A stretch of 64,000 nt of DNA, taken from contig CABOHA010000001.1 in assembly GCA_902399975.1 (NCBI GenBank), positions 273,397 to 337,396 on the forward strand. Direction: 5' to 3'. Source of the DNA: Coriobacteriaceae bacterium (GTDB taxonomy: Bacteria; Actinomycetota; Coriobacteriia; Coriobacteriales; Coriobacteriaceae). How positions within the stretch are numbered: the stretch's first letter is position 1; every line of letters starts with the position of its first letter. The notes below the pieces were generated by a model, which saw only the letters and a program-made list of their open reading frames with translations, was not told where the DNA came from and ran no database searches. The position numbers were made by a program, and so were the translations under genes. Positions 1-64,000 of this stretch are shown one piece after another.

Positions 1-1169
1 TGAGCGTACGTGGCGCCAATCTTGGGGTTGCGCGCACCTACAAAGGCGAGCACGCCCGGCACGCGGCGCAGGTACTCCGAAAAGTCCTCGCCCGAAAGCG
101 TGCCGCGGTAATGTCCCTCGCCGGCGGGGCCCAGGCATTTGAGTACGGCCTGGCGGCAGCGCTCGCTCGATGCGGCTTCGTTTTCGACTTTGTAGTTGGC
201 GATGGTGTAGTCGGTGAGCTTGGCTTCGGCGCCCAGGGCTGCCGCGGTATGCTCCACGATGCGGCGCATGAGCTCCGGCATTTCCTCGTGGGTCGAGTCG
301 CCGTAGGTGCGCACCGTGCCGGCGAGGTAAGCCGTGCCGGCGATAACATTGCGCGCGGTGCCGCCATGCAGCTCACCGACGGTGATAACGGCCGGCTCGT
401 AGGGGCTAATCTCGCGCGAGACGATAGTCTGCAGTGCGTTGACGATCTCAGCGGCAACCATAACGGCGTCGTGGCCGCGCTGGGGCATAGCGCCGTGGCA
501 CGAGGTGCCGCGGACGTCGATGCGGAACCAGTCGGTATTGGCCATGCGCGGACCGGGCTCGCAGCTTACGGTGCCGGCGTCAACCTCGCTCCAGATATGC
601 GCGGCGTAGGCACCATCGACGCCGTCGAGCACGCCCGTGCCGATCATGAGCTTGGCGCCCTGGCCGTTTTCCTCGCTGGGCTGGAAGACGATGCGGACTT
701 CGCCGTGGATGTCGTCGGTCATATGGCGCAGGATTTGCAGCGTGCCGAGCATCATGGCGATGTGGCAGTCGTGGCCGCAGGCGTGCATGCAGCCTTCGTT
801 GACGCTGGCGAACTCCTCGCCGGTCTGCTCGGTGACGGGCAGGGCGTCGATGTCGGCGCGCAGCAGGATGCGGCGGCGTGGCGTGCCGTCCTCGCGATAG
901 GCGTCGGGCGCGGTGCCGCGAAGGGTCGCCACAAGGCCCGTCTTAAGGGGACGCTCGTAGGGGATATTCATGGCGTCGAGCTGGTTGGCGATGTCAGAAG
1001 TCGTGCGCTCCTCGGCAAGGCTCAGCTCCGGGTGCTTATGGAAGTGGCGGCGCTGCTTGATGATATAGGGTTCAAACTCTGCGGCGATATCCTGAATGGC
1101 TGCGGTGACGTCGTCAGCCGCTCGTACCTCGGTTGCCGCCATAATCTGCTGTGCCTTGGTCTTCGTCAT
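1..1169 (-). CDS. M20 family amidohydrolase (N-acyl amino acid/hippurate hydrolase type), C-terminus cut by window edge
   Basis: Metal-dependent M20 peptidase-family amidohydrolase; members remove acyl groups from N-acylated amino acids or short peptides in the cytoplasm. The minus strand from ATG at 1169 runs 389 codons without a stop to the window edge, so the last few dozen residues are outside. Visible family motifs are HPELS (about residue 50), RADIDALPVTEQTG (about 115) and the metal ligand block HACGHDCH (about 142). An AAGGAG ribosome binding site lies about 9 nt upstream of the ATG. It is divergent from the amidohydrolase at 1332. The substrate cannot be read from the sequence. Confidence 0.88.
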   Translation of the reverse strand, partial: MTKTKAQQIMAATEVRAADDVTAAIQDIAAEFEPYIIKQRRHFHKHPELSLAEERTTSDIANQLDAMNIPYERPLKTGLVATLRGTAPDAYREDGTPRRRILLRADIDALPVTEQTGEEFASVNEGCMHACGHDCHIAMMLGTLQILRHMTDDIHGEVRIVFQPSEENGQGAKLMIGTGVLDGVDGAYAAHIWSEVDAGTVSCEPGPRMANTDWFRIDVRGTSCHGAMPQRGHDAVMVAAEIVNALQTIVSREISPYEPAVITVGELHGGTARNVIAGTAYLAGTVRTYGDSTHEEMPELMRRIVEHTAAALGAEAKLTDYTIANYKVENEAASSERCRQAVLKCLGPAGEGHYRGTLSGEDFSEYLRRVPGVLAFVGARNPKIGATYA

Positions 1170-1331
1170 GGTCGATTTGCTCCTTGCTGTGCCATCGCGC
1201 AATTCGTACAAGCTCTCTCCAGTATGCCACCTGCCACTTGGCCTGGCAAAGATGCCGTTTGCCGCTTGGCGTTTTGTAACAGGGGCGGGGGAGTACACTC
1301 GGGAGTGTTGAAATTCCTGCCAGAGACGGGG

Positions 1332-2975
1332 ATGCCCATGCAACATATCGATCGGATTATCCGCTCCAAGAACGTCTTTACCGCGCAAGACGGTATCGAT
1401 ACCGCCCGCGAGCTGGCGATTGCCATTGCAGGCGACCGTATCGTCGCGGTCGGTGCGCCCGATGACGTGATTGCCGCCGCTCCTGCCGCCACGTCGGTTA
1501 TCGACTACGGCGAGCAGTTTGTCTGCCCCGGTTTCCATGACGCTCATCTGCACTTCTTCCATACCTCGGTCGGTTCCTCGCCGTACATGCTCATGGATAT
1601 GGGCACGTCCGAGGCGGCGCTGGTACAACACGCGCTTGAGTTTTCCCAGGACCTGCCCGACGACGCTTGGGTTGTAACGCAGGGTTGGCGCGACTACCGC
1701 TGGGACCCGCCCGAGCATCCCACTAAGGCGTCGCTCGATGCGGCATTTCCCGATCGTCCCTGCGTTATGTACTCGGGCGACGGGCACACGCTGTGGCTCA
1801 ACAGCCGCGCACTCGAGGCGCTCGGCGTTACGCGCGACAGCGAGCCTCCGGTGGGTGGCAGTTACGACAAAGATGCAAATGGCGAGCTTACGGGTATCGC
1901 CCACGAGGCGGCTGCTATGCAGCTGCTGCCGCGCTGCCTGGAGTGGCTGGGCGAGGACCGCATCGCGAGCGCTTACGCCGACCAGATGAAGCGTATGGCC
2001 GAGCAAGGCATCACCTCAATCTGCGATATGTCGCTCATGCCCATGCCGGGCTGCGACTTTATTCGCGACGATGTTTACGAGAAGCTACAGGCCTCCGGCA
2101 AGCTGGGCATCCGCGCCCATCTGTTTCCCACGCTGCTGGATGACCAGTCGCGCTTGGAAGAACTCCAGACCCGCTACGCGAACAACGCGCTGCTCTCGGC
2201 GCCAGGCTTTAAACAGTTCTTCGACGGCGTGTCGAGCGAGCATACCGCATACCTCACTGAGCCCTATACCAACCCGCGCTTCCCGGGCGACCAGGGCCGC
2301 CTGACGGTCCCTGTCGAGCGTATGCGCAAGTTGGTTTTGGCGGCAGCCGAGCGTGACCATACCGTGCGCATCCACGTTATCGGCGACGGTGCCATCCATG
2401 CCGCACTCGATATCTTTGAGGAGGCGGCAGAGCTCTACGGCTTGCCCCAGCACGGCCACAATACGCTTGAGCACCTGGAGAATCTGCTGCCTCAGGACAT
2501 CGATCGTCTGCGCAAGCTCAACGTCATTGCCTCGAGCCAGCCTTGCCACATCACGCTCGACCCGGGTGGCCCGGAGCGCGACCTGGGCCTGGAACGCAGC
2601 CGCATCATGTGGCCGTTCGCAACTTATCAGCAGCGCGGTATCCGTCAAGCTTTCGGTACCGACAGCCCCATCACGGCCGTTACCAGCATGAACGTGCTCT
2701 ACACGGCTATCACACGCCAAGATCCCCGCAGCCACTGGCCCGAGGGCGGCTGGCTGCCGAGCGAGCGTATCGACGCGGCAACGGCCCTGCGCAGCTACAC
2801 GCTTGGCAGCGCGTACGCAGCGGGCGACGAGCAAAACCTCGGCAGCCTAGAGCCCGGCAAATACGCCGACCTGGTAGTCCTGGACCAAAACCCGCTCACC
2901 ATCGACCCCCAAGAGCTGCAAGCCACCAAGGTTCAGGCCACCTACCTGGCGGGCAACTTAATCTACGAGCGCTAA
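1332..2975 (+). CDS. Amidohydrolase family 3 protein (YtcJ-like)
   Basis: Predicted cytoplasmic metal-dependent amidohydrolase of the YtcJ/AMIDOHYDRO_3 group, 547 aa. It has the family layout: an N-terminal beta-sandwich segment, the HxH metal site in GFHDAHLHF near residue 68, a TIM-barrel body with IHVIGDGAI, and the late FGTDSPI aspartate motif followed by a composite C-terminal segment (GKYADLVVLDQNP). The open frame extends far upstream, but that part is only antisense of the M20 gene, so the start is placed at ATG 1332 (or 1338), where the family N-terminus begins. Physiological substrates of YtcJ-like enzymes are poorly defined and none is claimed here. Confidence 0.87.
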   Translation: MPMQHIDRIIRSKNVFTAQDGIDTARELAIAIAGDRIVAVGAPDDVIAAAPAATSVIDYGEQFVCPGFHDAHLHFFHTSVGSSPYMLMDMGTSEAALVQHALEFSQDLPDDAWVVTQGWRDYRWDPPEHPTKASLDAAFPDRPCVMYSGDGHTLWLNSRALEALGVTRDSEPPVGGSYDKDANGELTGIAHEAAAMQLLPRCLEWLGEDRIASAYADQMKRMAEQGITSICDMSLMPMPGCDFIRDDVYEKLQASGKLGIRAHLFPTLLDDQSRLEELQTRYANNALLSAPGFKQFFDGVSSEHTAYLTEPYTNPRFPGDQGRLTVPVERMRKLVLAAAERDHTVRIHVIGDGAIHAALDIFEEAAELYGLPQHGHNTLEHLENLLPQDIDRLRKLNVIASSQPCHITLDPGGPERDLGLERSRIMWPFATYQQRGIRQAFGTDSPITAVTSMNVLYTAITRQDPRSHWPEGGWLPSERIDAATALRSYTLGSAYAAGDEQNLGSLEPGKYADLVVLDQNPLTIDPQELQATKVQATYLAGNLIYER

Positions 2976-2993
2976 TATTCATGCCGTACCGTT

Positions 2994-3045
2994 AAACGCG
3001 GCTCGGGCAGCATATTTTGGGATGGCGCTCGAGCCGCGTTTGTTT
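2994..3045 (+). terminator. Stem-loop terminator after the amidohydrolase
   Basis: A 12-bp perfect stem, AAACGCGGCTCG (2994-3005) with CGAGCCGCGTTT (3030-3041), starts 18 nt after the stop codon and is followed by a short T-rich tail. Confidence 0.7.
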
Positions 3046-3053
3046 GCCGATGG

Positions 3054-3579
3054 GGGTTCGTTAGGAGCGTCCCCTCTCTGCTGGATTTGGGCGCAGGGTG
3101 GAAGCGCTGCTGCTCCGCGCGCTCAATTGGGATATCAGCGATGCTTTCTCTTAGCGTTTTGCATACTTCCAGTTGCAGATTGCAAAAAAAGTTGAGATGT
3201 TCTTTCCGGTCCTGATGTACCCCCGCCTGGGCCGTGCAAAAAATGGAGTATTCAGCACCGTGAGCTTTGCCGGTGCCGCTGCAGTCGGGTGGCATTGCGG
3301 AGATCGACGTCATTTTGGGGTCCGGTGCGGCGCGAGGCACGCTTTTTTGTCCTGACGGGGTTTGCCCGTCGACCCAAATCGCCGGTCAAAGGCGTTCTTG
3401 GGACCAATATGGTGTGTCCGGCGCGTATGCAGCCGTCCTGGCCTGCTGAAAACTCCCAAAAATGCACGCTGCTCCCCAGGGGACCCGTGCGCGCAGCGAA
3501 AACCATGCACATGTCGCTGTCCGCATCGCCATTTTGCTGCACTGACTTTTCTGAATACCGGGCCCGAGATTGGTCAACC
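3054..3579. other. Intergenic stretch without a convincing gene
   Basis: About 525 bases between the amidohydrolase and the convergent sulfatase. No frame has a recognisable domain. The minus strand stays open from about 3580 to 3252 with a protein-like composition (for example MCMVFAARTGPLG, VHFWEF) but no ribosome binding site and no family match I recognise. It could be a gene remnant or a repeat; I do not call a gene. Confidence 0.4.
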
Positions 3580-5643
3580 CTAGGCTCCCGGAGCTGCGTT
3601 GGGGTCGGTTTCGTTGGCGGCCGCCTGCTTATGGGTGGCAAAGACCGAGCCTTCGTGGTCGAAGAGCTTACGATATTGCATGCGGTCCAGGCGATCGCGC
3701 GCATTAGCGGTCTTGGCGGGAACGTACTTGGCCTCGGCTGTATACCAAACGCCGTGCGCATCCTGCGCCCCCACCACGTTTATCGCCGGCATGTGCGCTC
3801 GGTTTTGCAAGCGTGCGCGTTGGTAGGCGGTGAGCGGGGCACCGATGGCATTGAGTGCGAGTGCGCCGACGTTATTGATGCTTGTGTTGAGTTCCCCACT
3901 CGTTTGTGCGTTGCCGGCGACATCGTAGTTCGCCCAGACCACATAGCGTGTCTGCCAGATGCGCTCGGTATGGGTGGCATCGTCCTCATCGGTAAAGTAG
4001 AGGTCGTTGTAGCGGTCGGTGAAGAACGGCTGGTGGTCGCCGTACATCACCACGACGACGGGGCGGTCGAGATCACGCAGCTTTTCCAGAAAGGCGGCGA
4101 AGGCGGCATCGGACGCTTCCATGAGCGAGCAGTATTCATTGGTCCAGGTGATAACTTTGTCGGACACACCTTCGACGGCAAGGTGCAGTTGCTGGTCGGT
4201 GGGCACCAAGCCCGTGTCATAGGCGGAGTGGTTTTGCATCGTCACGTCGTGGATGAAGATCGGCTGGTCGCTCTGCTTTAGTACCTCGAGGCACTTGTCG
4301 TAGGTGGCGGCGTCGGTGACCTTGCGGCAGAGCTCGGGTGCGCCGGCGAAGTCCTCGATCGAGAGGAACTCGTCGAATCCCATGTCCGCGAAGACGTTCT
4401 CGCGATTCCAGTTGGTGGCGTGGTTGGGGTGCATGGCCACGGTGCGATAGCCGAGTCTCTTGAACTGACGGGCGAGGTTCTCGCTCGGGGCCAGGTTGTA
4501 GCTCATGAACGGGTAGACGCCAGCGCCCAGGAATGCCATGGAGTGTCCGGTTAAGAACTCGAACTCGCTGTTACAGGTGCCGGCACCGAAGGCGCTCGTG
4601 TAGCTCACTCCCTGCAGAAGCGCGTTATCGATGGCTTTGAAGCGCTCGGGCCCCTTATAGCCACAGCCCAGTTCGTTAAAGATTGAAAGGTCGGCGAAGG
4701 ACTCGTTCATGATGCAGATGACTGAGGGCTTGAGCTGGTCAAACTGTTCGACGGCAGCGGCACGGGAGGGGTCGGCGATGCCGTTCGTGCCCGCGTTCCA
4801 GCGCGCGGCAAGGCGCTTGATGATCGCCGAGGCCTCACCGCTCTTGTAGTGCTTGGGTTTAGGCGGCACCATTTTTTGCGCGCTCGAAATAAAGGTGGGG
4901 AGAAACCCCTGACTGTAATAGCTTTCGAGGGGCTTCCAGGTATGAAGCTTGATGCCCAAGGTGTCGTAATAGCTGATGAAGGCCTGCGCCCCCAGTGCGG
5001 CTCCGGCAACAAGTGCGGTACGACGGTCGACGGAGAGGGGGAGTTTGGATTTGGTTGCGACTGGATGCTCCCTCGGCGCTGTCGATGTCCCCTCGGTTGC
5101 CGGAGACGCCTTTGAGTCCTTCGATTTCAAAGACGCAGACATCGCATGGTCGATGGACTCGGGGGACGTTTCCGATGCGCGGCGCGGCGGTCGCCCACAT
5201 GCATCACGCGGAATGAGGACGATAAGCGCGATTCCCAAGGCCGCGGCAGCAAGCCCCATGAAGCAGAAAGTGCTGAGCTCATAGGTGTAGCTGCCGGCGA
5301 CCGTCGCAGCGGTCGAGAGGGCGAACAGGTCTCCGGGTTGGATGGGCATCGATTTGAACGTGATTACGAAGTGCTCGGCGATACCGATGCTGGCGAGCGC
5401 AACGATGCCAACGATTGCGGGGGTCTTACGGCGGTGCGGCAGATAGAACAACAGGCACAAGAAGCAGAAGATGAGCAAAAGCTCCAAAAGTGCCGGTCCG
5501 GCCTGCATCTTCCATAGTTCATGGTTGGAGGGCAGCTCGAGGGCGAGCATCGAGCATATCGATGCGCCGCCGATCGTTGCCAGCGTACGGGGGTAGGGAT
5601 GGTCGGTCATCCAGCTTTTCAGATCCTTCATGCTCATCTTCAT
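3580..5643 (-). CDS. LTA synthase-like membrane sulfatase (alkaline phosphatase superfamily)
   Basis: Membrane-anchored, extracytoplasmic transferase of the LtaS/sulfatase superfamily; family members move glycerol-phosphate or similar groups onto cell-envelope glycopolymers. The 687-aa protein has five hydrophobic segments (about residues 22-38, 49-68, 75-95, 125-145 and 206-226), with a polar 60-residue linker between the fourth and fifth, then the sulfatase domain. Key motifs are MNESFAD (312-318), GAGTCNSEFE (353-362, with Thr356 in the nucleophile position) and VVVVMYGDHQPFF. Start ATG 5643 has a GGAGTAAGGA ribosome binding site. The exact polymer is unknown, so no ltaS symbol is assigned. 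Confidence 0.85.
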   Translation of the reverse strand: MKMSMKDLKSWMTDHPYPRTLATIGGASICSMLALELPSNHELWKMQAGPALLELLLIFCFLCLLFYLPHRRKTPAIVGIVALASIGIAEHFVITFKSMPIQPGDLFALSTAATVAGSYTYELSTFCFMGLAAAALGIALIVLIPRDACGRPPRRASETSPESIDHAMSASLKSKDSKASPATEGTSTAPREHPVATKSKLPLSVDRRTALVAGAALGAQAFISYYDTLGIKLHTWKPLESYYSQGFLPTFISSAQKMVPPKPKHYKSGEASAIIKRLAARWNAGTNGIADPSRAAAVEQFDQLKPSVICIMNESFADLSIFNELGCGYKGPERFKAIDNALLQGVSYTSAFGAGTCNSEFEFLTGHSMAFLGAGVYPFMSYNLAPSENLARQFKRLGYRTVAMHPNHATNWNRENVFADMGFDEFLSIEDFAGAPELCRKVTDAATYDKCLEVLKQSDQPIFIHDVTMQNHSAYDTGLVPTDQQLHLAVEGVSDKVITWTNEYCSLMEASDAAFAAFLEKLRDLDRPVVVVMYGDHQPFFTDRYNDLYFTDEDDATHTERIWQTRYVVWANYDVAGNAQTSGELNTSINNVGALALNAIGAPLTAYQRARLQNRAHMPAINVVGAQDAHGVWYTAEAKYVPAKTANARDRLDRMQYRKLFDHEGSVFATHKQAAANETDPNAAPGA

Positions 5644-5661
5644 CGTCTCTGTTCCTTACTC

Positions 5662-5900
5662 CTAGTTCAGCGTCTTCACGAGCTTCTCCAGGTTGTCGTT
5701 CATGATGGGTGGGTAATCCTCGCCGGCTTTAAGCTGTTTGTCAGTGAGCCCCTCGACGGGGTCGAGCTGGACGCATTGTCGTCAGAAGCGGCGAGAGCAA
5801 AGACCGCACTTAAAAGGGGCATATATGCCGCCGCCATGGGGCCACGGTGACGAATAGGACGCCGCTTGGGATGGCGACGGTAGATTCGGTTGTCCATAGA
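5662..5900 (-). pseudogene. Decayed remnant of a metal ABC transporter substrate-binding protein (ZnuA/AdcA-like C-terminus)
   Basis: In the minus frame ending at the TAG at 5664-5662 the last 36 codons read like a ZnuA/AdcA C-terminus: LDPVEGLTDKQLKAGEDYPP followed by IMNDNLEKLVKTLN. In that frame a TGA occurs just upstream, and no open frame continues. A different frame upstream has a signal-peptide-like segment (MAAAYMPLLSAVFALAAS). The fragment directly follows the HDC-motif gene, which in other Gram-positive genomes often neighbours zinc-uptake genes. The assignment to the metal-binding family is by recalled resemblance, so moderate only. Confidence 0.45.
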
Positions 5901-5995
5901 TTGCTTCTGAATTGAAAACGGCTGCGTCGGGGTGCCGACGGCCGAAGGCGATGCCGCTGTGGCACGCGGTAGCTATTTGATTCAATTGGGAGCCG

Positions 5996-6364
5996 TTAAT
6001 CGTCCAGACGGACCCTGAGGGATAATAGGGTGACCGGGGCATATGAAGATCGCTCGGTGCCGATGACGGCTAGGGCGGAGATCAGCAAGAGGGTGATGAA
6101 CGATGTCGCGCCCACGGGGACGGTGTCACCGCCACGGGCGATCGACAGATTGCCGGCGAGCTCGGCGCAGATGGTGCAGCCCGCGCCGGTGCAGTCATGA
6201 TGCAACTCATGGGCGGTTGCGATGGGGGAGAGGATGGTTACCGCGAGAAGGGCGAAGACGAGAGCCAGGGCGAGCAGGCGAGTGCGAACGGGCGGCATGG
6301 AGTCGCGTGCATCGCGATTCGGTGCTATATCTCGCCATGCCGAGGTGCTCAGCTCATCGGTCAT
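5996..6364 (-). CDS. Small HDC-motif membrane protein, probably linked to metal uptake
   Basis: 122-aa protein of unknown function. It has an N-terminal signal/TM segment (LLALALVFALLAVTILSP), an external motif HHDCTGAGCTICAEL with histidines and a C-x5-C-x2-C cysteine set able to bind metal, a second TM segment, and the C-terminus LLSLRVRLDD. This layout matches a family of about 100-aa Gram-positive proteins often encoded beside zinc ABC transporter genes. ATG 6364 is chosen because GGGAGG stands 6 nt upstream; the frame is open further upstream without a ribosome site. Its normal partner seems lost (see the remnant just downstream). Confidence 0.6.
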   Translation of the reverse strand: MTDELSTSAWRDIAPNRDARDSMPPVRTRLLALALVFALLAVTILSPIATAHELHHDCTGAGCTICAELAGNLSIARGGDTVPVGATSFITLLLISALAVIGTERSSYAPVTLLSLRVRLDD

Positions 6365-6499
6365 CTGCCCTCCCTTCCTCTCATCTGGGCATATTTCATC
6401 TGGAGGATTGTAGTCTTGAGAAGCTGATTCACAAAGTTGCCGCGCTAAAACTTCATGCTTTCCGGTCCGCCTTGGGGCTGCGCATAAGTTATCCTCCGA

Positions 6500-6647
6500 C
6501 ATTCAGAAAATCTAAGTGCCAAAAAATAAGATTTTTTGACTCCGTGTTGTATAACCCGCCATTCGTGGGTACCATTCAACGCGTACGCAAACAAAAAGGG
6601 TTAATTCGCGTGGCATAACCACGCGGCCCAAAAAGGAGGAGACAAGC
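6500..6647 (+). promoter_or_regulatory. Upstream region of groESL
   Basis: Contains an AT-rich stretch with TTGTATAAC (6547-6555) as a possible -10 region and a small hairpin CGCGTGG/CCACGCG (6607-6625) in the leader, ahead of the AAAAAGGAGGAG ribosome site. I see no HrcA-type CIRCE element (TTAGCACTC with its inverted partner), so the heat-shock control mode is unclear. Confidence 0.35.
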
Positions 6648-6941
6648 ATGTCGTCTTTGAAGCCGCTTGCAGATCGTGTTCTGGTCAAGCCCGACGAGGC
6701 CGAGCAGAAGACCGCTTCTGGTCTGTATATCGCCAGCAACGCTCAGGAGAAGCCGCAGCGCGGCACCATCGTTGCCGTTGGCGCCGGCAAGGTCAACGAC
6801 AAGGGTGAGCGCATCCCCATGGACGTCAAGGAAGGCGACGTTGTCATCTACGGTAAATTCGGTGGCAACGAGGTCAAGGTCGACGGCGAGAAGTATCTGC
6901 TGATGCGCGCCGACGACATCTACGCCGTCGTCGAGGCCTAA
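6648..6941 (+). CDS. groES: Co-chaperonin GroES
   Basis: 97-aa Hsp10 that caps the GroEL ring during ATP-driven protein folding in the cytoplasm. The sequence follows the family from end to end: LKPLADRVLVKPDEAEQKT at the start, GLYIASNAQEKPQRGTIVAV for the mobile-loop region, VVIYGKFGGNEVKVDGEKYL, and the terminal LLMRADDIYAVVE. A strong AAGGAGGAG site precedes ATG 6648. groEL follows 98 nt downstream, so the pair is probably one operon. Confidence 0.97.
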   Translation: MSSLKPLADRVLVKPDEAEQKTASGLYIASNAQEKPQRGTIVAVGAGKVNDKGERIPMDVKEGDVVIYGKFGGNEVKVDGEKYLLMRADDIYAVVEA

Positions 6942-6973
6942 GCCTCAGCCGGAATCGCACGATTCGTCTTTGA

Positions 6974-8677
<1,704 letters not shown>

Positions 8678-8707
8678 GGCCGACAAGGTCTAGAACTCCC
8701 ACCGGGG

Positions 8708-8844
8708 ATCCGGGGGCGTGACGGGGGCTTCTCTCCGGAACGTCCTCGGACATGCAAAGAGGCTCCGCATCGCGCTTCGCGCTGCGGAGCCTCTTTGCGT
8801 CCTGCGGAATGTTCCGGAGAGAAGCCCCCGTCACGCCCCCGGAT
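8708..8844. repeat. 137-bp near-perfect inverted repeat (giant hairpin) downstream of groEL
   Basis: The outer arms ATCCGGGGGCGTGACGGGGG (from 8708) and their complement ending at 8844 continue through CTTCTCTCCGGAAC. A 12-nt internal mismatch follows, then a perfect inner stem GCAAAGAGGCTCCGCA around a small loop. It starts 31 nt after the groEL stop. It can act as a transcription barrier for groESL or be a mobile palindromic element. There is no T-tract. From its end to the riboswitch (8845-9079) I see no gene. Confidence 0.8.
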
Positions 8845-9079
8845 TCCCTGCGTTTACGGCCTTGAGGTCGGCGGGCGGAGGAGGACGTGGTTGTGGGGGA
8901 TGCGTGTCCCGGTCGCTGTTTCGCGGCTCTGCCGCGAAAGGCGCGCTACTTTGGGGCGGATGGAGGACGTGATTGTTGCGCTAACTTGTCCCTACCGCAT
9001 TTCTGGAGCGTTTCCCCACCACAAATTACCCTTGGCATACTTGCGCGAACGATTGCTCGTGCTACACTTGCAATTGCTG

Positions 9080-9256
9080 TTTCAGGGCGGGGTGAAATTC
9101 CCCACTGGCGGTAAATCGGGCGGTGTCAAAGGGGCGCCGTGGCGCAGGCGAGATGCCTGCGGCCGAGCCGAGGAGTCCGCGACCCGTGTGTGCGTTGGTT
9201 CGCATGCCGGCTGAACTGGTGAGATTCCAGTACCAACGGTTAGAGTCCGGATGAAA
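9080..9256 (+). promoter_or_regulatory. FMN riboswitch (RFN element)
   Basis: Conserved RFN blocks appear in order: GGGCGGGGTGAAATTCCCCA, CTGGCGGTAAA, GAGTCCGCGACCC, CTGGTGAGATTCCAGTACC and CGGTTAGAGTCCGGATGAAA. The P1 helix is closed by TTTCA (9080-9084) and TGAAA (9252-9256). Its 3' edge abuts the ribosome site of the riboflavin transporter gene, which favours control of translation start when FMN binds, rather than attenuation. Confidence 0.95.
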
Positions 9257-9271
9257 GAGGCAGGTGATCTT

Positions 9272-9862
9272 ATGTCTGAACAGTCGCAGCATATCCATTT
9301 TGAGAACACGAATAGGTGGAGCACCAAACAGCTCGTTACCATGGCGTTGATGTGCGCCTTGGGTGCCCTGTTTATGTACGTGCAGCTGCCCATCCTTCCT
9401 TCGGCGCCGTTTTTGACCTATGACCCGTCGCTGGTGCCGGCGATGGTGTGTGGGTTTGCATATGGCCCCGGTGCCGGTACTGCTGTTGCCGCCATGGCGA
9501 TCGTTATCCATGCGCTCACTACGGGCGACTGGGTCGGCGCGCTTATGAACCTGGTTGCCACGCTGGGCTACATTCTGCCCGCGGCTATCGTCTACCAGAA
9601 GATGCATACCTATAAGGGTGCCGTGATTGGCCTAGCGCTCGGCGTCATTGCCGCTACGGCGTTGTCTATGGTCGCAAACCTTACCATTGGTGTTTGGTTC
9701 TGGTATGGCTCGGTCGATGTGATCGCCCCGCTCATGATTCCTGCCGTGCTGCCGTTCAACCTCATCAAGACCGTGCTCAACTCGGTGTTGACGCTGGCGG
9801 TGTACAAGGCGGTCTCTAATCTCATTACGCCCAAGAAGGACCAGGTCAAAGGCCGCGCATGA
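9272..9862 (+). CDS. ribU: ECF transporter S component for riboflavin (RibU)
   Basis: 196-aa integral membrane substrate-binding subunit of an energy-coupling factor importer, with about six hydrophobic segments (first at LVTMALMCALGALFMYV). Riboflavin is inferred from the FMN riboswitch directly upstream. ATG 9272 is chosen: the earlier in-frame ATG at 9251 lies inside the riboswitch P1 helix, while AGAGGCAGGTG stands at the right distance before 9272. It overlaps the ATPase gene by 4 nt (ATGA), and the ATPase and EcfT genes follow, so a complete ECF system is encoded together. Confidence 0.88.
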   Translation: MSEQSQHIHFENTNRWSTKQLVTMALMCALGALFMYVQLPILPSAPFLTYDPSLVPAMVCGFAYGPGAGTAVAAMAIVIHALTTGDWVGALMNLVATLGYILPAAIVYQKMHTYKGAVIGLALGVIAATALSMVANLTIGVWFWYGSVDVIAPLMIPAVLPFNLIKTVLNSVLTLAVYKAVSNLITPKKDQVKGRA

Positions 9863-11763
9863 TTGAGTGTCGGGGCGTTTCCTTTAGCTATGACGGTGCC
9901 ACACCGGCACTCGACGGCATCGATCTGAACATCGAGGATGGCGAGTTTTTCTGCATCCTCGGCGGAAACGGGTCGGGCAAGTCGACGTTCGCCAAGCATT
10001 TGAACGCGCTGCTGCAGCCCGATACGGGAACGGTGCGCGTCAACGGCATGGACGCGTCCGATCCCGAGCTGGTCTACGACATCCGCTCGACTGCGGGCAT
10101 GGTGTTCCAGAACCCGGATGATCAGCTGGTGGCGACGCTTGTCGAGGACGATGTTGCGTTCGGTCCCGAAAACCTTGGCGTGCCATCGGCCCAGATCGCG
10201 CAGCGTGTGCGAGATGTGCTGAAGGCCGTGGGCCTGGTGGGCTTTGAGCGCCACGAGACCCATGCGCTCTCGGGTGGCCAAAAGCAGCGCGTGGCGCTTG
10301 CCGGCGTGCTTGCCATGGAACCGCGCGTGCTCATATTGGACGAGGCTTCCTCGATGCTCGATCCGCGTGGACGCAAGGGCCTCATGAAGGCTTGCCGCGC
10401 GTTGCACGCTCGCGGCATGACCATCGTGATGATTACGCACTTTATGGAAGAGGCCGCCGAGGCCGATCGAGTCGCGGTGTTTCAGGCGGGGCGCGTTGCC
10501 ATGCTCGGTACGCCCGAGGAAATCTTGACGCGGGCGGACGAACTTGCGCAGCTCAACCTGGACATGCCGGAGTCGTGCCGTTTGGGCATGGCACTTCGTG
10601 CGAAGGGCGTACCCGTTTGCGCGCAGGTGCGCGAGGCGGATATGGTTGCCGAGGTTGCGCAGGCCTATACCGAGCGGAGCGGGGCAGGCACTGCGGGGCA
10701 GCCTTCCGCGTCCCAGTTGGAAATCGCTGACGGCACTGTTCCGGTAGACAACGAGGACAACGCGTCGGAGCCTGTCATCGAGCTATCCCATGTTTCGTAC
10801 AGTTATTCGCTCAGTCTGCGCGAGCGTCGCCGCTGGCATAAGCGCTCGGCCGTTGCGGGCAAATCGAGCAAACAGGCTCTCTGGGGAAACGACCCCAGCA
10901 GCCCGTGGGCGCTGCGCGATGTATCGCTGACGGCGCGTCGCGGCGAGTTCCTGGGCTTAGCAGGCCATACCGGTTCGGGTAAGTCGACGCTGGTCCAGCA
11001 TCTCAACGGTTTGATTCGCCCCCAGGAGGGTTCCGTTTACGCGTTGGGGCTCGACCTGGCAAACAAGAAAGATGCCGCCGCGGTTAAGGCCAAGGTCGGC
11101 GTGGTGTTTCAATATCCCGAGCGTCAGCTGTTTGCCGAAACCGTGACGCAGGACGTGGCGTTTGGCCCGCACAACCTTGGCTTGTCGCAGGCCGAGGTCG
11201 CGCGCCGCGTTGAGTCATCGCTCGCGCGCGTGGGCCTCGACTTGGCCACGGTGGGCGACAAGAGTCCCTTTGAGCTTTCGGGTGGCCAACAGCGGCGCGT
11301 GGCGTTTGCTGGCGTGCTTGCCATGGAGCCCGAGGTCCTGGTACTCGATGAGCCCATGGCGGGGCTCGATCCGGCGGCGCGCAGTGATTTCCTGGAGCTC
11401 ATCGATCGACTTCACCATGGGGGCCTGACCGTCGTCATGGTCTCACACAGTATGGATGACCTTGCCAATTGCTGCGATCGTATTGTCGTGATGAACGAGG
11501 GCGCGGTGTTTGCTGAGGGCACGCCCGCTCAGGTTTTTGCGCATGCGGATGAGCTTAAATCAATCGGCTTGGGTGTTCCCGCTGCCCAGCGCATGGCGTT
11601 GGCGCTCGCGGAAGCGGGCGTGCCGCTGCATCGCGGCGGGCTCTATACGGTTGAGTCGTTGGCCGACGAGTTGGCAGATTTGCCGATCGGTCGCTCAGGC
11701 GGTTCTTCTAACGTCTCGGACAAGGCCAAATCCGAAACGGTCGCGCGAGAGGAGGGTTGCTGA
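9859..11763 (+). CDS. ecfA: Fused energy-coupling factor ATPase (EcfA-EcfA' in one chain)
   Basis: 634-aa cytoplasmic protein with two ABC nucleotide-binding domains, doing the job of the EcfA1/EcfA2 heterodimer that powers vitamin uptake with EcfT and S components. The first NBD has GGNGSGKST (about residue 35), LSGGQKQRVALAG and VLILDEASSMLD. A linker of about 60 residues leads to the second NBD with GHTGSGKST (about 370), LSGGQQRRVAFAG and VLVLDEPMAGLD. Both domains look catalytically complete. It overlaps ribU (ATGA) and shares one base with ecfT (TGATG), showing tight translational coupling. Separate EcfA1 and EcfA2 chains are the more usual arrangement. Confidence 0.92.
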   Translation: MIECRGVSFSYDGATPALDGIDLNIEDGEFFCILGGNGSGKSTFAKHLNALLQPDTGTVRVNGMDASDPELVYDIRSTAGMVFQNPDDQLVATLVEDDVAFGPENLGVPSAQIAQRVRDVLKAVGLVGFERHETHALSGGQKQRVALAGVLAMEPRVLILDEASSMLDPRGRKGLMKACRALHARGMTIVMITHFMEEAAEADRVAVFQAGRVAMLGTPEEILTRADELAQLNLDMPESCRLGMALRAKGVPVCAQVREADMVAEVAQAYTERSGAGTAGQPSASQLEIADGTVPVDNEDNASEPVIELSHVSYSYSLSLRERRRWHKRSAVAGKSSKQALWGNDPSSPWALRDVSLTARRGEFLGLAGHTGSGKSTLVQHLNGLIRPQEGSVYALGLDLANKKDAAAVKAKVGVVFQYPERQLFAETVTQDVAFGPHNLGLSQAEVARRVESSLARVGLDLATVGDKSPFELSGGQQRRVAFAGVLAMEPEVLVLDEPMAGLDPAARSDFLELIDRLHHGGLTVVMVSHSMDDLANCCDRIVVMNEGAVFAEGTPAQVFAHADELKSIGLGVPAAQRMALALAEAGVPLHRGGLYTVESLADELADLPIGRSGGSSNVSDKAKSETVAREEGC

Positions 11764-12563
11764 TGGAGGCGTTTTCGTTTGGCAGCTACTATCCGAGCGA
11801 TAGCGCGATCCATCGCCTGGATCCGCGCACCAAGCTGCTCCTGGGCTTTGTGTTTTTGATCACGACGCTGACCGTCGGCGGCTTCCGCGGATTGGCCCCT
11901 GTCGCAATTTTCGTTGTGCTGATCTATGTCGTGTCCCGGGTGCCGGCTCGTCGCGTTCTGTCGTCGATGGCGCCGCTGCTGGCAGTCGTCGTCGTGGTCG
12001 CGGTGCTCAACTTGTTTACCGATCAGAGTGGGCGCATCCTGTGGCAGCTCGGCTTTCTGCAGATAAGCGAGGGCTCACTGCGTTCTGCCGCCTTTATGGC
12101 GTGTCGCCTGACCCTGATGATGGCCGGCATGAGCGCCATTACGCTCACCACACCGACGCTCGACCTCACCGCGGGCTTTGAGCGTCTGCTCGCACCGTTT
12201 GCGCGCGTGGGGCTTCCGGCGCATGAGCTCGGCATGATCATGGGCATCGCGTTGCGCTTTATGCCGCAGTTCGCCACCGAGATGAAGCAGACGGCGGACG
12301 CGCAGGCAAGCCGCGGTGCACGCGTAACGGGTGGCCCGCTCGGCGGCGTGCGTATGCTCGGCAGTGTGGCGATTCCACTGTTCACGGGCGTGTTCCGTCA
12401 TGCCGAGACGTTGTCTGCCGCCATGGATGCACGCTGCTATCACGGCGAGCAGGGCCGCACGCGTCTGCATGCGCTTGCATTTCGCCGCGGGGATGCGCTG
12501 GCTGCGGTGGTGACGATGCTGCTGTTTGCGTGTGTCATCGTCGTCAACCTTCAACTTGTTTAG
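11763..12563 (+). CDS. ecfT: Energy-coupling factor transporter transmembrane protein EcfT
   Basis: 266-aa membrane scaffold that couples the ATPase pair to S components. Family features are the opening IHRLDPRTKLLLGFVFL, several TM segments (for example GFVFLITTLTVGG, LLAVVVVVAVLNLF), and the cytoplasmic coupling helices with ADAQASRGAR and SAAMDARCY, which correspond to the two A-R-G-type motifs that dock on the ATPases. ATG 11763 has AGGAGG 8 nt upstream, inside the end of the ATPase gene. It is the last gene of the riboswitch-controlled ribU-ecfA-ecfT operon. Confidence 0.92.
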   Translation: MEAFSFGSYYPSDSAIHRLDPRTKLLLGFVFLITTLTVGGFRGLAPVAIFVVLIYVVSRVPARRVLSSMAPLLAVVVVVAVLNLFTDQSGRILWQLGFLQISEGSLRSAAFMACRLTLMMAGMSAITLTTPTLDLTAGFERLLAPFARVGLPAHELGMIMGIALRFMPQFATEMKQTADAQASRGARVTGGPLGGVRMLGSVAIPLFTGVFRHAETLSAAMDARCYHGEQGRTRLHALAFRRGDALAAVVTMLLFACVIVVNLQLV

Positions 12564-12593
12564 GCGCGATTCGAGCGCAAGAAAGGGGTCCCT

Positions 12594-13040
12594 ATGACCG
12601 ACAACGACCGCACAGCTCAGCTTGAGCGCGCCTGCTCGTATCTCAGGCGCATTCCGGCGTGGTATCTGGCCACGACCGATGTGGCCGACGGGCATCAGCC
12701 TCGCGTGAGGCCGTTTTCGTTTGCCATGGTCGATGAAGGTAAGCTGTGGTTTTGCACGTCGCGCGACAAGGATGTGTGGGCGGAGCTGAGTGCGAATCCC
12801 AAGTTTGAGCTCTCGGGCTGGAAGCCGGGGGAATGCTGGATCGTATTGACCGGCGAAGCCGCACTTGAGGACGACGCAGTTGCGAGCGACAAGGTGCGTC
12901 AAGCGGGTTTTAAGCACATGGTGGGCATCGGCGAGGAACACGAGAGTGCCAACGACGGCCGCCTTGCTTTCTTTTCGGTCCGCAACATTGCCGCGCGCTT
13001 CTGTGATATCGACGGCAGCGAGGAGCGCCTGGAGCTCTAG
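12594..13040 (+). CDS. Pyridoxamine 5'-phosphate oxidase-fold flavoprotein (first copy)
   Basis: 148-aa protein of the PPOX/split-barrel family, which usually binds FMN or F420 and reduces or senses small molecules. It has WYLATTDVADGHQPRVRPFS near the N-terminus, then LWFCTSRDKDVWAEL and FELSGW, the typical barrel strands. It shares the same layout with its neighbour at 13092, suggesting tandem duplication. Its position 30 nt after the riboflavin transporter operon fits a flavin-using enzyme, but the reaction is unknown. An AAAGGGG ribosome site precedes ATG 12594. Confidence 0.82.
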   Translation: MTDNDRTAQLERACSYLRRIPAWYLATTDVADGHQPRVRPFSFAMVDEGKLWFCTSRDKDVWAELSANPKFELSGWKPGECWIVLTGEAALEDDAVASDKVRQAGFKHMVGIGEEHESANDGRLAFFSVRNIAARFCDIDGSEERLEL

Positions 13041-13091
13041 CGCGTCTCAAATTAACTACCCGTTCCGAATTAGCTAGCGCCAGGAGGACAC

Positions 13092-13502
13092 ATGGACGGA
13101 TTGAATACGGTGTTGGAGTATCTGACGTCGGTGCCGGCATGGTATTTGGCGACGAGCGTTGACGGACAGCCTCATGTGCGTCCGTTTTCGTTTGCGCAGA
13201 TCCAGGACGGCAAGCTGTGGTTTGTAACAGCGCGCACCAAAGATGTGTGGCAAGAGCTGCTGCAAAACCAGCGCTTTGAGGCCACGAGTTGGTGGCCGGG
13301 CCATGGCTGGCTCATCTTGCGCGGGCGTGCCGGCTTGGATGACCGGGCTTTAGGCGAAATGCGCGAAGCTGGGTGGAAGCATCTAGAGCGCCTGGGCGAG
13401 CACTATGAGGGGCCTAACGACCCCACGCTCGTCTTCTTTAGCGTCGAGGATCCCGAGGCTTTTATCTGCAATCACGACGAATGGGTGCCGGTCGAGCTCT
13501 AG
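13092..13502 (+). CDS. Pyridoxamine 5'-phosphate oxidase-fold flavoprotein (second copy)
   Basis: 136-aa paralogue of the preceding gene: VPAWYLATSVDGQPHVRPFS, LWFVTARTKDVWQELLQNQ, FEATSWWPGHGW and the shared ending pattern ...FFSVEDPEAFICN. The spacing of 51 nt and the same strand suggest co-transcription. An AGGAGG site precedes ATG 13092. A strong stem-loop follows the stop. Cofactor (FMN versus F420) and substrate are not determinable from sequence alone. Confidence 0.82.
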   Translation: MDGLNTVLEYLTSVPAWYLATSVDGQPHVRPFSFAQIQDGKLWFVTARTKDVWQELLQNQRFEATSWWPGHGWLILRGRAGLDDRALGEMREAGWKHLERLGEHYEGPNDPTLVFFSVEDPEAFICNHDEWVPVEL

Positions 13503-13539
13503 CCAGCTGGCTCATCCTAACAACTTGGTTTTCGCATGG

Positions 13540-13593
13540 GCGGGCCCCGTCTTGCCCGGCGCCGTTAGGAGCGCCGGTCAATACGGGGCCCGC
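13540..13593 (+). terminator. GC-rich stem-loop after the PPOX pair
   Basis: Nested stem GCGGGCCCCGT (13540-13550) with ACGGGGCCCGC (13583-13593), enclosing CCGGCGC/GCGCCGG. It has no long T-tract, so it may be a Rho-assisted or bidirectional barrier. Confidence 0.6.
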
Positions 13594-13636
13594 TCCATTT
13601 GTCAATTCCTTCAAGCGAATGTGTCGGGAATGTTTC

Positions 13637-13708
13637 AATGCATGAATATGCAAGCCATTTACGTATTAATGCATCTTTTGGTGCTAAAGTTTCAATCCAC
13701 TTCATAAC
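13637..13708 (+). promoter_or_regulatory. Possible ArgR operator/promoter region of the arginine operon
   Basis: An AT-rich segment 50-120 nt before argC contains CATGAATATGCAAG (13641-13654) and ATTAATGCAT (13665-13674), which resemble imperfect ARG-box half-sites (TGAAT...ATTCA). TTGGTG (13678) and CATAAC (13703) could be weak promoter boxes. Match quality is low and the call is tentative. Confidence 0.3.
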
Positions 13709-13759
13709 GACCGCTGCGAAATGCGCATCGGTGCATAAATCGCAGACAAGGAGTCTGAT

Positions 13760-14830
13760 ATGTCTTTAAAGGTTGGAATCGTCGGCGCGGCTGGATATGC
13801 CGGAGCCGAGCTCATTCGCCTCGTCCTCGGTCATCCCGAGTTTGAACTTGCTGCCATTACGTCCAACGCCGATGCCGGCCAGCCGTTGTCTGCGGTGCAC
13901 CCGAGCTTCACCGGCGTAAGCGATCTTGTCTTTACGACGCATGATGCCCCTGAGCTCAAGAACTGCGACGCGGTCTTTTTGGCCGTGCCGCACACGGCTG
14001 CCATGGCACAGGTGCCCGCGCTGCTTGCATCGGGCGTCTCCTGCTTTGATCTTTCGGCCGACTACCGTCTGAACGACGCGTCCGTTTTTGAGGCTTGGTA
14101 TGCCGCCGAGCATACGAGCCCCGAGCTGCTCAAGACCCGTGCCTTCGGTCTGCCCGAGCTGTTCTGCCAGGACTTGGAGACCGCTGCATCCGACCATGCC
14201 GACGGCAAACCCGTGCTGGTCGCCTGCGCCGGTTGCTATCCCACCGCAACGAGCCTTGCCGCCGCGCCCGCCGTGCGCGCGGGCTGGGTGGCCGAGAACG
14301 GCCCCGTGATTGTCGATGCCATTAGCGGCGTGACGGGCGCCGGTAAGTCCTGCAACGCCCGCACCCATTTTTGCAGCGCCGACGAGAACTTGGAGGCCTA
14401 CGGCGTGGGCAAGCATCGCCACACGCCCGAGATTGAGCAAATCCTTGGCCTGACCGATCGCGTCGTCTTTACCCCGCACCTGGCACCGCTCAAGCGCGGT
14501 CTGCTCTCCACGGTGACGCTGCCGCTCGCGCCGCAGGCTCTCGATACCTTGACCCTTGAGGACGTTGTCGACCATTACAAGCAGTTCTACGCCGGTCGCA
14601 CCTTTGTGCGCGTGCTCGATGCCGGCCAGCAGCCCAAGACGGCTTCGGTCGTCGGCACCAACGCCGCCCAGATCGGCCTCGCGCTCAACAAGCGCGCGGG
14701 CGTTCTGGTGGCTACGGGCGCCATCGACAATCTATGCAAGGGTGCAGCAGGCCAGGCGGTCCAGTGCGCCAACATCGTCTTTGGTTTTGACGAGCGACGA
14801 GGCTTGCCCACGGTGGCGTGCCCGGTGTAG
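13760..14830 (+). CDS. argC: N-acetyl-gamma-glutamyl-phosphate reductase ArgC
   Basis: 356-aa NADPH-dependent enzyme of arginine synthesis, reducing N-acetylglutamyl phosphate to the semialdehyde. It shows the Rossmann start VGIVGAAGYAGAELIRLV, the catalytic cysteine in CAGCYPT (about residue 158), GVTGAGKS, and the histidine region HRHTPEIEQ. Length and ends fit the family. An AAGGAG site precedes ATG 13760. It opens the argC-argJ-argB-argD cluster, but a terminator-like structure separates it from argJ. Confidence 0.96.
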   Translation: MSLKVGIVGAAGYAGAELIRLVLGHPEFELAAITSNADAGQPLSAVHPSFTGVSDLVFTTHDAPELKNCDAVFLAVPHTAAMAQVPALLASGVSCFDLSADYRLNDASVFEAWYAAEHTSPELLKTRAFGLPELFCQDLETAASDHADGKPVLVACAGCYPTATSLAAAPAVRAGWVAENGPVIVDAISGVTGAGKSCNARTHFCSADENLEAYGVGKHRHTPEIEQILGLTDRVVFTPHLAPLKRGLLSTVTLPLAPQALDTLTLEDVVDHYKQFYAGRTFVRVLDAGQQPKTASVVGTNAAQIGLALNKRAGVLVATGAIDNLCKGAAGQAVQCANIVFGFDERRGLPTVACPV

Positions 14831-14858
14831 CACATTCGATTATTAACGATTTGGTAGT

Positions 14859-14939
14859 CGGGCATCGAGTGAGGCGCCACTCTTAAGCTGGTCAAGCAAT
14901 TGCGACCAGCGTGGCGCGCTAGCCGATGCCCGCTTTTTT
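14859..14939 (+). terminator. Rho-independent terminator-like structure between argC and argJ (possible attenuator)
   Basis: The outer stem CGGGCATCG (14859-14867) pairs with CGATGCCCG (14924-14932). It encloses GGCGCCAC/GTGGCGC-type and GCTGGTC/GACCAGC stems and is followed by six T (14934-14939). It lies inside the operon, so it either tunes downstream expression or terminates an argC-only transcript. Confidence 0.7.
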
Positions 14940-14965
14940 ATTTGATATGGGGAGTCATAGGGACG

Positions 14966-16234
14966 ATGAATACCGAGCTGATTGATATCAAGATTCGCGC
15001 CGTCGAAGGCGGCGTTACGGCAGCGGCCGGCTTTAAGGCAGCGGGCATCCATGCCGGATTCCGCAAGAATCCCGAGCGTCTGGATTACGCGCTCGTCGTG
15101 CCCGATAAACCCTGTCCCGGGGCCGGCGTGTTTACGACTAATCGCTTTTGTGCGGCGCCCGTGCAGGTGAGCCGTGCCAACCTGGGCGGTGCGGACAAGG
15201 GCTACGGCGTCATTGCCGGCGTTTCGGTCAACTCTGGCAATGCCAACGCCGCCACGGGTGAGACCGGTCTTGCCTGCGCGCGCGAGACCTGCAATATCGC
15301 CTCGCAGGTCATCGGCTGCGAACCTCAGCAGATTCTTGTCGCCTCCACGGGCGTGATCGGACAGATTCTGCCGATCGACGCGTTTGAGACTGCCGTTCCT
15401 GCCGCCTACGAGGCGCTCTCCGCCCATGGCGGTGCCGATGCCGCCCGCGCTATCATGACGACCGACACGCACTCCAAGGAGTATGCCGTGTGTTATCGCA
15501 GCGAGGCCGCGGGGCACGCAGGCAATGCCTATACGGTGGGCGGTATGTGCAAGGGCTCGGGCATGATCATGCCCAACATGGCAACCATGATCGCGGTCAT
15601 CACTACCGATGCCCCCGTCGAGCCGGCGGCGCTCCACGCCCTGTTGCTCTCCACTGTCAAGCAGACCTTCAACAAGGTAACGGTCGATTCCGACACCTCG
15701 ACCAACGACACCTGCATCATGCTTGCCTCCGGCGCCGCTGCCGCAGATGCCGGGCCTATTGTTGAGGGCTCTGACGCCTTCGACGAGCTGGCCTTTGCCG
15801 TGCATGAGGTGTGCGAGAGCCTGGCGCGCAACATCGCCGCAGATGGCGAGGGCGCGTCCAAGCTCGTGACGGTCAACGTCACCGGCGCCGTGAACGACGA
15901 GGAGGCCGATATCGCCGCTCGTGCTGTCGCCAACTCGCCGCTCGTCAAGACCTGCATCGCCGGCCACGACTGCAACTGGGGCCGCGTTGCCATGGCGCTC
16001 GGCAAGTGCGGCGTGCAGTTTAACCAAGAAGATGTGTCCATCGACATGATGGGCATGCCTGTCTGTCGCGACGGTCTGACTGTTCCCTTTGACGAGGACG
16101 AGGCTCTACGACGTTTCGAGGCGCCCGAGATCGTGATCTCGGCCGACCTGGGCGCAGGCGACGCGGCAACGACCGTGTGGACCTGCGACCTCACGCATGA
16201 GTACATCTCCATCAACGGCGACTACCGTTCCTAG
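14966..16234 (+). CDS. argJ: Bifunctional glutamate N-acetyltransferase/amino-acid acetyltransferase ArgJ
   Basis: 422-aa enzyme that recycles the acetyl group from N-acetylornithine to glutamate; bifunctional forms also acetylate glutamate from acetyl-CoA. It is made as a precursor that self-cleaves before a threonine; the cleavage motif is visible as PNMATMIAVITTDA, with the new N-terminal Thr in MATM. Other family motifs are GVFTTNRFCAAPV, VNSGNANAATG and the C-terminal GHDCNWGRV. ATG 14966 follows GGGGAGTCATAGGG; upstream codons in the same frame fall in the terminator. No argA is seen nearby. Confidence 0.95.
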   Translation: MNTELIDIKIRAVEGGVTAAAGFKAAGIHAGFRKNPERLDYALVVPDKPCPGAGVFTTNRFCAAPVQVSRANLGGADKGYGVIAGVSVNSGNANAATGETGLACARETCNIASQVIGCEPQQILVASTGVIGQILPIDAFETAVPAAYEALSAHGGADAARAIMTTDTHSKEYAVCYRSEAAGHAGNAYTVGGMCKGSGMIMPNMATMIAVITTDAPVEPAALHALLLSTVKQTFNKVTVDSDTSTNDTCIMLASGAAAADAGPIVEGSDAFDELAFAVHEVCESLARNIAADGEGASKLVTVNVTGAVNDEEADIAARAVANSPLVKTCIAGHDCNWGRVAMALGKCGVQFNQEDVSIDMMGMPVCRDGLTVPFDEDEALRRFEAPEIVISADLGAGDAATTVWTCDLTHEYISINGDYRS

Positions 16235-16315
16235 ATTCCAGGCACGCTGCGCATCTTGCCGCGATTGCGGACAGCGGAGCACGGCGCGATAACGATACGA
16301 AAGACGAGGCAGATT

Positions 16316-17296
16316 ATGAAATTCGCACGCGATTGTCGATCGAGCGAATCCAACGAAGCAACCGCGCAGCTGCTGTTCGAAGCGCTGCCGTGGATTAAGA
16401 ACCTGACCGGCAAGACGGTTGTTATCAAATATGGCGGAGCCGCCATGGTCGACGAGCAGCTGCGCCGCGACGTGATGAGCGACATCGTCCTGCTCAAGAT
16501 CATCGGTATGCGTCCCGTCATCGTGCATGGTGGCGGCAAGGCTATCAACGAGGCGCTGAGCCATTACGATATTCCCGTCGAGTTTAAGAACGGCCAGCGC
16601 GTGACCACGCCGGCGACCATGGATATCGTGCGCGAGGTACTGGGCGGCAAGGTCAACCAGGAGCTGGTTGCTGCCATCAACCACCACGGCAACCTGGCCG
16701 TGGGCGTGTCGGGCAGCGATGCCGGCACGCTCATCGCCGAGCCTCTCGACCCCGAGCTCGGTCGAGTGGGCAAAGTGACACACGTTAACACCGACTATAT
16801 CGAGCGCTTACTCGATAGCGAGTACATCCCCGTCATCGCTACCGTCGCGGCGGGGGAGGACGGCGGTTTCTTCAACATCAACGCCGATACCGCCGCCGGT
16901 GCCGTTGCGGCGGCGCTCCATGCGCACAAAGCGATTTTCTTGACCGATGTCGACGGTCTGTACAAGGACTTTGGCGACAAGGATTCGCTTATCTCCAACC
17001 TGACGCTCGACGAGGTCAATGAGATGCTCTACGGCGGCGAGGTCGATAAGGGCATGATTCCCAAGCTGCGCGCGGCCGTCGATGCGCTTGCCGGCGGCGT
17101 ATTTCGTGCCCACATCATCAACGGCACCACGCCGCATTCGCTGCTGCTGGAGCTGCTGACCGATGCCGGCGTCGGCACCGTGATCCATTCCACCGAGACG
17201 GCCTACGAGTTCGATACGCATCCGCATCCGCTTTCGACGTTTGCTGCGCGTCTGACCGAGAACCTCGACGAGGTCGAGAAGCTTCAGACGGTCTAG
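16316..17296 (+). CDS. argB: Acetylglutamate kinase ArgB
   Basis: 326-aa amino-acid kinase that phosphorylates N-acetylglutamate, often the arginine-controlled step. Motifs: VVIKYGGAAM (ATP-site lysine), VIVHGGGKAIN, NINADTAAGAVA and FLTDVDGLYKDF. The chain is slightly longer than the usual ~300 aa because of about 20 extra N-terminal residues (MKFARDCRSSESNEA). ATG 16316 has GAGG upstream; an earlier in-frame start at 16256 lacks a good site. It sits 81 nt after argJ. Confidence 0.95.
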   Translation: MKFARDCRSSESNEATAQLLFEALPWIKNLTGKTVVIKYGGAAMVDEQLRRDVMSDIVLLKIIGMRPVIVHGGGKAINEALSHYDIPVEFKNGQRVTTPATMDIVREVLGGKVNQELVAAINHHGNLAVGVSGSDAGTLIAEPLDPELGRVGKVTHVNTDYIERLLDSEYIPVIATVAAGEDGGFFNINADTAAGAVAAALHAHKAIFLTDVDGLYKDFGDKDSLISNLTLDEVNEMLYGGEVDKGMIPKLRAAVDALAGGVFRAHIINGTTPHSLLLELLTDAGVGTVIHSTETAYEFDTHPHPLSTFAARLTENLDEVEKLQTV

Positions 17297-17365
17297 CTGA
17301 CCCGCAGCCGCCCCATTCCTGCACCCATAGGCCTGCGCCGTTCGGCGCTCAACGAAAGGCATCCC

Positions 17366-18649
17366 ATGTCACTTGCAGCTCAGCAATCGCTTGAATCCAA
17401 TTACGTTATGCATACCTTTGGCCGCTCTCCGGTCGAGTTTGTCGAGGGTCACGGCATGAAGCTCACCGGCGACGATGGCCGTGAGTACCTCGACTTTCTT
17501 GCCGGCATCGGCGTGTGCAGCCTAGGTCATGGCGACCCGGCTGTGCTCTCGGCGCTCGAGGCACAGACCAAAAAGCTCATGCATGTCTCCAATTACTTCT
17601 ACATTGAGCAGCGCGGACAGGTCGCGGCGCTGCTGTCCAAGCTTGCTAACGACGACGTAGATGGTGCGCGCGTGCTTGCCGATGCCATTGCCGCCGGCGA
17701 TGAGATCACGGCAGCTGCTCTTGGTGCCCCGGCTGCGGACGAGCAGGTGTGGGAGACCTTCTTTGCCAACTCCGGCGCCGAGGCCAACGAGGGCTCGATG
17801 AAGCTCGCGCGCCTGTACGCCAAGCGTGCCGGTAACGGTGGCAACACCATCGTGTGCATGCGCGGCGGTTTCCATGGCAGAACGCTTGAGACCATTGCCG
17901 CCACCATGCAGGATTGGCTGCAGGATAGTTTCCGCCCGCTGCCGGGTGGCTTTGTGGCCTGCACGCCCAACGATATCGATGAACTGCGTGCGATCTTTAA
18001 GCATCTGGGGAGCGAAATTTGTGCCGTGATGCTCGAGCCGATCCAGGGCGAGAGCGGTGTGCACCCCATGACCGAGGAGTTTATGGCGGCAGCGCGCGAC
18101 CTGGCACACGAAGTGGGCGCCGTGCTTATCGCCGACGAGGTCCAGTGCGGCATCTTCCGCTGCGGCAAGCCGTTTGCATTCCAAGCCTATGGCGTGGAAC
18201 CCGACATCATGAGCCTTGCCAAGGGCATTGCTGATGGCGTGCCCATGGGTGCCGTCGTAGCAAAGAAGGAGATTGCCGACGTGTTTAAGCCGGGCGACCA
18301 CGGCTCGACGTTTGGCGGTAGCTGCTTGGCCATCGCGGCGTGTGCCGCGACGCTCTCCGCACTCGTGCGCGGCGATTATGCCGACCACGCTGCCAAGGTA
18401 GGCGCCTATATGGAGGCAAAGCTCGCCAAGCTGCCGAACGTGACCGAGGTGCGTGGCCGCGGCTTGATGCTCGGCTGCGATCTGGACGATACTGCGGGTG
18501 ATGCACACGACGTTGTGGCCCGTGCATTGGGGGCTGGTGCCGTGATTAACGCTACGGGTGCCCATACGCTGCGTTTCCTGCCGCCGCTCGTCTGCGAGGA
18601 ATCCGACGTGGACAGTCTGATCGAGATCCTGGCGGGTGTCTTGGGCTAA
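17366..18649 (+). CDS. argD: Acetylornithine aminotransferase ArgD, with an unusual insertion
   Basis: 427-aa PLP-dependent class III aminotransferase converting N-acetylglutamate semialdehyde to N-acetylornithine. Motifs: FLAGIGVCSLGHGDP, FFANSGAEANE (132-142), GGFHGRT, LIADEVQCG and the PLP lysine in SLAKGI. Between the helix ending SKLAN (95) and the FFANSGAEA motif there are roughly 25-30 more residues (about 96-129, acidic and alanine-rich) than in the common family. This is the last arg gene of the cluster; argF, argG and argH are not in this window. An AAAGG site precedes ATG 17366. Confidence 0.94.
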   Translation: MSLAAQQSLESNYVMHTFGRSPVEFVEGHGMKLTGDDGREYLDFLAGIGVCSLGHGDPAVLSALEAQTKKLMHVSNYFYIEQRGQVAALLSKLANDDVDGARVLADAIAAGDEITAAALGAPAADEQVWETFFANSGAEANEGSMKLARLYAKRAGNGGNTIVCMRGGFHGRTLETIAATMQDWLQDSFRPLPGGFVACTPNDIDELRAIFKHLGSEICAVMLEPIQGESGVHPMTEEFMAAARDLAHEVGAVLIADEVQCGIFRCGKPFAFQAYGVEPDIMSLAKGIADGVPMGAVVAKKEIADVFKPGDHGSTFGGSCLAIAACAATLSALVRGDYADHAAKVGAYMEAKLAKLPNVTEVRGRGLMLGCDLDDTAGDAHDVVARALGAGAVINATGAHTLRFLPPLVCEESDVDSLIEILAGVLG

Positions 18650-18675
18650 CGCGGCACAATAACTCAATTTGGACC

Positions 18676-18753
18676 GGGTTCCGGACTGCGGACGTGCCCT
18701 ATGTGGCATGATTCAGCGGTCTGGAGCCCGTTTTGCCTTAGATTTGCTAAGGC
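18676..18753 (+). terminator. Terminator of the arginine operon
   Basis: A 14-bp stem with wobble pairs, GGGTTCCGGACTGC (18676-18689) with GCGGTCTGGAGCCC (18716-18729), followed by GTTTT. A second small hairpin, GCCTTAG/CTAAGGC, lies at 18735-18753. Confidence 0.75.
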
Positions 18754-18784
18754 GGGGAGACCTGCTGGTCAAAAAACATTAAAT

Positions 18785-18963
18785 ATGAGTACTGTTACCG
18801 ATTTGGTCGCAGCAATTTTGGACTAATAAGACCAGATGGCAAGTCGAAATGGCGATGAATGCACGATTTTGATCTAATTGTTAGTCCTTATAATGGACAT
18901 ATGTTGCGTAACTTAAGCAAATACTATCTTTTGATATGTTGTAAGCAAGGTAGCAGTACTCAT
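18785..18963. mobile_element. MITE-like AT-rich element with terminal inverted repeats
   Basis: ATGAGTACTGTTACC (18785-18799) and GGTAGCAGTACTCAT (18949-18963) are inverted copies with one mismatch, bounding about 180 bp of distinctly AT-rich DNA with no open frame. The flanks also share A-rich tracts. Size, composition and ends fit a small non-autonomous element, though no target-site duplication is clear. Confidence 0.4.
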
Positions 18964-18989
18964 TTTTGCCATTTTCTGGCCACGGCCTT

Positions 18990-19076
18990 TGTGACAGACG
19001 TGCTGGCGGGTTCGAATCCCATGCGCTGGGCCTGAAAAAAAGAAAGGCCTCCATCGCTGGAGGCCTAACAATTCAG
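18990..19076. repeat. Partial, diverged tRNA-like/terminator unit
   Basis: Carries GGGTTCGAATCCCATG, like the complete units downstream, then a different hairpin AGGCCTCCA/TGGAGGCCT (19045-19066) before the first full 184-bp repeat. It appears to be a truncated fourth member of the array or the neighbouring remnant from which it grew. Confidence 0.5.
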
Positions 19077-19628
19077 TGGTGGGCGATGAGGGATGTCGCG
19101 TGCGGCTGGCGCCGCCCGCTCTCGCTTCGGGCCTGCGGCCCTCGCGTGCTGCGCTGGAAAACGTTTCGCGTTTCCTCAGCTCCGCACCCTTGTGGGTTCG
19201 AATCCCATGAAATGGGCCCAAGCAAAAACGGCCCCCTTTCGAGGACCGTTTCCAAATCAGTGGTGGGCGATGAGGGATGTCGCGTGCGGCTGGCGCCGCC
19301 CGCTCTCGCTTCGGGCCTGCGGCCCTCGCGTGCTGCGCTGGAAAACGCTTCGCGTTTCCTCAGCTCCGCACCCTGTCGGGTTCGAATCCCATGAAATGGG
19401 CCCAAGCAAAAACGGTCCCCTTTCGAGGACCGTTTCCAAATCAGTGGTGGGCGATGAGGGATGTCGCGTGCGGCTGGCGCCGCCCGCTCTCGCTTCGGGC
19501 CTGCGGCCCTCGCGTGCTGCGCTGGAAAACGCTTCGCGTTTCCTCAGCTCCGCACCCTGTCGGGTTCGAATCCCATGAAATGGGCCCAAACAAAAACGGT
19601 CCTCTTGCGAGGACCGTTTCCAATTCAA
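19077..19628. repeat. Three tandem 184-bp repeats derived from tRNA ends
   Basis: Units start at 19077, 19261 and 19445, each exactly 184 bp and nearly identical; the next period begins exactly at the 3' end of tRNA-Val (19629). Every unit begins with the last 18 nt of that tRNA (ATCCCTCATCGCCCACCA on the minus strand). It then has a GC-rich body with small palindromes (for example AAACGCTTCGCGTTT), a T-arm-like GGGTTCGAATCCC on the plus strand and an ACGGTCC/GGACCGT terminator hairpin. No credible protein is encoded. Confidence 0.9.
19591..19620 (-). terminator. Terminator of tRNA-Val
   Basis: Read on the minus strand just past the tRNA 3' end: AAACGGTCC, an 8-nt loop, GGACCGTTT and then a T-run. 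The same hairpin recurs in the 184-bp units. Confidence 0.75.
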
Positions 19629-19704
19629 TGGTGGGCGATGAGGGATTCGAACCCCCAGCCTTGTGCGTGTAAAGCACCTGCGCTAACCGTTGCGCCAATC
19701 GCCC
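19629..19704 (-). tRNA. tRNA-Val(TAC)
   Basis: Acceptor GGGCGAT pairs with ATCGCCC and CCA is encoded. The D-arm is GCGC/GCGC. The anticodon loop TTTACAC gives anticodon TAC (valine GTA codons), and the T-arm contains GGTTCGAATCC. One G-A mismatch closes the anticodon stem. Confidence 0.92.
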
Positions 19705-19891
19705 ATGCGGAGAGAGTATAGCAAAACAATCGCCCCATTCACCTCATATCCATTAAAGGTAACCGGCGCGTGTCGGCGCGGAGCTGATTCAGTTGAGATT
19801 GCCTGAACATTCCGTCCCTCTTTACACCCTCGGGTATACTCAAAAGCTACTGATTCGATTTGATGCCCAGCAACAGCAGAGGGGATAGTAT

Positions 19892-21772
19892 ATGTGCGGT
19901 TTTGTCGGTTTTGTCGGTGGGACGGATAACCAATCCGAGGTGCTCACCAAGATGATGGACCGCATCGTCCATCGTGGTCCCGACATGGGCGGCCAGTTTA
20001 TCGACGGCCGCGTTGCCCTCGGCTTCCGCCGCCTGTCGATCCTCGACCTGACCGAGGCTGGCGCCCAACCTATGGCCAACGAGGACGGTAGCGTCGTCAT
20101 TGTCTTCAACGGCGAGATCTACAACTTCCAAGAACTCCGTTCCGAGCTCGAGGCCAAGGGCTACAAGTTCCACTGCGGCGCCGACACCGAGAGCCTTCTG
20201 CACGGCTACGAGGAGTGGGGCGAGGCAGTACTCGATCGCTTGCGCGGTATGTACGCCTTCGTCATCTGGGACAAGAAGAAGAACAAGCTTTTTGGCGCCC
20301 GTGATATCTTTGGCATCAAGCCGCTCTACTACTATCCCATGGCCGATGCGGGTGACGGCGCTCCGGGCGTGCTCTTTGGTTCCGAGATCAAGAGCTTCCT
20401 GGACTACCCGCACTTCCACAAGGCGGTCAACAAAAAGGCCCTGCGTCCGTACATGACGCTGCAGTATTCGGCAACCGAGGAGACCTTCTTCGAGGGTGTC
20501 TACAAGCTGCCGCCGGCGCATTACTTTACCGTAGACATCCCGACCGGCAAGATGAACATCGAGCGCTACTGGGATTGCGATTACTCTGCCGTCGAGAAGC
20601 CGTTCGAGGAGTACGTCGACGAGCTGGATGAGGTCGTGCACGAGAGCGTCGAGGCCCATCGCATCGCCGACGTCAAGGTCGCGTCGTTCCTCTCCGGTGG
20701 CGTCGACTCCAGCTACATCGCCGCTTGCCTCATGCCCGACAAGACCTTCTCGGTGGGCTTCGATTACAAGAATTTCAACGAGACTAACTACGCCAAGGAA
20801 CTTTCTGACAAGCTCGGCGTCGAGAATGTCCGCAAGATGATTACCGCCGACGAGTTCTTCGGTGCGCTTGAGGACATCCAGTATCACATGGACGAGCCGC
20901 AGTCCAACCTGTCTTCCGTGCCGCTGTGGTTCTTGGCCGAGATGGCCCGCAAGGACGTCACCGTCGTGCTTTCGGGCGAAGGCGCCGACGAGCTCTTTGG
21001 CGGCTACGCCTACTACGAGGACACGGTCCCAGTCCGCAAGTACAAAAAGATGGTGCCGCTGCCCATCCGTCGCGCGCTCGGTAACCTGGCGTTGCATATG
21101 CCGTACTTCAAGGGACATAACTTCCTGGTAAAGGGTGCCGAGATCCCCGAGAAGTCGTTCCTGGGACAGGCTCTGGTATGGCCGGAGCGCGAGGTCGACG
21201 GCGTGCTCAAGCCCGAGTACAACACCGGCGATGGCGCCTTCGAGCTTGCCGCTCCCATCTATGCGCGCGTGAAGGGTCAGCCCGAGCTAGTCAAGAAGCA
21301 GTACCTGGACATGAACATGTGGCTCCCGGGCGACATTCTGCTCAAGGCCGACAAGATGTGCATGGCGCACTCGCTGGAGCTGCGCGTGCCCTTCCTGGAC
21401 CGCAAAGTCATGGAGTTCGCCGAGCACATTCCCGACCGCTACCGCATCAACGAGAACGGCAACAAACAGGTACTCCGCCACGCTGCCAACAAGTCGCTGC
21501 CCGATGAGTGGGCCACCCGTCCCAAGGTGGGCTTCCCGGTGCCGATTGTCTACTGGCTGCGCGAGCAAAAGTGGTACGACTATGTCAAGGAGTACTTCAC
21601 CGCGCCGTGGGCAAGCGAGTTCTTCGATACCGACGAGCTCATGCACCTGCTCGATCTGCACTTTGCGGGCAAGGGCGATTTCCAGCGCAAGATCTATACG
21701 CCGCTCGTGTTCCTGGTGTGGTACAAGCGCTTCTTTATCGACGAGGACCAGCCCGCTGTTCAGGCTGCCTAG
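19892..21772 (+). CDS. asnB: Asparagine synthase (glutamine-hydrolysing)
   Basis: 626-aa two-domain enzyme making asparagine from aspartate, ATP and glutamine. The N-terminal Ntn glutaminase domain begins with the nucleophile Cys2 (MCGFVGFVGG) and has RIVHRGPDMGG and FNGEIYN. The synthetase domain has the PP-loop SFLSGGVDSSYIA (about residue 270) and VVLSGEGADELFGGYAYY. The length is typical of class B synthases. AGAGGGG precedes ATG 19892. It is monocistronic, with its own terminator. Confidence 0.95.
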   Translation: MCGFVGFVGGTDNQSEVLTKMMDRIVHRGPDMGGQFIDGRVALGFRRLSILDLTEAGAQPMANEDGSVVIVFNGEIYNFQELRSELEAKGYKFHCGADTESLLHGYEEWGEAVLDRLRGMYAFVIWDKKKNKLFGARDIFGIKPLYYYPMADAGDGAPGVLFGSEIKSFLDYPHFHKAVNKKALRPYMTLQYSATEETFFEGVYKLPPAHYFTVDIPTGKMNIERYWDCDYSAVEKPFEEYVDELDEVVHESVEAHRIADVKVASFLSGGVDSSYIAACLMPDKTFSVGFDYKNFNETNYAKELSDKLGVENVRKMITADEFFGALEDIQYHMDEPQSNLSSVPLWFLAEMARKDVTVVLSGEGADELFGGYAYYEDTVPVRKYKKMVPLPIRRALGNLALHMPYFKGHNFLVKGAEIPEKSFLGQALVWPEREVDGVLKPEYNTGDGAFELAAPIYARVKGQPELVKKQYLDMNMWLPGDILLKADKMCMAHSLELRVPFLDRKVMEFAEHIPDRYRINENGNKQVLRHAANKSLPDEWATRPKVGFPVPIVYWLREQKWYDYVKEYFTAPWASEFFDTDELMHLLDLHFAGKGDFQRKIYTPLVFLVWYKRFFIDEDQPAVQAA

Positions 21773-21798
21773 CCTCGGCTAACGAACGCCTGCGCGTA

Positions 21799-21822
21799 AC
21801 GGCTCCTCCGGGAGCCGTTTTT
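21799..21822 (+). terminator. Terminator after asnB
   Basis: Stem ACGGCTCC (21799-21806) with GGAGCCGT (21811-21818), followed by a T-run. Confidence 0.85.
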
Positions 21823-21884
21823 GCGTGGGTGCGTTTCAGTTACTATAAAAACCGTCCCTGCCAAGTGGCTGAGAAAGGTGAAAG

Positions 21885-23447
21885 ATGCACCATTCGGATT
21901 CCGCGACCGTGACCACGGTCGATACGCTTGCCAAGCTTCTCGACGTGTGCGGCGAGCTGCGCGCATCAGAGCAGGTTGACGAGCGTGCCGTGACCGGCTG
22001 CTCGTTTGATTCGCGCGCGGTCTCGGCAGGTGACGTGTTCTTTTGCAAAGGTGCTGCCTTTAAGCCCGCGTTTTTGAGCATGGCGCTCGATGCGGGTGCC
22101 GTCGCATTTGTGTGCGAAGAGTCGCTGGTCGAGTCTCTGGAGCCGCTGGCGCAGGAGAGCGGTGCTGCGATGCTGGTTGTTGATAGCGTTCGCACGGTCA
22201 TGGCCCTGTTGCCGCCGGAGGTCTACGACCGTCCCGACCACGACGTCAAGATCGTGGGCATCACCGGTACCAAGGGAAAGACCACGGCCGCTTTTATGCT
22301 TCAGTCCATCATCAAGGCAGCGGGCGAATCCTGCGGCATGATCGGCTCGGTGAGTACCGACGATGGCATCGAGTGCTACGAGAGCACCAATACTACGCCC
22401 GAGGCCCCCGAGGTCTGGCGCCATATCGCCAACTGCCGTGAGTCCGGTCGCCAGTCCATGGTCATGGAGGTCTCGAGCCAGGCGCTCAAGTACCAACGCG
22501 TCGAGAATCTGCCGTTTGACGTGGCGTGCTTCCTCAACATCGGGCGTGACCACATCTCGCCGATCGAACACCCCACGTTTGAGGATTATTTTGAGAGCAA
22601 ACTCAGGATCTTTGACCAGGCAAAGACCGCCGTGGTGAATCTGGGCACCGAAGAGGTTGACCGTGTGCTGGAGGCAGCGTCGACGGCCGAGCGCTTGGTG
22701 ACCGTTGGCGTCGAGCATCCCGAGGCAAGCCTGTGGGCAAGCGATGTCCGCGTGGTCGGCTTTAACATCGAGTTTAACCTGCATGGCCTGTGTGCCGACG
22801 AGTCCGAGGCGGGGGAGAAGGTCCTGCTGGGCATCGCGGGCGACTTTAACGTGGAGAACGCGCTGGTCGCTATCGCCGCTGCGCACGAGATCGGCATCGG
22901 TATCGATGCCATCAAGAAGGGCCTCTCCAAGCTTCGTGTGCCGGGCCGTATGGAGGTCGTGGAGTCGAAGGACGGCCGCGTGATCTGCGTCGTTGACTAT
23001 GCGCACAACCAGCTTTCGTTCCGTTCGCTTTTCTCGTCGGTCAAGCGCGCGTTTCCCACTAGTCCAGTCATTGCAGTGTTTGGCGCTGCCGGCGGCAAGG
23101 CGCAGGAGCGCCGCGAGCAGCTTCCGCGCGAGGCCGCACCATATTCCGACCTGATGATCTTTGCCAACGAGGACCCGGCTCACGAGGACCCGATGAAGGT
23201 CTGTCGCGAGCTTGCCGAGCATGTTCCCGACGATACGCCGAACGAGATCATCCTCGACCGTGAAGCCGCTGTGCATGCGGCGTTCAAGGCGGCGCGCGAG
23301 GAGTACGTCAACCCCAATGCTCCCACCATTGTCTTGCTGCTGGCAAAGGGTGACGAGGAGCTCATGCACGTGGGCGACGAGTTCGTGCCCATCGAGAGCG
23401 ACCTTTCGTTGGCCAATCGCCTGATCGATGTTACCCAGTTTGACTAA
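21885..23447 (+). CDS. murE: UDP-N-acetylmuramyl-tripeptide synthetase (MurE), non-DAP type
   Basis: 520-aa Mur ligase adding the third residue of the peptidoglycan stem peptide in the cytoplasm. Mur motifs: FDSRAVSAGDVFFCKG (N-domain), GITGTKGKTTAA (P-loop), STNTTPEAPEV, EVSSQALKYQR, NIGRDHISPIEH and VDYAHN. At the site where meso-DAP enzymes have DNPR, this protein has NEDPAHEDP, without the arginine. That points to lysine or ornithine as the added residue, as expected for several Coriobacteriia. AAAGGTGAAAG precedes ATG 21885. Confidence 0.88.
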   Translation: MHHSDSATVTTVDTLAKLLDVCGELRASEQVDERAVTGCSFDSRAVSAGDVFFCKGAAFKPAFLSMALDAGAVAFVCEESLVESLEPLAQESGAAMLVVDSVRTVMALLPPEVYDRPDHDVKIVGITGTKGKTTAAFMLQSIIKAAGESCGMIGSVSTDDGIECYESTNTTPEAPEVWRHIANCRESGRQSMVMEVSSQALKYQRVENLPFDVACFLNIGRDHISPIEHPTFEDYFESKLRIFDQAKTAVVNLGTEEVDRVLEAASTAERLVTVGVEHPEASLWASDVRVVGFNIEFNLHGLCADESEAGEKVLLGIAGDFNVENALVAIAAAHEIGIGIDAIKKGLSKLRVPGRMEVVESKDGRVICVVDYAHNQLSFRSLFSSVKRAFPTSPVIAVFGAAGGKAQERREQLPREAAPYSDLMIFANEDPAHEDPMKVCRELAEHVPDDTPNEIILDREAAVHAAFKAAREEYVNPNAPTIVLLLAKGDEELMHVGDEFVPIESDLSLANRLIDVTQFD

Positions 23448-23554
23448 TGAACCATGATGGCGAAGGCGCCCTGAGTGCGCTGTCGCCATAAACGTGTTCC
23501 CTCAATCAAAACATGCCGTCCAAGCCCAAACCCTTCTACGTAAACGGAGTAACC

Positions 23555-24466
23555 ATGTCCCACAACACCCTGCCGACCGTCGCCGAGCTTTCGGGCGAGA
23601 TGCGCGAGCGCTTGGCCAAGGTTAAGTACGTCTTTACCGACCTGGATGCTACGATGCTCGCACCCGGCTCGTGCGTGCTGCGCGACAACGACGGCAACCC
23701 CTCGACCAAGCTCGTCGAGGCTGTCGTGGCACTTGCCCGCGCCGGCATCCAAGTGGTTCCCACCTCGGGCCGCAACCGTACCATGATCCACGAGGACGCG
23801 CGCGTGCTCGGCCTCAACTCTTACATTGGTGAGATGGGTGGCCTGGTCATGTACGATCTCAAGGCCAACGATTGGGAGTATCTGACCGGCGATATGCCCT
23901 ACGACCCATCTTGCGGTCTCACGCCGCACCAGGTGATCGAGCAGACTGGCGTGTGCGAGAAGATCCTCGCCCGCTGGCCGCACAAGATCGAGTATCACAA
24001 CGACATGTCGACCGGCTACAAGTACCGCGAGGTTACCGTCGGCATGCGCGGCGACATCCCCGATGACGAGGCGCAGGCCATCCTCGACGAGGCCGGCTGC
24101 GGCCTGGTGTGGGCCTGTAACGGTCACCTGACGCATCTGTCCAAGCCGACGACGCTCGAGCTCGATCGCGTCGAGGACGGTCGCGCGTTTAACATCAATC
24201 CCGCCGGCCTCAACAAGGGCGTTGCCATCGCGCGCTTCTGCGAGCACCTGGGGATTGAGCGCGAGGAGACGCTCGCGCTCGGCGATTCCGAGTCCGACTT
24301 CTACATGGCCGATCACGTGGGCACGTTCTGCCTGGTCGAGAATGGCCTGACGAGCGCCGGCGCGCCCGAGTTCCTGGCTGCTTGCGAGAACGCTTTCGTT
24401 ACGCGCGGCAAAATTGTCGACGGTTGGGCGGCGACGGCAGAGCTGCTGGTCGCGGCGCGTTCGTAG
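23555..24466 (+). CDS. HAD-superfamily phosphatase (Cof/mannosyl-3-phosphoglycerate phosphatase-like)
   Basis: 303-aa cytoplasmic HAD hydrolase. Motif I is FTDLDATML (Asp nucleophile near residue 28), motif II TSGRNRTM, motif III lysine in GLNKGVAIAR, and motif IV LALGDSESDFYMAD. The large type-II cap between motifs II and III fits sugar-phosphate phosphatases of the Cof group. ATG 23555 follows CGGAG; an earlier in-frame start lacks a good site. It sits between murE and murI, so a cell-wall precursor substrate is conceivable, but nothing proves it. Confidence 0.82.
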   Translation: MSHNTLPTVAELSGEMRERLAKVKYVFTDLDATMLAPGSCVLRDNDGNPSTKLVEAVVALARAGIQVVPTSGRNRTMIHEDARVLGLNSYIGEMGGLVMYDLKANDWEYLTGDMPYDPSCGLTPHQVIEQTGVCEKILARWPHKIEYHNDMSTGYKYREVTVGMRGDIPDDEAQAILDEAGCGLVWACNGHLTHLSKPTTLELDRVEDGRAFNINPAGLNKGVAIARFCEHLGIEREETLALGDSESDFYMADHVGTFCLVENGLTSAGAPEFLAACENAFVTRGKIVDGWAATAELLVAARS

Positions 24467-24517
24467 CGCGGCGTCGCCGCACTTGGACATGTCTTTTCGA
24501 GAGAGACTGGTGAGGTA

Positions 24518-25402
24518 ATGTCCGATATCGAGAATCTGGCCGGGGACACGCGCCCCATTGGCGTATTCGACTCGGGTCTGGGCGGTCTGACGGTTGCGCG
24601 CGCGATTGCGACGGCGTTGCCGCACGAGTCCGTCTACTACTTTGGCGACACCAAGCGCTGCCCTTATGGCACTCGCACCGAGGACGAGGTGCGCTCGTTT
24701 GCGCTGCAGGCGGGCCGTTGGCTGTCGAAGCACGATGTCAAGATTATGGTCATCGCCTGCAATACGGCGACCGCTGCGGCCTTGCGTTTGGCCCAGCAGG
24801 TGCTCGACGTCCCCGTCATCGGTGTGATTGCGCCGGGCGCACGCGCGGCAATCAACAGCACCCGCACGCGCCGGGTGGGCGTGCTCGCCACCAACCTCAC
24901 CATTCGCTCAGGCGCTTACACGCGTGCCATTCAGGACCTGGATGCCGGCGTCGACGTATACGGCTGCCCGGCTTCGAGTTTTGTCGAGGTTGTCGAGCAC
25001 GAGCTCGCCTCGGGTGCGCATCTGCAGGAGCAGTGGCTCGAGAACGAGGACATCTTCGATACGCCGGCCGTGCGAGCGCTGGTCGGCGCCACGGTTGAGC
25101 CGCTGCGCGATCGCGGAATCGATACCGTGGTGCTCGGCTGCACGCACTTTCCGCTGTTGGTGGGACCTATCCGCCATGCGCTGGGGCCTGGGGTGCGCGT
25201 CGTGAGTTCTGCCGAGGAGACTACGCGCGAGCTGACCGATATCCTCACGCGCCGTGAGCAACTGGCGGGCGACGCTGCCGAGCCGCAGCATCGCTTTGCC
25301 ACTACGTCTGACAACATTGCCGAGTTTGCGGTGGCGGGTAGCTTTATCTTTGGCCAGCCGCTCAAAAGCATCGAGCATGTCGATATCGACGAACTGAAAT
25401 AG
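24518..25402 (+). CDS. murI: Glutamate racemase MurI
   Basis: 294-aa cofactor-independent racemase that makes D-glutamate for peptidoglycan. Both catalytic cysteines are present, in [10 protein letters not shown] (about residue 87) and LGCTHFPLL (about 207). Other motifs are [13 protein letters not shown] and [19 protein letters not shown] precedes ATG 24518. It lies downstream of murE and upstream of rph, rdgB and dtd; the murI-rph-rdgB order is common in Gram-positive bacteria. Confidence 0.95.
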
Positions 25403-25457
25403 ATGTAGGGTTACCGTCCAAAGACTTGCCCTCTTCTTCTGCCGAAAGGATATTTCT

Positions 25458-26183
25458 ATGGAGTACATGCAGGTCAACCGTGCCAACGGCCGTGCCGCCA
25501 ATGAGCTGCGCCCCGTCAAGCTCACCCGTGGTGTTATGAAACATGCCCACGGCTCGTGCCTGGCTGAGTTCGGCGACACGCGCGTGCTTTGTGCCGCCAC
25601 CATCGAGGAGGGCGTGCCGGGCTGGCGCAAGGGTGCCAAGGCCGGTTGGGTAACCGCAGAGTATGCCATGCTGCCGGCATCGACCGGTAAGCGTTGCAAG
25701 CGCGAGTACGCCAAGCGTAAGGGCCGCTCCATGGAGATCGAGCGCCTCATCGGCCGCAGCCTGCGTACCGTCGTCAACATGAAGGCGCTCGGCGAGTACA
25801 CCGTTACCGTCGACTGCGATGTGATCCAGGCGGATGGCGGCACGCGTACGGCGAGCATTACCGGTGCCTGGGTGGCGCTGCACGACGCCCTTGCTATGTG
25901 GGTCGAGGCCGGCAAGATCGAGCGCATCCCGCTCACGGGCCAGGTTGCTGCCATCTCTATGGGCGTTGTCGACGGCAATACGCTGCTTGACCTCGATTAT
26001 TCCGAGGACAGCCACGCCGAGGTCGACATGAACCTCGTCGCCACCGACACCGGTGAGATGATCGAGCTCCAGGGCACCGGCGAGCAGGCGCCCTTCGACC
26101 GCAAACGCCTCAACGCCCTGCTCGACCTGGGCGACAAGGGTATCGCCGAGCTCATCGAGCTCCAGCGCCAGGCCCTCGCCTAA
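25458..26183 (+). CDS. rph: Ribonuclease PH
   Basis: 241-aa phosphorolytic 3'-5' exoribonuclease that trims tRNA 3' ends. Motifs: [58 protein letters not shown] and the phosphate/metal region [19 protein letters not shown]. The length is standard. GAAAGGA precedes ATG 25458. It is followed after 143 nt by rdgB. Confidence 0.96.
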
Positions 26184-26326
26184 CCTACCAAAAAGTGACA
26201 GGTTTATTTTGGCAGGTTTTATCTGGGAAAACGTCGAAGTATAAGACTGCCGTTGATTGAGAGGGGAGAGGCGGAGGCCCTCGTCGCCCTCGGCGCGGCA
26301 TTGCTATAGAGACAAGGAGACCACTC

Positions 26327-26968
26327 ATGGCACTTGAGAAGATCGACATCGACACCCTCGACCCGGCGGCGACCATTGTCGTGGCAACGGGCAACGCCCA
26401 TAAGCTCACCGAGATCGAGGCCATTTTAGGCAAGGTCATGCCCGAGGTTCGCTTTGTGGCGCTCGGCCAGCTGGGCGATTTTGAGGACCCCGAGGAAAAC
26501 GGCACGACGTTTTTGGAGAACGCCATCATCAAGGCGCAGGCTGCGGTCGAGGAGACGGGCCTTATGGCCATTGCCGACGATTCTGGCCTGGTCGTTGATG
26601 CCCTGGACGGCGAGCCTGGCGTGTATAGCGCGCGCTATGCGGGCGTGCACGGAGACGATGCCGCCAACAACGCCAAGCTTCTCGTGAATCTGGAGGGCGT
26701 GGCCGACGAGGACCGCACTGCGCGCTTTATGAGCGTCGTCGCGCTCATCGACACGGACGGTTTGGTCACCTATGGTGAGGGCGCCTGCGAGGGCACTATC
26801 GCACACGAGGGCCGCGGCGATCACGGCTTTGGCTACGACCCGCTGTTCCTGCCGGTCGACACGCCGGGCAAGACCATGGCCGAGCTGACGGCGGACGAGA
26901 AGAACGCCATCAGCCATCGATTCCATGCGCTCGAGCATCTGTCCGCCAAGCTGACGGGCGAGGAGTAG
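26327..26968 (+). CDS. rdgB: XTP/dITP diphosphatase (RdgB/HAM1)
   Basis: 213-aa house-cleaning pyrophosphatase that removes non-canonical purine nucleotides. Motifs: VVATGNAHKLTEIEAIL, EENGTTFLENAIIKAQ, IADDSGLVVDALDGEPGVYS, GHGFGYDPLF-like (DHGFGYDPLFL) and KNAISHRFHAL. Compared with E. coli RdgB it has about 12 extra N-terminal residues. AAGGAG precedes ATG 26327. The stop is 3 nt from the GTG of dtd, so the two are co-transcribed. Confidence 0.94.
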   Translation: MALEKIDIDTLDPAATIVVATGNAHKLTEIEAILGKVMPEVRFVALGQLGDFEDPEENGTTFLENAIIKAQAAVEETGLMAIADDSGLVVDALDGEPGVYSARYAGVHGDDAANNAKLLVNLEGVADEDRTARFMSVVALIDTDGLVTYGEGACEGTIAHEGRGDHGFGYDPLFLPVDTPGKTMAELTADEKNAISHRFHALEHLSAKLTGEE

Positions 26969-26971
26969 GCC

Positions 26972-27418
26972 GTGCGTGCGGTGGTGCAGCGCGTACTCAA
27001 CGCCGGCGTGACGGTCGACGGCGAGTGCGTGGGCCGCATTGGACGCGGCTACCTGGTGTTGCTTGGCGTGGGCCACGGCGATACGCGCGCCGAGGCTGAT
27101 AAGCTGTGGGGCAAGCTCCGCGGCTTGCGCATCAACGAGGACGAGAACGGCAAGACCAACCTGGCGCTTGCCGACGTCGACGGTGAGGTGCTCGTGGTGT
27201 CGCAGTTCACGCTGTTTGCCGATTGCCGTCATGGTCGCCGTCCGTCCTTTACGGATGCCGGCGCCCCCGATGTCGCCAACGAGCTCTACGAGTACTTCCT
27301 GACGCTTGTGCGCGAGGACGTCGAGCACGTAGCGCATGGCATCTTCGGCGCAGACATGAAGGTCGACCTCGTCAACGACGGCCCATTCACCATCGTCCTC
27401 GATACCGACAATCTGTAA
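26972..27418 (+). CDS. dtd: D-aminoacyl-tRNA deacylase
   Basis: 148-aa editing enzyme that hydrolyses D-amino acids from mischarged tRNA. It starts with [21 protein letters not shown]. The signature [17 protein letters not shown] corresponds to the SQFTL block, and [11 protein letters not shown] near the end corresponds to the GP motif region. The full family length is present. The ribosome site GAGGAG sits in the end of rdgB. Confidence 0.95.
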
Positions 27419-27435
27419 GTAGCCAAATTAGCTAC

Positions 27436-27505
27436 TTGCGCGTGTTTGTAACAGGGTGCTATAGTATTAGAGTTTTGTCTATCTTAGGGGTATTATCCCC
27501 TTTTT
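27436..27505 (+). promoter_or_regulatory. Promoter and leader hairpin of the veg-like gene
   Basis: TTGCGC (27436-27441) and TATAGT (27460-27465) are spaced by 18 nt. A short GGGG/CCCC hairpin followed by TTTTT (27487-27505) lies in the leader and could act as a weak terminator or attenuator. Confidence 0.55.
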
Positions 27506-27532
27506 GAATTGCACCTTCTGGAGGCCCTGTTC

Positions 27533-27829
27533 ATGGAAGAGATGGAAGTCAATCACGTCGACGACATCCACGAGAAGCTGACCGATATGGTGGGCGATCG
27601 CGTCAAGGTGAAGGCCAACATGGGCCGCACCCGCGTCGTCGAGCGCATGGGCACCATCAAGAGCGTCCACCCCGCCGTCTTTATCGTCGAGGTTGACGAA
27701 CGTCGCGGCCGCAAGTCGCGTCAGTCCTACCAGTATATCGATGTCCTCACCGGGCAGGTCGAGCTGTTCGACCCCGAGAGCGGTGAGCACATTTTTACCC
27801 CGCTCGGCAATCAGCTCGAGGAGCACTAA
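27533..27829 (+). CDS. veg: Veg family protein
   Basis: 98-aa SH3-like small protein of the Veg family, reported in Bacillus to promote biofilm matrix gene expression; the molecular role is unclear. Core: DIHEKLTDMVGDRVKVKANM, GRTRVVERMGTI and FIVEVDERRGRKSRQSYQY. In Firmicutes veg also lies just upstream of ispE, matching the gene order here. ATG 27533 follows CTGGAGG. The stop is 2 nt from the ispE start. Confidence 0.85.
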   Translation: MEEMEVNHVDDIHEKLTDMVGDRVKVKANMGRTRVVERMGTIKSVHPAVFIVEVDERRGRKSRQSYQYIDVLTGQVELFDPESGEHIFTPLGNQLEEH

Positions 27830-27831
27830 CG

Positions 27832-28728
27832 GTGACCGATCGGTCCCTGACTCTTTCCGCGCCGGCAAAGATTAACCTCTACCTGGGGGTTCATACCGAG
27901 CGCGATGACCGCGGCTACCACAGGGTCGATTCCCTGATGGCAGCCGTCGGTCTTTCCGATTCCGTGACGGTCGCGCCGGCGCAGGCGCTGACCGTCCAGA
28001 CGGTTCCGGCATCAGATTTTCCCATGCAAAAGAATACGGCGTATCGGGCTGCGGTTGCTATGGCCGAGCATTATGGTCGCGAGGCAAACATCTGCGTGAC
28101 GATTGAGAAGCGCATTCCATTGTGCGCCGGCTTGGGCGGCCCCTCGACGGATGCGGCCGCGGTCATTGTCGCCTTGGCGGAGCTCTGGGGAATTGATCGC
28201 ACCGACCCCGCGCTCGACGACATTGCGCGGGGTATTGGTGCTGACGTCCCGTTCTTTTTGCACGCGAGCCTTGCGTTCTACGTAGGTGGGGGAGACGTGC
28301 TGGCAACTGAGTATCCCGCGCTGCCCGCAACGCCCGTCGTGTTGGTCAAGCCGCGCGAGGCAAGCGTTTCAACAATTGAAGCCTATCGACGTTTTGACGA
28401 GGCTCCGGTGCCTGCGGACAAGCCCGGCGCGATAGCTTCTGCCTTGCGTGCTGGTGATGCCGAGACGGCATATGCGCTCATCCATAACAACCTGGGTGCC
28501 ATTTCCGCACAGATGGAGCCGCAGATTCAAATGGTTCTCGATTGGCTGCGTAAACAGGACGGCACCGTTGCTGTAGATGTGTGCGGATCGGGTGCCTGCT
28601 CATTTGCCATTTGCGACACCGCCGCCACGGCCGAAAGGCTTGCCGACGCTGCCCAGCAAAACGGCTGGTGGTCCTGCGCGACGGAGCTCATTCCCAACAC
28701 GGTTCAAATCGACGCGCCAAAGAAATAA
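27832..28728 (+). CDS. ispE: 4-diphosphocytidyl-2-C-methyl-D-erythritol kinase IspE
   Basis: 298-aa GHMP kinase of the non-mevalonate isoprenoid pathway. The GTG start 2 nt after veg suggests translational coupling. Motifs: APAKINLYLGVHTERDDRGYH, the GHMP ATP loop PLCAGLGGPSTDAAAV (about residue 100) and a C-terminal GSGACSFAIC. ispD and ispF occur elsewhere in this window (about 50 kb), so three MEP-pathway genes are present. Confidence 0.93.
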   Translation: MTDRSLTLSAPAKINLYLGVHTERDDRGYHRVDSLMAAVGLSDSVTVAPAQALTVQTVPASDFPMQKNTAYRAAVAMAEHYGREANICVTIEKRIPLCAGLGGPSTDAAAVIVALAELWGIDRTDPALDDIARGIGADVPFFLHASLAFYVGGGDVLATEYPALPATPVVLVKPREASVSTIEAYRRFDEAPVPADKPGAIASALRAGDAETAYALIHNNLGAISAQMEPQIQMVLDWLRKQDGTVAVDVCGSGACSFAICDTAATAERLADAAQQNGWWSCATELIPNTVQIDAPKK

Positions 28729-28777
28729 AATTTTCTCTAGCACGCGGCGAAAATCTTTGTTACTATAGTCGAGCTAA

Positions 28778-28854
28778 CGGGTTGTGGCTCAGTTTGGTAG
28801 AGCACTGCGTTCGGGACGCAGGGGTCGCTGGTTCAAATCCAGTCAACCCGACCA
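28778..28854 (+). tRNA. tRNA-Pro(CGG)
   Basis: Acceptor CGGGTTG pairs with CAACCCG and CCA is encoded. The anticodon stem CTGCG/CGCAG closes the loop TTCGGGA, giving anticodon CGG. A TACTAT -10 box lies about 15 nt upstream and a terminator follows. Confidence 0.93.
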
Positions 28855-28864
28855 GAGCATGAGG

Positions 28865-28893
28865 AGGGACCGCTTCTTGCGGTCCCTTTTTTT
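28865..28893 (+). terminator. Terminator after tRNA-Pro
   Basis: Perfect stem AGGGACCGC/GCGGTCCCT with a 5-nt loop and a run of seven T. Confidence 0.92.
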
Positions 28894-28966
28894 AGCTATT
28901 GTTGTGATACCGCGATACCCGCGGTATACTCATTCGAGCTTGTCTCGCTGTATTGTGGAGGTCTAA

Positions 28967-29242
28967 ATGTTTGGACTGAGGGCTCCTGAGCTCATCATTA
29001 TTCTCGTCGTTGTCCTGATTATCTTCGGGCCCAAGAACCTGCCGAAGCTCGGCAAGTCCCTCGGCTCTACCGTCAAGAATATCCGTGAGGGTATGGAGGG
29101 CGACGATAAGGCCGAGACCAAGCAGGCCGAGGAGGTCGTGGTCGAGCAGTCCGAGGAGGACAAGGAGATCGCTGAGCTCGAGGCCAAGCTCGCTGCTGCC
29201 AAGAAGAAGCAGGCAGAGGACAGCGACGCGGACGCAGAGTAG
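28967..29242 (+). CDS. tatA: Twin-arginine translocase subunit TatA/TatE family
   Basis: 91-aa single-span membrane protein that forms the pore of the Tat export pathway for folded proteins. It begins [20 protein letters not shown] (TM helix), followed by the conserved [14 protein letters not shown] hinge, an amphipathic helix and a highly charged Glu/Lys tail. GGAGG precedes ATG 28967. tatC is not nearby, so the gene stands alone between tRNA-Pro and greA. Confidence 0.92.
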
Positions 29243-29267
29243 TCCCATCCCTTTGGGGTGAGCACCT

Positions 29268-29300
29268 GACCGGCTTGCCCGCAGGCTAGCCGGTCTTTTT
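29268..29300 (+). terminator. Terminator after tatA
   Basis: Stem GACCGGCT/AGCCGGTC (29268-29295) followed by TTTTT. Confidence 0.88.
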
Positions 29301-29348
29301 CGTTTTGTTGACAGTTGATTGTTTGATCAGAGTTGGGGAGATATCCGT

Positions 29349-29819
29349 ATGGACGCAAGCCAGATCGTACTGACCGCTGAGGGCCGCCAGAAGCTCGTCG
29401 AGGAGCTCGCTTGGCGTGAGGGCGATTACGCCAAGGAGATCGTCGAGGACATCAAGGAAGCCCGCGCGTTCGGCGACCTTTCGGAGAACTCCGAGTACGA
29501 CGCCGCCAAGGACAAGCAGGCCCAGAACGCCGCTCGTATTGCCGAGATCCAGGCCATCCTCGCCAACGCTCAGGTTGCTGCCACCACAGGTGATCTGACC
29601 GTCTCCATCGGTTCCACCGTTTCGCTGATTGATCCCAACGGTGAGGTCATGGAAGTCACGCTCGTCGGTACCACCGAGACCAACTCGCTCGAGCACAAGA
29701 TTTCCAACGAGTCTCCGGTCGGCCACGCCATCATCGGTCACGGCGAGGGCGACTCCGTCGAGGTCGTTACGCCTTCCGGCAAGACTCGCGTCTACACCAT
29801 CGCCAAGATTGCACGCTAG
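29349..29819 (+). CDS. greA: Transcription elongation factor GreA
   Basis: 156-aa factor that enters the RNA polymerase secondary channel and stimulates cleavage of backtracked RNA. The N-terminal coiled coil has LTAEGRQKLVEELAW and the acidic tip GDLSENSEYDAAKDKQ. The C-terminal FKBP-like domain has SIGSTVSLID and SPVGHAIIGHGEGDSVEV. ATG 29349 follows GGGGAGA. A terminator and the lysS gene follow. Confidence 0.95.
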   Translation: MDASQIVLTAEGRQKLVEELAWREGDYAKEIVEDIKEARAFGDLSENSEYDAAKDKQAQNAARIAEIQAILANAQVAATTGDLTVSIGSTVSLIDPNGEVMEVTLVGTTETNSLEHKISNESPVGHAIIGHGEGDSVEVVTPSGKTRVYTIAKIAR

Positions 29820-29847
29820 ACCACGGTCCCGCGTAAAGGTATGTTTT

Positions 29848-29880
29848 CGCTCCCTGGGACCGAATCCTGGGGAGCGTTTT
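29848..29880 (+). terminator. Terminator between greA and lysS
   Basis: Stem CGCTCCC (29848-29854) with GGGAGCG (29870-29876) followed by TTTT. Confidence 0.8.
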
Positions 29881-29898
29881 AGTTTGAGGAGCTAACTT

Positions 29899-31863
29899 AT
29901 GGCAGAGAACCAGAACGCCGCAGATCAGGCATCGACGCTCAACGACGAGCGCGCCACCCGCCTGGCCAAGCGCGCCGCCCTGTTCGAGGCGGGCCAGAAC
30001 CCCTATCCCGAGCACTCTGAGCTTGAGGACTACGTTGCCGATATCGAGGCTAAGTATGCCGAGCTTGCCGATGGCGAGGACACCGAGGACGTCGTGAAGA
30101 TCGCCGGCCGTGTGGTCGCCAAGCGCGGTCAGGGCAAGATCATGTTCATCGTCGTGCGCGATGCGACTGCCGAGATTCAGCTGTTCTGCCGCATCAACGA
30201 CATGGACGAGGCTGCCTGGAATACGCTCAAGTCCCTCGACCTGGGCGACATCCTGGGCGTGACCGGCGTGGTTGTGCGCACCCAGCGCGGTCAGCTTTCC
30301 GTTGCCCCTAAGAGCGCGACCCTGCTTGCCAAGGCCGTTCGTCCGCTGCCCGAGAAGTTCCACGGTCTTTCCGACAAGGAGACCCGCTATCGCCAGCGCT
30401 ATGTTGACCTGATCGCCAACGACGACGTTCGCGAGACGTTCCGTAAGCGTTCGCAGATTCTCTCCACCTTCCGTCGCTTTATGGAGTCCGACGGCTACAT
30501 GGAGGTCGAGACCCCCATCCTGCAGACCATCCAGGGCGGCGCTACTGCCAAGCCGTTCATCACGCACTTCAACGCGCTCGATCAGGAGTGCTACCTGCGT
30601 ATTGCCACCGAGCTGCACCTCAAGCGCTGCATCGTCGGTGGTTTTGAGCGCGTGTTCGAGATCGGCCGCATCTTCCGTAACGAGGGCATGGACCTTACCC
30701 ACAACCCCGAGTTCACCACGATGGAGGCCTACCGTGCCTTCTCCGACCTCGAGGGCATGAAGGCGCTCGCCCAGGGTGTCATCAAGGCGGCTAGCAAGGC
30801 CATCGGCAACCCCGAGGTCATCGAGTACCAGGGCCAGACCATCGATCTTTCCGGTGAGTGGGCCAGCCGTCCCATGACCGACATCGTCTCCGACGTGCTC
30901 GGCAAGCAGGTCACCATCGACACGCCGGTCGAGGAGCTTGCTGCCGCCGCACGCGAGAAGGGCCTGGAGATTAAGCCCGAGTGGACCGCCGGCAAGATTA
31001 TCGCCGAGATCTACGATGAGCTGGGCGAGGACACCATCGTCAACCCCACGTTCGTGTGCGATTACCCCATCGAGGTCAGCCCGCTTGCCAAGCGCTTTGA
31101 GGACGACCCGCGCCTGACGCACCGCTTTGAGCTGGTCATTGCCGGTCACGAGTACGCCAACGCATTCTCTGAGCTCAACGACCCGGTCGACCAGGCCGAG
31201 CGCTTTGCCGCCCAGATGGCCGAGAAGGCTGGCGGCGACGACGAGGCCATGGAGTACGACGAGGATTACGTGCGCGCCCTCGAGTACGGTATGCCTCCCG
31301 CGGGCGGCATCGGCATCGGTATCGACCGCGTGGTCATGCTGCTCACCAACCAGGCTTCCATCCGCGACGTGCTACTGTTCCCGCACATGAAGCCCGAGAA
31401 GGGTTTCCAGTCCGGTGCCGCTGCCGCCAAGGCTGCCGAGGCCGGCAACACCGCGAGCCCGTTCGTCAAGCCGCTCAAGCCCACGGTTGATTACTCCAAG
31501 ATCGCCGTCGAGCCGCTGTTTGAGGAGTTCGTCGACTTTGATACCTTCTCCAAGAGCGATTTCCGCGCTGTGAAGGTCAAGGCGTGCGAGGCCGTCAAGA
31601 AGTCCAAGAAGCTGCTGAACTTTACGCTCGACGACGGCACTGGCACCGACCGCACCATCCTCTCCGGCATTCACGGTTATTATGAGCCCGAGGACCTGGT
31701 CGGCAAGACTCTGCTCGCCATCACCAACCTGCCTCCGCGCAAGATGATGGGCATTCCCAGCTGCGGCATGCTCATCAGCGCTATCCACGAGGAGGATGGT
31801 GAGGAGCGTTTCAACCTGATCCAGCTCGACGCCTCCATCCCCGCCGGCGCAAAGATGTACTAA
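29899..31863 (+). CDS. lysS: Lysyl-tRNA synthetase (class II) with C-terminal tRNA-binding OB domain
   Basis: 654-aa aminoacyl-tRNA synthetase charging tRNA-Lys. Residues about 1-510 form a normal class II LysRS: an OB anticodon-binding domain (VKIAGRVVAKRGQGKIMFIV), motif 2 region FEIGRIFRNEGMDLTHNPEF and motif 3 GIGIGIDRVVMLLT. Bacterial LysRS usually ends near there. This protein continues through an Ala-rich linker into a Trbp111/EMAP-II-like domain (about 545-654; DFRAVKVKACEAVKKSKKLL, GIHGYYEPEDLVGKTLLAIT, PSCGMLISA), a module usually attached to MetRS. GAGGAG precedes ATG 29899. Confidence 0.93.
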   Translation: MAENQNAADQASTLNDERATRLAKRAALFEAGQNPYPEHSELEDYVADIEAKYAELADGEDTEDVVKIAGRVVAKRGQGKIMFIVVRDATAEIQLFCRINDMDEAAWNTLKSLDLGDILGVTGVVVRTQRGQLSVAPKSATLLAKAVRPLPEKFHGLSDKETRYRQRYVDLIANDDVRETFRKRSQILSTFRRFMESDGYMEVETPILQTIQGGATAKPFITHFNALDQECYLRIATELHLKRCIVGGFERVFEIGRIFRNEGMDLTHNPEFTTMEAYRAFSDLEGMKALAQGVIKAASKAIGNPEVIEYQGQTIDLSGEWASRPMTDIVSDVLGKQVTIDTPVEELAAAAREKGLEIKPEWTAGKIIAEIYDELGEDTIVNPTFVCDYPIEVSPLAKRFEDDPRLTHRFELVIAGHEYANAFSELNDPVDQAERFAAQMAEKAGGDDEAMEYDEDYVRALEYGMPPAGGIGIGIDRVVMLLTNQASIRDVLLFPHMKPEKGFQSGAAAAKAAEAGNTASPFVKPLKPTVDYSKIAVEPLFEEFVDFDTFSKSDFRAVKVKACEAVKKSKKLLNFTLDDGTGTDRTILSGIHGYYEPEDLVGKTLLAITNLPPRKMMGIPSCGMLISAIHEEDGEERFNLIQLDASIPAGAKMY

Positions 31864-31867
31864 CTAG

Positions 31868-31892
31868 TTACGCGGTTCTACGAACCGCGTAA
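31868..31892 (+). terminator. Hairpin after lysS
   Basis: Perfect 11-bp stem TTACGCGGTTC/GAACCGCGTAA with a 3-nt loop, 4 nt after the stop codon; no T-tract. Confidence 0.6.
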
Positions 31893-31906
31893 CGGCTCGA
31901 CGCTGC

Positions 31907-32005
31907 GCGGGCCGCATTTGGACAATCTGACGTTCAACTTCAAGGGCGCGACCAGAAGGTCAGCGCCCTTTCGTTTCGCGTCACCTTGTCTCAAATGCGG
32001 CCCGC
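31907..32005. repeat. Nested inverted repeat downstream of lysS
   Basis: The outer arms GCGGGCCGCATTTG (31907-31920) and CAAATGCGGCCCGC (31992-32005) are perfectly complementary. They enclose a second stem, AAGGGCGC/GCGCCCTT. No coding potential is seen. Confidence 0.75.
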
Positions 32006-32110
32006 TCGCTGACTTATGCTCAACCTATGGTGTCATCTCGCCCCAAAAGGACCTTGCTCGCTCTGGCGGGCTTTCGCTGTCCGTCCTCTACCTGCGGCGT
32101 TGCCCTGGTT

Positions 32111-32156
32111 GGCACTTAGGGACGTTCCTCTTGTGCCGGCACTTGGGGACGGTCCT
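32111..32156. repeat. Two short direct repeats in the gap before the exporter gene
   Basis: GGCACTTAGGGACGTTCCT (32111-32129) and GGCACTTGGGGACGGTCCT (32138-32156) differ at two positions. The rest of the 32006-32282 gap shows no gene. The motif may belong to a dispersed intergenic repeat family. Confidence 0.5.
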
Positions 32157-32282
32157 AGCCGCCTGGGGTCTACCGGTGCATTGGGGGTTTACGCCTTCCA
32201 TGCATGACAGTCGTCTCTTTTATGTTTCCTTTAGCCGTCGCTGCCTAGGATGGGGGTTAGTCGGTAGGAAGGGAGCGTCTGT

Positions 32283-33851
32283 ATGGACGACGCGAGCGAT
32301 CGTGCAATCGAAGAGGATATGCTCAATCAGTTCAACTATTTTGATGATGAGGACGAGGAATTGATCGATCGTCGCGAGCCGGCGGCGCTCGATGCTTTCG
32401 GCCTTGTTGATGAAGGGCCCGACGAGGACGAGGTCGAATCGACGGAACCCCCACAGCCTTCGAGCCATGATTCGCTGCTCTCAAGAGTCCCTCTGCACCA
32501 CGGTGTGCGTGCCGGCGCCCTCCATATGAAAACCGACTGGTGCCAGATCGTGACGGCAGGCGATGAGCTTGCCGTCGATGCGCCGCTCACCGATAAATCA
32601 TCCATCATTTGCCGCACCGGTATGCTTATGCTCGCGAGCGGAACGGGTGCCTGGCGTGTACGCGATACCATGAATCGCGTCGCCGCCGTGCTCGGTGTCA
32701 CCATCCACGTTGACTTAAGTCTCCTGTCGTTTGAGTGTACTTGTATTGAAGATGGTCACTGCTTTAACGAAGTCGTCAGCTTGCCCACAACGGGCGTCAA
32801 TACCCATCGCATTTGGATGATGGAGAGCTTCCTAAAGGAAATCGAGACATATGGCCGTCGTTTTACGGTGCATGAGTATCACGAGATGCTCAAGACCGTT
32901 GAGAGTTCAAAACCTGATTACACTCCCTGGCAACAGGGCCTTGCGGCAGCCTGTGCTTGCGGCGCCTTTGTCTTTTTGCTCGGCGGCGGCCCTATCGAGA
33001 TGGCCTGTGCATTTGTGGGCGCTGGTGTCGGCAACTTTGCTCGCTCTCATATTCTTAAGCAGGGCCTTGGCCAGTTTAGCGCGCTGACGATCGGCGTTGC
33101 AGTCGCTTGCGTCTCGTATCTGCTGGCATTGCTCGGTCTTGGCCAGGTCATACCGGGGGCAATGTCGCACCAAGAAGGCTATATCGGCGCCATGCTCTTT
33201 GTGATTCCCGGCTTTCCTCTCATTACGGCAGGTCTCGACATCGCTAAGCTCGACATGCGAAGCGGCATTGAGCGTCTTTCGTATGCTGTGTCGATTATTG
33301 TGATGGCGACGCTCGTAGGTTGGATGGTTGCCGAGTGTGTTGGCCTGGCGCCGGACGACTTTGCGCCGCTCGGCCTTTCGCCGCTTGCCCTTACGCTCTT
33401 GCGCGTGGTAATGAGCTTCGTTGGCGTATTCGGCTTCTCAGTGATGTTCAACAGCCCGGTAAAGATGGCCACGGCAGCTGGGCTGATCGGCGCCGTGTCC
33501 AATACCCTTCGTCTGACCCTTGTCGATGGGCCGACGATGCTTCCCTTCCTGGGCCTCAGCGCGGGAATGCCTCCCGAGGCGGCTGCATTTATCGGGGCGC
33601 TCGTATCGGGTTTGCTGGCAAGCCTGGCAGAAATCAGGCTCACCTACCCACGTATCGCCCTCACGGTGCCATCGATTGTCATTATGGTGCCGGGCTTGTA
33701 TCTGTATCGCTCGATGTATTACATGTGCACCTTCGACACGGTCAATATGCTCGGCTGGTTTGTGCGTGCAGTGCTCATCGTGGCGTTTCTGCCCGTTGGC
33801 CTGGGCGTGGCGCGTACACTCACCGACCCTCGCTGGCGCCACACCAGCTAA
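32283..33851 (+). CDS. ThrE-family threonine/serine exporter
   Basis: 522-aa membrane protein of the ThrE family (fused DUF1212 and DUF3815 parts) that in Corynebacterium exports threonine and serine. The first ~75 residues are very acidic (for example YFDDEDEELIDRREP). A soluble DUF1212 domain follows with CRTGMLMLASGTGAWRVRDT. From about residue 215 there are around nine to ten hydrophobic helices, including GLAAACACGAFVFLLGGGP and VIPGFPLITAGLDIAKLDM. GGAAGGGAG stands upstream of ATG 32283. The substrate is inferred from family only. Confidence 0.85.
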   Translation: MDDASDRAIEEDMLNQFNYFDDEDEELIDRREPAALDAFGLVDEGPDEDEVESTEPPQPSSHDSLLSRVPLHHGVRAGALHMKTDWCQIVTAGDELAVDAPLTDKSSIICRTGMLMLASGTGAWRVRDTMNRVAAVLGVTIHVDLSLLSFECTCIEDGHCFNEVVSLPTTGVNTHRIWMMESFLKEIETYGRRFTVHEYHEMLKTVESSKPDYTPWQQGLAAACACGAFVFLLGGGPIEMACAFVGAGVGNFARSHILKQGLGQFSALTIGVAVACVSYLLALLGLGQVIPGAMSHQEGYIGAMLFVIPGFPLITAGLDIAKLDMRSGIERLSYAVSIIVMATLVGWMVAECVGLAPDDFAPLGLSPLALTLLRVVMSFVGVFGFSVMFNSPVKMATAAGLIGAVSNTLRLTLVDGPTMLPFLGLSAGMPPEAAAFIGALVSGLLASLAEIRLTYPRIALTVPSIVIMVPGLYLYRSMYYMCTFDTVNMLGWFVRAVLIVAFLPVGLGVARTLTDPRWRHTS

Positions 33852-33880
33852 TTGGCGCAAGTGAAACTGATCCGCATAAC

Positions 33881-33948
33881 ATGAACGTGGATAATCTCCC
33901 GTTTTTGGCCTGTTTACGGGCTCAAAACGGGAGATTATCCACGTTCAT
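33881..33948. repeat. Perfect 25-bp inverted repeat with TTATCCAC cores
   Basis: ATGAACGTGGATAATCTCCC plus GTTTT (33881-33905) is mirrored exactly at 33924-33948 around an 18-nt loop. Each arm contains TTATCCAC (GTGGATAA on the other strand), 8 of 9 bases of a DnaA box. A half-copy, AAAATCCACGCTCG, follows near 33963. Related copies lie near 55.04 kb and 59.13 kb. Confidence 0.8.
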
Positions 33949-34087
33949 GGAATGGGTGTCCGAAAATCCACGCTCGTTGGGCCGATGCAGAAGCACCTGG
34001 CGATTCCTTTTTTGTAGACGTTGTCGCGCGGCTACGGGCAGGAAAGGTCCCAACGGTTAACATATACTCCATATGGGTAAAGAGACC

Positions 34088-34113
34088 AAAGCGCTGCCGC
34101 GGGGCGGCGCTTT
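34088..34113 (+). promoter_or_regulatory. Leader hairpin upstream of clpC
   Basis: AAAGCGCTGCC (34088-34098) pairs with GGCGGCGCTTT with one wobble, 38 nt before the start codon. A TATACT box (34063-34068) lies just upstream and could be the -10 element. I see no CtsR heptad repeat or HspR palindrome. Confidence 0.4.
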
Positions 34114-34150
34114 GCGTTTGAAAAAACTAGCTCGTCTAAGAGGAACTAGC

Positions 34151-36793
34151 ATGTTAGACCGTTTTACCGATCGCGCGCGCAAGGTCATGTCCATGGCCAA
34201 GCAAGAGGCGCTCGATCTTCATTCAAATAAGGTGGGTACCGAGCACCTGCTGCTCGCGCTTGCCAAGGAGGACGAGGGCATTGCCGCCGAGGCACTGCGT
34301 TCGCTCGACATCTCCTACGATGACATCATGGATACTCTCAAAGAGGTCCAGACCACGGTTCCCGAGCCCAGTGAGGAGACCGAGGCCGCTAAGCTCGCCT
34401 TTACGCCGCTCGTCATTAGCGTGATGGAGCGTTCATTCCGCGTGGCGCGTGAGAACAACCAGACCTACGTGTCGACCGAGCACTTGCTGATCGGCATCGT
34501 CGAAGAGGGCAACGGCATGGCCATGGACATTCTCATGCGCTTGGGTGTGTCGTCCGCCTCCATCAAAAAGGCTATCGAGAAACTCACCGCCAAGGACCAG
34601 GACAAGAAGCGTCCGCTCGCCGGCGCCGGTGCTGGTCGTCCCGGTGCGGGCCTGCCGTTCTTTAGCGGCTCGGATGCCTCTCAGCAAAAGGGGAGTGGCA
34701 CCGATACGCTTAAGCAGTTCGCGACCAACCTCACGCAGAAGGCGCGCGACGGCGAGCTCGACCCTGTAATTGGTCGCGAAAAGGAAGTCCAGCGTATGAT
34801 GGAAATTCTTTCGCGCCGCACCAAGAACAACCCGCTTATCCTGGGCGACCCCGGCGTGGGCAAGACGGCCATCGTCGAGGGCCTGGCACAGCAGATCGCT
34901 GCCGGCAATGTGCCCGAGAACCTTATGAACCAGAACATCTGGACGCTTGACCTGCCGGGTCTTGTCGCGGGCGCCAAGTATCGCGGTGAGTTTGAGGAGC
35001 GCCTCAAGAACGTGATCCAGGAGGCGACCGAGGCCGACGACGTCATTCTGTTTATCGACGAGATGCACACCATCATCGGTGCCGGTTCTGCCGAGGGATC
35101 CATCGATGCAAGCTCCATGCTCAAGCCCGTGCTCGCGCGTGGTGCCTTCCAGATTATCGGCGCCACCACGGCCGAGGAATTCCGCAAGTACCTCACCAAG
35201 GACCCAGCCTTCGAGCGTCGCTTCCAGACCATCGATGTCGAGGAGCCGAGCGTCGAGGACACGGTCAAGATCCTGACTGCGCTCAAGCCGCGCTACGAGG
35301 AGCACCACCACGTGCGTTACACGCAGGGTGCCATCGAGGCCGCTGCGAACCTCTCCAACCGCTACATTCAGGATCGCTTCCTGCCCGATAAGGCCATCGA
35401 CCTCATTGACGAGGCCGGTGCCCGCGCTCGCATCGCCGCGAATCGCGCACCCGAGCCGGTGCGCGAGGCCGAGCATCGCATCGAGGAACTCAAGGCTGCC
35501 GCACAGGAGGCTACCGAGAGCGACGACATGAACAAGGCCGCCGAGATCACCGAGCAGCAGAAGGCCGCCGAGATTGAACTCGCCGAAGCCAAGGCCGCCT
35601 GGACCGCCGAGCTCGACGCCAGCCCGCTCACCATCGACGTGAGTCAGATTGCCGACATCGTGTCCGTGACCTCTGGCGTGCCGGTTTCCTCGCTCACCGA
35701 GAGCGAGAGCCGTCGCCTGCTGCAGACCGAAAGCGTGCTCAAGACCCGCATTATCGGCCAGGACGAGGCCGTCGAGGCCGTCGCCAAGGCCGTGCGCCGC
35801 AGCCGTTCGCCGCTCAAGGACCCGCGTCGCCCCGGCGGCAGCTTTATCTTCCTTGGTCCCACCGGCACGGGCAAGACCGAGCTCGCCAAGACGCTCGCCG
35901 AGTACCTCTTTGGCAGCAAGGACGCGCTCATCAGCTTCGACATGTCGGAGTTCGGCAGCGAGTTCGAGGTCTCCAAGCTTATCGGTAGCCCTCCGGGTTA
36001 CGTGGGTCACGACGAGGGCGGTCAGCTTACCAAGGCCGTTCGTCGTCACCCGTATTCGGTCGTGCTGTTCGACGAGATCGAGAAGGCGCACCCCGACATC
36101 TTCAACATCTTGCTGCAGGTGCTGGAGGAGGGCCGCCTGACCGATAGCCAGGGCAAGACGGTCGACTTCCGCAACACCGTGATCATCATGACGTCCAATG
36201 TGGGCGCCCGCGAGATTGCGCAGGATGCGAGCGTGGGCTTTGGCACCACCGGCGAGCAGGGCCTCACGTCGAGTGAAATCAAGGGCCGCGCGATGGGCGA
36301 GCTCAAGCGCCTGTTCCGCCCCGAGCTGCTCAACCGTATCGACGACATTGTGGTGTTCCAGAAGCTCTCGGGCGAGAACCTGACCAAGATCGCGCACCTG
36401 CTGGTGGACGATCTGCGCCAGCGCCTGATCGCAAACGGCATGAACATCAAGCTCACCGATGCGGCCTACGACAAGATTGTGGCCGAGGGTACCGATCTTA
36501 CCAATGGCGCACGTCCGCTGCGTCGTGCTATTCAAAAGCTCATCGAGGACCCGCTGTCCGAGGAGCTTCTGGCCGGCGAGTGGGGTGAGGGCGATACCGT
36601 CCTGTGCGACGTGGCCGATGGCAAGTTTGTCTTTAGCCATGGCACGGGCGAGATCCCGGCACCGCGTCCGGCGGGCACGCTCGGTGGCGATACCGCTCCG
36701 GCGGCGCCGCACACCGGCAACGCCGCGCCTGTGAGCAGTGGCGTGAGCTCGGGCCCCGGCGGTATGATGCAAGCTGGTTCCGGCGCGCTGTAG
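34151..36793 (+). CDS. clpC: ATP-dependent Clp protease ATP-binding subunit ClpC
   Basis: 880-aa Hsp100/AAA+ unfoldase that feeds substrates to ClpP. The double Clp N-domain starts [23 protein letters not shown]1 has Walker A GDPGVGKT near residue 232 and [13 protein letters not shown]. The UVR-like middle region (about 455-500) is helical and charged. NBD2 has [12 protein letters not shown] near residue 569 and [12 protein letters not shown]. The glycine-rich tail ends [11 protein letters not shown]. Upstream in-frame codons exist, but AGAGGA precedes ATG 34151 and the family N-terminus starts there. The mcsA/mcsB/ctsR genes are not adjacent. Confidence 0.95.
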
Positions 36794-36817
36794 GGATTGA
36801 CTATAACCTTGCATGAC

Positions 36818-36848
36818 GGGGCGTTCCCGATGAGGGAGCGCCCCTTTT
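36818..36848 (+). terminator. Terminator after clpC
   Basis: Stem GGGGCGTTCCC/GGGAGCGCCCC (36818-36844) with one wobble, then TTTT. It marks the left edge of the accessory block. Confidence 0.88.
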
Positions 36849-36919
36849 CTTGTAGAGAAGAGTTTCCGGTAACGATAAAATAATTGGATAAGATCTGCTG
36901 GATGGCAAAAGGAGTTACT

Positions 36920-37489
36920 ATGGCGAATAGCGCTCAAAGAATTGAGATGTCGTTCGATAACATGAGAAAAATCGGAATGGTTCTTTGTGCCATGCTGGTA
37001 CTTATAGCCATCGCTACTATCGCCGTCTTTGGTTCGGCATTTATTGTTGCATGCCATAGCATTTTGAATGGCGCAGTGGTAATCGAGGGGGTCGTTGAGC
37101 TTGGTGAGGGCGGCAGCATCGCGCTTCCAAACTTGGCGCTATGGGCGGTTTTGCTCCTTGCAGGGGAGTTTACATTGTTAAGCATCAGCTTCGATGTCGC
37201 CCGTCGTCAATCGCCTTTTACTATTCGACATGCACGGATGATTGCCGTTATTGCTTGCCTATTTGCAATTAATGCTGTGATGGGCTCCCTGCAGATTGGC
37301 AGCGATTTAAAAATAATGATGGGCAATTGTATGTTGAGCTGTCGTATGAATTCCGCTCTCCTTCAGATTGGTGACTCAGGCATCACGTTGGATGTGGGAT
37401 CCATCATTGCAATGATGGTTGCTTTCGCTTTGTCGATCTTCTGGCGCTATGGGGCGCTTTTGCAGTCCCAGTCCGATGATTTGGTCTAG
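36920..37489 (+). CDS. DUF2975-type membrane protein
   Basis: 189-aa integral membrane protein with four hydrophobic segments (IGMVLCAMLVLIAIATIAVF, ALWAVLLLAGEFTLLSISFD, MIAVIACLFAINAVMGSL, IIAMMVAFALSIFWRYG). This topology and the partner HTH gene immediately downstream match the DUF2975/YozG-like pairs of Gram-positive bacteria, whose role is not established. AAAAGGAG lies 6 nt before ATG 36920. Codon use is more AT-rich than in clpC. It may sense envelope state for the adjacent regulator, but that is inference. Confidence 0.65.
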   Translation: MANSAQRIEMSFDNMRKIGMVLCAMLVLIAIATIAVFGSAFIVACHSILNGAVVIEGVVELGEGGSIALPNLALWAVLLLAGEFTLLSISFDVARRQSPFTIRHARMIAVIACLFAINAVMGSLQIGSDLKIMMGNCMLSCRMNSALLQIGDSGITLDVGSIIAMMVAFALSIFWRYGALLQSQSDDLV

Positions 37490-37499
37490 GTGATTGACC

Positions 37500-37826
37500 A
37501 TGGATTATCTCATTATTGAGGTTGAGACACTTTTGCTCAAGACCGGGAAAACAAATGCCGATCTAATAAGAGCGACTGGGCATACGCCAGCTAACATTTC
37601 TAAAATCCGTAATGCAAAAATTAAGGCTATACGTTTGAAGACATTGCTCGATATCTGTGTTGAGTTGGATTGTCAGCCGGGAGATTTGATCCGTCGCGTG
37701 AGTGAAATAGAACTTGAGGAACTTACCATCGCGCGTGCGCGGAATAAGATTTTGCAAAGACGCAATCCCGACCCCTCCGAGATATTGCCCACAGAGGTTT
37801 ACGTAGTAGATCTCTCTAAGGAATAA
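37500..37826 (+). CDS. Small Cro/CI-family HTH regulator (YozG-like)
   Basis: 108-aa DNA-binding protein. The HTH spans about residues 8-70: LLLKTGKTNADLIRATGHTP, NISKIRNAKIKAIRLKTLLD and ICVELDCQPGDLI, the last being the typical end of YozG-type domains. The C-terminal 35 residues are charged and unassigned. ATG 37500 is used because AGGTGA precedes it; a TTG at 37494 is possible. It lies 10 nt after the DUF2975 gene and 168 nt before the peptide gene, so it is a candidate regulator of the RiPP cluster. Confidence 0.72.
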   Translation: MDYLIIEVETLLLKTGKTNADLIRATGHTPANISKIRNAKIKAIRLKTLLDICVELDCQPGDLIRRVSEIELEELTIARARNKILQRRNPDPSEILPTEVYVVDLSKE

Positions 37827-37869
37827 CAAAACAGAATAAGAAGACAAGAAGACAAACACGTATGCATGC

Positions 37870-37903
37870 AAGGCCCCTACCGCAAACGATCGGTAGGAGC
37901 CTT
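37870..37903 (+). terminator. Terminator between the HTH gene and the peptide gene
   Basis: Stem AAGGCCCCTACCG/CGGTAGGAGCCTT with one mismatch and an 8-nt loop, followed by AATTTATTTG. It separates the regulator transcript from the cluster. Confidence 0.7.
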
Positions 37904-37923
37904 AATTTATTTGAAAATAGTTC

Positions 37924-37955
37924 TTGAAATCATAAGGTTATCGTTATACGATAAC
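37924..37955 (+). promoter_or_regulatory. Probable promoter and palindromic operator of the RiPP cluster
   Basis: TTGAAA (37924-37929) and TACGAT (37947-37952) are spaced by 17 nt. A perfect palindrome, GTTATCGT-TAT-ACGATAAC (37937-37955), covers the spacer and -10 box, so a bound repressor would block transcription. A further half-site ACGATAA occurs near 37971. Confidence 0.5.
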
Positions 37956-37994
37956 GAAGTATTAAAACAGACGATAAATCGAAAGGAGGTAATT

Positions 37995-38105
37995 ATGAAC
38001 TGGGTAATCGATCCGTGTAGCAACGTGCAGGGTGGCGGTGGTGGCTGCCGCAATTACCACCCGTGTTCGCGCTGTAGCTGTTTTGGCGTATATGTTCATT
38101 TCTAG
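37995..38105 (+). CDS. Cys-rich RiPP precursor peptide (36 aa)
   Basis: Very short gene with a near-ideal ribosome site (AAAGGAGGT, 5 nt before ATG 37995). The 36-residue product starts MNWVIDPC, has a run of five glycines at 13-17, then CRNYHPCSRCSCF (18-30) and an aromatic tail ending VYVHF. Cysteines are at 8, 18, 24, 27 and 29. This is the expected look of a substrate for a radical SAM/SPASM peptide maturase, and such an enzyme plus exporters follow on the same strand. The glycine run may divide leader and core. The product class (thioether-bridged sactipeptide or ranthipeptide) is inference. Confidence 0.7.
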   Translation: MNWVIDPCSNVQGGGGGCRNYHPCSRCSCFGVYVHF

Positions 38106-38145
38106 CAACGCGAACGTTAATGCTGGTTAAGACAGCAGAGGGTAA

Positions 38146-38190
38146 GCAGCGTGGTCGATAACTGCCATCCGTCGGCCGCGCTGCCTTTTT
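38146..38190 (+). terminator. Terminator-like hairpin after the peptide gene (partial read-through)
   Basis: GCAGCGTGG (38146-38154) pairs with CCGCGCTGC (38176-38184), followed by TTTTT. Placed between precursor and downstream genes, it would give high precursor mRNA and less transporter/enzyme mRNA, as in many peptide operons. Confidence 0.65.
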
Positions 38191-38207
38191 AATGAGGTTC
38201 ATGAGAC

Positions 38208-38936
38208 ATGGGTAATGCGATTTCAATCAAGGATCTATCAAAGCGCTACGGCAAAAACTGGGCGTTGTCTGATGTTTCATTTGATATAGATGAGGGCGAA
38301 GTGTGCGCTCTCGTTGGGGAGAACGGCGCGGGGAAGAGTACGTTGATTGATATTCTTCTTGGCTTGCTTAAAGCAACGAAAGGTTCAATCAGTTTTTTCG
38401 GCGAGTCTGGGAGAGCAGGTCTGGCAAGAGCACGCAGAAATATCGGATTCGTCCCCGACGGCTGTGGGGCATTCTTGAACTTAACCGGTCGAGAAAACTT
38501 GATCTCACGCTGTATCGAGTGGGGGCTGCCGAAAAGTGAAGTTAATCGAGTGCTCGCTGCCGTTGGACTAGAAAATGCGGCGGATGCATCGGTAAAACAA
38601 TACTCGCTCGGCATGAAGCGTCGTCTGGATATTGGAACGGCTCTTCTAGGCGACCCGCAACTACTCATCATGGATGAACCCATAAACGGGCTCGATCCAG
38701 TGGGTGTGATTGAGGTGCGCGATCTCCTGCTGTCGTTGAAGGACAAACGGGATAAAACGGTGCTCATTTCAAGCCATAACCTAGATGAATTGGAGAAAGT
38801 TGCGACATCTTTTGCGTTTCTCCATCAAGGCAGACTTCTCGTTAAGGAAGAAAACTCCTACAAAGACAGAAGTCTGGAAAAGCGGTTTTTGGATTTGATC
38901 GGGGAGGCAGATAATGCAACTTCTGCGACTGATTAG
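38208..38936 (+). CDS. ABC transporter ATP-binding protein (immunity/export type)
   Basis: 242-aa ATPase of the drug/bacteriocin-immunity ABC group. Motifs: GENGAGKSTLID (Walker A, about residue 39), YSLGMKRRLDIGTALLG (signature, LGMKRR instead of LSGGQ, common in this group) and LLIMDEPINGLDPVG (Walker B). TGAGG precedes ATG 38208. The stop overlaps the next gene by 23 nt. With the two ABC-2 permeases that follow it probably forms a LanFEG-like self-protection pump for the peptide, an inference from context. Confidence 0.85.
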   Translation: MGNAISIKDLSKRYGKNWALSDVSFDIDEGEVCALVGENGAGKSTLIDILLGLLKATKGSISFFGESGRAGLARARRNIGFVPDGCGAFLNLTGRENLISRCIEWGLPKSEVNRVLAAVGLENAADASVKQYSLGMKRRLDIGTALLGDPQLLIMDEPINGLDPVGVIEVRDLLLSLKDKRDKTVLISSHNLDELEKVATSFAFLHQGRLLVKEENSYKDRSLEKRFLDLIGEADNATSATD

Positions 38937-39717
38937 ATGTGAAGCCCGTCGGTTGCTCAGAAATCCAGCCTTTTTCGTGTTGTTGATCTGGGGAATTTGG
39001 ATTGTTAAAGATGTCTGTAATCCAAATATGTATGGGACTTATGGAACATCTGATTTAGGGGGAGTCGGCAAACAGATTGGTTTCTTTGCAAACATCCTCG
39101 ACAAGACTGACCCAGCTGGTTCGGCGGTTCGGACGGCACTATTCATGACCTACGAGTGGTTTTTCGTTCTAGCCGGATGCATTGTTATTTCCTGCGCCAT
39201 GGATTATCAAAGCAGGTCTTCTGAAGTGACGTATGCAAAAGGAACGGGTGTAGCAAAGGCCGTTGTCGCAAAGTGGCTTGTTCTGACGATTGCAACTTCA
39301 ACAGCGTTCAACCTGTTTTCGGGATTCACTCTCTTCAAATCTCCGCTTTGCTGCTATGTGGATGGGCGGGTGTTTCTTGATAGATACCTGCCCGTGTTGC
39401 TTTTGATTGATGCTATTTTGGCTGCATTAGTAGCTCAGTCGATGGCAGTTTTCTATTTACTTAGAAATGCACCGCTTAGCATTATGTTGGTGTTGGTCGG
39501 GACGCTGCTCGCCTCCGATGAATATACGCTGGTGGTCTTTTCCAATCACGCATCGACGCAAATTCCCTGGTGGCTCTCAGTCGGACCATACTTACGCCAT
39601 CTTGGAAATCTGTGCTTTCAAGGCCTAGCCATTAATCAGATCATTCTTTTCTCTGTTATTTGCACCGTTGTTTCGTTGCAGCTCGGGGTCATGGGAATCA
39701 AAGCGAGGAGGGGGTAG
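38914..39717 (+). CDS. ABC-2 type permease, first of two
   Basis: 267-aa membrane protein with about six hydrophobic helices (FFVLLIWGIWIVKDV, WFFVLAGCIVISCAM, VVAKWLVLTIATSTAFNLFSG, IILFSVICTVVSLQLGVMG). After the first helix comes a predicted external loop with MYGTYGTSDLGGVG. The next permease has a similar YGTSD segment in the same place, so the two are related. GGGGAGGCAG precedes ATG 38914, which lies inside the end of the ATPase gene. Confidence 0.78.
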   Translation: MQLLRLIRCEARRLLRNPAFFVLLIWGIWIVKDVCNPNMYGTYGTSDLGGVGKQIGFFANILDKTDPAGSAVRTALFMTYEWFFVLAGCIVISCAMDYQSRSSEVTYAKGTGVAKAVVAKWLVLTIATSTAFNLFSGFTLFKSPLCCYVDGRVFLDRYLPVLLLIDAILAALVAQSMAVFYLLRNAPLSIMLVLVGTLLASDEYTLVVFSNHASTQIPWWLSVGPYLRHLGNLCFQGLAINQIILFSVICTVVSLQLGVMGIKARRG

Positions 39718-39719
39718 AA

Positions 39720-40529
39720 ATGCGCTGCGAAGATATGATTAAGGCTGAAGCCTATCGAGTTATGAAGAGCAAAGCGCCTCTTCTGCTGATTGCGGCAGGT
39801 TTCGTGCTCGCATTGCTTTATTCTGTGTCTTATGAACCATGGAGAGCCTACGGAACGAGCGATTGGCTTGGCGACGGTGTTATGGGCTTCTTTCCAAACC
39901 CACAATATGGTTTTGTGGGAATTCCGGGAGACCTCGTTAAAGGCGGAGCTCGCTACCTTTCCGCTGTGGCACCGCTTGCCCATTCTCTGTTCTTTCCTAT
40001 TGTTGCTGTTCTCGTCATCGGCTATGCGTTTCGAACTCCGATAACGGGATCTCAATGGCTTGTTTCCTATGCAAGGGGAATGAAAACAGTACAGCTGTTG
40101 GTTGCAAGGACTCTTGTCTCGATTGTCACGCTTGTCGGTGGTTTTGTTCTCTTTTCGATACTCGTTGGTGTGGTCCAAAGCGCGAGTGGTATAGGAATGA
40201 CGATGGATATGATCGGAGAGTTTCTTCTTCGACTGTCTCTTGCTGCCTTGATTTGCACAACGTTATGCCTGCTGCTCGTCCTGGCCATCTCGCTCTTTGG
40301 AAATGGCGCGTTTGTTCTATCGTTCATCATCCTGCTGCTTTATTTGGGGTACGGGAATCCAAATATGCCACTGCACTTGACATGGCTGGCGACCCTTGCG
40401 TCTCCGCGACCAATTCAATTCATCGTGCCGGGGACGTTGCTGTTTGTAGCGCTGGCAACAGTCGTTCCCATTGTCATCCTCGGACTTTGTTGGGCTATCA
40501 AGGGTGCTATCAGAAAACGGAGCATATAA
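39720..40529 (+). CDS. ABC-2 type permease, second of two
   Basis: 269-aa membrane protein with about six hydrophobic helices (LLLIAAGFVLALLYSV, LFFPIVAVLVIGYAF, LVSIVTLVGGFVLFSILVG, LICTTLCLLLVLAISLFG, LLFVALATVVPIVILGLC). The loop after helix 1 has RAYGTSDWLGDG, matching the partner permease. GAGGAGGGGG precedes ATG 39720, 3 nt after the previous gene. The stop TAA is directly followed by the ATG of the radical SAM gene. Confidence 0.78.
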   Translation: MRCEDMIKAEAYRVMKSKAPLLLIAAGFVLALLYSVSYEPWRAYGTSDWLGDGVMGFFPNPQYGFVGIPGDLVKGGARYLSAVAPLAHSLFFPIVAVLVIGYAFRTPITGSQWLVSYARGMKTVQLLVARTLVSIVTLVGGFVLFSILVGVVQSASGIGMTMDMIGEFLLRLSLAALICTTLCLLLVLAISLFGNGAFVLSFIILLLYLGYGNPNMPLHLTWLATLASPRPIQFIVPGTLLFVALATVVPIVILGLCWAIKGAIRKRSI

Positions 40530-41816
40530 ATGAAAGAGTCTGAATTTAACGTTATTGAAGAGAATGATGTGAACGGTATCACTATCTACAATACCCAATC
40601 TGGTGGCGTTCTCGACCTTGACGCTGCGCACACGAATGAGCTGAATTTATATCGCAAGGGTGCCGCCGCCTTGGATGGTGATTTCGAAGAGGCCCTTAAG
40701 ATGGGTGGCATGTTGGTAGATGACGATGTTGACGAGCGGCGAATGTTGATGCTTGAGAGCTTGTCGGCAAGGTTTGCAAATGACTATTTAGGACTGACGA
40801 TTGCTCCAACGCTGGCATGCAATTTTAGGTGTCCCTACTGCTATGAAAAAGGCTGCTCGCACCCCACTATGTCAGAAGAGACAATGACGGATATCGCAGA
40901 ATTCGTGCGTTCCGGCTATCCCGGGATCAACGATCTTCACGTTGACTGGTATGGAGGCGAACCCCTACTCTGTGTGGACATGATCGAGCGACTGACAAAA
41001 GAACTGAGAGGGGCGATTAGGCCAGGCGCTACTTATTCTGCCGGAATGGTAACGAACGGATATCTCCTGACGCGAGAAATTGCTCAGAAGCTTGCTGATT
41101 GTCAGATCGGTTCGGTTCAAATCACTATTGATGGCTCAAAGAGGGATCATGATTCGCGGAGGGTCCCGGCCGACGGTCGTCCGACATATGATGCCATTAT
41201 CGACAATATAATCTCATGTGCCGATGTTCTTCAGATTACCATTCGCGTGAATGTCGATGAGTCCAATAGCAAAGAGGTCGATGCGTTGATTGACGAGCTT
41301 GACGCTAAAGGGCTTCGCGGTAAAGTCGCGATTTATCTTGCTGCGGTCGACAATGTTAACGATACTTGCTCAAATGACATTCATTGTTTTTCTCAGCGTG
41401 GATTCTCTCAAGTTGAAACGTTCTTTATGGATAAAGCTAGCGAGCGCGGATTCAACGTTATTCCGTTTACGCCGTATGAACCAGGCGTCTGCTGTGCGGT
41501 TTCCCTTAATTCGTTTGTCATCGATCCGCTTGGTAGACTTTTTAAATGTTGGGATGAGGTTGGCAAGGGCGAGTGCGCCGTTGGAAATGTTCGAGAAGGT
41601 GTGAAAGCTAATTCGAACTATTTGAAATGGATGGAGTATTTACCAAACGACCCAGTATGTGGCGAGTGTGTAATGTTTCCGGCTTGTATGGGCGGATGTC
41701 CCCACGCCGCGATGGAGGGCCAGAGAAAATGCGCGAGCGTTAAATTCAATGCCAGGCAGAGAATGCGGTTGGCTTGTAATTATCAATATTCGCATGAGGC
41801 AAATCACGATGTTTAG
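40530..41816 (+). CDS. Radical SAM/SPASM peptide maturase
   Basis: 428-aa enzyme predicted to modify the 36-aa peptide. Residues 1-85 form an N-terminal region of the type seen in RiPP maturases (GITIYNTQSGGVLDLD). The radical SAM cluster motif CNFRCPYC gives cysteines 97, 101 and 104, followed by DWYGGEPLL. The C-terminal SPASM/twitch region (about 310-415) is rich in cysteines: VCCAV, CWDEVGKGEC, CGECVMFPACMGGC and KCASV, enough for auxiliary FeS clusters. This layout matches enzymes that put thioether bonds on cysteine-rich peptides (CcpM/CLI_3235-like, by recall). The bond type cannot be read from sequence. Confidence 0.85.
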   Translation: MKESEFNVIEENDVNGITIYNTQSGGVLDLDAAHTNELNLYRKGAAALDGDFEEALKMGGMLVDDDVDERRMLMLESLSARFANDYLGLTIAPTLACNFRCPYCYEKGCSHPTMSEETMTDIAEFVRSGYPGINDLHVDWYGGEPLLCVDMIERLTKELRGAIRPGATYSAGMVTNGYLLTREIAQKLADCQIGSVQITIDGSKRDHDSRRVPADGRPTYDAIIDNIISCADVLQITIRVNVDESNSKEVDALIDELDAKGLRGKVAIYLAAVDNVNDTCSNDIHCFSQRGFSQVETFFMDKASERGFNVIPFTPYEPGVCCAVSLNSFVIDPLGRLFKCWDEVGKGECAVGNVREGVKANSNYLKWMEYLPNDPVCGECVMFPACMGGCPHAAMEGQRKCASVKFNARQRMRLACNYQYSHEANHDV

Positions 41817-43440
41817 ATTTTGGAAGATATATCTCCTCCATAGGCCAAGGCTTTATGTCTATCTGCTTCTCGATGTCTTGTCTCAGCTGTGCAGCCTTGC
41901 TGAACCATATCTGTTGGGACTGACTGTAAATGTGCTGGCGGCAAAAAATGTCCTCGGTATTAGTTTGCGGACGCTAGTCTTATGTATTTTCGCGATTGGC
42001 GTGGTCGCCATTGTGGGGTCGGTGTTGGCCTATTGGACTTCCCTAATCTATGTCGACCTTCAAGCGCATGCGGGATATCAACTTAACGCTGACACACTTG
42101 AACATGTCAAGCGTTTGCCCCGGAAGTTTTTCATCGGATTTGATGCGGGCTATTATAATCAGCAAATCAATCACGATTCAAACGACCTCATAATATTCGG
42201 AATAACATCGGCGTCAAATATCATTGGCGGTGTTGCAACGATTATCTGTTCCTTGATTATGTTGATGAATATAAACATTGCGATGGCGATTGCCTGTCTA
42301 GCCTGCATCGTTACGGGGGCAGTAGTTTATCGATTGTTTAGCGGGCTGCTGTTCAATCGAGGCTTTGAGTTTCAAGAAAAGACCGCTGCTTTCTATGGGA
42401 CTCTCCAGAGCCAGCTGGAGAGCGTCTCCTTTCTTCGTCGCCATTCATTATTTGATTTCTATTCCCTGAGGCTGCAGAAGGCTTTCGATGGTCTTTATCC
42501 AGCTATATTGGCTAACCAAAAAGCCGGATCACGGTTCGAACTTGCGAATCAGTTGATTTTTTCCTTTGCGCAGTTCTGTTTGCTCGCGATTGGAGGCTGT
42601 GAGATTGTCGCAGGTAAAATGCCGGTTGGTTTTCTGCTGACGGCATTGAGCTATTATTCGAGCGCCAATTCTGCTTTGGTGAACTTGCTTTCTTGGGGCA
42701 AAAGCTACCAGGCGAGCAAGGTGAGCGCCCAACGCCTTAAGCGCCTTTGGGCAATGGATGAAGAGGCGAACGGTTCTGTCCGCATTGGTTCTCCTGTTTC
42801 ACTTGTGTGCAAGGGCCTGTCGATTTGTCGCCCTGATACCGATCGTATCATAGATTATCCAGAGCTCATCTCGCTTAATCGAGGAGTCTTATACGGCGTG
42901 TCGGGCGCAAACGGAAGCGGGAAAAGCACGCTTCTCGATAGCATAGCTGGTCTATATCCCGATGATTGCGTTGGGACTATTGCTTATGACGAGGTTGATT
43001 TGAGCCAGATTGATTCTATAAATCTACGCTCGTATGTCGTTGGTATTGCCGAGCAAGAACCTGATATCGTTAACGGAACACTCAGAGAGAATCTGACGCT
43101 ACTCGCGGGCGATAATTGTCCAATTCTTGAAGTCGGGCGACTTGTAGACCAGTTTGGTCTGACCAAACTGGTCTCAACACTTCCCAATGGTCTTGATGGG
43201 GTGCTGGACGAGCAAAACCATAATATATCGGGTGGTGAGAAGCAGAAGATTGCGATTATTCGTGTATTGCTTAAGGACTCACCCGTCATGTTATTCGATG
43301 AACCGACGTCGGCGCTTGACGGAGCGAGTAGGTCAGCGTTCATTGATATTCTGCAACAGAAGAAAGAAGATCATATAGTGGTTGTTGTCTCGCATGATCC
43401 CGAGTTGCTTGAGGCTTGCGACGAAGTGATTGAACTGTAA
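41809..43440 (+). CDS. ABC exporter (fused TMD-NBD), probable peptide exporter
   Basis: 543-aa half-transporter with a six-helix type I ABC exporter domain (about 1-320) and an NBD with GVSGANGSGKSTLLDS (Walker A, about residue 366), NISGGEKQKIAIIR (about 473) and VMLFDEPTSALDG. There is no N-terminal C39 peptidase domain, so any leader must be cut by another protease, or the peptide leaves uncut. ATG 41809 lies 8 nt inside the radical SAM gene, showing translational coupling. It is the last gene of the cluster. Confidence 0.85.
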   Translation: MFRFWKIYLLHRPRLYVYLLLDVLSQLCSLAEPYLLGLTVNVLAAKNVLGISLRTLVLCIFAIGVVAIVGSVLAYWTSLIYVDLQAHAGYQLNADTLEHVKRLPRKFFIGFDAGYYNQQINHDSNDLIIFGITSASNIIGGVATIICSLIMLMNINIAMAIACLACIVTGAVVYRLFSGLLFNRGFEFQEKTAAFYGTLQSQLESVSFLRRHSLFDFYSLRLQKAFDGLYPAILANQKAGSRFELANQLIFSFAQFCLLAIGGCEIVAGKMPVGFLLTALSYYSSANSALVNLLSWGKSYQASKVSAQRLKRLWAMDEEANGSVRIGSPVSLVCKGLSICRPDTDRIIDYPELISLNRGVLYGVSGANGSGKSTLLDSIAGLYPDDCVGTIAYDEVDLSQIDSINLRSYVVGIAEQEPDIVNGTLRENLTLLAGDNCPILEVGRLVDQFGLTKLVSTLPNGLDGVLDEQNHNISGGEKQKIAIIRVLLKDSPVMLFDEPTSALDGASRSAFIDILQQKKEDHIVVVVSHDPELLEACDEVIEL

Positions 43441-43611
43441 AAGCTTGTGCATGGCGCTTCGTTGCGGGACTCATTGCCTGTGGATAGCGAATTGCAGCTG
43501 ATGTGGGCAGTTATCTCAAACATGTATCAGCTTCTTTTATTGACTAATCCCACAACGGCAAACCCGGTCAAACGAACGCTTCAGTACTGAGGCGTCTGTC
43601 TGTCTGACAAA

Positions 43612-43644
43612 TTGCTATACTTAATTAAGGAAAGCGTATAGCAA
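43612..43644 (+). promoter_or_regulatory. Palindromic operator upstream of the toxin-antitoxin pair
   Basis: TTGCTATAC (43612-43620) and GTATAGCAA (43636-43644) are perfect inverted copies. The left arm includes a TATACT -10-like box, so a bound antitoxin would repress the operon. The ribosome site AAAAGGAG overlaps the right edge. Confidence 0.6.
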
Positions 43645-43655
43645 AAGGAGCCAAC

Positions 43656-44015
43656 ATGTCTATGTCGATACTAGACTCACGGCCGGTTCAGATGAACGTG
43701 CGTATAGATCGCCAGCTCAAAGAGGCGGGAGACGCCGTCCTGACTCATATTGGCATGACGCCGTCACAAGCCGTTCGGACACTTTGGGAGTATCTGGTCG
43801 TTAACGGACGCATGCCCTCGAAGGGAGACGCGGCGGCTCCGGTTTCTGACGGAGTGGAGCCCCGGCGCATGGAGTCAAGGGCCGCGCAAGGCAGCCATAT
43901 CGTTCGCGATTCGTGCCTCAAATACGGCATCCCCATCCCTGAGTTCTCGGGAGACTATGACGACCTCTATGAGGAGGCCATGGCGGAGCGCTATCCCGAG
44001 TGGGTGGAACTATGA
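43656..44015 (+). CDS. RelB/DinJ-family antitoxin
   Basis: 119-aa protein. The N-terminal ribbon-helix-helix region VQMNVRIDRQLKEAGDAVL and MTPSQAVRTLWEYLVVNGRM is typical of RelB/DinJ antitoxins, which bind DNA and neutralise a toxin. The C-terminal half (about 60-119) is long and acidic at the end (GDYDDLYEEAMAERYPEWVEL region) and probably wraps the toxin. AAAAGGAG precedes ATG 43656. It overlaps the PIN gene as ATGA. RelB-type antitoxins usually pair with RelE/YafQ toxins, so a PIN partner is atypical. Confidence 0.82.
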   Translation: MSMSILDSRPVQMNVRIDRQLKEAGDAVLTHIGMTPSQAVRTLWEYLVVNGRMPSKGDAAAPVSDGVEPRRMESRAAQGSHIVRDSCLKYGIPIPEFSGDYDDLYEEAMAERYPEWVEL

Positions 44016-44533
44016 GCACAGAAGGCGTCCTCAAGCTGTTAATCGATACCAACGTATGGATGGATTATTTTTCTGGCAGGTCCGACCGTACGGCAAATGT
44101 CGTCCATCTGATCGAGATTGCCGACGCCTCGGAGCGGATTGCCCTGTTTGCCTCGTCGCTTTCGGTCAAAGACGTTTCATATCTTGTCTCGGCGGCAATC
44201 AAGCAGGAGTGCCGAAGAAAGACTGGCTCACTGAGCGATAACGCCATTGCGGCGGCAGACGAAACGGCTTGGGCATGCGTTCGACAGATGCGCGAGCTAG
44301 CCCTCATCGCCCCGGTCGGTGCAGACGAGGTCTTCGACTCCTTTGTGTTCAAGTACCGCCACAATGACTTTGAGGACGACCTGATGCTGGGCGTCGCCAA
44401 TCGCATTGATGCCGATTACGTTGTGACGGAGGACAAGAATCTTATTAAACATACCAATGGTGTATGCATTAATGTTCAACAGGCGTTGAGGTTGGTTGAA
44501 GGGTCCAACGCCCCTTCGGCACGGCCCGTCTAG
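44012..44533 (+). CDS. PIN-domain toxin (predicted ribonuclease)
   Basis: 173-aa PIN-domain protein, predicted Mg-dependent RNase toxin. Acidic active-site residues are visible: Asp in LLIDTNVWMDYFSG (about residue 12), a mid-protein Asp/Glu (SLSVKDVSYL), DFEDDLMLGVA (about 124-127) and the terminal DYVVTEDKNL (about 140-147). ATG 44012 overlaps the antitoxin stop by 4 nt. Expression should be coupled to and silenced by the upstream antitoxin. Confidence 0.85.
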   Translation: MSTEGVLKLLIDTNVWMDYFSGRSDRTANVVHLIEIADASERIALFASSLSVKDVSYLVSAAIKQECRRKTGSLSDNAIAAADETAWACVRQMRELALIAPVGADEVFDSFVFKYRHNDFEDDLMLGVANRIDADYVVTEDKNLIKHTNGVCINVQQALRLVEGSNAPSARPV

Positions 44534-44681
44534 CCTGCTTTATCTTAATAAAGTGGCGTTTCCCCGCCGTTAGCCGATGATGCAAGGGCGCTCGGCGTTT
44601 TCGACTGGTTTATGCACGCAAAGTCTGGGAATATACAAGACGCATGTCTTACTGTCTAACCAGTTGCGCCAAGGAGGCACC

Positions 44682-46139
44682 ATGGATTACAAGATCACCG
44701 GCTACGAGCCCGCCCAGCTGTTCCATTTCTTTGAGGAGGTCAGCGCGATCCCCCGTGGGTCTGGCAACGAGAAGGGCATCAGCGATTTCCTGGTTGCGTT
44801 TGCCAAGGAGCGCGGCCTCGACGTGTATCAGGACGAGGTCTACAACGTCATCATTCGCAAGCCCGCATCTGCCGGTGCCGAGAATGCCCCGACCGTGATG
44901 CTGCAGGGCCACATCGATATGGTGTGCGACAAGTTGGGCTCCGTTGAGCACGACTTTACGACCGACGGTATCGACCTGGTCGTCAAGGACGGCGTCCTCA
45001 CCGCTAACGGCACCACCCTGGGCGCCGACAACGGTATCGCCGTCGCGCTTATGCTTACCGTGCTCAACGATGATTCGATTGTCCATCCGGCCCTCGAGTG
45101 TGTGTTCACCACCGACGAGGAGACTGGCCTGGTCGGCGCCGAGACACTCGACAAGTCCCAGATTAGCGCCCGCACCATGATTAACCTTGACTCCGAGGAA
45201 GAGGGCGTTGCTACCGTCAGCTGCGCCGGCGGCGTCGTCGTTACCTACACCTGCCCGATCGCGCGCGAGCACAAGACCGGTAGCACCCTCACGCTCGACA
45301 TCTCCGGCCTGCTGGGCGGTCACTCCGGCAGCGATATCAACCTGGAGCGCGGCAACGGCAACCTCATCATGGCCCGCATCATCGACCGCCTGATGGTCGC
45401 CGGCGAGCCCGCCATCGTCAGCTTTAACGGCGGCACTAAGGACAACGCTATCAACCGTGAGTGCAAGGCCGAGCTGGTTTACGCCGACCACGCTGCCGCC
45501 GAGGCCGCGGCCCAGATCGCAAAGGACATCATCGCCGACGTCACTGCCGAGCTCGAGGTCTTCGACCCCGGCTTTACCTGCACCGTCGAGATTGCCGACG
45601 GCGCCGAGGTCGAGGCCATGGATCAGAAGTCCGCGCTTGCCCTCATCCGCGCCCTGCGTCTTGCCCCTAATGGCGTGATTCGCCGCAACGTCGCCACCGA
45701 CGGCTCCGTCGAGGTTTCCTCCAACATCGGCGTGGTCGCCACTTCCGACGACCAGGTCAAGATCATGCTGTCCCCGCGCTCCTCGATCACCTCGCTGCAG
45801 AACGAGTTCAAGGACCGCCTGCAGACGCTGGCCGATGTCTTGGGCTTCGACGCCAAGTTCGAGTTCGAGTATCCCGGCTGGAGCTATGCCGAGCATTCGC
45901 CGGTCCGCGACGTTTTTGTCGAGAGCTATCGCGAGCTCTTTGGCTCCGAGCTGCGCATCGAGTCCATTCACGCTGGCCTTGAGTGCGGCCTGTTTGCTGA
46001 GGCCCTGCACGGCCTGGACGCCATCGCCGTGGGCCCGACGCTCTCCGATGTCCACACCCCGGACGAGAGCATGGAGCTCGCTTCTGCCGAGCGTTTCTAC
46101 GAGCTGCTCATCGACGTCCTCAAGCGCCTTGCCGCGTAA
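44682..46139 (+). CDS. pepD: Aminoacyl-histidine dipeptidase (PepD, M20 family)
   Basis: 485-aa cytosolic zinc dipeptidase (Xaa-His dipeptidase). Motifs: IPRGSGNEKGISDFL, the metal ligand MLQGHIDMVCDK (about residue 80), GADNGIAVALML (about 118), the catalytic TTDEETGLVGA (about 148) and LNLD-type INLDSEEEG. The lid domain in the middle contains GLLGGHSGSDINLERGN. The AAGGAGG before ATG 44682 fixes the start; the upstream open frame has no site. Confidence 0.93.
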   Translation: MDYKITGYEPAQLFHFFEEVSAIPRGSGNEKGISDFLVAFAKERGLDVYQDEVYNVIIRKPASAGAENAPTVMLQGHIDMVCDKLGSVEHDFTTDGIDLVVKDGVLTANGTTLGADNGIAVALMLTVLNDDSIVHPALECVFTTDEETGLVGAETLDKSQISARTMINLDSEEEGVATVSCAGGVVVTYTCPIAREHKTGSTLTLDISGLLGGHSGSDINLERGNGNLIMARIIDRLMVAGEPAIVSFNGGTKDNAINRECKAELVYADHAAAEAAAQIAKDIIADVTAELEVFDPGFTCTVEIADGAEVEAMDQKSALALIRALRLAPNGVIRRNVATDGSVEVSSNIGVVATSDDQVKIMLSPRSSITSLQNEFKDRLQTLADVLGFDAKFEFEYPGWSYAEHSPVRDVFVESYRELFGSELRIESIHAGLECGLFAEALHGLDAIAVGPTLSDVHTPDESMELASAERFYELLIDVLKRLAA

Positions 46140-46194
46140 GGGTCGCGCTAGCAGCAGTTCGAGCCACGTGCTAGCGGATTGCAAATGACATTAC

Positions 46195-46239
46195 GAGAGG
46201 GGGCACCCGAGCTTTTGCGACGGGTGCCCCCTCTCTTTT
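46195..46239 (+). terminator. Terminator between pepD and hipA (convergent)
   Basis: Perfect 15-bp stem GAGAGGGGGCACCCG (46195-46209) with CGGGTGCCCCCTCTC (46221-46235), then TTTTG. It also lies downstream of the convergent hipA gene, so it may serve both. Confidence 0.92.
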
Positions 46240-46266
46240 GTTTGATAATTGCGAAATTACGGCCAC

Positions 46267-47571
46267 CTAGTCCATTTCTGCCCTGATGAGGTCGAGGGTG
46301 CGCTGGCAGTTTTCGCGGACAGGGCCGAGCATATGCTCGCGCAGGTCCGTCATGCCGGGCAGGTCGGCGTATTCGTCCATGACCTTTTCCATGCAAATGG
46401 GCACCTCGTAGGCGAGGTCCATCATGGTTGCAAAGCAAAACTTCTCGGATAGCCCGGCATCGGTGAGCGCCGCCTCCAGCGCGGGGTCGCCCATACCGTG
46501 GTATCGGCGGATAGCGCCTGGACCGATGCGCCCCACACGATTTTCGCCGCCAACGCTCATGGCAAGGCGCGCCCGGCGGCGCATGCGCTCGTATGCCAAG
46601 CCCGATGCGACATCGTACATGGGTGCGAGCGCTGCGTTTGTGCCTTTGCCTAGGATGAGCGAGTAGTTTTTAGCGTGTGCGTCAGGCGCTCCGATAATGG
46701 CGTTATAGAACAACATATAGGTAAAAAGCACAAGATTCATGTGGTGGGGGACTGTGTTAATCAGTCGTTCTTGGATGTCTCGTGTGGTTGGTCCTCCGTC
46801 GGCGGTGTATTTCTGGCTTGGCAATACACCGAGCGCCTGGTAAAAGTCCTCCTGATGCAGCCTTTCGATATTTCCGCTGCTATTGACCATTCTGTCGTAC
46901 CGTTCAACGACGAGCGCGGCTTCGTCTTCAAATGTGCAATAGGAGACGTTGGCAGTTGGAATGCCAACACGCCGAGCCGTTTTCATGCAGACGAATTCGT
47001 TTAAGGCCTGATGTTTGAACCCAACGACACCATTTTTGAAGATATGGGTAGTGGGGGATGACCCTAGACATTCGCACCATTGGCCATCATGCCAAGCTAG
47101 TGCAAATTTGCCTTGGTTGCCGCCCAGGGACCAGCTTTCGTTGGGGCCCATCCATGTCTCTCTTTCGTCATCGCGAATTGCTTTGAGCTTGTGAGCGATT
47201 TGAGAATTGGTAAGCGGGCGGTATGCCGAGACCCTGCCGCGGGCGGCGCCTAATTGATCGGTTCGACAAAACTGAACGGCCCCTGCGCAGTCAAGACCGA
47301 TATGGCACAAGAGGGCGACGGGGTTGTTGGATGCAACGTCATACTCGGCGGCAATAGCGCGACGCTGCTCTTGACTGTCGGGCAAAAGGCCAAATAGGAA
47401 CGGGCGGACGATGTTATGGCCATACGTGCGATTGGAAAGCGGCATTGTTAGCGATAGCGGTGCCCCGCGATAGGTTGGGGCGTATACAAAGCTGCAGAGT
47501 CCATGCTCGTCTTGCCGGAGAGTGCCTGCGATTTCGCCACAAATGAGGGTCGCAAGCTCCATCTCTGCCAT
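46267..47571 (-). CDS. hipA: HipA-family serine/threonine kinase toxin
   Basis: 434-aa type II toxin kinase; HipA of E. coli phosphorylates glutamyl-tRNA synthetase and causes persistence. Family features: the N-terminal couple domain (LSLTMPLSNRTY, GLLPDS), SLGGNQGKFALAW, the phosphate-binding region WSLGGNQ, VVERYDR, the catalytic loop GAPDAHAKNYSL and the metal-site PMYDVASGLAY. Its start abuts the hipB stop directly (47571/47572), so the two are coupled. The target here is unknown. Confidence 0.9.
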   Translation of the reverse strand: MAEMELATLICGEIAGTLRQDEHGLCSFVYAPTYRGAPLSLTMPLSNRTYGHNIVRPFLFGLLPDSQEQRRAIAAEYDVASNNPVALLCHIGLDCAGAVQFCRTDQLGAARGRVSAYRPLTNSQIAHKLKAIRDDERETWMGPNESWSLGGNQGKFALAWHDGQWCECLGSSPTTHIFKNGVVGFKHQALNEFVCMKTARRVGIPTANVSYCTFEDEAALVVERYDRMVNSSGNIERLHQEDFYQALGVLPSQKYTADGGPTTRDIQERLINTVPHHMNLVLFTYMLFYNAIIGAPDAHAKNYSLILGKGTNAALAPMYDVASGLAYERMRRRARLAMSVGGENRVGRIGPGAIRRYHGMGDPALEAALTDAGLSEKFCFATMMDLAYEVPICMEKVMDEYADLPGMTDLREHMLGPVRENCQRTLDLIRAEMD

Positions 47572-48003
47572 TTATTTCACAACCTTACAGCCAAAGGAGA
47601 GGTCTGAAGTGTCGGAAAGGCCTTGCTCGGCTGCGATTTGGGCCAGCAAGGCACCATAGGAAGATGGCGTTCCTTGTCGGGCGGGTCGTCTGCCTACACT
47701 TGGCTTGGGCAGGGCATTCGAGTTCGCGATAGGGAGGTCCGCTATCGTCGTCGGATGTTTAAAGGGTGATGCGATTGGGTCGTTATCGCTTTGCACAAAG
47801 AGACTTATGCCGAGTGCGTTAAAGACGGTCAGCAGCTTGTCGAGTCGAATGCCAGTGGCGTCTCCTAGCTCGAGCGATGCGAGCAGGCGCTCCGAAACAC
47901 CGGCCTTTTTGGCGAGGGCGGCACGGGTGAGATCCTGAGTCTCGCGTGCCTGGCGCACGTAGATGCCAGCTTGGCGCGGTGTGGTGATGGGAAGGGTATC
48001 CAC
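47572..48003 (-). CDS. hipB: HipB-family antitoxin/HTH repressor
   Basis: 143-aa Cro/CI-type regulator. The HTH is VRQARETQDLTRAALAKKAG followed by VSERLLASLELGDATGIRLD and a short hinge LLTVFNALGISLFV typical of HipB. The C-terminal ~60 residues are longer than in E. coli HipB (88 aa). It starts with GTG at 48003, preceded by TTAGGAG. It sits directly upstream of hipA and next to a strong palindrome, consistent with autorepression. Confidence 0.88.
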   Translation of the reverse strand: MDTLPITTPRQAGIYVRQARETQDLTRAALAKKAGVSERLLASLELGDATGIRLDKLLTVFNALGISLFVQSDNDPIASPFKHPTTIADLPIANSNALPKPSVGRRPARQGTPSSYGALLAQIAAEQGLSDTSDLSFGCKVVK

Positions 48004-48016
48004 GGCGATCTCCTAA

Positions 48017-48088
48017 CGTGCAGACTTTTGCATATCAGTATGACATGCAAAAGTCTGCACGAATAGGCATTATGCAAAACTCTGCATG
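48017..48088 (-). promoter_or_regulatory. HipB operator array
   Basis: A perfect 17-bp inverted repeat, CGTGCAGACTTTTGCAT (48017-48033) and ATGCAAAAGTCTGCACG (48045-48061), plus a third related site ATGCAAAACTCTGCATG (48072-48088). They lie just upstream of hipB, as expected for cooperative autoregulation. Confidence 0.75.
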
Positions 48089-48126
48089 AGACCCCTACAT
48101 TGACGTTGGCTTATGAGAGGCGTTTT

Positions 48127-48705
48127 TTATATCGCGAGGATCCCCAGATGCTCAAGTAAGATCTTAAGCCCGATGAGGATGAGCACGACGCCACCCACGA
48201 TGGTGGCGGGTTTTTCGTAGCGCGCGCCAAAGGTGTGGCCGATCGCCACGCCGGCGATGGAGAAGATAAAGGTCGTGATGCCGATGAGCGACACGGCGGG
48301 CACGATGTCGACCGAGAGCGCGGCAAATGAGATGCCCACGGCTAGGGCGTCGATTGAGGTGGCGATGGCGAGGATCAGGTACTCGCCTAGGTCAATCTTT
48401 TCGGCATCCTTGCCGTCGCCTTCATCCTCGTCCTCGGTAAAGGCCTCCCACAACATTTTGCCGCCGATAAAGGCCAATAGGATAAAGGCGATCCAATGGT
48501 CGATGGGTCCGATGATGCCCATGAATTGACTGCCGAGCGCCCATCCGATTACGGGCATGCCGGCCTGAAAGCCGCCAAAGAACAGACCGAGCACCACGGC
48601 GACTTTAAGGTTGATTTTCTTCATGCCAAGGCCCTTGCAGATGGAAACGGCAAAGGCGTCCATCGAAAGGCCAACGGCGAGCAACACGAGCTCTGCGAGT
48701 CCCAT
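48127..48705 (-). CDS. mntP: Manganese efflux pump MntP
   Basis: 192-aa membrane protein with six helices in two repeats, exporting Mn2+. Each half carries an acidic signature: LSMDAFAVSICKG (about residues 13-25) and ATSIDALAVGISFAA (about 115-129). The central cytoplasmic loop is very acidic (FTEDEDEGDGKDAE). Start ATG 48705. The leader of about 55 nt looks too short for a full yybP-ykoY riboswitch. Confidence 0.93.
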   Translation of the reverse strand: MGLAELVLLAVGLSMDAFAVSICKGLGMKKINLKVAVVLGLFFGGFQAGMPVIGWALGSQFMGIIGPIDHWIAFILLAFIGGKMLWEAFTEDEDEGDGKDAEKIDLGEYLILAIATSIDALAVGISFAALSVDIVPAVSLIGITTFIFSIAGVAIGHTFGARYEKPATIVGGVVLILIGLKILLEHLGILAI

Positions 48706-48925
48706 AGTCTGGCTCCCTCTCTGCGGGCGAACCCGATTACACGACTACTCCCTCATTTATATGAGACCCGATGCTACCACATGGGTGGTCAAAAGATCCC
48801 GTCCCAAATGAGCTACCTAAGCTGTGTTCGCTCATTCTGTAAGCATCGGATTTTGCGGGCGTCACAGGGGCAAACCGTGAGAAACTTATTGACGTTTATG
48901 GAGCGTATACGATGGGAGCGATGCC

Positions 48926-49993
48926 TTGGATAAGAACGAGCTGCAAAAGCGTATGGAACAGGCCATTCGCCTGACGGCACCTGGTCAGCCGATCCGCACC
49001 GCCCTCGACATGATCATTGCCGGTCACCTGGGTGCCCTTATCTGCGTCGGCGACACTGAAAACGTGCTCGCTGCCGGTAACGACGGCTTCCCGCTCAACA
49101 TTTCGTTTACCTCGAACCGCCTGTTCGAGCTTTCCAAGATGGACGGCGCCATCGTTATCGATGGCGACCTCACCCAGATCCTGCGCGCCAACTTCCACCT
49201 CAATCCCGATCCCTCGCTCGCCACGAGTGAGACGGGCATGCGTCACCGTACTGCCGCTCGCATGTCGGTGCTCACCGATGCCATCGTGATCTCGGTCTCG
49301 GCCCGTCGTGCCGTCGTCAACGTGTACGTCCACGGCAAGAGCTACGAGATCCAGCCCGTCACCACCATCATGAGCTCGGTCAACCAGCTCGTCGCCACGC
49401 TCCAGACTACCCGTCAGTCGCTCGACCGCTCCTTGCTGCGCCTGACGGCCCTTGAGCTCGACGACTACGTCACGCTCGCCGACATCACCGGCATCTTTTC
49501 GAGTTTCGAGATCATGCAACAGGCAAAGACCGAACTTAAGGATTGCATCGTCAAGCTGGGCAATCAGGGCAAGCTCGTGCAGATGCAGCTCGAGCAGCTC
49601 GCGGGCTCCAGCATGGATACCGAATACGACTTGATGATCCGCGACTACGCAAGTGATTCCTCTGAGGCCAACGCCGAGAAGATCCGCGCCGAGCTGAGCC
49701 GCATGACGCCTAAGGACCTGTCCGACCCGCAGCACGTGGCGGCAGTTCTGGGTTACGACGACCTGGACGAGGACTCCGTCATGACGCCGCTGGGCCTGCG
49801 CACGCTTTCGCGCGTGTCTGTTGTGCGCGACGGCGTGGCCGAGAAGATCGTCGACGAGTACGGCTCGCTGCAGGAGCTCATGGATGACATCAGCGAGGAT
49901 CCGGAGCGCCTGGGCGACTTTGGCGTCAACAACCCTGCCATTCTTGCGGACTCCCTGTACCGCATGAAGGGTACCAAACAGGGGAACGCATAA
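48926..49993 (+). CDS. disA: Diadenylate cyclase DisA (DNA integrity scanning protein)
   Basis: 355-aa octameric enzyme that makes cyclic di-AMP and scans DNA for branched structures. The DAC domain contains DGA at 73-75 and RHR at 106-108 (GMRHRTAAR), both catalytic motifs intact. A central helical spine follows, with a C-terminal HhH DNA-binding domain (LGLRTLSRVSVVRDGVAEKI). It starts with TTG at 48926 preceded by GGGAG. The stop overlaps the ispD start (TAATG). The downstream ispD-ispF-cysS order resembles other Gram-positive genomes. Confidence 0.94.
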   Translation: MDKNELQKRMEQAIRLTAPGQPIRTALDMIIAGHLGALICVGDTENVLAAGNDGFPLNISFTSNRLFELSKMDGAIVIDGDLTQILRANFHLNPDPSLATSETGMRHRTAARMSVLTDAIVISVSARRAVVNVYVHGKSYEIQPVTTIMSSVNQLVATLQTTRQSLDRSLLRLTALELDDYVTLADITGIFSSFEIMQQAKTELKDCIVKLGNQGKLVQMQLEQLAGSSMDTEYDLMIRDYASDSSEANAEKIRAELSRMTPKDLSDPQHVAAVLGYDDLDEDSVMTPLGLRTLSRVSVVRDGVAEKIVDEYGSLQELMDDISEDPERLGDFGVNNPAILADSLYRMKGTKQGNA

Positions 49994-50721
49994 TGGCGCC
50001 CGTATGCGCCGTGGTCGTTGCCGGCGGCAGCGGCCAGCGCTTTGGAAATCCCGGCGGCAAGCAGCTCGTTAACGTGGCGGGCCGTCCGCTCATGAGCTGG
50101 TCCATCCGCGCGTTCGATCGTAGCAACAAGGTCGGCCACATCGTGGTGGTGTGCCCTGCCGAGCGCCGTGCCGAGATGCGCCGCCTGGCCATCGACCCGT
50201 TTGACTATGACACGCCCATCAGTTTTGCCGATGCCGGCGACACCCGCCAGGACTCCACCCGTGCCGGCGTGCATGCGGTACCGGCGGGTTTCGAATATGT
50301 CGCCATCCACGACGGCGCCCGTCCGCTCATCACGACCGAGGCCATCGATCATGCGGTCGACGTGCTCGTGAGCGACCGTGCTCTCGACGGTATCGTGTGC
50401 GGTCAGCCCGCGATCGACACGCTCAAGATCGTCGATGGCGACAACATCGTCGGGACGCCGCCGCGTGAGCTCTATTGGGCCGCGCAGACGCCGCAGATCT
50501 TTAGCGTCGACGCCATGAAGCGCGCTCACGCCGCTGCTATCGCCGAGGGCTTTATCGGTACCGACGATTCATCGCTGGTCGAGCGCATGGGCGGGCGCGT
50601 CCGCTGTGTCCAGAGCCCGCGCGATAACCTTAAGGTGACGGTACCCGAGGACCTGCGTCCCGTAACCGCGATTCTGCTTGGCCGCATGGCCGAGGGAGAG
50701 GACCTTCCCCATGTTCAGTAA
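49993..50721 (+). CDS. ispD: 2-C-methyl-D-erythritol 4-phosphate cytidylyltransferase IspD
   Basis: 242-aa nucleotidyltransferase of the MEP isoprenoid pathway. Motifs: CAVVVAGGSGQRFGNPGGKQ (CTP site), FADAGDTRQDSTRAGV, VAIHDGARPLITTEAI and YWAAQTPQIFSVDAM. ATG 49993 overlaps the disA stop by one base, and its own end overlaps ispF by 11 nt, so the block is translated in a coupled way. Confidence 0.95.
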   Translation: MAPVCAVVVAGGSGQRFGNPGGKQLVNVAGRPLMSWSIRAFDRSNKVGHIVVVCPAERRAEMRRLAIDPFDYDTPISFADAGDTRQDSTRAGVHAVPAGFEYVAIHDGARPLITTEAIDHAVDVLVSDRALDGIVCGQPAIDTLKIVDGDNIVGTPPRELYWAAQTPQIFSVDAMKRAHAAAIAEGFIGTDDSSLVERMGGRVRCVQSPRDNLKVTVPEDLRPVTAILLGRMAEGEDLPHVQ

Positions 50722-51205
50722 CCTGCGCATTGGCCACGGCTACGACGTCCACCGTTTGGTGGAGGGGCGTCGATGTATCATCGGCGGGGTTGACATTCCC
50801 TACGAGCGCGGCCTGCTGGGCCACTCGGATGCCGATGTGCTCGCGCATGCCTTGGCCGACGCCATTCTGGGCGCCTGCCGCGGGGGAGACATCGGCAAGC
50901 TATTCCCCGACACCGATCCCGCCTACGAGGGTGCCGATTCGATGGTGCTGCTCGCTCGCGTGATGGACTATGCGCGCGAGCTGGGCTTTGAGTTTGTCGA
51001 TGCCGATTGCACCATTGCCTGCCAGCAACCCAAGATCACCCCGCACCGCGATGCCATGCGCGCCAACCTTGCCCATGCCCTGGGCGTCGACGTCGAAAAC
51101 GTGGGCGTCGCCGCCACTACGACCGAAAAGCTCGGTTGGGAAGGCCAGGGCGAGGGAATCGGCGCCTGGGCCGTCTGCCTGCTACAGAAAACCGTTAAGG
51201 AGTAA
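50711..51205 (+). CDS. ispF: 2-C-methyl-D-erythritol 2,4-cyclodiphosphate synthase IspF
   Basis: 164-aa zinc enzyme that cyclises the MEP-pathway intermediate. Motifs: RIGHGYDVHRLVEG (metal ligands D and H), LLGHSDADVLAHALADAILG and DADCTIACQQPKI, plus the terminal ATTTEKLGWEGQGEGI. ATG 50711 is inside the end of ispD with GAGGGAGAGG upstream. It is separate from IspD here, unlike the fused IspDF of some bacteria. Confidence 0.96.
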   Translation: MFSNLRIGHGYDVHRLVEGRRCIIGGVDIPYERGLLGHSDADVLAHALADAILGACRGGDIGKLFPDTDPAYEGADSMVLLARVMDYARELGFEFVDADCTIACQQPKITPHRDAMRANLAHALGVDVENVGVAATTTEKLGWEGQGEGIGAWAVCLLQKTVKE

Positions 51206-51208
51206 CGA

Positions 51209-52675
51209 ATGCGTATCTACAACAGCGCTACCCATAAAAAGGAAGAGTTCCAGCCCATCGAGTCCGGCAAGGTCCGCATGTACGTGTGCGGCCCCACGGT
51301 CTACGACAACATCCACATCGGCAATGCCCGCACGTTCATCAGCTTTGACGTGATTCGCCGCTGGCTCATCGCGAGCGGCTACGAGGTCACGTTCGCCCAG
51401 AACCTCACCGACGTCGACGACAAGATCATCAAGCGCGCCAACGAGCAGGGCCGCACGGCCGCCGAGGTCGCGACGGAGTTCTCCGACAAGTTCATCGGCG
51501 TCATGCGTGCCGCCAACGTGCTCGATCCCGATGTGCGCCCCCGCGCCACCAAAGAGATCGGCCCCATGATCGCCATGATCAAGACGCTCATCGAGCAGGG
51601 CCACGCCTACGCCGCCGATAACGGCGACGTGTACTTTGCCGTGCGCAGCGATTCCAACTATGGTCAGGTCTCGGGCCGCAACATCGACGACCTTATGGTT
51701 GGCGCGCGCATCGAGGAGAACGAGGACAAGAACGACCCGCTCGACTTTGCGCTGTGGAAGGCTGCCAAGCCCGGCGAGCCCAGCTGGCCGAGCCCCTGGG
51801 GCGAGGGCCGTCCCGGTTGGCACACCGAGTGCGCCGCCATGGTGCATCGCTACCTGGGCACCCCGATCGACATCCACGGCGGCGGCTCCGACCTTGCCTT
51901 CCCGCATCACGAGAACGAGTGCGCCCAGGCCACCTGCGCCTGGCACCAGGGCTTCTCCAACACCTGGATGCACACGGGCATGCTGCTGGTAGACGGCGAG
52001 AAAATGTCCAAGTCGCTCGGCAACTTCTTTACGCTGGCCGAGGTCCTCGAGCAGCATTCCGCTGCCGCCCTGCGCCTGCTGATGCTGCAGACGAGCTATC
52101 GCTCGCCGCTCGACTTTTCTTGGGAGCGCTTGGAGGGTGCCGAGAACTCGCTCACGCGTATCGCCGGTACGGTCGAGAACCTGCGCTGGGCCGCGAACCA
52201 TGCGACGGCCGATGCCGATGAGGCAGCATCCGAGGCGTTTGCCGCCAAGGCCGCCGAGACCCGTGCCACCTTTAAGGAGTGCATGGACGACGACTTTAAC
52301 ACCGCCGGTGCCATGGGTGCCGTCTTTGGCTTTGTGACCGAGTGCAACCAGTACCTGGAGCAGGCGGGCGACGCTGCCGACAAGGCCGCCGCGCTTGCCG
52401 CCGCCGATACGCTGGTCGAGCTGCTCGATACGTTTGGCGTTGAGCTCCCCGAGCCCAAGGTCGAGCTGCCGCTGGGTCTGCTGGGTGTTGCCGCCGGCCT
52501 GGTCGCCTACACGGGCGACGACGTGGACGAGGCCGCTGCCAAGATTCTCGAGGCCCGCGCCGAGGCCCGCGCCGCTAAGAACTGGGATCTGGCCGACGCC
52601 ATCCGCGACCAGCTCAAGGACCTGGGCCTCACCATTGAGGATACCGCCGCCGGCACCCGTATCAAATCTCTCTAA
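51209..52675 (+). CDS. cysS: Cysteinyl-tRNA synthetase
   Basis: 488-aa class I synthetase charging tRNA-Cys. Motifs: the zinc/nucleotide region MYVCGPTVYDNIHIGNART (HIGH-type HIGN), NLTDVDDKIIKRA, GWHTECAAM, GGSDLAFPHHENE and the KMSKS loop in GEKMSKSLGNF. ATG 51209 is 3 nt after ispF with AAGGAG overlapping the ispF end. It closes the disA-ispD-ispF-cysS operon. Confidence 0.96.
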   Translation: MRIYNSATHKKEEFQPIESGKVRMYVCGPTVYDNIHIGNARTFISFDVIRRWLIASGYEVTFAQNLTDVDDKIIKRANEQGRTAAEVATEFSDKFIGVMRAANVLDPDVRPRATKEIGPMIAMIKTLIEQGHAYAADNGDVYFAVRSDSNYGQVSGRNIDDLMVGARIEENEDKNDPLDFALWKAAKPGEPSWPSPWGEGRPGWHTECAAMVHRYLGTPIDIHGGGSDLAFPHHENECAQATCAWHQGFSNTWMHTGMLLVDGEKMSKSLGNFFTLAEVLEQHSAAALRLLMLQTSYRSPLDFSWERLEGAENSLTRIAGTVENLRWAANHATADADEAASEAFAAKAAETRATFKECMDDDFNTAGAMGAVFGFVTECNQYLEQAGDAADKAAALAAADTLVELLDTFGVELPEPKVELPLGLLGVAAGLVAYTGDDVDEAAAKILEARAEARAAKNWDLADAIRDQLKDLGLTIEDTAAGTRIKSL

Positions 52676-52681
52676 TCCCCG

Positions 52682-52783
52682 CGGGTTTCCCAAGCACCCG
52701 ACCTTGCCGTTCAAACCGTCGCTCGCGTACTCAAGTACGCGTCGCTCCTCTTTCACGGCAATCTCGGGCACTTGGAAAACCCG
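52682..52783. repeat. Long imperfect inverted repeat after cysS
   Basis: CGGGTTTCCCAAGCACCCGA (from 52682) is matched by TCGGGCACTTGGAAAACCCG (ending 52783), with further pairing of TTGCCGT/ACGGCAA and an inner palindrome GCGTACTCAAGTACGC (52725-52740). No coding potential. Confidence 0.7.
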
Positions 52784-52787
52784 TACC

Positions 52788-52827
52788 GACCGCTTGAGCT
52801 ATTCGTCTTAAGCGGTCGCTTCTTTTG
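52788..52827 (+). terminator. Terminator between cysS and the rlmB-like gene
   Basis: GACCGCTTGAG (52788-52798) pairs with CTTAAGCGGTC (52807-52817) with one mismatch, followed by the T-rich GCTTCTTTTG. Confidence 0.75.
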
Positions 52828-52861
52828 TCCTGTTTGAAAATTTTTTAAAGGAGGCCGTTTT

Positions 52862-53776
52862 ATGGCCGACAATCGCAAGCGTGCGCCTCGTGGCGGCAAG
52901 CAGACTGCTTCTGGCTCGCGTCCGATTCGCCGCAACGACCGCGCTGCCGCTCCCAAGGGCCAGCGCGATCGCGCCCAGGCCGCACGTCCGCAACGCGATC
53001 GTAACCGCGACGCTATCCAGGTTCCCAAGGGCGAGTTTATCGAAGGTCGTCGTGCTGCCGCCGAGGCGCTGCGCACCGGTTTTCCCGTCAAGTGCGCGCT
53101 CATTGCCGAGGGCGGGGAGCGCGATGCCGCCTTGTCGCGTCTGGTCGACGACCTCAACGCCGCGGGCGTCCGCATTAAGTATGTGCCGCGCGCGCAGCTT
53201 GATACGCTGTCGAGCCATGGCGCTCACCAGGGCATTGCGCTCGAGGTGGGCAACTTCCCTTACGCCGATGTCGCCGACATCCTCGACCGCGCAGGCGAGG
53301 GCCCGGCGCTTGTCGTGGTGCTCGACCATGTGACCGACGACGGTAACTTTGGCGCCATCGTGCGCTCTGCCGAGGTTGTGGGCGCAGCGGGCGTCATCAT
53401 CGCCAACAAGCGTGCCGCCGGCGTGACCGTGGGCAGCTACAAGACCTCCGCCGGCGCCGTCATGCATCTGCCTATCGCGCAGGTGCCCAATATCGCCCGT
53501 GCGCTCGATGACCTCAAGGCCGCCGGCTTTTGGGTGGGTGGCGCTTCCGAGCATGCCGAGGGCAGCTGCTGGGATGCTCCCTTCGAGGGTCGCGTGGCGC
53601 TCGTCATGGGCTCCGAGGGCGACGGCATCTCGCGTCTGGTGCTCGAGAAATGTGACTTTTTGACCAAGCTCCCCCAGCGCGGCATGACCGAGAGTCTCAA
53701 CGTGGCCCAGGCGACCACCGCGCTGTGCTTTGAGTGGCTGCGCCGCAATGCCGGCGAGCTCATGGGGGAGGAGTAG
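52862..53776 (+). CDS. rlmB: 23S rRNA 2'-O-methyltransferase of the RlmB/TrmH (SpoU) family
   Basis: 304-aa SPOUT methyltransferase, probably modifying 23S rRNA at a guanosine 2'-OH. The first ~55 residues are basic and disordered (RKRAPRGGKQ, RPQRDRNRD). A substrate-binding domain follows (PKGEFIEGRRAAAEALRTGF). The knotted domain has the three SpoU motifs DHVTDDGNFGAIVRSAE (about 157), MGSEGDGISRL (about 250) and SLNVAQATTAL (about 279). AAAGGAGG precedes ATG 52862. The rlmB plus YacP order with cysS is common in Gram-positive bacteria. Confidence 0.88.
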   Translation: MADNRKRAPRGGKQTASGSRPIRRNDRAAAPKGQRDRAQAARPQRDRNRDAIQVPKGEFIEGRRAAAEALRTGFPVKCALIAEGGERDAALSRLVDDLNAAGVRIKYVPRAQLDTLSSHGAHQGIALEVGNFPYADVADILDRAGEGPALVVVLDHVTDDGNFGAIVRSAEVVGAAGVIIANKRAAGVTVGSYKTSAGAVMHLPIAQVPNIARALDDLKAAGFWVGGASEHAEGSCWDAPFEGRVALVMGSEGDGISRLVLEKCDFLTKLPQRGMTESLNVAQATTALCFEWLRRNAGELMGEE

Positions 53777-53779
53777 CGC

Positions 53780-54457
53780 ATGTCCAAGAAGAACCGCGCC
53801 AAGTCCAAGGCCAAGCGCTTTGGCGAAGGCTCGGCCAAGCCGATTGTTTCGGCCGCGACTTATGGCGTGGGCGGCAATGCGTTTGCGCAGGCCATCGCCG
53901 ACCCGGTCTCGACGGTGCACTCCAATAAGCCCGAGCTGCTGGTGGTCGACGGCTACAACGTGATCCACTGCACGCCGCGCTACGAAAAGCTCGTCTACGA
54001 CCATTCCGATGATCCGTATTCCAGCGACGTTCACGATATGGCGCGCACGGCACTCATCAACGATGTTGCCGCGTTTGCCCAGGGCCGCTACGAGGCTGTA
54101 ATCGTGTTCGACGGCGCGGGCAATATCTCCAACGAGCGCCCCAACCTGCCGGCCCGCGGCGTGCGCATCGAGTTTTCGCCGACGGGCGTATCGGCCGATA
54201 CCGTGGTGCAGAAGCTCTGCATCGAGGCACGCGAGGAAGGCCGCGCGTGCTCCGTGGTGTCGAGCGACGGCACGATCCAGGCCGTCGTCATGGGCAAGGG
54301 TGTTACGCGCATCTCGAGCCGCATGCTGGTGGACGAGATCAAACAGATCGACAACGACGTGCACGAGGCCGAGGAAGCCCCGCAGATTAAGATGACTCTG
54401 GGCAGCCGCCTGAGCCCCGATGCCCTGGCCAAGCTCAAGGCCCTGCGCGGACGGTAG
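53780..54457 (+). CDS. NYN-domain protein (YacP/Rae1-like RNase)
   Basis: 225-aa protein with an NYN (PIN-like) nuclease domain. LLVVDGYNVIHCTPRYEKL (first catalytic Asp, about residue 56), AVIVFDGAG, DTVVQKLCIEA and CSVVSSDGTIQAVVMGKGV show the expected acidic positions. Bacillus Rae1 (YacP) is a ribosome-associated mRNA endonuclease encoded in the same place after the rRNA methyltransferase. The basic N-terminal ~25 residues (KKNRAKSKAKRFG) are an extension. It begins 3 nt after the upstream stop with GGGGGAGG in the overlap. Confidence 0.85.
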   Translation: MSKKNRAKSKAKRFGEGSAKPIVSAATYGVGGNAFAQAIADPVSTVHSNKPELLVVDGYNVIHCTPRYEKLVYDHSDDPYSSDVHDMARTALINDVAAFAQGRYEAVIVFDGAGNISNERPNLPARGVRIEFSPTGVSADTVVQKLCIEAREEGRACSVVSSDGTIQAVVMGKGVTRISSRMLVDEIKQIDNDVHEAEEAPQIKMTLGSRLSPDALAKLKALRGR

Positions 54458-54490
54458 GTAGACCTTCTATGGGGGCTGCTTTCTCGATTG

Positions 54491-54530
54491 ACCAACAACC
54501 GGTTTGTAATCAATGGGTTGCGGGTCGGCA
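54491..54530 (+). pseudogene. Partial tRNA-Thr copy (anticodon and T-stem region)
   Basis: GGTTTGTAATCAATGGGTTG and CGGGTCGGCAT at 54500-54530 closely resemble the middle of the intact tRNA-Thr(TGT) about 190 bp downstream (ATTTGTAATCAGTGGGTTG). The 5' third and the 3' end are missing. It is either a decayed duplicate or a leftover attachment-site fragment. Confidence 0.55.
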
Positions 54531-54568
54531 TCGCCAAAACGAATAGTTTTTGGTTCTGGCGAACAGAT

Positions 54569-54596
54569 AAAACTATTCGTTCTGACGAATAGTTTT
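54569..54596. terminator. AT-rich hairpin upstream of tRNA-Thr
   Basis: AAAACTATTCGT (54569-54580) and ACGAATAGTTTT (54585-54596) form a perfect 12-bp stem with a 4-nt loop. A third copy of ACGAATAGTTTTT lies at about 54538. It could terminate the NYN gene transcript. Confidence 0.6.
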
Positions 54597-54680
54597 GAGA
54601 TGTGGTAGGTCGAAGGGTCTGTTGCGCCCCGTCCGTAATTCCTTTATTCTTAACAGGCTTCGCGCGAAAGCGCCAAGTGT

Positions 54681-54755
54681 GCCAGTGTGGCGCAACGGTA
54701 GCGCAACTGATTTGTAATCAGTGGGTTGCGGGTTCGATTCCTGTCACTGGCTCCA
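54681..54755 (+). tRNA. tRNA-Thr(TGT)
   Basis: Acceptor GCCAGTG/CACTGGC with CCA encoded; D-arm GCGC; anticodon stem ACTGA/TCAGT; loop TTTGTAA with anticodon TGT; T-arm GGGTTCGATTCC. All parts are canonical. Confidence 0.94.
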
Positions 54756-54764
54756 TGAGAGTTT

Positions 54765-54798
54765 CGGGCTCTGTCTCTATATGGGACAGAGCCCGTTT
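54765..54798 (+). terminator. Terminator after tRNA-Thr
   Basis: Perfect stem CGGGCTCTGTC/GACAGAGCCCG (54765-54795) followed by TTT. Confidence 0.85.
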
Positions 54799-54869
54799 CT
54801 ATTTAGGTGGTGCGCCATCGGGTTAGCGCCCATCCCGTTTTTGGTTTGTCTCGTCCTCCAGTTTGTCTA

Positions 54870-54996
54870 AATCTGTAACACCAAGACCGATATTCGGCAT
54901 CTAACTGTTACAGATTGAGATGAAACTTAGGGTGTTTTAGGAATATCTTGATCTGTAACATGTAGAAGCGGAATAGGCCTCTTGCTGTTACAGATC
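54870..54996. repeat. Two related palindromic units with ATCTGTAACA arms
   Basis: AATCTGTAACA (54870-54880) with TGTTACAGATT (54906-54916), and GATCTGTAACA (54950-54960) with TGTTACAGATC (54986-54996). Each unit is 47 bp with 11-bp perfect arms and different loops. No coding potential. They could be operator-like or structured RNA elements. Confidence 0.7.
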
Positions 54997-55034
54997 GAGA
55001 CAAGGGCGGGCGCGGATCTGGATGTCCTGCTCGA

Positions 55035-55095
55035 GCGTGGATTTCTGGATACGCGAGCGAAGAAAATCTCCCGACCGGAGAACGAGCGTGGATAA
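55035..55095. repeat. Degenerate copy of the GAGCGTGGATAA repeat family
   Basis: CGAGCGTGGATTTC (about 55034) and CGAGCGTGGATAAT (about 55083) flank GAAAATCTCCCGACC. They share words with the palindromes near 33.9 kb and 59.1 kb. Confidence 0.5.
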
Positions 55096-55153
55096 TTAAC
55101 TTGGATAGGGAGCTAAGGTAAACACCGATTGTCTATCGACGGCTTTAGAAACA

Positions 55154-55188
55154 ACGACCCCAATTTCATTGTGGAATCGGGGTCGTTT
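55154..55188. terminator. Hairpin in the gap before the PTS operon end
   Basis: ACGACCCC (55154-55161) with GGGGTCGT (55179-55186), then TTT. Between here and the PTS stop codon at 55289 I see no gene. Confidence 0.6.
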
Positions 55189-55288
55189 GTGCCTCAGGAA
55201 TCCGAATGGATTAATCGAGCTCCTAAGGAACTTCTTGGGTTCTTGCTAATGGTCTGCCGAGGATGTCCCCAATGCAAACAGCGGGCAT

Positions 55289-56689
55289 CTACTCAATATA
55301 GCTGGGGTTCTTCTTGATGATCACGCGTGCAGCGATGAAGGAGACGACGATGGCGATGATGGCGACAACGCATGCCAGCACGAAGTTACCCATGGACCCA
55401 TCGGGAGCGATAAAGATGAGTGCCGAAAGAAGGCCGGGGCATGCTCCCGCAACATACTCTTTCAGAACAAAGATGCCTGCAGGGAGTCCAGCGCAGAGCG
55501 CGCCGATTGCCGTGCCGACAAGCAGGCGGGGACGCTCGATGAGGCAACCGTAGAACGCGGGCTCGGTTACGCCACAGAGTGCGGTGACGGCAACCGTGGT
55601 GACCATACCCCTCTTCTCTTTGTTTCCCTTCATGGCAGTTGCCAGGGCGAGGCTCGTGCCGCCAATGCAGAGGTTCGAGATGAATCCAAAGATAATGGGT
55701 GCCCAACCGAGCTGCGCCAGGCTCGTAACTTCGATTGCGATGTAAGCCTTATCGAGACCGAGCATGACGAAATAGGGGTTAAGGGCTGCCAGGATCGGAG
55801 TAGCGATAAATGCCACGTTGTCCATAAGCCACGTGACGGCATCGCTCAGCGCGTAGCCCATCATGCTGCCGGCGGGGCCAAGGATAATAAGCTCGACGGG
55901 CACGACGATGATCATGGTGAGCAGCGGCTTCAAGAACAGTTTGGTAACGTCGGGAATGATCTTCTGAAGGCCGCGGTCGACAAAGTACATGAATACAACG
56001 CCCAGTACGATGGGCACTACCGTACTCGAATAGTCGTTCGTCGGGATGGGAATACCAAGAAAGTCGAGACCCTCGGCACCGCTAATGGACGAGCTGATCA
56101 TGATCGCGCCCAGCAATGCGCCCATGATGGGCTGCATCTTCATGACGGCCGCGAGCTGATAACCAAGATAAACGGGTAAGAAGCTAAACGAAGCGCTAAA
56201 GATCGCCAACAGGACCTGGGCGGTTCCGCTATCGGTGCTCAATCCGCAATAATTGACCAGGAGATTCTTGATCGAAAGAATGAGTCCGCCAACGATGAGC
56301 GCCGGGACGATGGGCATGAATACCTGTGCAGAGACGTTCCCGAATTTCTCAATCAAGCCCATGGCGGTGTTACCGCTTTTAATGCCTTCTGCAAGGTCTT
56401 TGGCGGTTTGGGCATCGTCGGCAACCGTGCCACCGCCGACTTCGATTCCCGCGAAGTCGAGGAAGTCGTTGTAAGCCTCGGTGACGTTGGGGCCGATGAT
56501 CACCTGAAGCTGGCCACCGCTGACTACTGCCCCGAGCGCCTGATCGGCCGATTTGGCGAGCTGGAGATCGATGATCGAGGTGTCTCGTGCGTCGATGCGA
56601 AGGCGCGTCGCACAATGAGTTACCGATGTAATGTTCTCTTTGCCGCCAACAGCCTTTAGGACTGTTTCGGACATTGCCTGATATTTCAT
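55289..56689 (-). CDS. PTS beta-glucoside-type transporter, EIIBC components
   Basis: 466-aa membrane sugar transporter of the glucose/glucoside PTS superfamily that imports and phosphorylates a glucoside. The IIB domain (1-85) carries the phosphorylated cysteine in VTHCATRLRI (about residue 26) and GQLQVIIGP. The IIC domain has about ten helices and motifs such as ITEPAFYG-like GVTEPAFYGCLI. There is no C-terminal IIA domain (present in BglF), so a separate IIA must serve it. AGGAG precedes ATG 56689. It follows the beta-glucosidase gene here in transcription order: PTS first, then glucosidase. Confidence 0.9.
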   Translation of the reverse strand: MKYQAMSETVLKAVGGKENITSVTHCATRLRIDARDTSIIDLQLAKSADQALGAVVSGGQLQVIIGPNVTEAYNDFLDFAGIEVGGGTVADDAQTAKDLAEGIKSGNTAMGLIEKFGNVSAQVFMPIVPALIVGGLILSIKNLLVNYCGLSTDSGTAQVLLAIFSASFSFLPVYLGYQLAAVMKMQPIMGALLGAIMISSSISGAEGLDFLGIPIPTNDYSSTVVPIVLGVVFMYFVDRGLQKIIPDVTKLFLKPLLTMIIVVPVELIILGPAGSMMGYALSDAVTWLMDNVAFIATPILAALNPYFVMLGLDKAYIAIEVTSLAQLGWAPIIFGFISNLCIGGTSLALATAMKGNKEKRGMVTTVAVTALCGVTEPAFYGCLIERPRLLVGTAIGALCAGLPAGIFVLKEYVAGACPGLLSALIFIAPDGSMGNFVLACVVAIIAIVVSFIAARVIIKKNPSYIE

Positions 56690-56698
56690 CTCTTTCTC

Positions 56699-58117
56699 CT
56701 AACCTTCCTGCTCCTGATACTTCGAGATAAGGTCTCGGTACCAATACCAGCTCTTTTTGGGGGTGCGCTCCAGATTGTTCTCGAAGTCGATATGGACAAG
56801 TCCGTATCGTTTTTCGTAGCCGTTGATCCAGCTATACAGATCCATCGTCGACCAGAGGTAGTAGCCCTCAACGCGCGCGCCGTCGCGCTTAGCCCTCATC
56901 ATGTGCTCGATGAACTGGCCCAGAAGCTCGATGCGGTCATCATCGTGGATCATTCCGTCTGCGTCTGGTTGCTCATAGGCGCCATGTCCGTTTTCCGTAA
57001 TAAAGATGCGGGGCGCGTCATAGCGCTCGTGGACATCCATGATGGTTGAATACATGCAACCTGGGAGTATTTCGCGGCCCCATTTATTGCGGGGAACATT
57101 GCTGTCGCGGGCGCTTTCAAACAAGGGCGCAATGCATTTTCCTTCGACCTTTTTGCTCGAACCGCCCTTATTGTTCGCCGAAACGGCAAGCTCTCCACCG
57201 TGCCAGTCGGTTACATACTCTCGGCAATACACGTTGAGTCCAATAAAATCGACTTTACCGTCTCTGAATTCTTCTACGTCATTTGGGGATCGATAGAGCG
57301 AGACGCCAAGTTTTTCAAGGATTTCGTCCATTTCTGGCGGCAGTTGACCCTGAAGCGCTGGTGCCAGAATCATGCGATTGGCGAAAAAGTCTGCGTATCG
57401 AAATACGTCATCAGGGTGCTCGGTTGCCGGGTCGAGTTCGACAACGCCGCCATCGTGGACGGCGCCGATGATGCCGTCGTAGCCCATTTGACGATATGTT
57501 CGGACTGCGAGTGCGCTCGCGCGCATCAGGTTGTACTGAAACTGCATGTACGACTGAACGTCGAGCGATCGATTGGGGGGATAGTTGCCCAACATGTTTA
57601 CGCAGTAGCTGTAGAAATGCGGCTCGTTAACGGTAGCCCAGATTTTGACGCGGTCTCCAAAGCGCTCAAAGCAAATCTTGGCGTATTTGCAGAACCACTC
57701 TGCCATGTCGTTGTTCAGCCATCCGCCTTTGCAAGCAAGCGTGAATGGTAGATCGTAATGGAACAGCGTAACGTTGGGCTCTATGCCATTTTCGAGGCAA
57801 CAATCAATGACCCGATTATAAAAATCGATACCCTCTTCATTCACTTCGCCGATACCCGTGGGGATGATTCGACTCCATGAAAGAGAGAAGCGATAAGTGT
57901 TTTGTCCGCCTTCTTTCATCATGCGGATATCTTCTTCATAGCGATGGTAGAAGTCGCAAGATACATCACCGTCAACATGGTTGATGTTCTTATTGCTTGT
58001 GTGGCTAAAGAAATCCCACTCGCCAAGGCCTTTGCCGTCTTCGTTCCAGGCACCCTCGCACTGATAAGACGCCGTGGCGGAACCCCAGAGAAACGGCATG
58101 TTGTTCACGTTGTCCAT
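56699..58117 (-). CDS. 6-phospho-beta-glucosidase (GH1)
   Basis: 472-aa family 1 glycosidase that hydrolyses 6-phospho-beta-glucosides delivered by a PTS. Motifs: FLWGSATASYQCEGAWNEDG, the acid/base Glu in WATVNEPHFY (about residue 170) and the nucleophile Glu in IFITENGHGAY (about 375). The enzyme is close to the length of BglA/BglH. ATG 58117 has AAAGGGG just upstream; the in-frame ATG 58135 lacks a site. On the minus strand this gene lies upstream of the PTS gene (10 nt apart), so the operon is glucosidase then transporter. Confidence 0.92.
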   Translation of the reverse strand: MDNVNNMPFLWGSATASYQCEGAWNEDGKGLGEWDFFSHTSNKNINHVDGDVSCDFYHRYEEDIRMMKEGGQNTYRFSLSWSRIIPTGIGEVNEEGIDFYNRVIDCCLENGIEPNVTLFHYDLPFTLACKGGWLNNDMAEWFCKYAKICFERFGDRVKIWATVNEPHFYSYCVNMLGNYPPNRSLDVQSYMQFQYNLMRASALAVRTYRQMGYDGIIGAVHDGGVVELDPATEHPDDVFRYADFFANRMILAPALQGQLPPEMDEILEKLGVSLYRSPNDVEEFRDGKVDFIGLNVYCREYVTDWHGGELAVSANNKGGSSKKVEGKCIAPLFESARDSNVPRNKWGREILPGCMYSTIMDVHERYDAPRIFITENGHGAYEQPDADGMIHDDDRIELLGQFIEHMMRAKRDGARVEGYYLWSTMDLYSWINGYEKRYGLVHIDFENNLERTPKKSWYWYRDLISKYQEQEG

Positions 58118-58184
58118 GAATCCCCTTTCCATCATTCAACACGGTGGATACGTGTGGCGGAATTACGATTAAGATGACGTCAAC

Positions 58185-58196
58185 TGATTTGAATCA
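58185..58196. promoter_or_regulatory. Candidate operator between the PTS operon and its regulator
   Basis: TGATTTGAATCA is a near-palindrome (arms TGATT/AATCA) in the 150-nt divergent intergenic region. TTGATTCAA occurs again near 58218. Such paired sites could bind the divergent RpiR regulator. Confidence 0.4.
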
Positions 58197-58268
58197 TAGG
58201 AGAACGACCAAAGCTGTTTGATTCAATAAATGAACCATGATTTCGAGGAGAGCGGAAAGAGGGATCAC

Positions 58269-59102
58269 GTGAATATCAATGACTTCGATGTGCTCAATCG
58301 CATTAGCTCAATCATCAACAGCGAGTTTGGGTCAAACGATGCCGCCATCGCTCGATATCTCATCGCTCACATTAGGCGTTCGAGCGAAATCAATGTTGCC
58401 GCAATAACCCGCGATGCATTCGTGACCCGTTCCGCTGTTCGTCGTTTCTGCAATCGATTGGGCTACCAGTCTCTTAGCGATTTGAAAGAATCATTTACTC
58501 AATCAGTCTTTCCAAGCGACTTAAGCCATCGAGAGGAGGAATTTGGCTACGAGGAGTACAGGGCAGAGCTCGACGTTCGCATGATCGAGATGTTCGCTGA
58601 GGTTGAAAGCGGCGTGTCCGATATCGCTATTAAGCACCTTGCCGACGAAATTGATGGCCATAAAAACGTTGAAATCTGGTGCACCAATAATGTGAGCGCC
58701 AATCTCGTACGATTTCAGCAGGAAATGTTTTATGCGGGCAAGATAGTTCGCATAGTTGCTGGGGCTAACGTCGCGGAATTGAAAAACATGGGAGACGTTT
58801 CGCAGTCATTGATAATTCTCGTATCGGTCTCCGGGCTATTTGCGTCACAGGCACGTGAGTATCTTGATTGCCGTTCGGGCAGGAAGATTCTAATTACTGC
58901 GTTTAGCAACGATGACAAATCGAGGTCTTTTGACCGTGTATATCGTCTTGGTAATGCGGGAAACGGAATTGACCGACTAGGCGTTTATTCGAAATATGCC
59001 ATGACTTATTTCTTCGACTTGCTATCGTCGTGTTACTTGAGTCGCTACCCCTGCACCAAGGGGGAGCCGCTCTATGGGTCTACTTTGGCCTGGCCCGAGT
59101 AG
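58269..59102 (+). CDS. RpiR/MurR-family transcriptional regulator
   Basis: 277-aa regulator with an N-terminal HTH (ITRDAFVTRSAVRRFCNRLG) and a C-terminal SIS domain for sugar-phosphate sensing (FYAGKIVRIVAGANVAELKN, SLIILVSVSGLFASQ). It is divergent from the glucoside PTS operon, which it probably controls. The GTG at 58269 is chosen because AAAGAGGG precedes it; ATG 58230 is in frame but has no ribosome site. The SIS domain looks divergent from typical RpiR members. Confidence 0.8.
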   Translation: MNINDFDVLNRISSIINSEFGSNDAAIARYLIAHIRRSSEINVAAITRDAFVTRSAVRRFCNRLGYQSLSDLKESFTQSVFPSDLSHREEEFGYEEYRAELDVRMIEMFAEVESGVSDIAIKHLADEIDGHKNVEIWCTNNVSANLVRFQQEMFYAGKIVRIVAGANVAELKNMGDVSQSLIILVSVSGLFASQAREYLDCRSGRKILITAFSNDDKSRSFDRVYRLGNAGNGIDRLGVYSKYAMTYFFDLLSSCYLSRYPCTKGEPLYGSTLAWPE

Positions 59103-59133
59103 TTCGGCTCTATAGTTCTCCCGCCTAGAGAAT

Positions 59134-59225
59134 GAGCGTGGATAATCTGCCACTTTGGCCTCAGAAACGCGCCAAAAGTGGGAGATTATCCACGCTCGAT
59201 GTCAAACGGGAGAAAATCCACGCTC
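59134..59225. repeat. Inverted repeat with TTATCCAC cores
   Basis: GAGCGTGGATAATCTGCCAC (from 59134) is mirrored by GTGGGAGATTATCCACGCTC (ending 59197) with one mismatch. A third arm, GGGAGAAAATCCACGCTCGA, follows at 59208-59227. It is the closest relative of the palindrome at 33881. The rest of 59228-59440 shows no gene. Confidence 0.75.
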
Positions 59226-59441
59226 GATTGTGCCGGTGAAGGCCGATCACGACCTATGTAATAAGCGCAAGGGATCCGTTATCGAGGGTCGAGACTGCAG
59301 CCATACTCCATCACGCGAAAGTGTGCCCTTGGGAAATGACGCCGGCATTGCCAAATTCATCACTCCACATAATCAAACTCAATAAAACCGCAGGTCACGG
59401 CTATATAGATACGCCCGGCACCGTGTATCTAGAGGTTTTCG

Positions 59442-59471
59442 TTGACAGCCCCCAAGGTTGCATCGTATTAT
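59442..59471 (+). promoter_or_regulatory. Promoter of the tRNA-tuf cluster
   Basis: TTGACA (59442-59447) and TATTAT (59466-59471) are spaced by 18 nt, about 60 nt before tRNA-Tyr. Strong consensus boxes fit stable RNA transcription. Confidence 0.75.
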
Positions 59472-59533
59472 CTTTTTCGTTCGCGGGGGCGGCGGTCCAA
59501 AAGACCAAAGAACCTGCGGATACTTGAACGATT

Positions 59534-59615
59534 GGGAGTTTGCCCGAGTGGTTAATGGGGACGGGCTGTAAACCCGTTGGCTCTGCCTACATAGGTTCGA
59601 ATCCTATAGCTCCCA
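59534..59615 (+). tRNA. tRNA-Tyr(GTA)
   Basis: Acceptor GGGAGTT with AGCTCCC, long variable arm as in class II tRNAs, anticodon stem ACGGG/CCCGT and loop CTGTAAA (anticodon GTA). CCA is not encoded. Confidence 0.92.
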
Positions 59616-59625
59616 CCCGTCAAGT

Positions 59626-59701
59626 GCCTGTATAGCTCAGTCGGTAGAGCACTTCGTTGGTAACGAAGAGGTCACCAGTTCAAGTCTGGTTGCAGGCTCC
59701 A
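59626..59701 (+). tRNA. tRNA-Thr(GGT)
   Basis: Acceptor GCCTGTA/TGCAGGC, anticodon stem CTTCG/CGAAG, loop TTGGTAA with anticodon GGT, and CCA encoded. It lies 10 nt after tRNA-Tyr. Confidence 0.93.
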
Positions 59702-59704
59702 TCC

Positions 59705-59781
59705 GGCGGTGTAGCTCAGTTGGTTAGAGCACACGGTTCATACCCGTGGCGTCACTGGTTCGAATCCAGTCACCGCTACCA
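59705..59781 (+). tRNA. tRNA-Met(CAT)
   Basis: Acceptor GGCGGTG with CACCGCT (terminal G-T wobble), anticodon stem CACGG/CCGTG, loop TTCATAC with anticodon CAT, CCA encoded. The paired first base suggests an elongator type. Confidence 0.9.
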
Positions 59782-59877
59782 TAGGTAACACGGTGGCTTC
59801 TCAATAGTATGTTGAGAGGCCACTATGGTATAAAGGCAAAGTCCCGTCCGGGGACGACCTGTTTAGAGGAGGGCTTT

Positions 59878-61068
59878 ATGGCCAAAGAGAAGTTTGAGCG
59901 CACTAAGCCGCATGTTAACATCGGCACCATTGGTCACGTCGACCACGGCAAGACCACGCTGACCGCCGCCATCACCAAGGTTCTCTCCGAGACCGAGGGC
60001 TGCAAGGCTGACTTCACTGCGTTCGAGAACATCGACAAGGCTCCCGAGGAGCGCGAGCGCGGCATTACGATCTCCGTCTCCCACGTCGAGTACGAGACTG
60101 CTGCCCGTCACTACGCTCACGTTGACTGCCCGGGCCACGCTGACTACGTCAAGAACATGATCTCCGGTGCTGCTCAGATGGACGGCGCTATCTTGGTCAT
60201 CGCCGCTACCGACGGCCCCATGGCTCAGACCCGCGAGCACATCCTGCTCGCCCGTCAGGTTGGCGTTCCTTACATCGTCGTCTTCCTGAACAAGTGCGAC
60301 ATGGTTGACGATGACGAGCTCATCGACCTCGTCGAGATGGAGACCCGTGAGCTCCTCTCCGAGTACGATTTCCCCGGCGACGACATCCCCGTCATCCGTG
60401 GTTCCGCTCTGGGCGCTCTCGAGGGCGACGCCAAGTGGATGGACGCTATCCGCGAGCTCATGAACGCCGTCGACGAGTACATCCCGACGCCTGCTCGTAA
60501 CAACGACCTCCCGTTCCTGATGGCCGTTGAGGACGTTATGACCATCTCCGGCCGTGGTACTGTTGCTACCGGCCGTGTCGAGCGCGGTGAGCTCAAGCTC
60601 AACGAGCCCGTCGAGATCGTCGGCATCAAGGATACCCAGAACACCGTCGTTACCGGTATCGAGATGTTCCGTAAGTCCATGGACTTCTGCGAGGCTGGCG
60701 ACAACGTCGGTCTGCTGCTCCGCGGCATCAAGCGCGAGGACATCGAGCGCGGCCAGGTTCTCTGCAAGCCCGGTTCGGTTACCCCGCACACCAAGTTCAC
60801 CGGCGAGATCTACGTTCTGACCAAGGAGGAGGGCGGCCGTCACACCCCGTTCTTCGATGGTTATCGTCCTCAGTTCTACTTCCGTACCACCGACGTTACC
60901 GGTACGGTCAAGCTCCCCGAGGGCACCGAGATGGCTATGCCTGGTGACCACATCACCATCGAGGGCGACCTCATCCACCCGATCGCCATGGAGGAGGGCC
61001 TGCGCTTCGCTATCCGCGAGGGTGGCCACACCGTCGGTTCGGGCATCGTCTCCACGATCATTGAGTAA
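59878..61068 (+). CDS. tuf: Elongation factor Tu
   Basis: 396-aa GTPase delivering aminoacyl-tRNA to the ribosome. G-motifs: [10 protein letters not shown] (P-loop), [12 protein letters not shown] (G3) and NKCDMVDD (G4), and the effector region ERERGITI. Domains 2 and 3 are full length, ending IVSTIIE. AGAGGAGGG precedes ATG 59878; in-frame upstream codons lie within the tRNA leader region. It is transcribed after three tRNA genes, an arrangement also known as tRNA-tufB operons in other bacteria. Confidence 0.97.
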
Positions 61069-61095
61069 ATTAGCTCTTTGATATAGCTGACTTAG

Positions 61096-61130
61096 AGAAC
61101 CCGGCACTTATATGGGTGCCGGGTTCTTTT
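61096..61130 (+). terminator. Terminator after tuf
   Basis: Perfect 12-bp stem AGAACCCGGCAC/GTGCCGGGTTCT with an 8-nt loop, followed by TTTT. Confidence 0.92.
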
Positions 61131-61271
61131 CTGCAATGGATATTGAGCCGTTGCTGGTGTCGAGAGGATCGACAATGGTCCTGGCGCACCGTCGATTAGC
61201 TCTCGTTGGCTTCATTGATGTGTTCCAAATATGAATGGATCCACCGAGAACCAATTGATTCGAGGTTTTCA

Positions 61272-61299
61272 TTGACAGCACTTACATAGAGCTGATAAA
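61272..61299 (+). promoter_or_regulatory. Promoter of rpmG-tRNA-Trp-secE-nusG
   Basis: TTGACA (61272-61277) and GATAAA (61294-61299) are spaced by 16 nt, about 50 nt before rpmG. Confidence 0.6.
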
Positions 61300-61346
61300 G
61301 TACCAACTCGTGCCCGTACGGGGCGGAAATGAAAGGTTCAGGATAC

Positions 61347-61496
61347 ATGCGTACTCTAGTTACTCTTGCGTGCACTGAGTGCAAGCGCCGCAACTATACG
61401 ACCACCAAGAACAAGTCGACCATGCCTGATCGTATGGAGATCAAGAAGTATTGCCCCTGGTGCCGTCACCACACGCTGCACAAAGAGACTCGCTAG
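61347..61496 (+). CDS. rpmG: 50S ribosomal protein L33
   Basis: 49-aa zinc-ribbon ribosomal protein. It reads [20 protein letters not shown] in the first half, with a CxxC at 9-12, and [14 protein letters not shown] at the end with the second CxxC, so it is the zinc-binding (C+) form. GAAAGGTTCAGG precedes ATG 61347. The rpmG-tRNA-Trp-secE-nusG-rplK-rplA order is conserved in many bacteria. Confidence 0.93.
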
Positions 61497-61509
61497 TCTC
61501 TAGTCACAT

Positions 61510-61585
61510 ACGCCAGTAGTTCAATTGGTAGAGCATCGGTCTCCAAAACCGAGTGTTGAGGGTTCGAGTCCTTCCTGGCGTGCCA
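61510..61585 (+). tRNA. tRNA-Trp(CCA)
   Basis: Acceptor ACGCCAG/CTGGCGT with CCA encoded, anticodon stem TCGGT/ACCGA, loop CTCCAAA with anticodon CCA, T-arm GGGTTCGAGTCC. It lies between rpmG and secE as in many genomes. Confidence 0.94.
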
Positions 61586-61661
61586 GTCATTATTCCGTAA
61601 GCTTCCAATTGGGGGCTTACGGTTTACTCATGTATAAGCGCATTGCGCGGAGGTAACCCAA

Positions 61662-62000
61662 ATGGCCAACAAGAAGAACAAGAAGAAGGCTCAGCAGCCG
61701 GCACCTGCCAACAACGCTGCCGCCAACTCCAAGGTTGAGGCCAAAAAGGCCGTTGCCAAGAAGAACGAGAAGGCTGCGAAGTCCAAGAAGAACGAGAAGC
61801 CTGGTTTCTTCGCCCGCACCAAGAAGTATTTCGCCTCGGTCAAGTCCGAGATGAAGCGTGTCACGTGGCCCGATAAGAAGGAGCTCGTGAACTACTCGGT
61901 CGTCGTTTGCGCTTCTCTGATCGTCGTCGGCGTCGTCATCGCTCTGCTCGATGCTGGCTTTGGCGAGGCTCTTGCTCTGTTCTCTGGATTGAGGGGCTAA
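61662..62000 (+). CDS. secE: Preprotein translocase subunit SecE
   Basis: 112-aa membrane subunit of the SecYEG channel. The N-terminal ~55 residues are a Lys/Ala-rich extension (KKNKKKAQQPAPANNAAANS). The conserved region follows (KKYFASVKSEMKRVTWPDKK) and a single TM helix (YSVVVCASLIVVGVVIALLD). GGAGG precedes ATG 61662. It is 3 nt from nusG. Confidence 0.94.
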   Translation: MANKKNKKKAQQPAPANNAAANSKVEAKKAVAKKNEKAAKSKKNEKPGFFARTKKYFASVKSEMKRVTWPDKKELVNYSVVVCASLIVVGVVIALLDAGFGEALALFSGLRG

Positions 62001-62003
62001 ACC

Positions 62004-62540
62004 ATGTCTAAGCGTTGGTACGTCGTTCACACTTACTCTGGATACGAGAACCGCGTTAAGTCCGATCTCGAGCATCGCATCGAGACTATGGGCATGCAGG
62101 ACCGTATCTTTGATATCGAGATTCCTATGGAGCGCGTCACCGAGATTAAAGAGGGTGGCAAGCGCGAGACCAAGGATTCCAAGATCTTCCCGGGTTATGT
62201 CCTGGTCCGCATGGAGATGGATGACGATGCTTGGACGTGCGTTCGTAACACGCCTGGCGTCACCGGTTTCTTGGGCGGCAACGGCAAGCCCGCTCCGCTT
62301 TCCCGCGACGAGTACAACAAGATGACTCGTCGTCCTGGTAAGGGCGATTCGCCCAAGCGCACCTCGGTTGATATTCAGGTCGGCACGTCCGTCCGCGTCA
62401 CCGATGGTCCGCTTACCGACTTTGATGGCAAGGTCTCCGAGGTTAACACCGAGGCTGGCAAGCTCAAGGTCACGCTGATGATCTTTGGCCGCGAGACGCC
62501 GGTTGAGCTCGACTTTAACCAGGTCGCTGTCATCGCTTAA
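62004..62540 (+). CDS. nusG: Transcription termination/antitermination protein NusG
   Basis: 178-aa transcription factor that links RNA polymerase with the ribosome or Rho. The NGN domain has KRWYVVHTYSGYENRVKSDL and FPGYVLVRMEMDD. The C-terminal KOW domain has VGTSVRVTDGPLTDFDGKVS. It is a standard length and starts 3 nt after secE. Confidence 0.96.
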   Translation: MSKRWYVVHTYSGYENRVKSDLEHRIETMGMQDRIFDIEIPMERVTEIKEGGKRETKDSKIFPGYVLVRMEMDDDAWTCVRNTPGVTGFLGGNGKPAPLSRDEYNKMTRRPGKGDSPKRTSVDIQVGTSVRVTDGPLTDFDGKVSEVNTEAGKLKVTLMIFGRETPVELDFNQVAVIA

Positions 62541-62660
62541 GTTTTCGTCCGTTCGCGCGAGCGTGCTTCTTCTGTGACTGCTCATCTCAGAAGTGCTTCT
62601 AACACGTGCGTGCTTACGATATAGCAAGTACTTCACACTCGTGATTCGAAAGGAATGACC

Positions 62661-63089
62661 ATGGCTGAGAAGAAGGTTGCCAACGTCATTAAGCTCCAGA
62701 TTCCTGCTGGTGCAGCTAACCCCGCTCCTCCCGTCGGCCCCGCCCTGGGCGCTGCTGGCGTGAACATCATGCAGTTCTGCCAGGCCTTTAACGCCGAGAC
62801 GCAGGACAAGAAGGGTGACATCATCCCCGTTGAGATCTCTGTCTACGAGGATAAGTCCTTCTCCTTCATCACCAAGACCCCGCCGGCGGCTCACCTCATC
62901 AAGAAGGAGCTGAACCTCAAGTCTGGTTCTGCTAAGCCCCAGGCCGACAAGGTTGGTCAGCTCTCCCAGGAGCAGCTTACCAAGATCGCCGAGATCAAGA
63001 TGCCGGACCTCAATGCCAACGACATTGACGCCGCCAAGAAGATCATCGCCGGTACCGCCCGTTCCATGGGCGTCACCATCGCTGAGTAG
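62661..63089 (+). CDS. rplK: 50S ribosomal protein L11
   Basis: 142-aa protein of the GTPase-associated centre. Motifs: [48 protein letters not shown] and the terminal [14 protein letters not shown] 62661 is chosen because AAAGGA has correct spacing to it and not to the ATG at 62655. Confidence 0.97.
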
Positions 63090-63107
63090 CGATTTCTTTA
63101 GGTAATG

Positions 63108-63133
63108 ACGGGTGCCCCGACCGGGGCGCCCGT
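63108..63133 (+). terminator. Hairpin between rplK and rplA
   Basis: ACGGGTGCCCCG (63108-63119) pairs with CGGGGCGCCCGT (63122-63133). It has no T-tract, so it may attenuate or stabilise mRNA rather than terminate. An L1-binding site could also lie in this leader. Confidence 0.5.
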
Positions 63134-63206
63134 TATATGTGTGCAATAGGGCACACGATACGATGTGGGAGGGCATAAGCCCGTTTAACCACAGGAGGTA
63201 ATGCAC

Positions 63207-63914
63207 ATGGCTAAGCATGGTAAGAGCTATAACGCCGCTGCCGAGAAGATCGACCGCGCCACGCTCTACACCCCCCTTCAGGCTGCCAAGCTCATCAAGG
63301 AGCTCGACACCGCCAAGTTCGACGAGACCGTCGAGGCCCACTTCCGTCTGGGCATCGATACTCGTAAGGCTGACCAGAACATCCGTGGTTCCATCTCCCT
63401 GCCCCACGGCACCGGCAAGACCGTTCGTGTTGCCGTCTTCGCCGAGGGCGAGAAGGCCCGCGAGGCCGAGGCTGCCGGCGCCGACATCATCGGTTCCGAC
63501 GAGCTCGTCGCCCAGATCCAGAAGGGCGAGATCAACTTCGACGCTGCTATCGCTACGCCGAACATGATGGCCAAGGTTGGCCGCATCGGTAAGATCCTTG
63601 GTCCCCGTGGCCTCATGCCGAACCCCAAGCTCGGCACCGTGACCATGGACGTCGCCAAGATGGTCTCCGAGCTCAAGGCCGGCCGCGTTGAGTATCGCGC
63701 CGATCGTTACGGCATCTGCCACGTGCCCCTGGGCAAGAAGTCCTTCTCCGAGCAGCAGCTCGTCGAGAACTACGCTGCCCTGTACACCGAGATCCTGCGC
63801 GTCAAGCCCTCTTCTGCTAAGGGCAAGTACGTCAAGTCCATCTCCGTGTCTTCCACCATGGGCCCTGGCGTCAAGGTCGATCCCGCTGTCCAGCGTGACT
63901 TCCTGGCTGAGTAA
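63207..63914 (+). CDS. rplA: 50S ribosomal protein L1
   Basis: 235-aa L1-stalk protein, also an mRNA-binding translational repressor in other bacteria. Motifs: [54 protein letters not shown] and [23 protein letters not shown] 63207 is preferred over 63201 because AGGAGG is 8 nt from it. Confidence 0.97.
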
Positions 63915-63950
63915 CTTTTAGTTACTGCCTGAGCAAAGCAAGCATTGCTA

Positions 63951-63995
63951 AAGAGACCCGGTTCTGTCTCGTGCAGGACCGGGTCTCTTGCTTTT
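63951..63995 (+). terminator. Terminator/attenuator after rplA
   Basis: AAGAGACCCGGTTCTG (63951-63966) pairs with CAGGACCGGGTCTCTT (63974-63989), followed by GCTTTT. It probably separates rplKA from a following rplJL unit outside the window. Confidence 0.85.
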
Positions 63996-64000
63996 GAGTC

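Follow-up and report, generated by a model that had tools for sequence, protein, structure and literature searches.

In Clo7bot systems, Cys-rich peptides (TIGR04333) are encoded upstream of their maturase (TIGR04334), with an ABC transporter downstream. Seven of nine Clo7bot precursors begin M-K-[F/Y]-I-x-K-P; taking M-x-[F/Y]-I-x-K-P as the Clo7bot-defining start is our own reading of those nine ORFs. SCIFF peptides carry a mean of six Cys per 45 residues, and W/Y/LxxP/L/I is described as a widespread recognition sequence, according to PMC8172795 and PMC12710340, respectively. In a collection in which Collinsella aerofaciens is represented, 907 sactipeptide clusters have been predicted (PMC10039858), so that automated software may have picked up the cluster considered here before. 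Literature searches on Clo7bot, TIGR04463, and Cys-every-fifth returned no papers. The cluster is not described in the literature found on Collinsella ranthipeptides and sactipeptides, most subscription papers lying beyond the reach of that search, nor in the accessible portions of PMC10039858, PMC9025905, PMC11324757, PMC11002830, PMC8172795, PMC13381572, and PMC12710340.

The present locus occupies an island of about 6.8 kb, between clpC and a RelB/PIN pair, in a gut Collinsella; the window is the whole stretch of DNA analysed, 64,000 nucleotides. The features of the island are as follows.

36851..43612, + strand: whole island, absent at the same site in relatives by empty-site alignment
36920..37489, + strand: membrane protein
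37500..37826, + strand: Cro/C1-type HTH regulator (Pfam HTH_26, E 2.6e-15)
37924..37952, + strand: promoter-like TTGAAA-N17-TACGAT
37937..37955, no strand: operator-like inverted repeat GTTATCG-N5-CGATAAC
37995..38105, + strand: precursor peptide of 36 codons with a AAAGGAGG ribosome site, leader MNWVIDP and Cys-rich core (5 Cys)
38146..38184, + strand: terminator-like hairpin between the precursor and ABC-2 genes, followed by CT5
38208..38936, + strand: ATPase of the ABC-2 system, probably an immunity transporter (highest-scoring family galliderm_ABC at 191.7 bits, under the cut-off of 309.75)
38914..39717, + strand: first ABC-2 permease, assigned by position and homologues (Pfam ABC2_membrane_3, E 0.025, below cut-off)
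39720..40529, + strand: second ABC-2 permease, no family match, conserved beside the ATPase in relatives
40530..41816, + strand: radical SAM/SPASM peptide maturase (PF04055, E 3.4e-14; TIGR04085, 49.2 bits, cut-off 27)
40530..40775, + strand: predicted RiPP recognition element, maturase residues 1-82, from structure prediction
40818..40841, + strand: SAM-cluster motif CX3CX2C (CNFRCPYC), three Cys invariant in 39/39 aligned proteins
41490..41732, + strand: SPASM cysteines CX13GX4C ... CX2CX5CX3C ... C, residues 321-401, seven Cys invariant in 39/39
41809..43440, + strand: ABC exporter with membrane and ATPase domains (PF00664, 42.9 bits; PF00005, 79.5 bits)

Alignment to the empty site in genome G018 joins window position 36850 to 43613, with 24 bases between. 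The island has a GC content of 47.5%, compared with 59.8% for the rest of the window, and Pfam models for RelB (30 bits, cut-off 22.4) and PIN_3 (40.6 bits, cut-off 27) match 3' of its genes, bearing out the original prediction of an AT-richer block between clpC and a toxin-antitoxin pair. Every element named in that prediction (palindrome, promoter, peptide, hairpin, ABC-2 genes, radical SAM/SPASM protein, and exporter) is present, but the block begins farther upstream than had been proposed, at about 36851, and takes in two regulator genes that had been omitted. A scan of the island ends for direct or inverted repeats found only the 10-base GCAAAAGGAG, sited at two ribosome sites, and no integrase gene is among the genes assigned in the island. 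The island is probably a RiPP cluster acquired by horizontal transfer.

We consider it probable that the cluster as a whole is a regulated RiPP system of this origin, working as follows. The HTH protein, perhaps together with the membrane protein, would control the promoter through the inverted repeat, and the hairpin 3' of the precursor gene would yield more precursor transcript than machinery transcript. Precursor residues ~1-7 (M-N-W-V-I-D-P) would bind to the recognition element at the N-terminus of the enzyme, which would then modify the Cys-rich core, most likely through Cys thioether bridges; the ABC exporter would secrete the modified product, and the ABC-2 transporter would confer self-immunity. 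Both the thioether bridges and bacteriocin activity are plausible for the candidate product. The cluster contains no leader peptidase, and the Pfam matches of the exporter include no peptidase domain.

The maturase has both the CX3CX2C motif and the seven SPASM Cys that mark radical SAM/SPASM proteins. In its predicted structure (pLDDT 92.2), the N-terminal domain finds its closest structural match in TbiB1, a lasso-peptide recognition element, although the best Foldseek E-value is only 0.022. Since the prediction casts this domain as a RiPP recognition element, the leader of about seven residues probably serves as its docking signal. The surrounding clade is large: of 7100 candidate proteins, 3658 match at E <= 1e-30. 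A profile scan of public contigs with the enzyme found two loci among 12 stretches; Collinsella aerofaciens NZ_JADNOH010000085.1 carries the same cluster, and Empedobacter a distant enzyme. Plasmid records matching at E <= 1e-20 number 34, every one below 60% identity; four were read, and the two of these scanned for a precursor (L092, L094) contain no short one with the leader of this cluster. In genome G255, the reading frame of the enzyme is broken.

In relatives, the enzyme gene mostly comes with a conserved peptide upstream, and the pattern named as refuting the original prediction is thus largely not seen. Among the 11 highest-scoring Coriobacteriia enzyme loci, nine have upstream precursors, of five distinct types, that start M-x-[W/Y]-[I/V]-x-x-P; that of G002 deviates (MEIVVKA..., 2 Cys), and none was found in 8 kb at G336, where the contig begins 420 bases before the enzyme. 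The precursors of the cluster and its relatives are 28-54 aa long with 2-6 Cys, and their Cys cores vary behind the shared start; in an alignment of four, M1, W3, P7, and three Cys are invariant. A manual count of the leader pattern gave 18 matches and a reversed control 12, which puts the pattern, taken by itself, close to background. Protein-database searches with two longer relative precursors (42 and 54 aa) found nothing beyond near relatives of each (9 and 3 proteins, respectively). Co-occurrence across genomes, a conserved leader before a variable core, and the predicted recognition domain together strongly support a RiPP system.

Locus A, a different site from that of the window's island, offers a view of alleles without the biosynthetic genes. 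Enzyme and exporter are missing there in 9 of 11 genomes (one partly read), and eight of the 11 also lack the precursor, while the regulators and ABC-2 genes are kept and relics of the precursor start remain. Judged from these alleles, the relatives have probably lost the peptide-making genes at locus A and kept a transporter that probably protects against the product, and we propose that they keep it because it gives self-immunity. The immunity role first predicted for the ABC-2 system is thus supported, though short of proof. G019, G061, and G062, which are among the eight genomes with ABC-2 only, carry a separate enzyme locus elsewhere and so are not plain non-producers. The locus-A ATPase of G061 is truncated.

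Parts of the putative control region also recur. The predicted promoter sequence is present, but its score by itself does not clearly stand out from chance: the scan listed 14 such sites, against 9.2 +/- 3.0 in shuffles. A palindrome similar to the one overlapping it is found in relatives, with GTTATCG-N5-C[G/A]ATAA at the equivalent place in 10 locus-A sequences; it was not found in G006. The hairpin has a fold z of -2.77, with an equally good fold in 2 of 200 shuffles, and is absent from the list of a terminator scan with a loop limit of 8; G003 and G006 have hairpins in the equivalent position (z -5.16 and -2.49, respectively). Counterparts of the HTH regulator, 69-75% identical, adjoin related clusters, and homologues of the membrane protein, 30-36% identical, adjoin the HTH gene in G003, G009, G006, G011, G336, and others. 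The membrane protein, for which we chose the start codon as we did for the regulator, has no Pfam match; we presume a resemblance to DUF2975.

It is possible, if unlikely, that the RiPP product is not antibacterial but a signal or metal-binding peptide, with the ABC-2 system moving the product or serving general stress. Ranthipeptide-like enzymes are not all linked to antibiotics. Close HTH homologues (at least 62% identity) occur in 15 of 43 genomes, seven of which lack the enzyme, some such regulator modules having ABC-2 or permease-like genes, and on contig 18 of G002 and in G026 the regulators stand beside a permease-like gene in a different gene order; the regulator module may therefore live independently. 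Moreover, the 13-17 kb read at four enzyme loci (G019, G061, G002, and G197) contain no close ABC-2 homologue, so that the proposed immunity role would not account for those loci. Retention of ABC-2 where precursor, enzyme, and exporter are gone, however, together with highly variable cores, is more in keeping with an arms race than with a conserved signalling role.

We are similarly doubtful of a different radical linkage, such as a carbon-carbon cyclophane at aromatic residues or epimerisation, with the Cys forming disulfides. Cys recur in every core, and the three best-scoring families for the enzyme, TIGR04463 ("vs_C_rich"), Clo7bot, and Cys-every-fifth, are all named for Cys-rich peptides; CteB, the highest-ranking match to extend over the N-terminal domain as well, forms thioethers. 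The number and spacing of Cys are highly irregular, which makes one bridge pattern common to all precursors unlikely.

For locus A, the ABC-2-only state might instead be ancestral, with precursor, enzyme, and exporter inserted later and nothing retained after loss, but this seems rather improbable. That state is the commoner one, and the 3' junction is identical in all eight readable loci; yet the ribosome site and first codons of the precursor persist in the lacking alleles, which show two different 5' junctions, and distant clusters (the window, G006/G011, and G003/G009) share the full gene order. Finally, it is extremely improbable that the precursor ORF arose by chance and that the true substrate of the enzyme is some other protein: the ORF is short, with no NCBIfam match and only a chance-level Pfam match, but its leader is conserved both in Clo7bot precursors and at nine of the enzyme loci, it alone has at least four Cys among the 23 ATG ORFs in the window (20-60 aa, SD-like site), as the original prediction of a Cys-rich peptide with a ribosome site would have it, and 12 proteins in public contigs are predicted homologues of two relatives' precursors.

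Beyond the horizontally acquired RiPP cluster that we favor, we raise tentatively, as an idea that may well fail, that an N-terminal recognition code of 5-7 residues (aromatic, I/V/L, x, x, P), resembling lasso YxxP, makes a single superfamily of the precursors in Collinsella, the peptides of Clo7bot systems, and CefA-type proteins, in which leaders are all but absent and perhaps not cleaved off. The same code would underlie a polymorphism of producers and immune non-producers across gut Collinsella species, with regulators and immunity genes kept after antibiotic loss. If true, a minimal docking signal would be in hand for a very large, little characterised radical SAM group, useful for finding its hidden precursors (3658 relatives at E <= 1e-30), and a common human gut genus would supply naturally occurring alleles that either have or lack the biosynthetic genes, in strains that allow modified-peptide competition and retained immunity to be tested.

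Among known systems, the ABC-2 genes resemble LanFEG lantibiotic immunity transporters (TIGR03740), in that the ATPase scores best with galliderm_ABC and two permease-like genes come after it, although the ATPase misses the cut-off and the permeases match no NCBIfam model. Like the enzymes of PapB/freyrasin ranthipeptides, the maturase is a radical SAM/SPASM protein that would act on a Cys-rich peptide, but it scores 133.3 bits against the PapB cut-off of 340, and the core lacks the Cys-X3-Asp pattern. CteB, the SCIFF maturase (5wgg/5why), likewise has a Cys-rich substrate and is a predicted fold match over residues 4-419, N-terminal domain included, yet the score to TIGR03974 is 70.5 bits (cut-off 425). 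The RumMC match also falls far under its cut-off, so that of the original class assignment the RiPP system stands and the sactipeptide/ranthipeptide type does not follow. Lasso systems (TbiB1, YxxP leaders) offer the best structural match to the predicted N-terminal domain, and the leader here has [I/V]-x-x-P; the product class is unrelated, and in this cluster the leader, which lies at the extreme N-terminus, has its motif preceded by an aromatic residue. TIGR04463 is the top family for the enzyme (residues 6-412, 282.8 bits), but its cut-off of 525 is missed by this enzyme and the four relatives scanned (243.6-307.6). Falling below the cut-offs of TIGR04463, Clo7bot, and PapB, the enzyme represents, by sequence comparison, a new subfamily within a known type; the claim of novelty holds for its exact family, which is unnamed, and must be read within a large clade related to Clo7bot and TIGR04463 maturases. 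TIGR04333 matches in relatives (10 of 21 at E <= 1, none above cut-off) were dropped, 12 of 14 control genomes having matched as well. Against Clo7bot itself, the enzyme scores 262 bits for a TIGR04334 cut-off of 600, the G003 precursor reaches 9.8 for a TIGR04333 cut-off of 31 and the window precursor has no match; one or two precursors are found here in place of nine, with ABC-2 and regulator genes in addition. The precursors of both open on a similar start, with W/Y and V/I here and, before the P, K only in some relatives and D in the window.

The cluster is a genuine RiPP cluster whose general kind is known. Its subfamily scores below the curated cut-offs of all the nearest named families; its leader is very short, and natural relics occur that are of the ABC-2-only type. 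In order, it encodes a membrane protein, an HTH regulator, a palindrome with promoter, the precursor, a hairpin, an ABC-2 ATPase, two permeases, a radical SAM/SPASM enzyme and an ABC exporter.

Features of the window
36920-37489, membrane protein gene, first in the cluster (start an in-frame ATG that we picked)
37500-37826, HTH regulator gene, second in the cluster (start likewise picked)
37995-38105, precursor gene, 3' of the palindrome and promoter and 5' of the hairpin
43656-44533, RelB-like antitoxin and PIN-domain gene

In the host genus, Collinsella, the enzyme has matches in 8 of 43 genomes at E <= 1e-40; a search with an alignment of six enzymes matched 62 of 396 Coriobacteriia genomes at E <= 1e-50, with 11 places scoring above 300 bits. 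At nine of these 11, a short reading frame with the leader M-x-[W/Y]-[I/V]-x-x-P lies upstream of the enzyme. Because the paired genomes are close kin, these represent five distinct precursor types rather than nine.

Leaders of the precursors
MNWVIDP, the window and G062
MSWIVKP, G003 and G009
MDWINEP and MEWITEP, G006 and G011 (two copies)
MEYIQKP, G019 and G061
MEWIIKP, G197 and G255, the enzyme of G255 being split over two frames

This recurrent pairing bears out the original prediction of a RiPP system. The two remaining places are G002, with a deviating precursor (start MEIVVKA) whose CX5C core is that of G197, and G336, where no precursor is seen near the enzyme on a contig that begins 420 bases before it. 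The next locus, below 300 bits (L043 in G282), has an upstream Cys-rich reading frame starting MRIIRKA. Precursors of 28 residues with the CX5C core C-x-V-M-x-P-C-K-R-G-L-D (L096:5648-5734 and L022:7436-7522) are common to two Coriobacteriia families, and their product is possibly single-bridged.

When the 396 genomes were scanned for a ribosome site plus leader codons, regardless of the enzyme, 18 places in 16 genomes came up: eight of the above precursors (six genomes), one relic in G288 and nine others. The pattern overlooks the precursor of the window itself (a GTA codon) and tyrosine-type leaders. By our count the reversed control pattern gave 12 matches, and the leader pattern alone is near background. 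Every pattern-matching frame of at most 60 residues with at least four Cys is a precursor beside an enzyme, or the relic.

The cluster was also noted to occupy an AT-richer block between clpC and a toxin-antitoxin pair, and it does: GC is 0.475 in the island against 0.598 in the rest of the window, in agreement with an insert. A search of 20 Collinsella genomes found 12 in which clpC adjoins the downstream flank, in the order of the window, and the cluster is absent; window 36851-43612 is therefore an insert, of which the regulator pair is part. The RelB/PIN pair directly follows clpC in G018 and G014 (24 and 31 bases between matches) and is absent, like the cluster, from G001 and G019; insertion or loss has thus happened here more than once. 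The cluster also occurs in C. aerofaciens, on a 13-kb piece of contig NZ_JADNOH010000085.1, where the proteins are 96-100% identical to those of the window and the precursor is identical.

Related clusters occupy other chromosomal places. One of these is locus A, flanked by an HPt-like gene and by a conserved gene whose product begins MIGTRT; we read it in 11 genomes. The cluster is complete in G003 and also in G009, where it is spread over the ends of two contigs, while G027 (72% complete) has the regulators, an intact precursor and ABC-2, with enzyme and exporter absent. Eight genomes have regulators and ABC-2 only: G018, G004, G001, G059 and G064, with no enzyme match anywhere in the genome (G064 stops inside the ATPase, its 3' part unseen), and G019, G061 and G062 (contig 46), with another enzyme locus elsewhere. 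In seven of these eight alleles the precursor ribosome site and ATGAGC are joined directly to sequence that in G003 lies 3' of the precursor hairpin; G062 has a different 5' junction. The 3' junction is identical in all eight readable loci (G027 and seven others). These junctions suggest a single loss at the 3' side and two losses at the 5' side, for which recombination between alleles would be an alternative. Public data also contain precursor alleles with apparent frame shifts or internal deletions (P0128, P0129, P0131, P0132). Another ABC-2-only relic, with a decayed precursor, lies at L099:7200-10225 in G288, a distant relative from another family: its ABC-2 genes (ATPase 44% identical) adjoin a precursor that has lost Cys from its core, and the genome has no enzyme match at E <= 1e-50.

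Upstream of the precursor, a GTTATCG-N5-C[G/A]ATAA repeat, read by eye, occupies the same position in the window as in ten locus-A sequences, and was not found there in G006. Similar half-sites, also read by eye, lie 5' of the membrane-protein gene. The HTH protein would repress through the repeat.

That ABC-2 confers immunity, as proposed, is plausible. In its favor, ABC-2-only alleles are maintained: mean dN/dS over seven such loci (21 pairs) is 0.12 for the ATPase, 0.28 and 0.27 for the permeases and 0.04 for HTH, and in the full-cluster pair 0.12, 0.24 and 0.28, and 0.09; the low values indicate that the ABC-2 and HTH genes are kept. Against a simple immunity reading, the locus-A ATPase of G061 is truncated, an HTH homolog of at least 62% identity occurs in 15 of 43 genomes, seven of them without the enzyme, the regulators of G002 (contig 18) and G026 adjoin a permease-like gene and are differently ordered, and no close ABC-2 homolog lies near the enzyme in G019, G061, G002 or G197. 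G255 has an ABC-2-like ATPase of another type (38% identical) and membrane reading frames immediately 5' of its precursor and on its strand (L095:7190-10650); these may encode an unrelated immunity transporter. Beside the G336 enzyme, L098:37-405, which we take to resemble an intramembrane CPBP protease, is a possible alternative immunity gene.

The best NCBIfam models for the enzyme are TIGR04463 (282.8 bits, cut-off 525), Clo7bot (262, cut-off 600) and CefB (215, cut-off 600), and the enzymes of four relatives also fall below those cut-offs. Adjoining some lower-scoring relatives of the enzyme (L044, L046, L056) are longer double-glycine precursors, presumably Nif11-like, which means that leaders differ across the wider enzyme group. 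One 642-residue protein, P0033, combines a radical SAM with an ABC-ATPase Pfam domain, so that a maturase and part of a transporter are fused. Use of a start like that of the Collinsella precursors by the named families was not found in literature searches for Clo7bot, TIGR04463 and Cys-every-fifth; on our reading of the sequences, these families would share it. Nine short reading frames lie 5' of the Clo7bot maturase on a Paraclostridium plasmid, seven annotated as Clo7bot peptides and two as hypothetical, with starts MKFIKKP (five), MKFIRKP, MKFIKKS, MKYIVKP and MRYIIKS, and one CefA protein starts MQYLVQP. Given these similar starts in Clo7bot and CefA, the shared start seems older than the Collinsella group.
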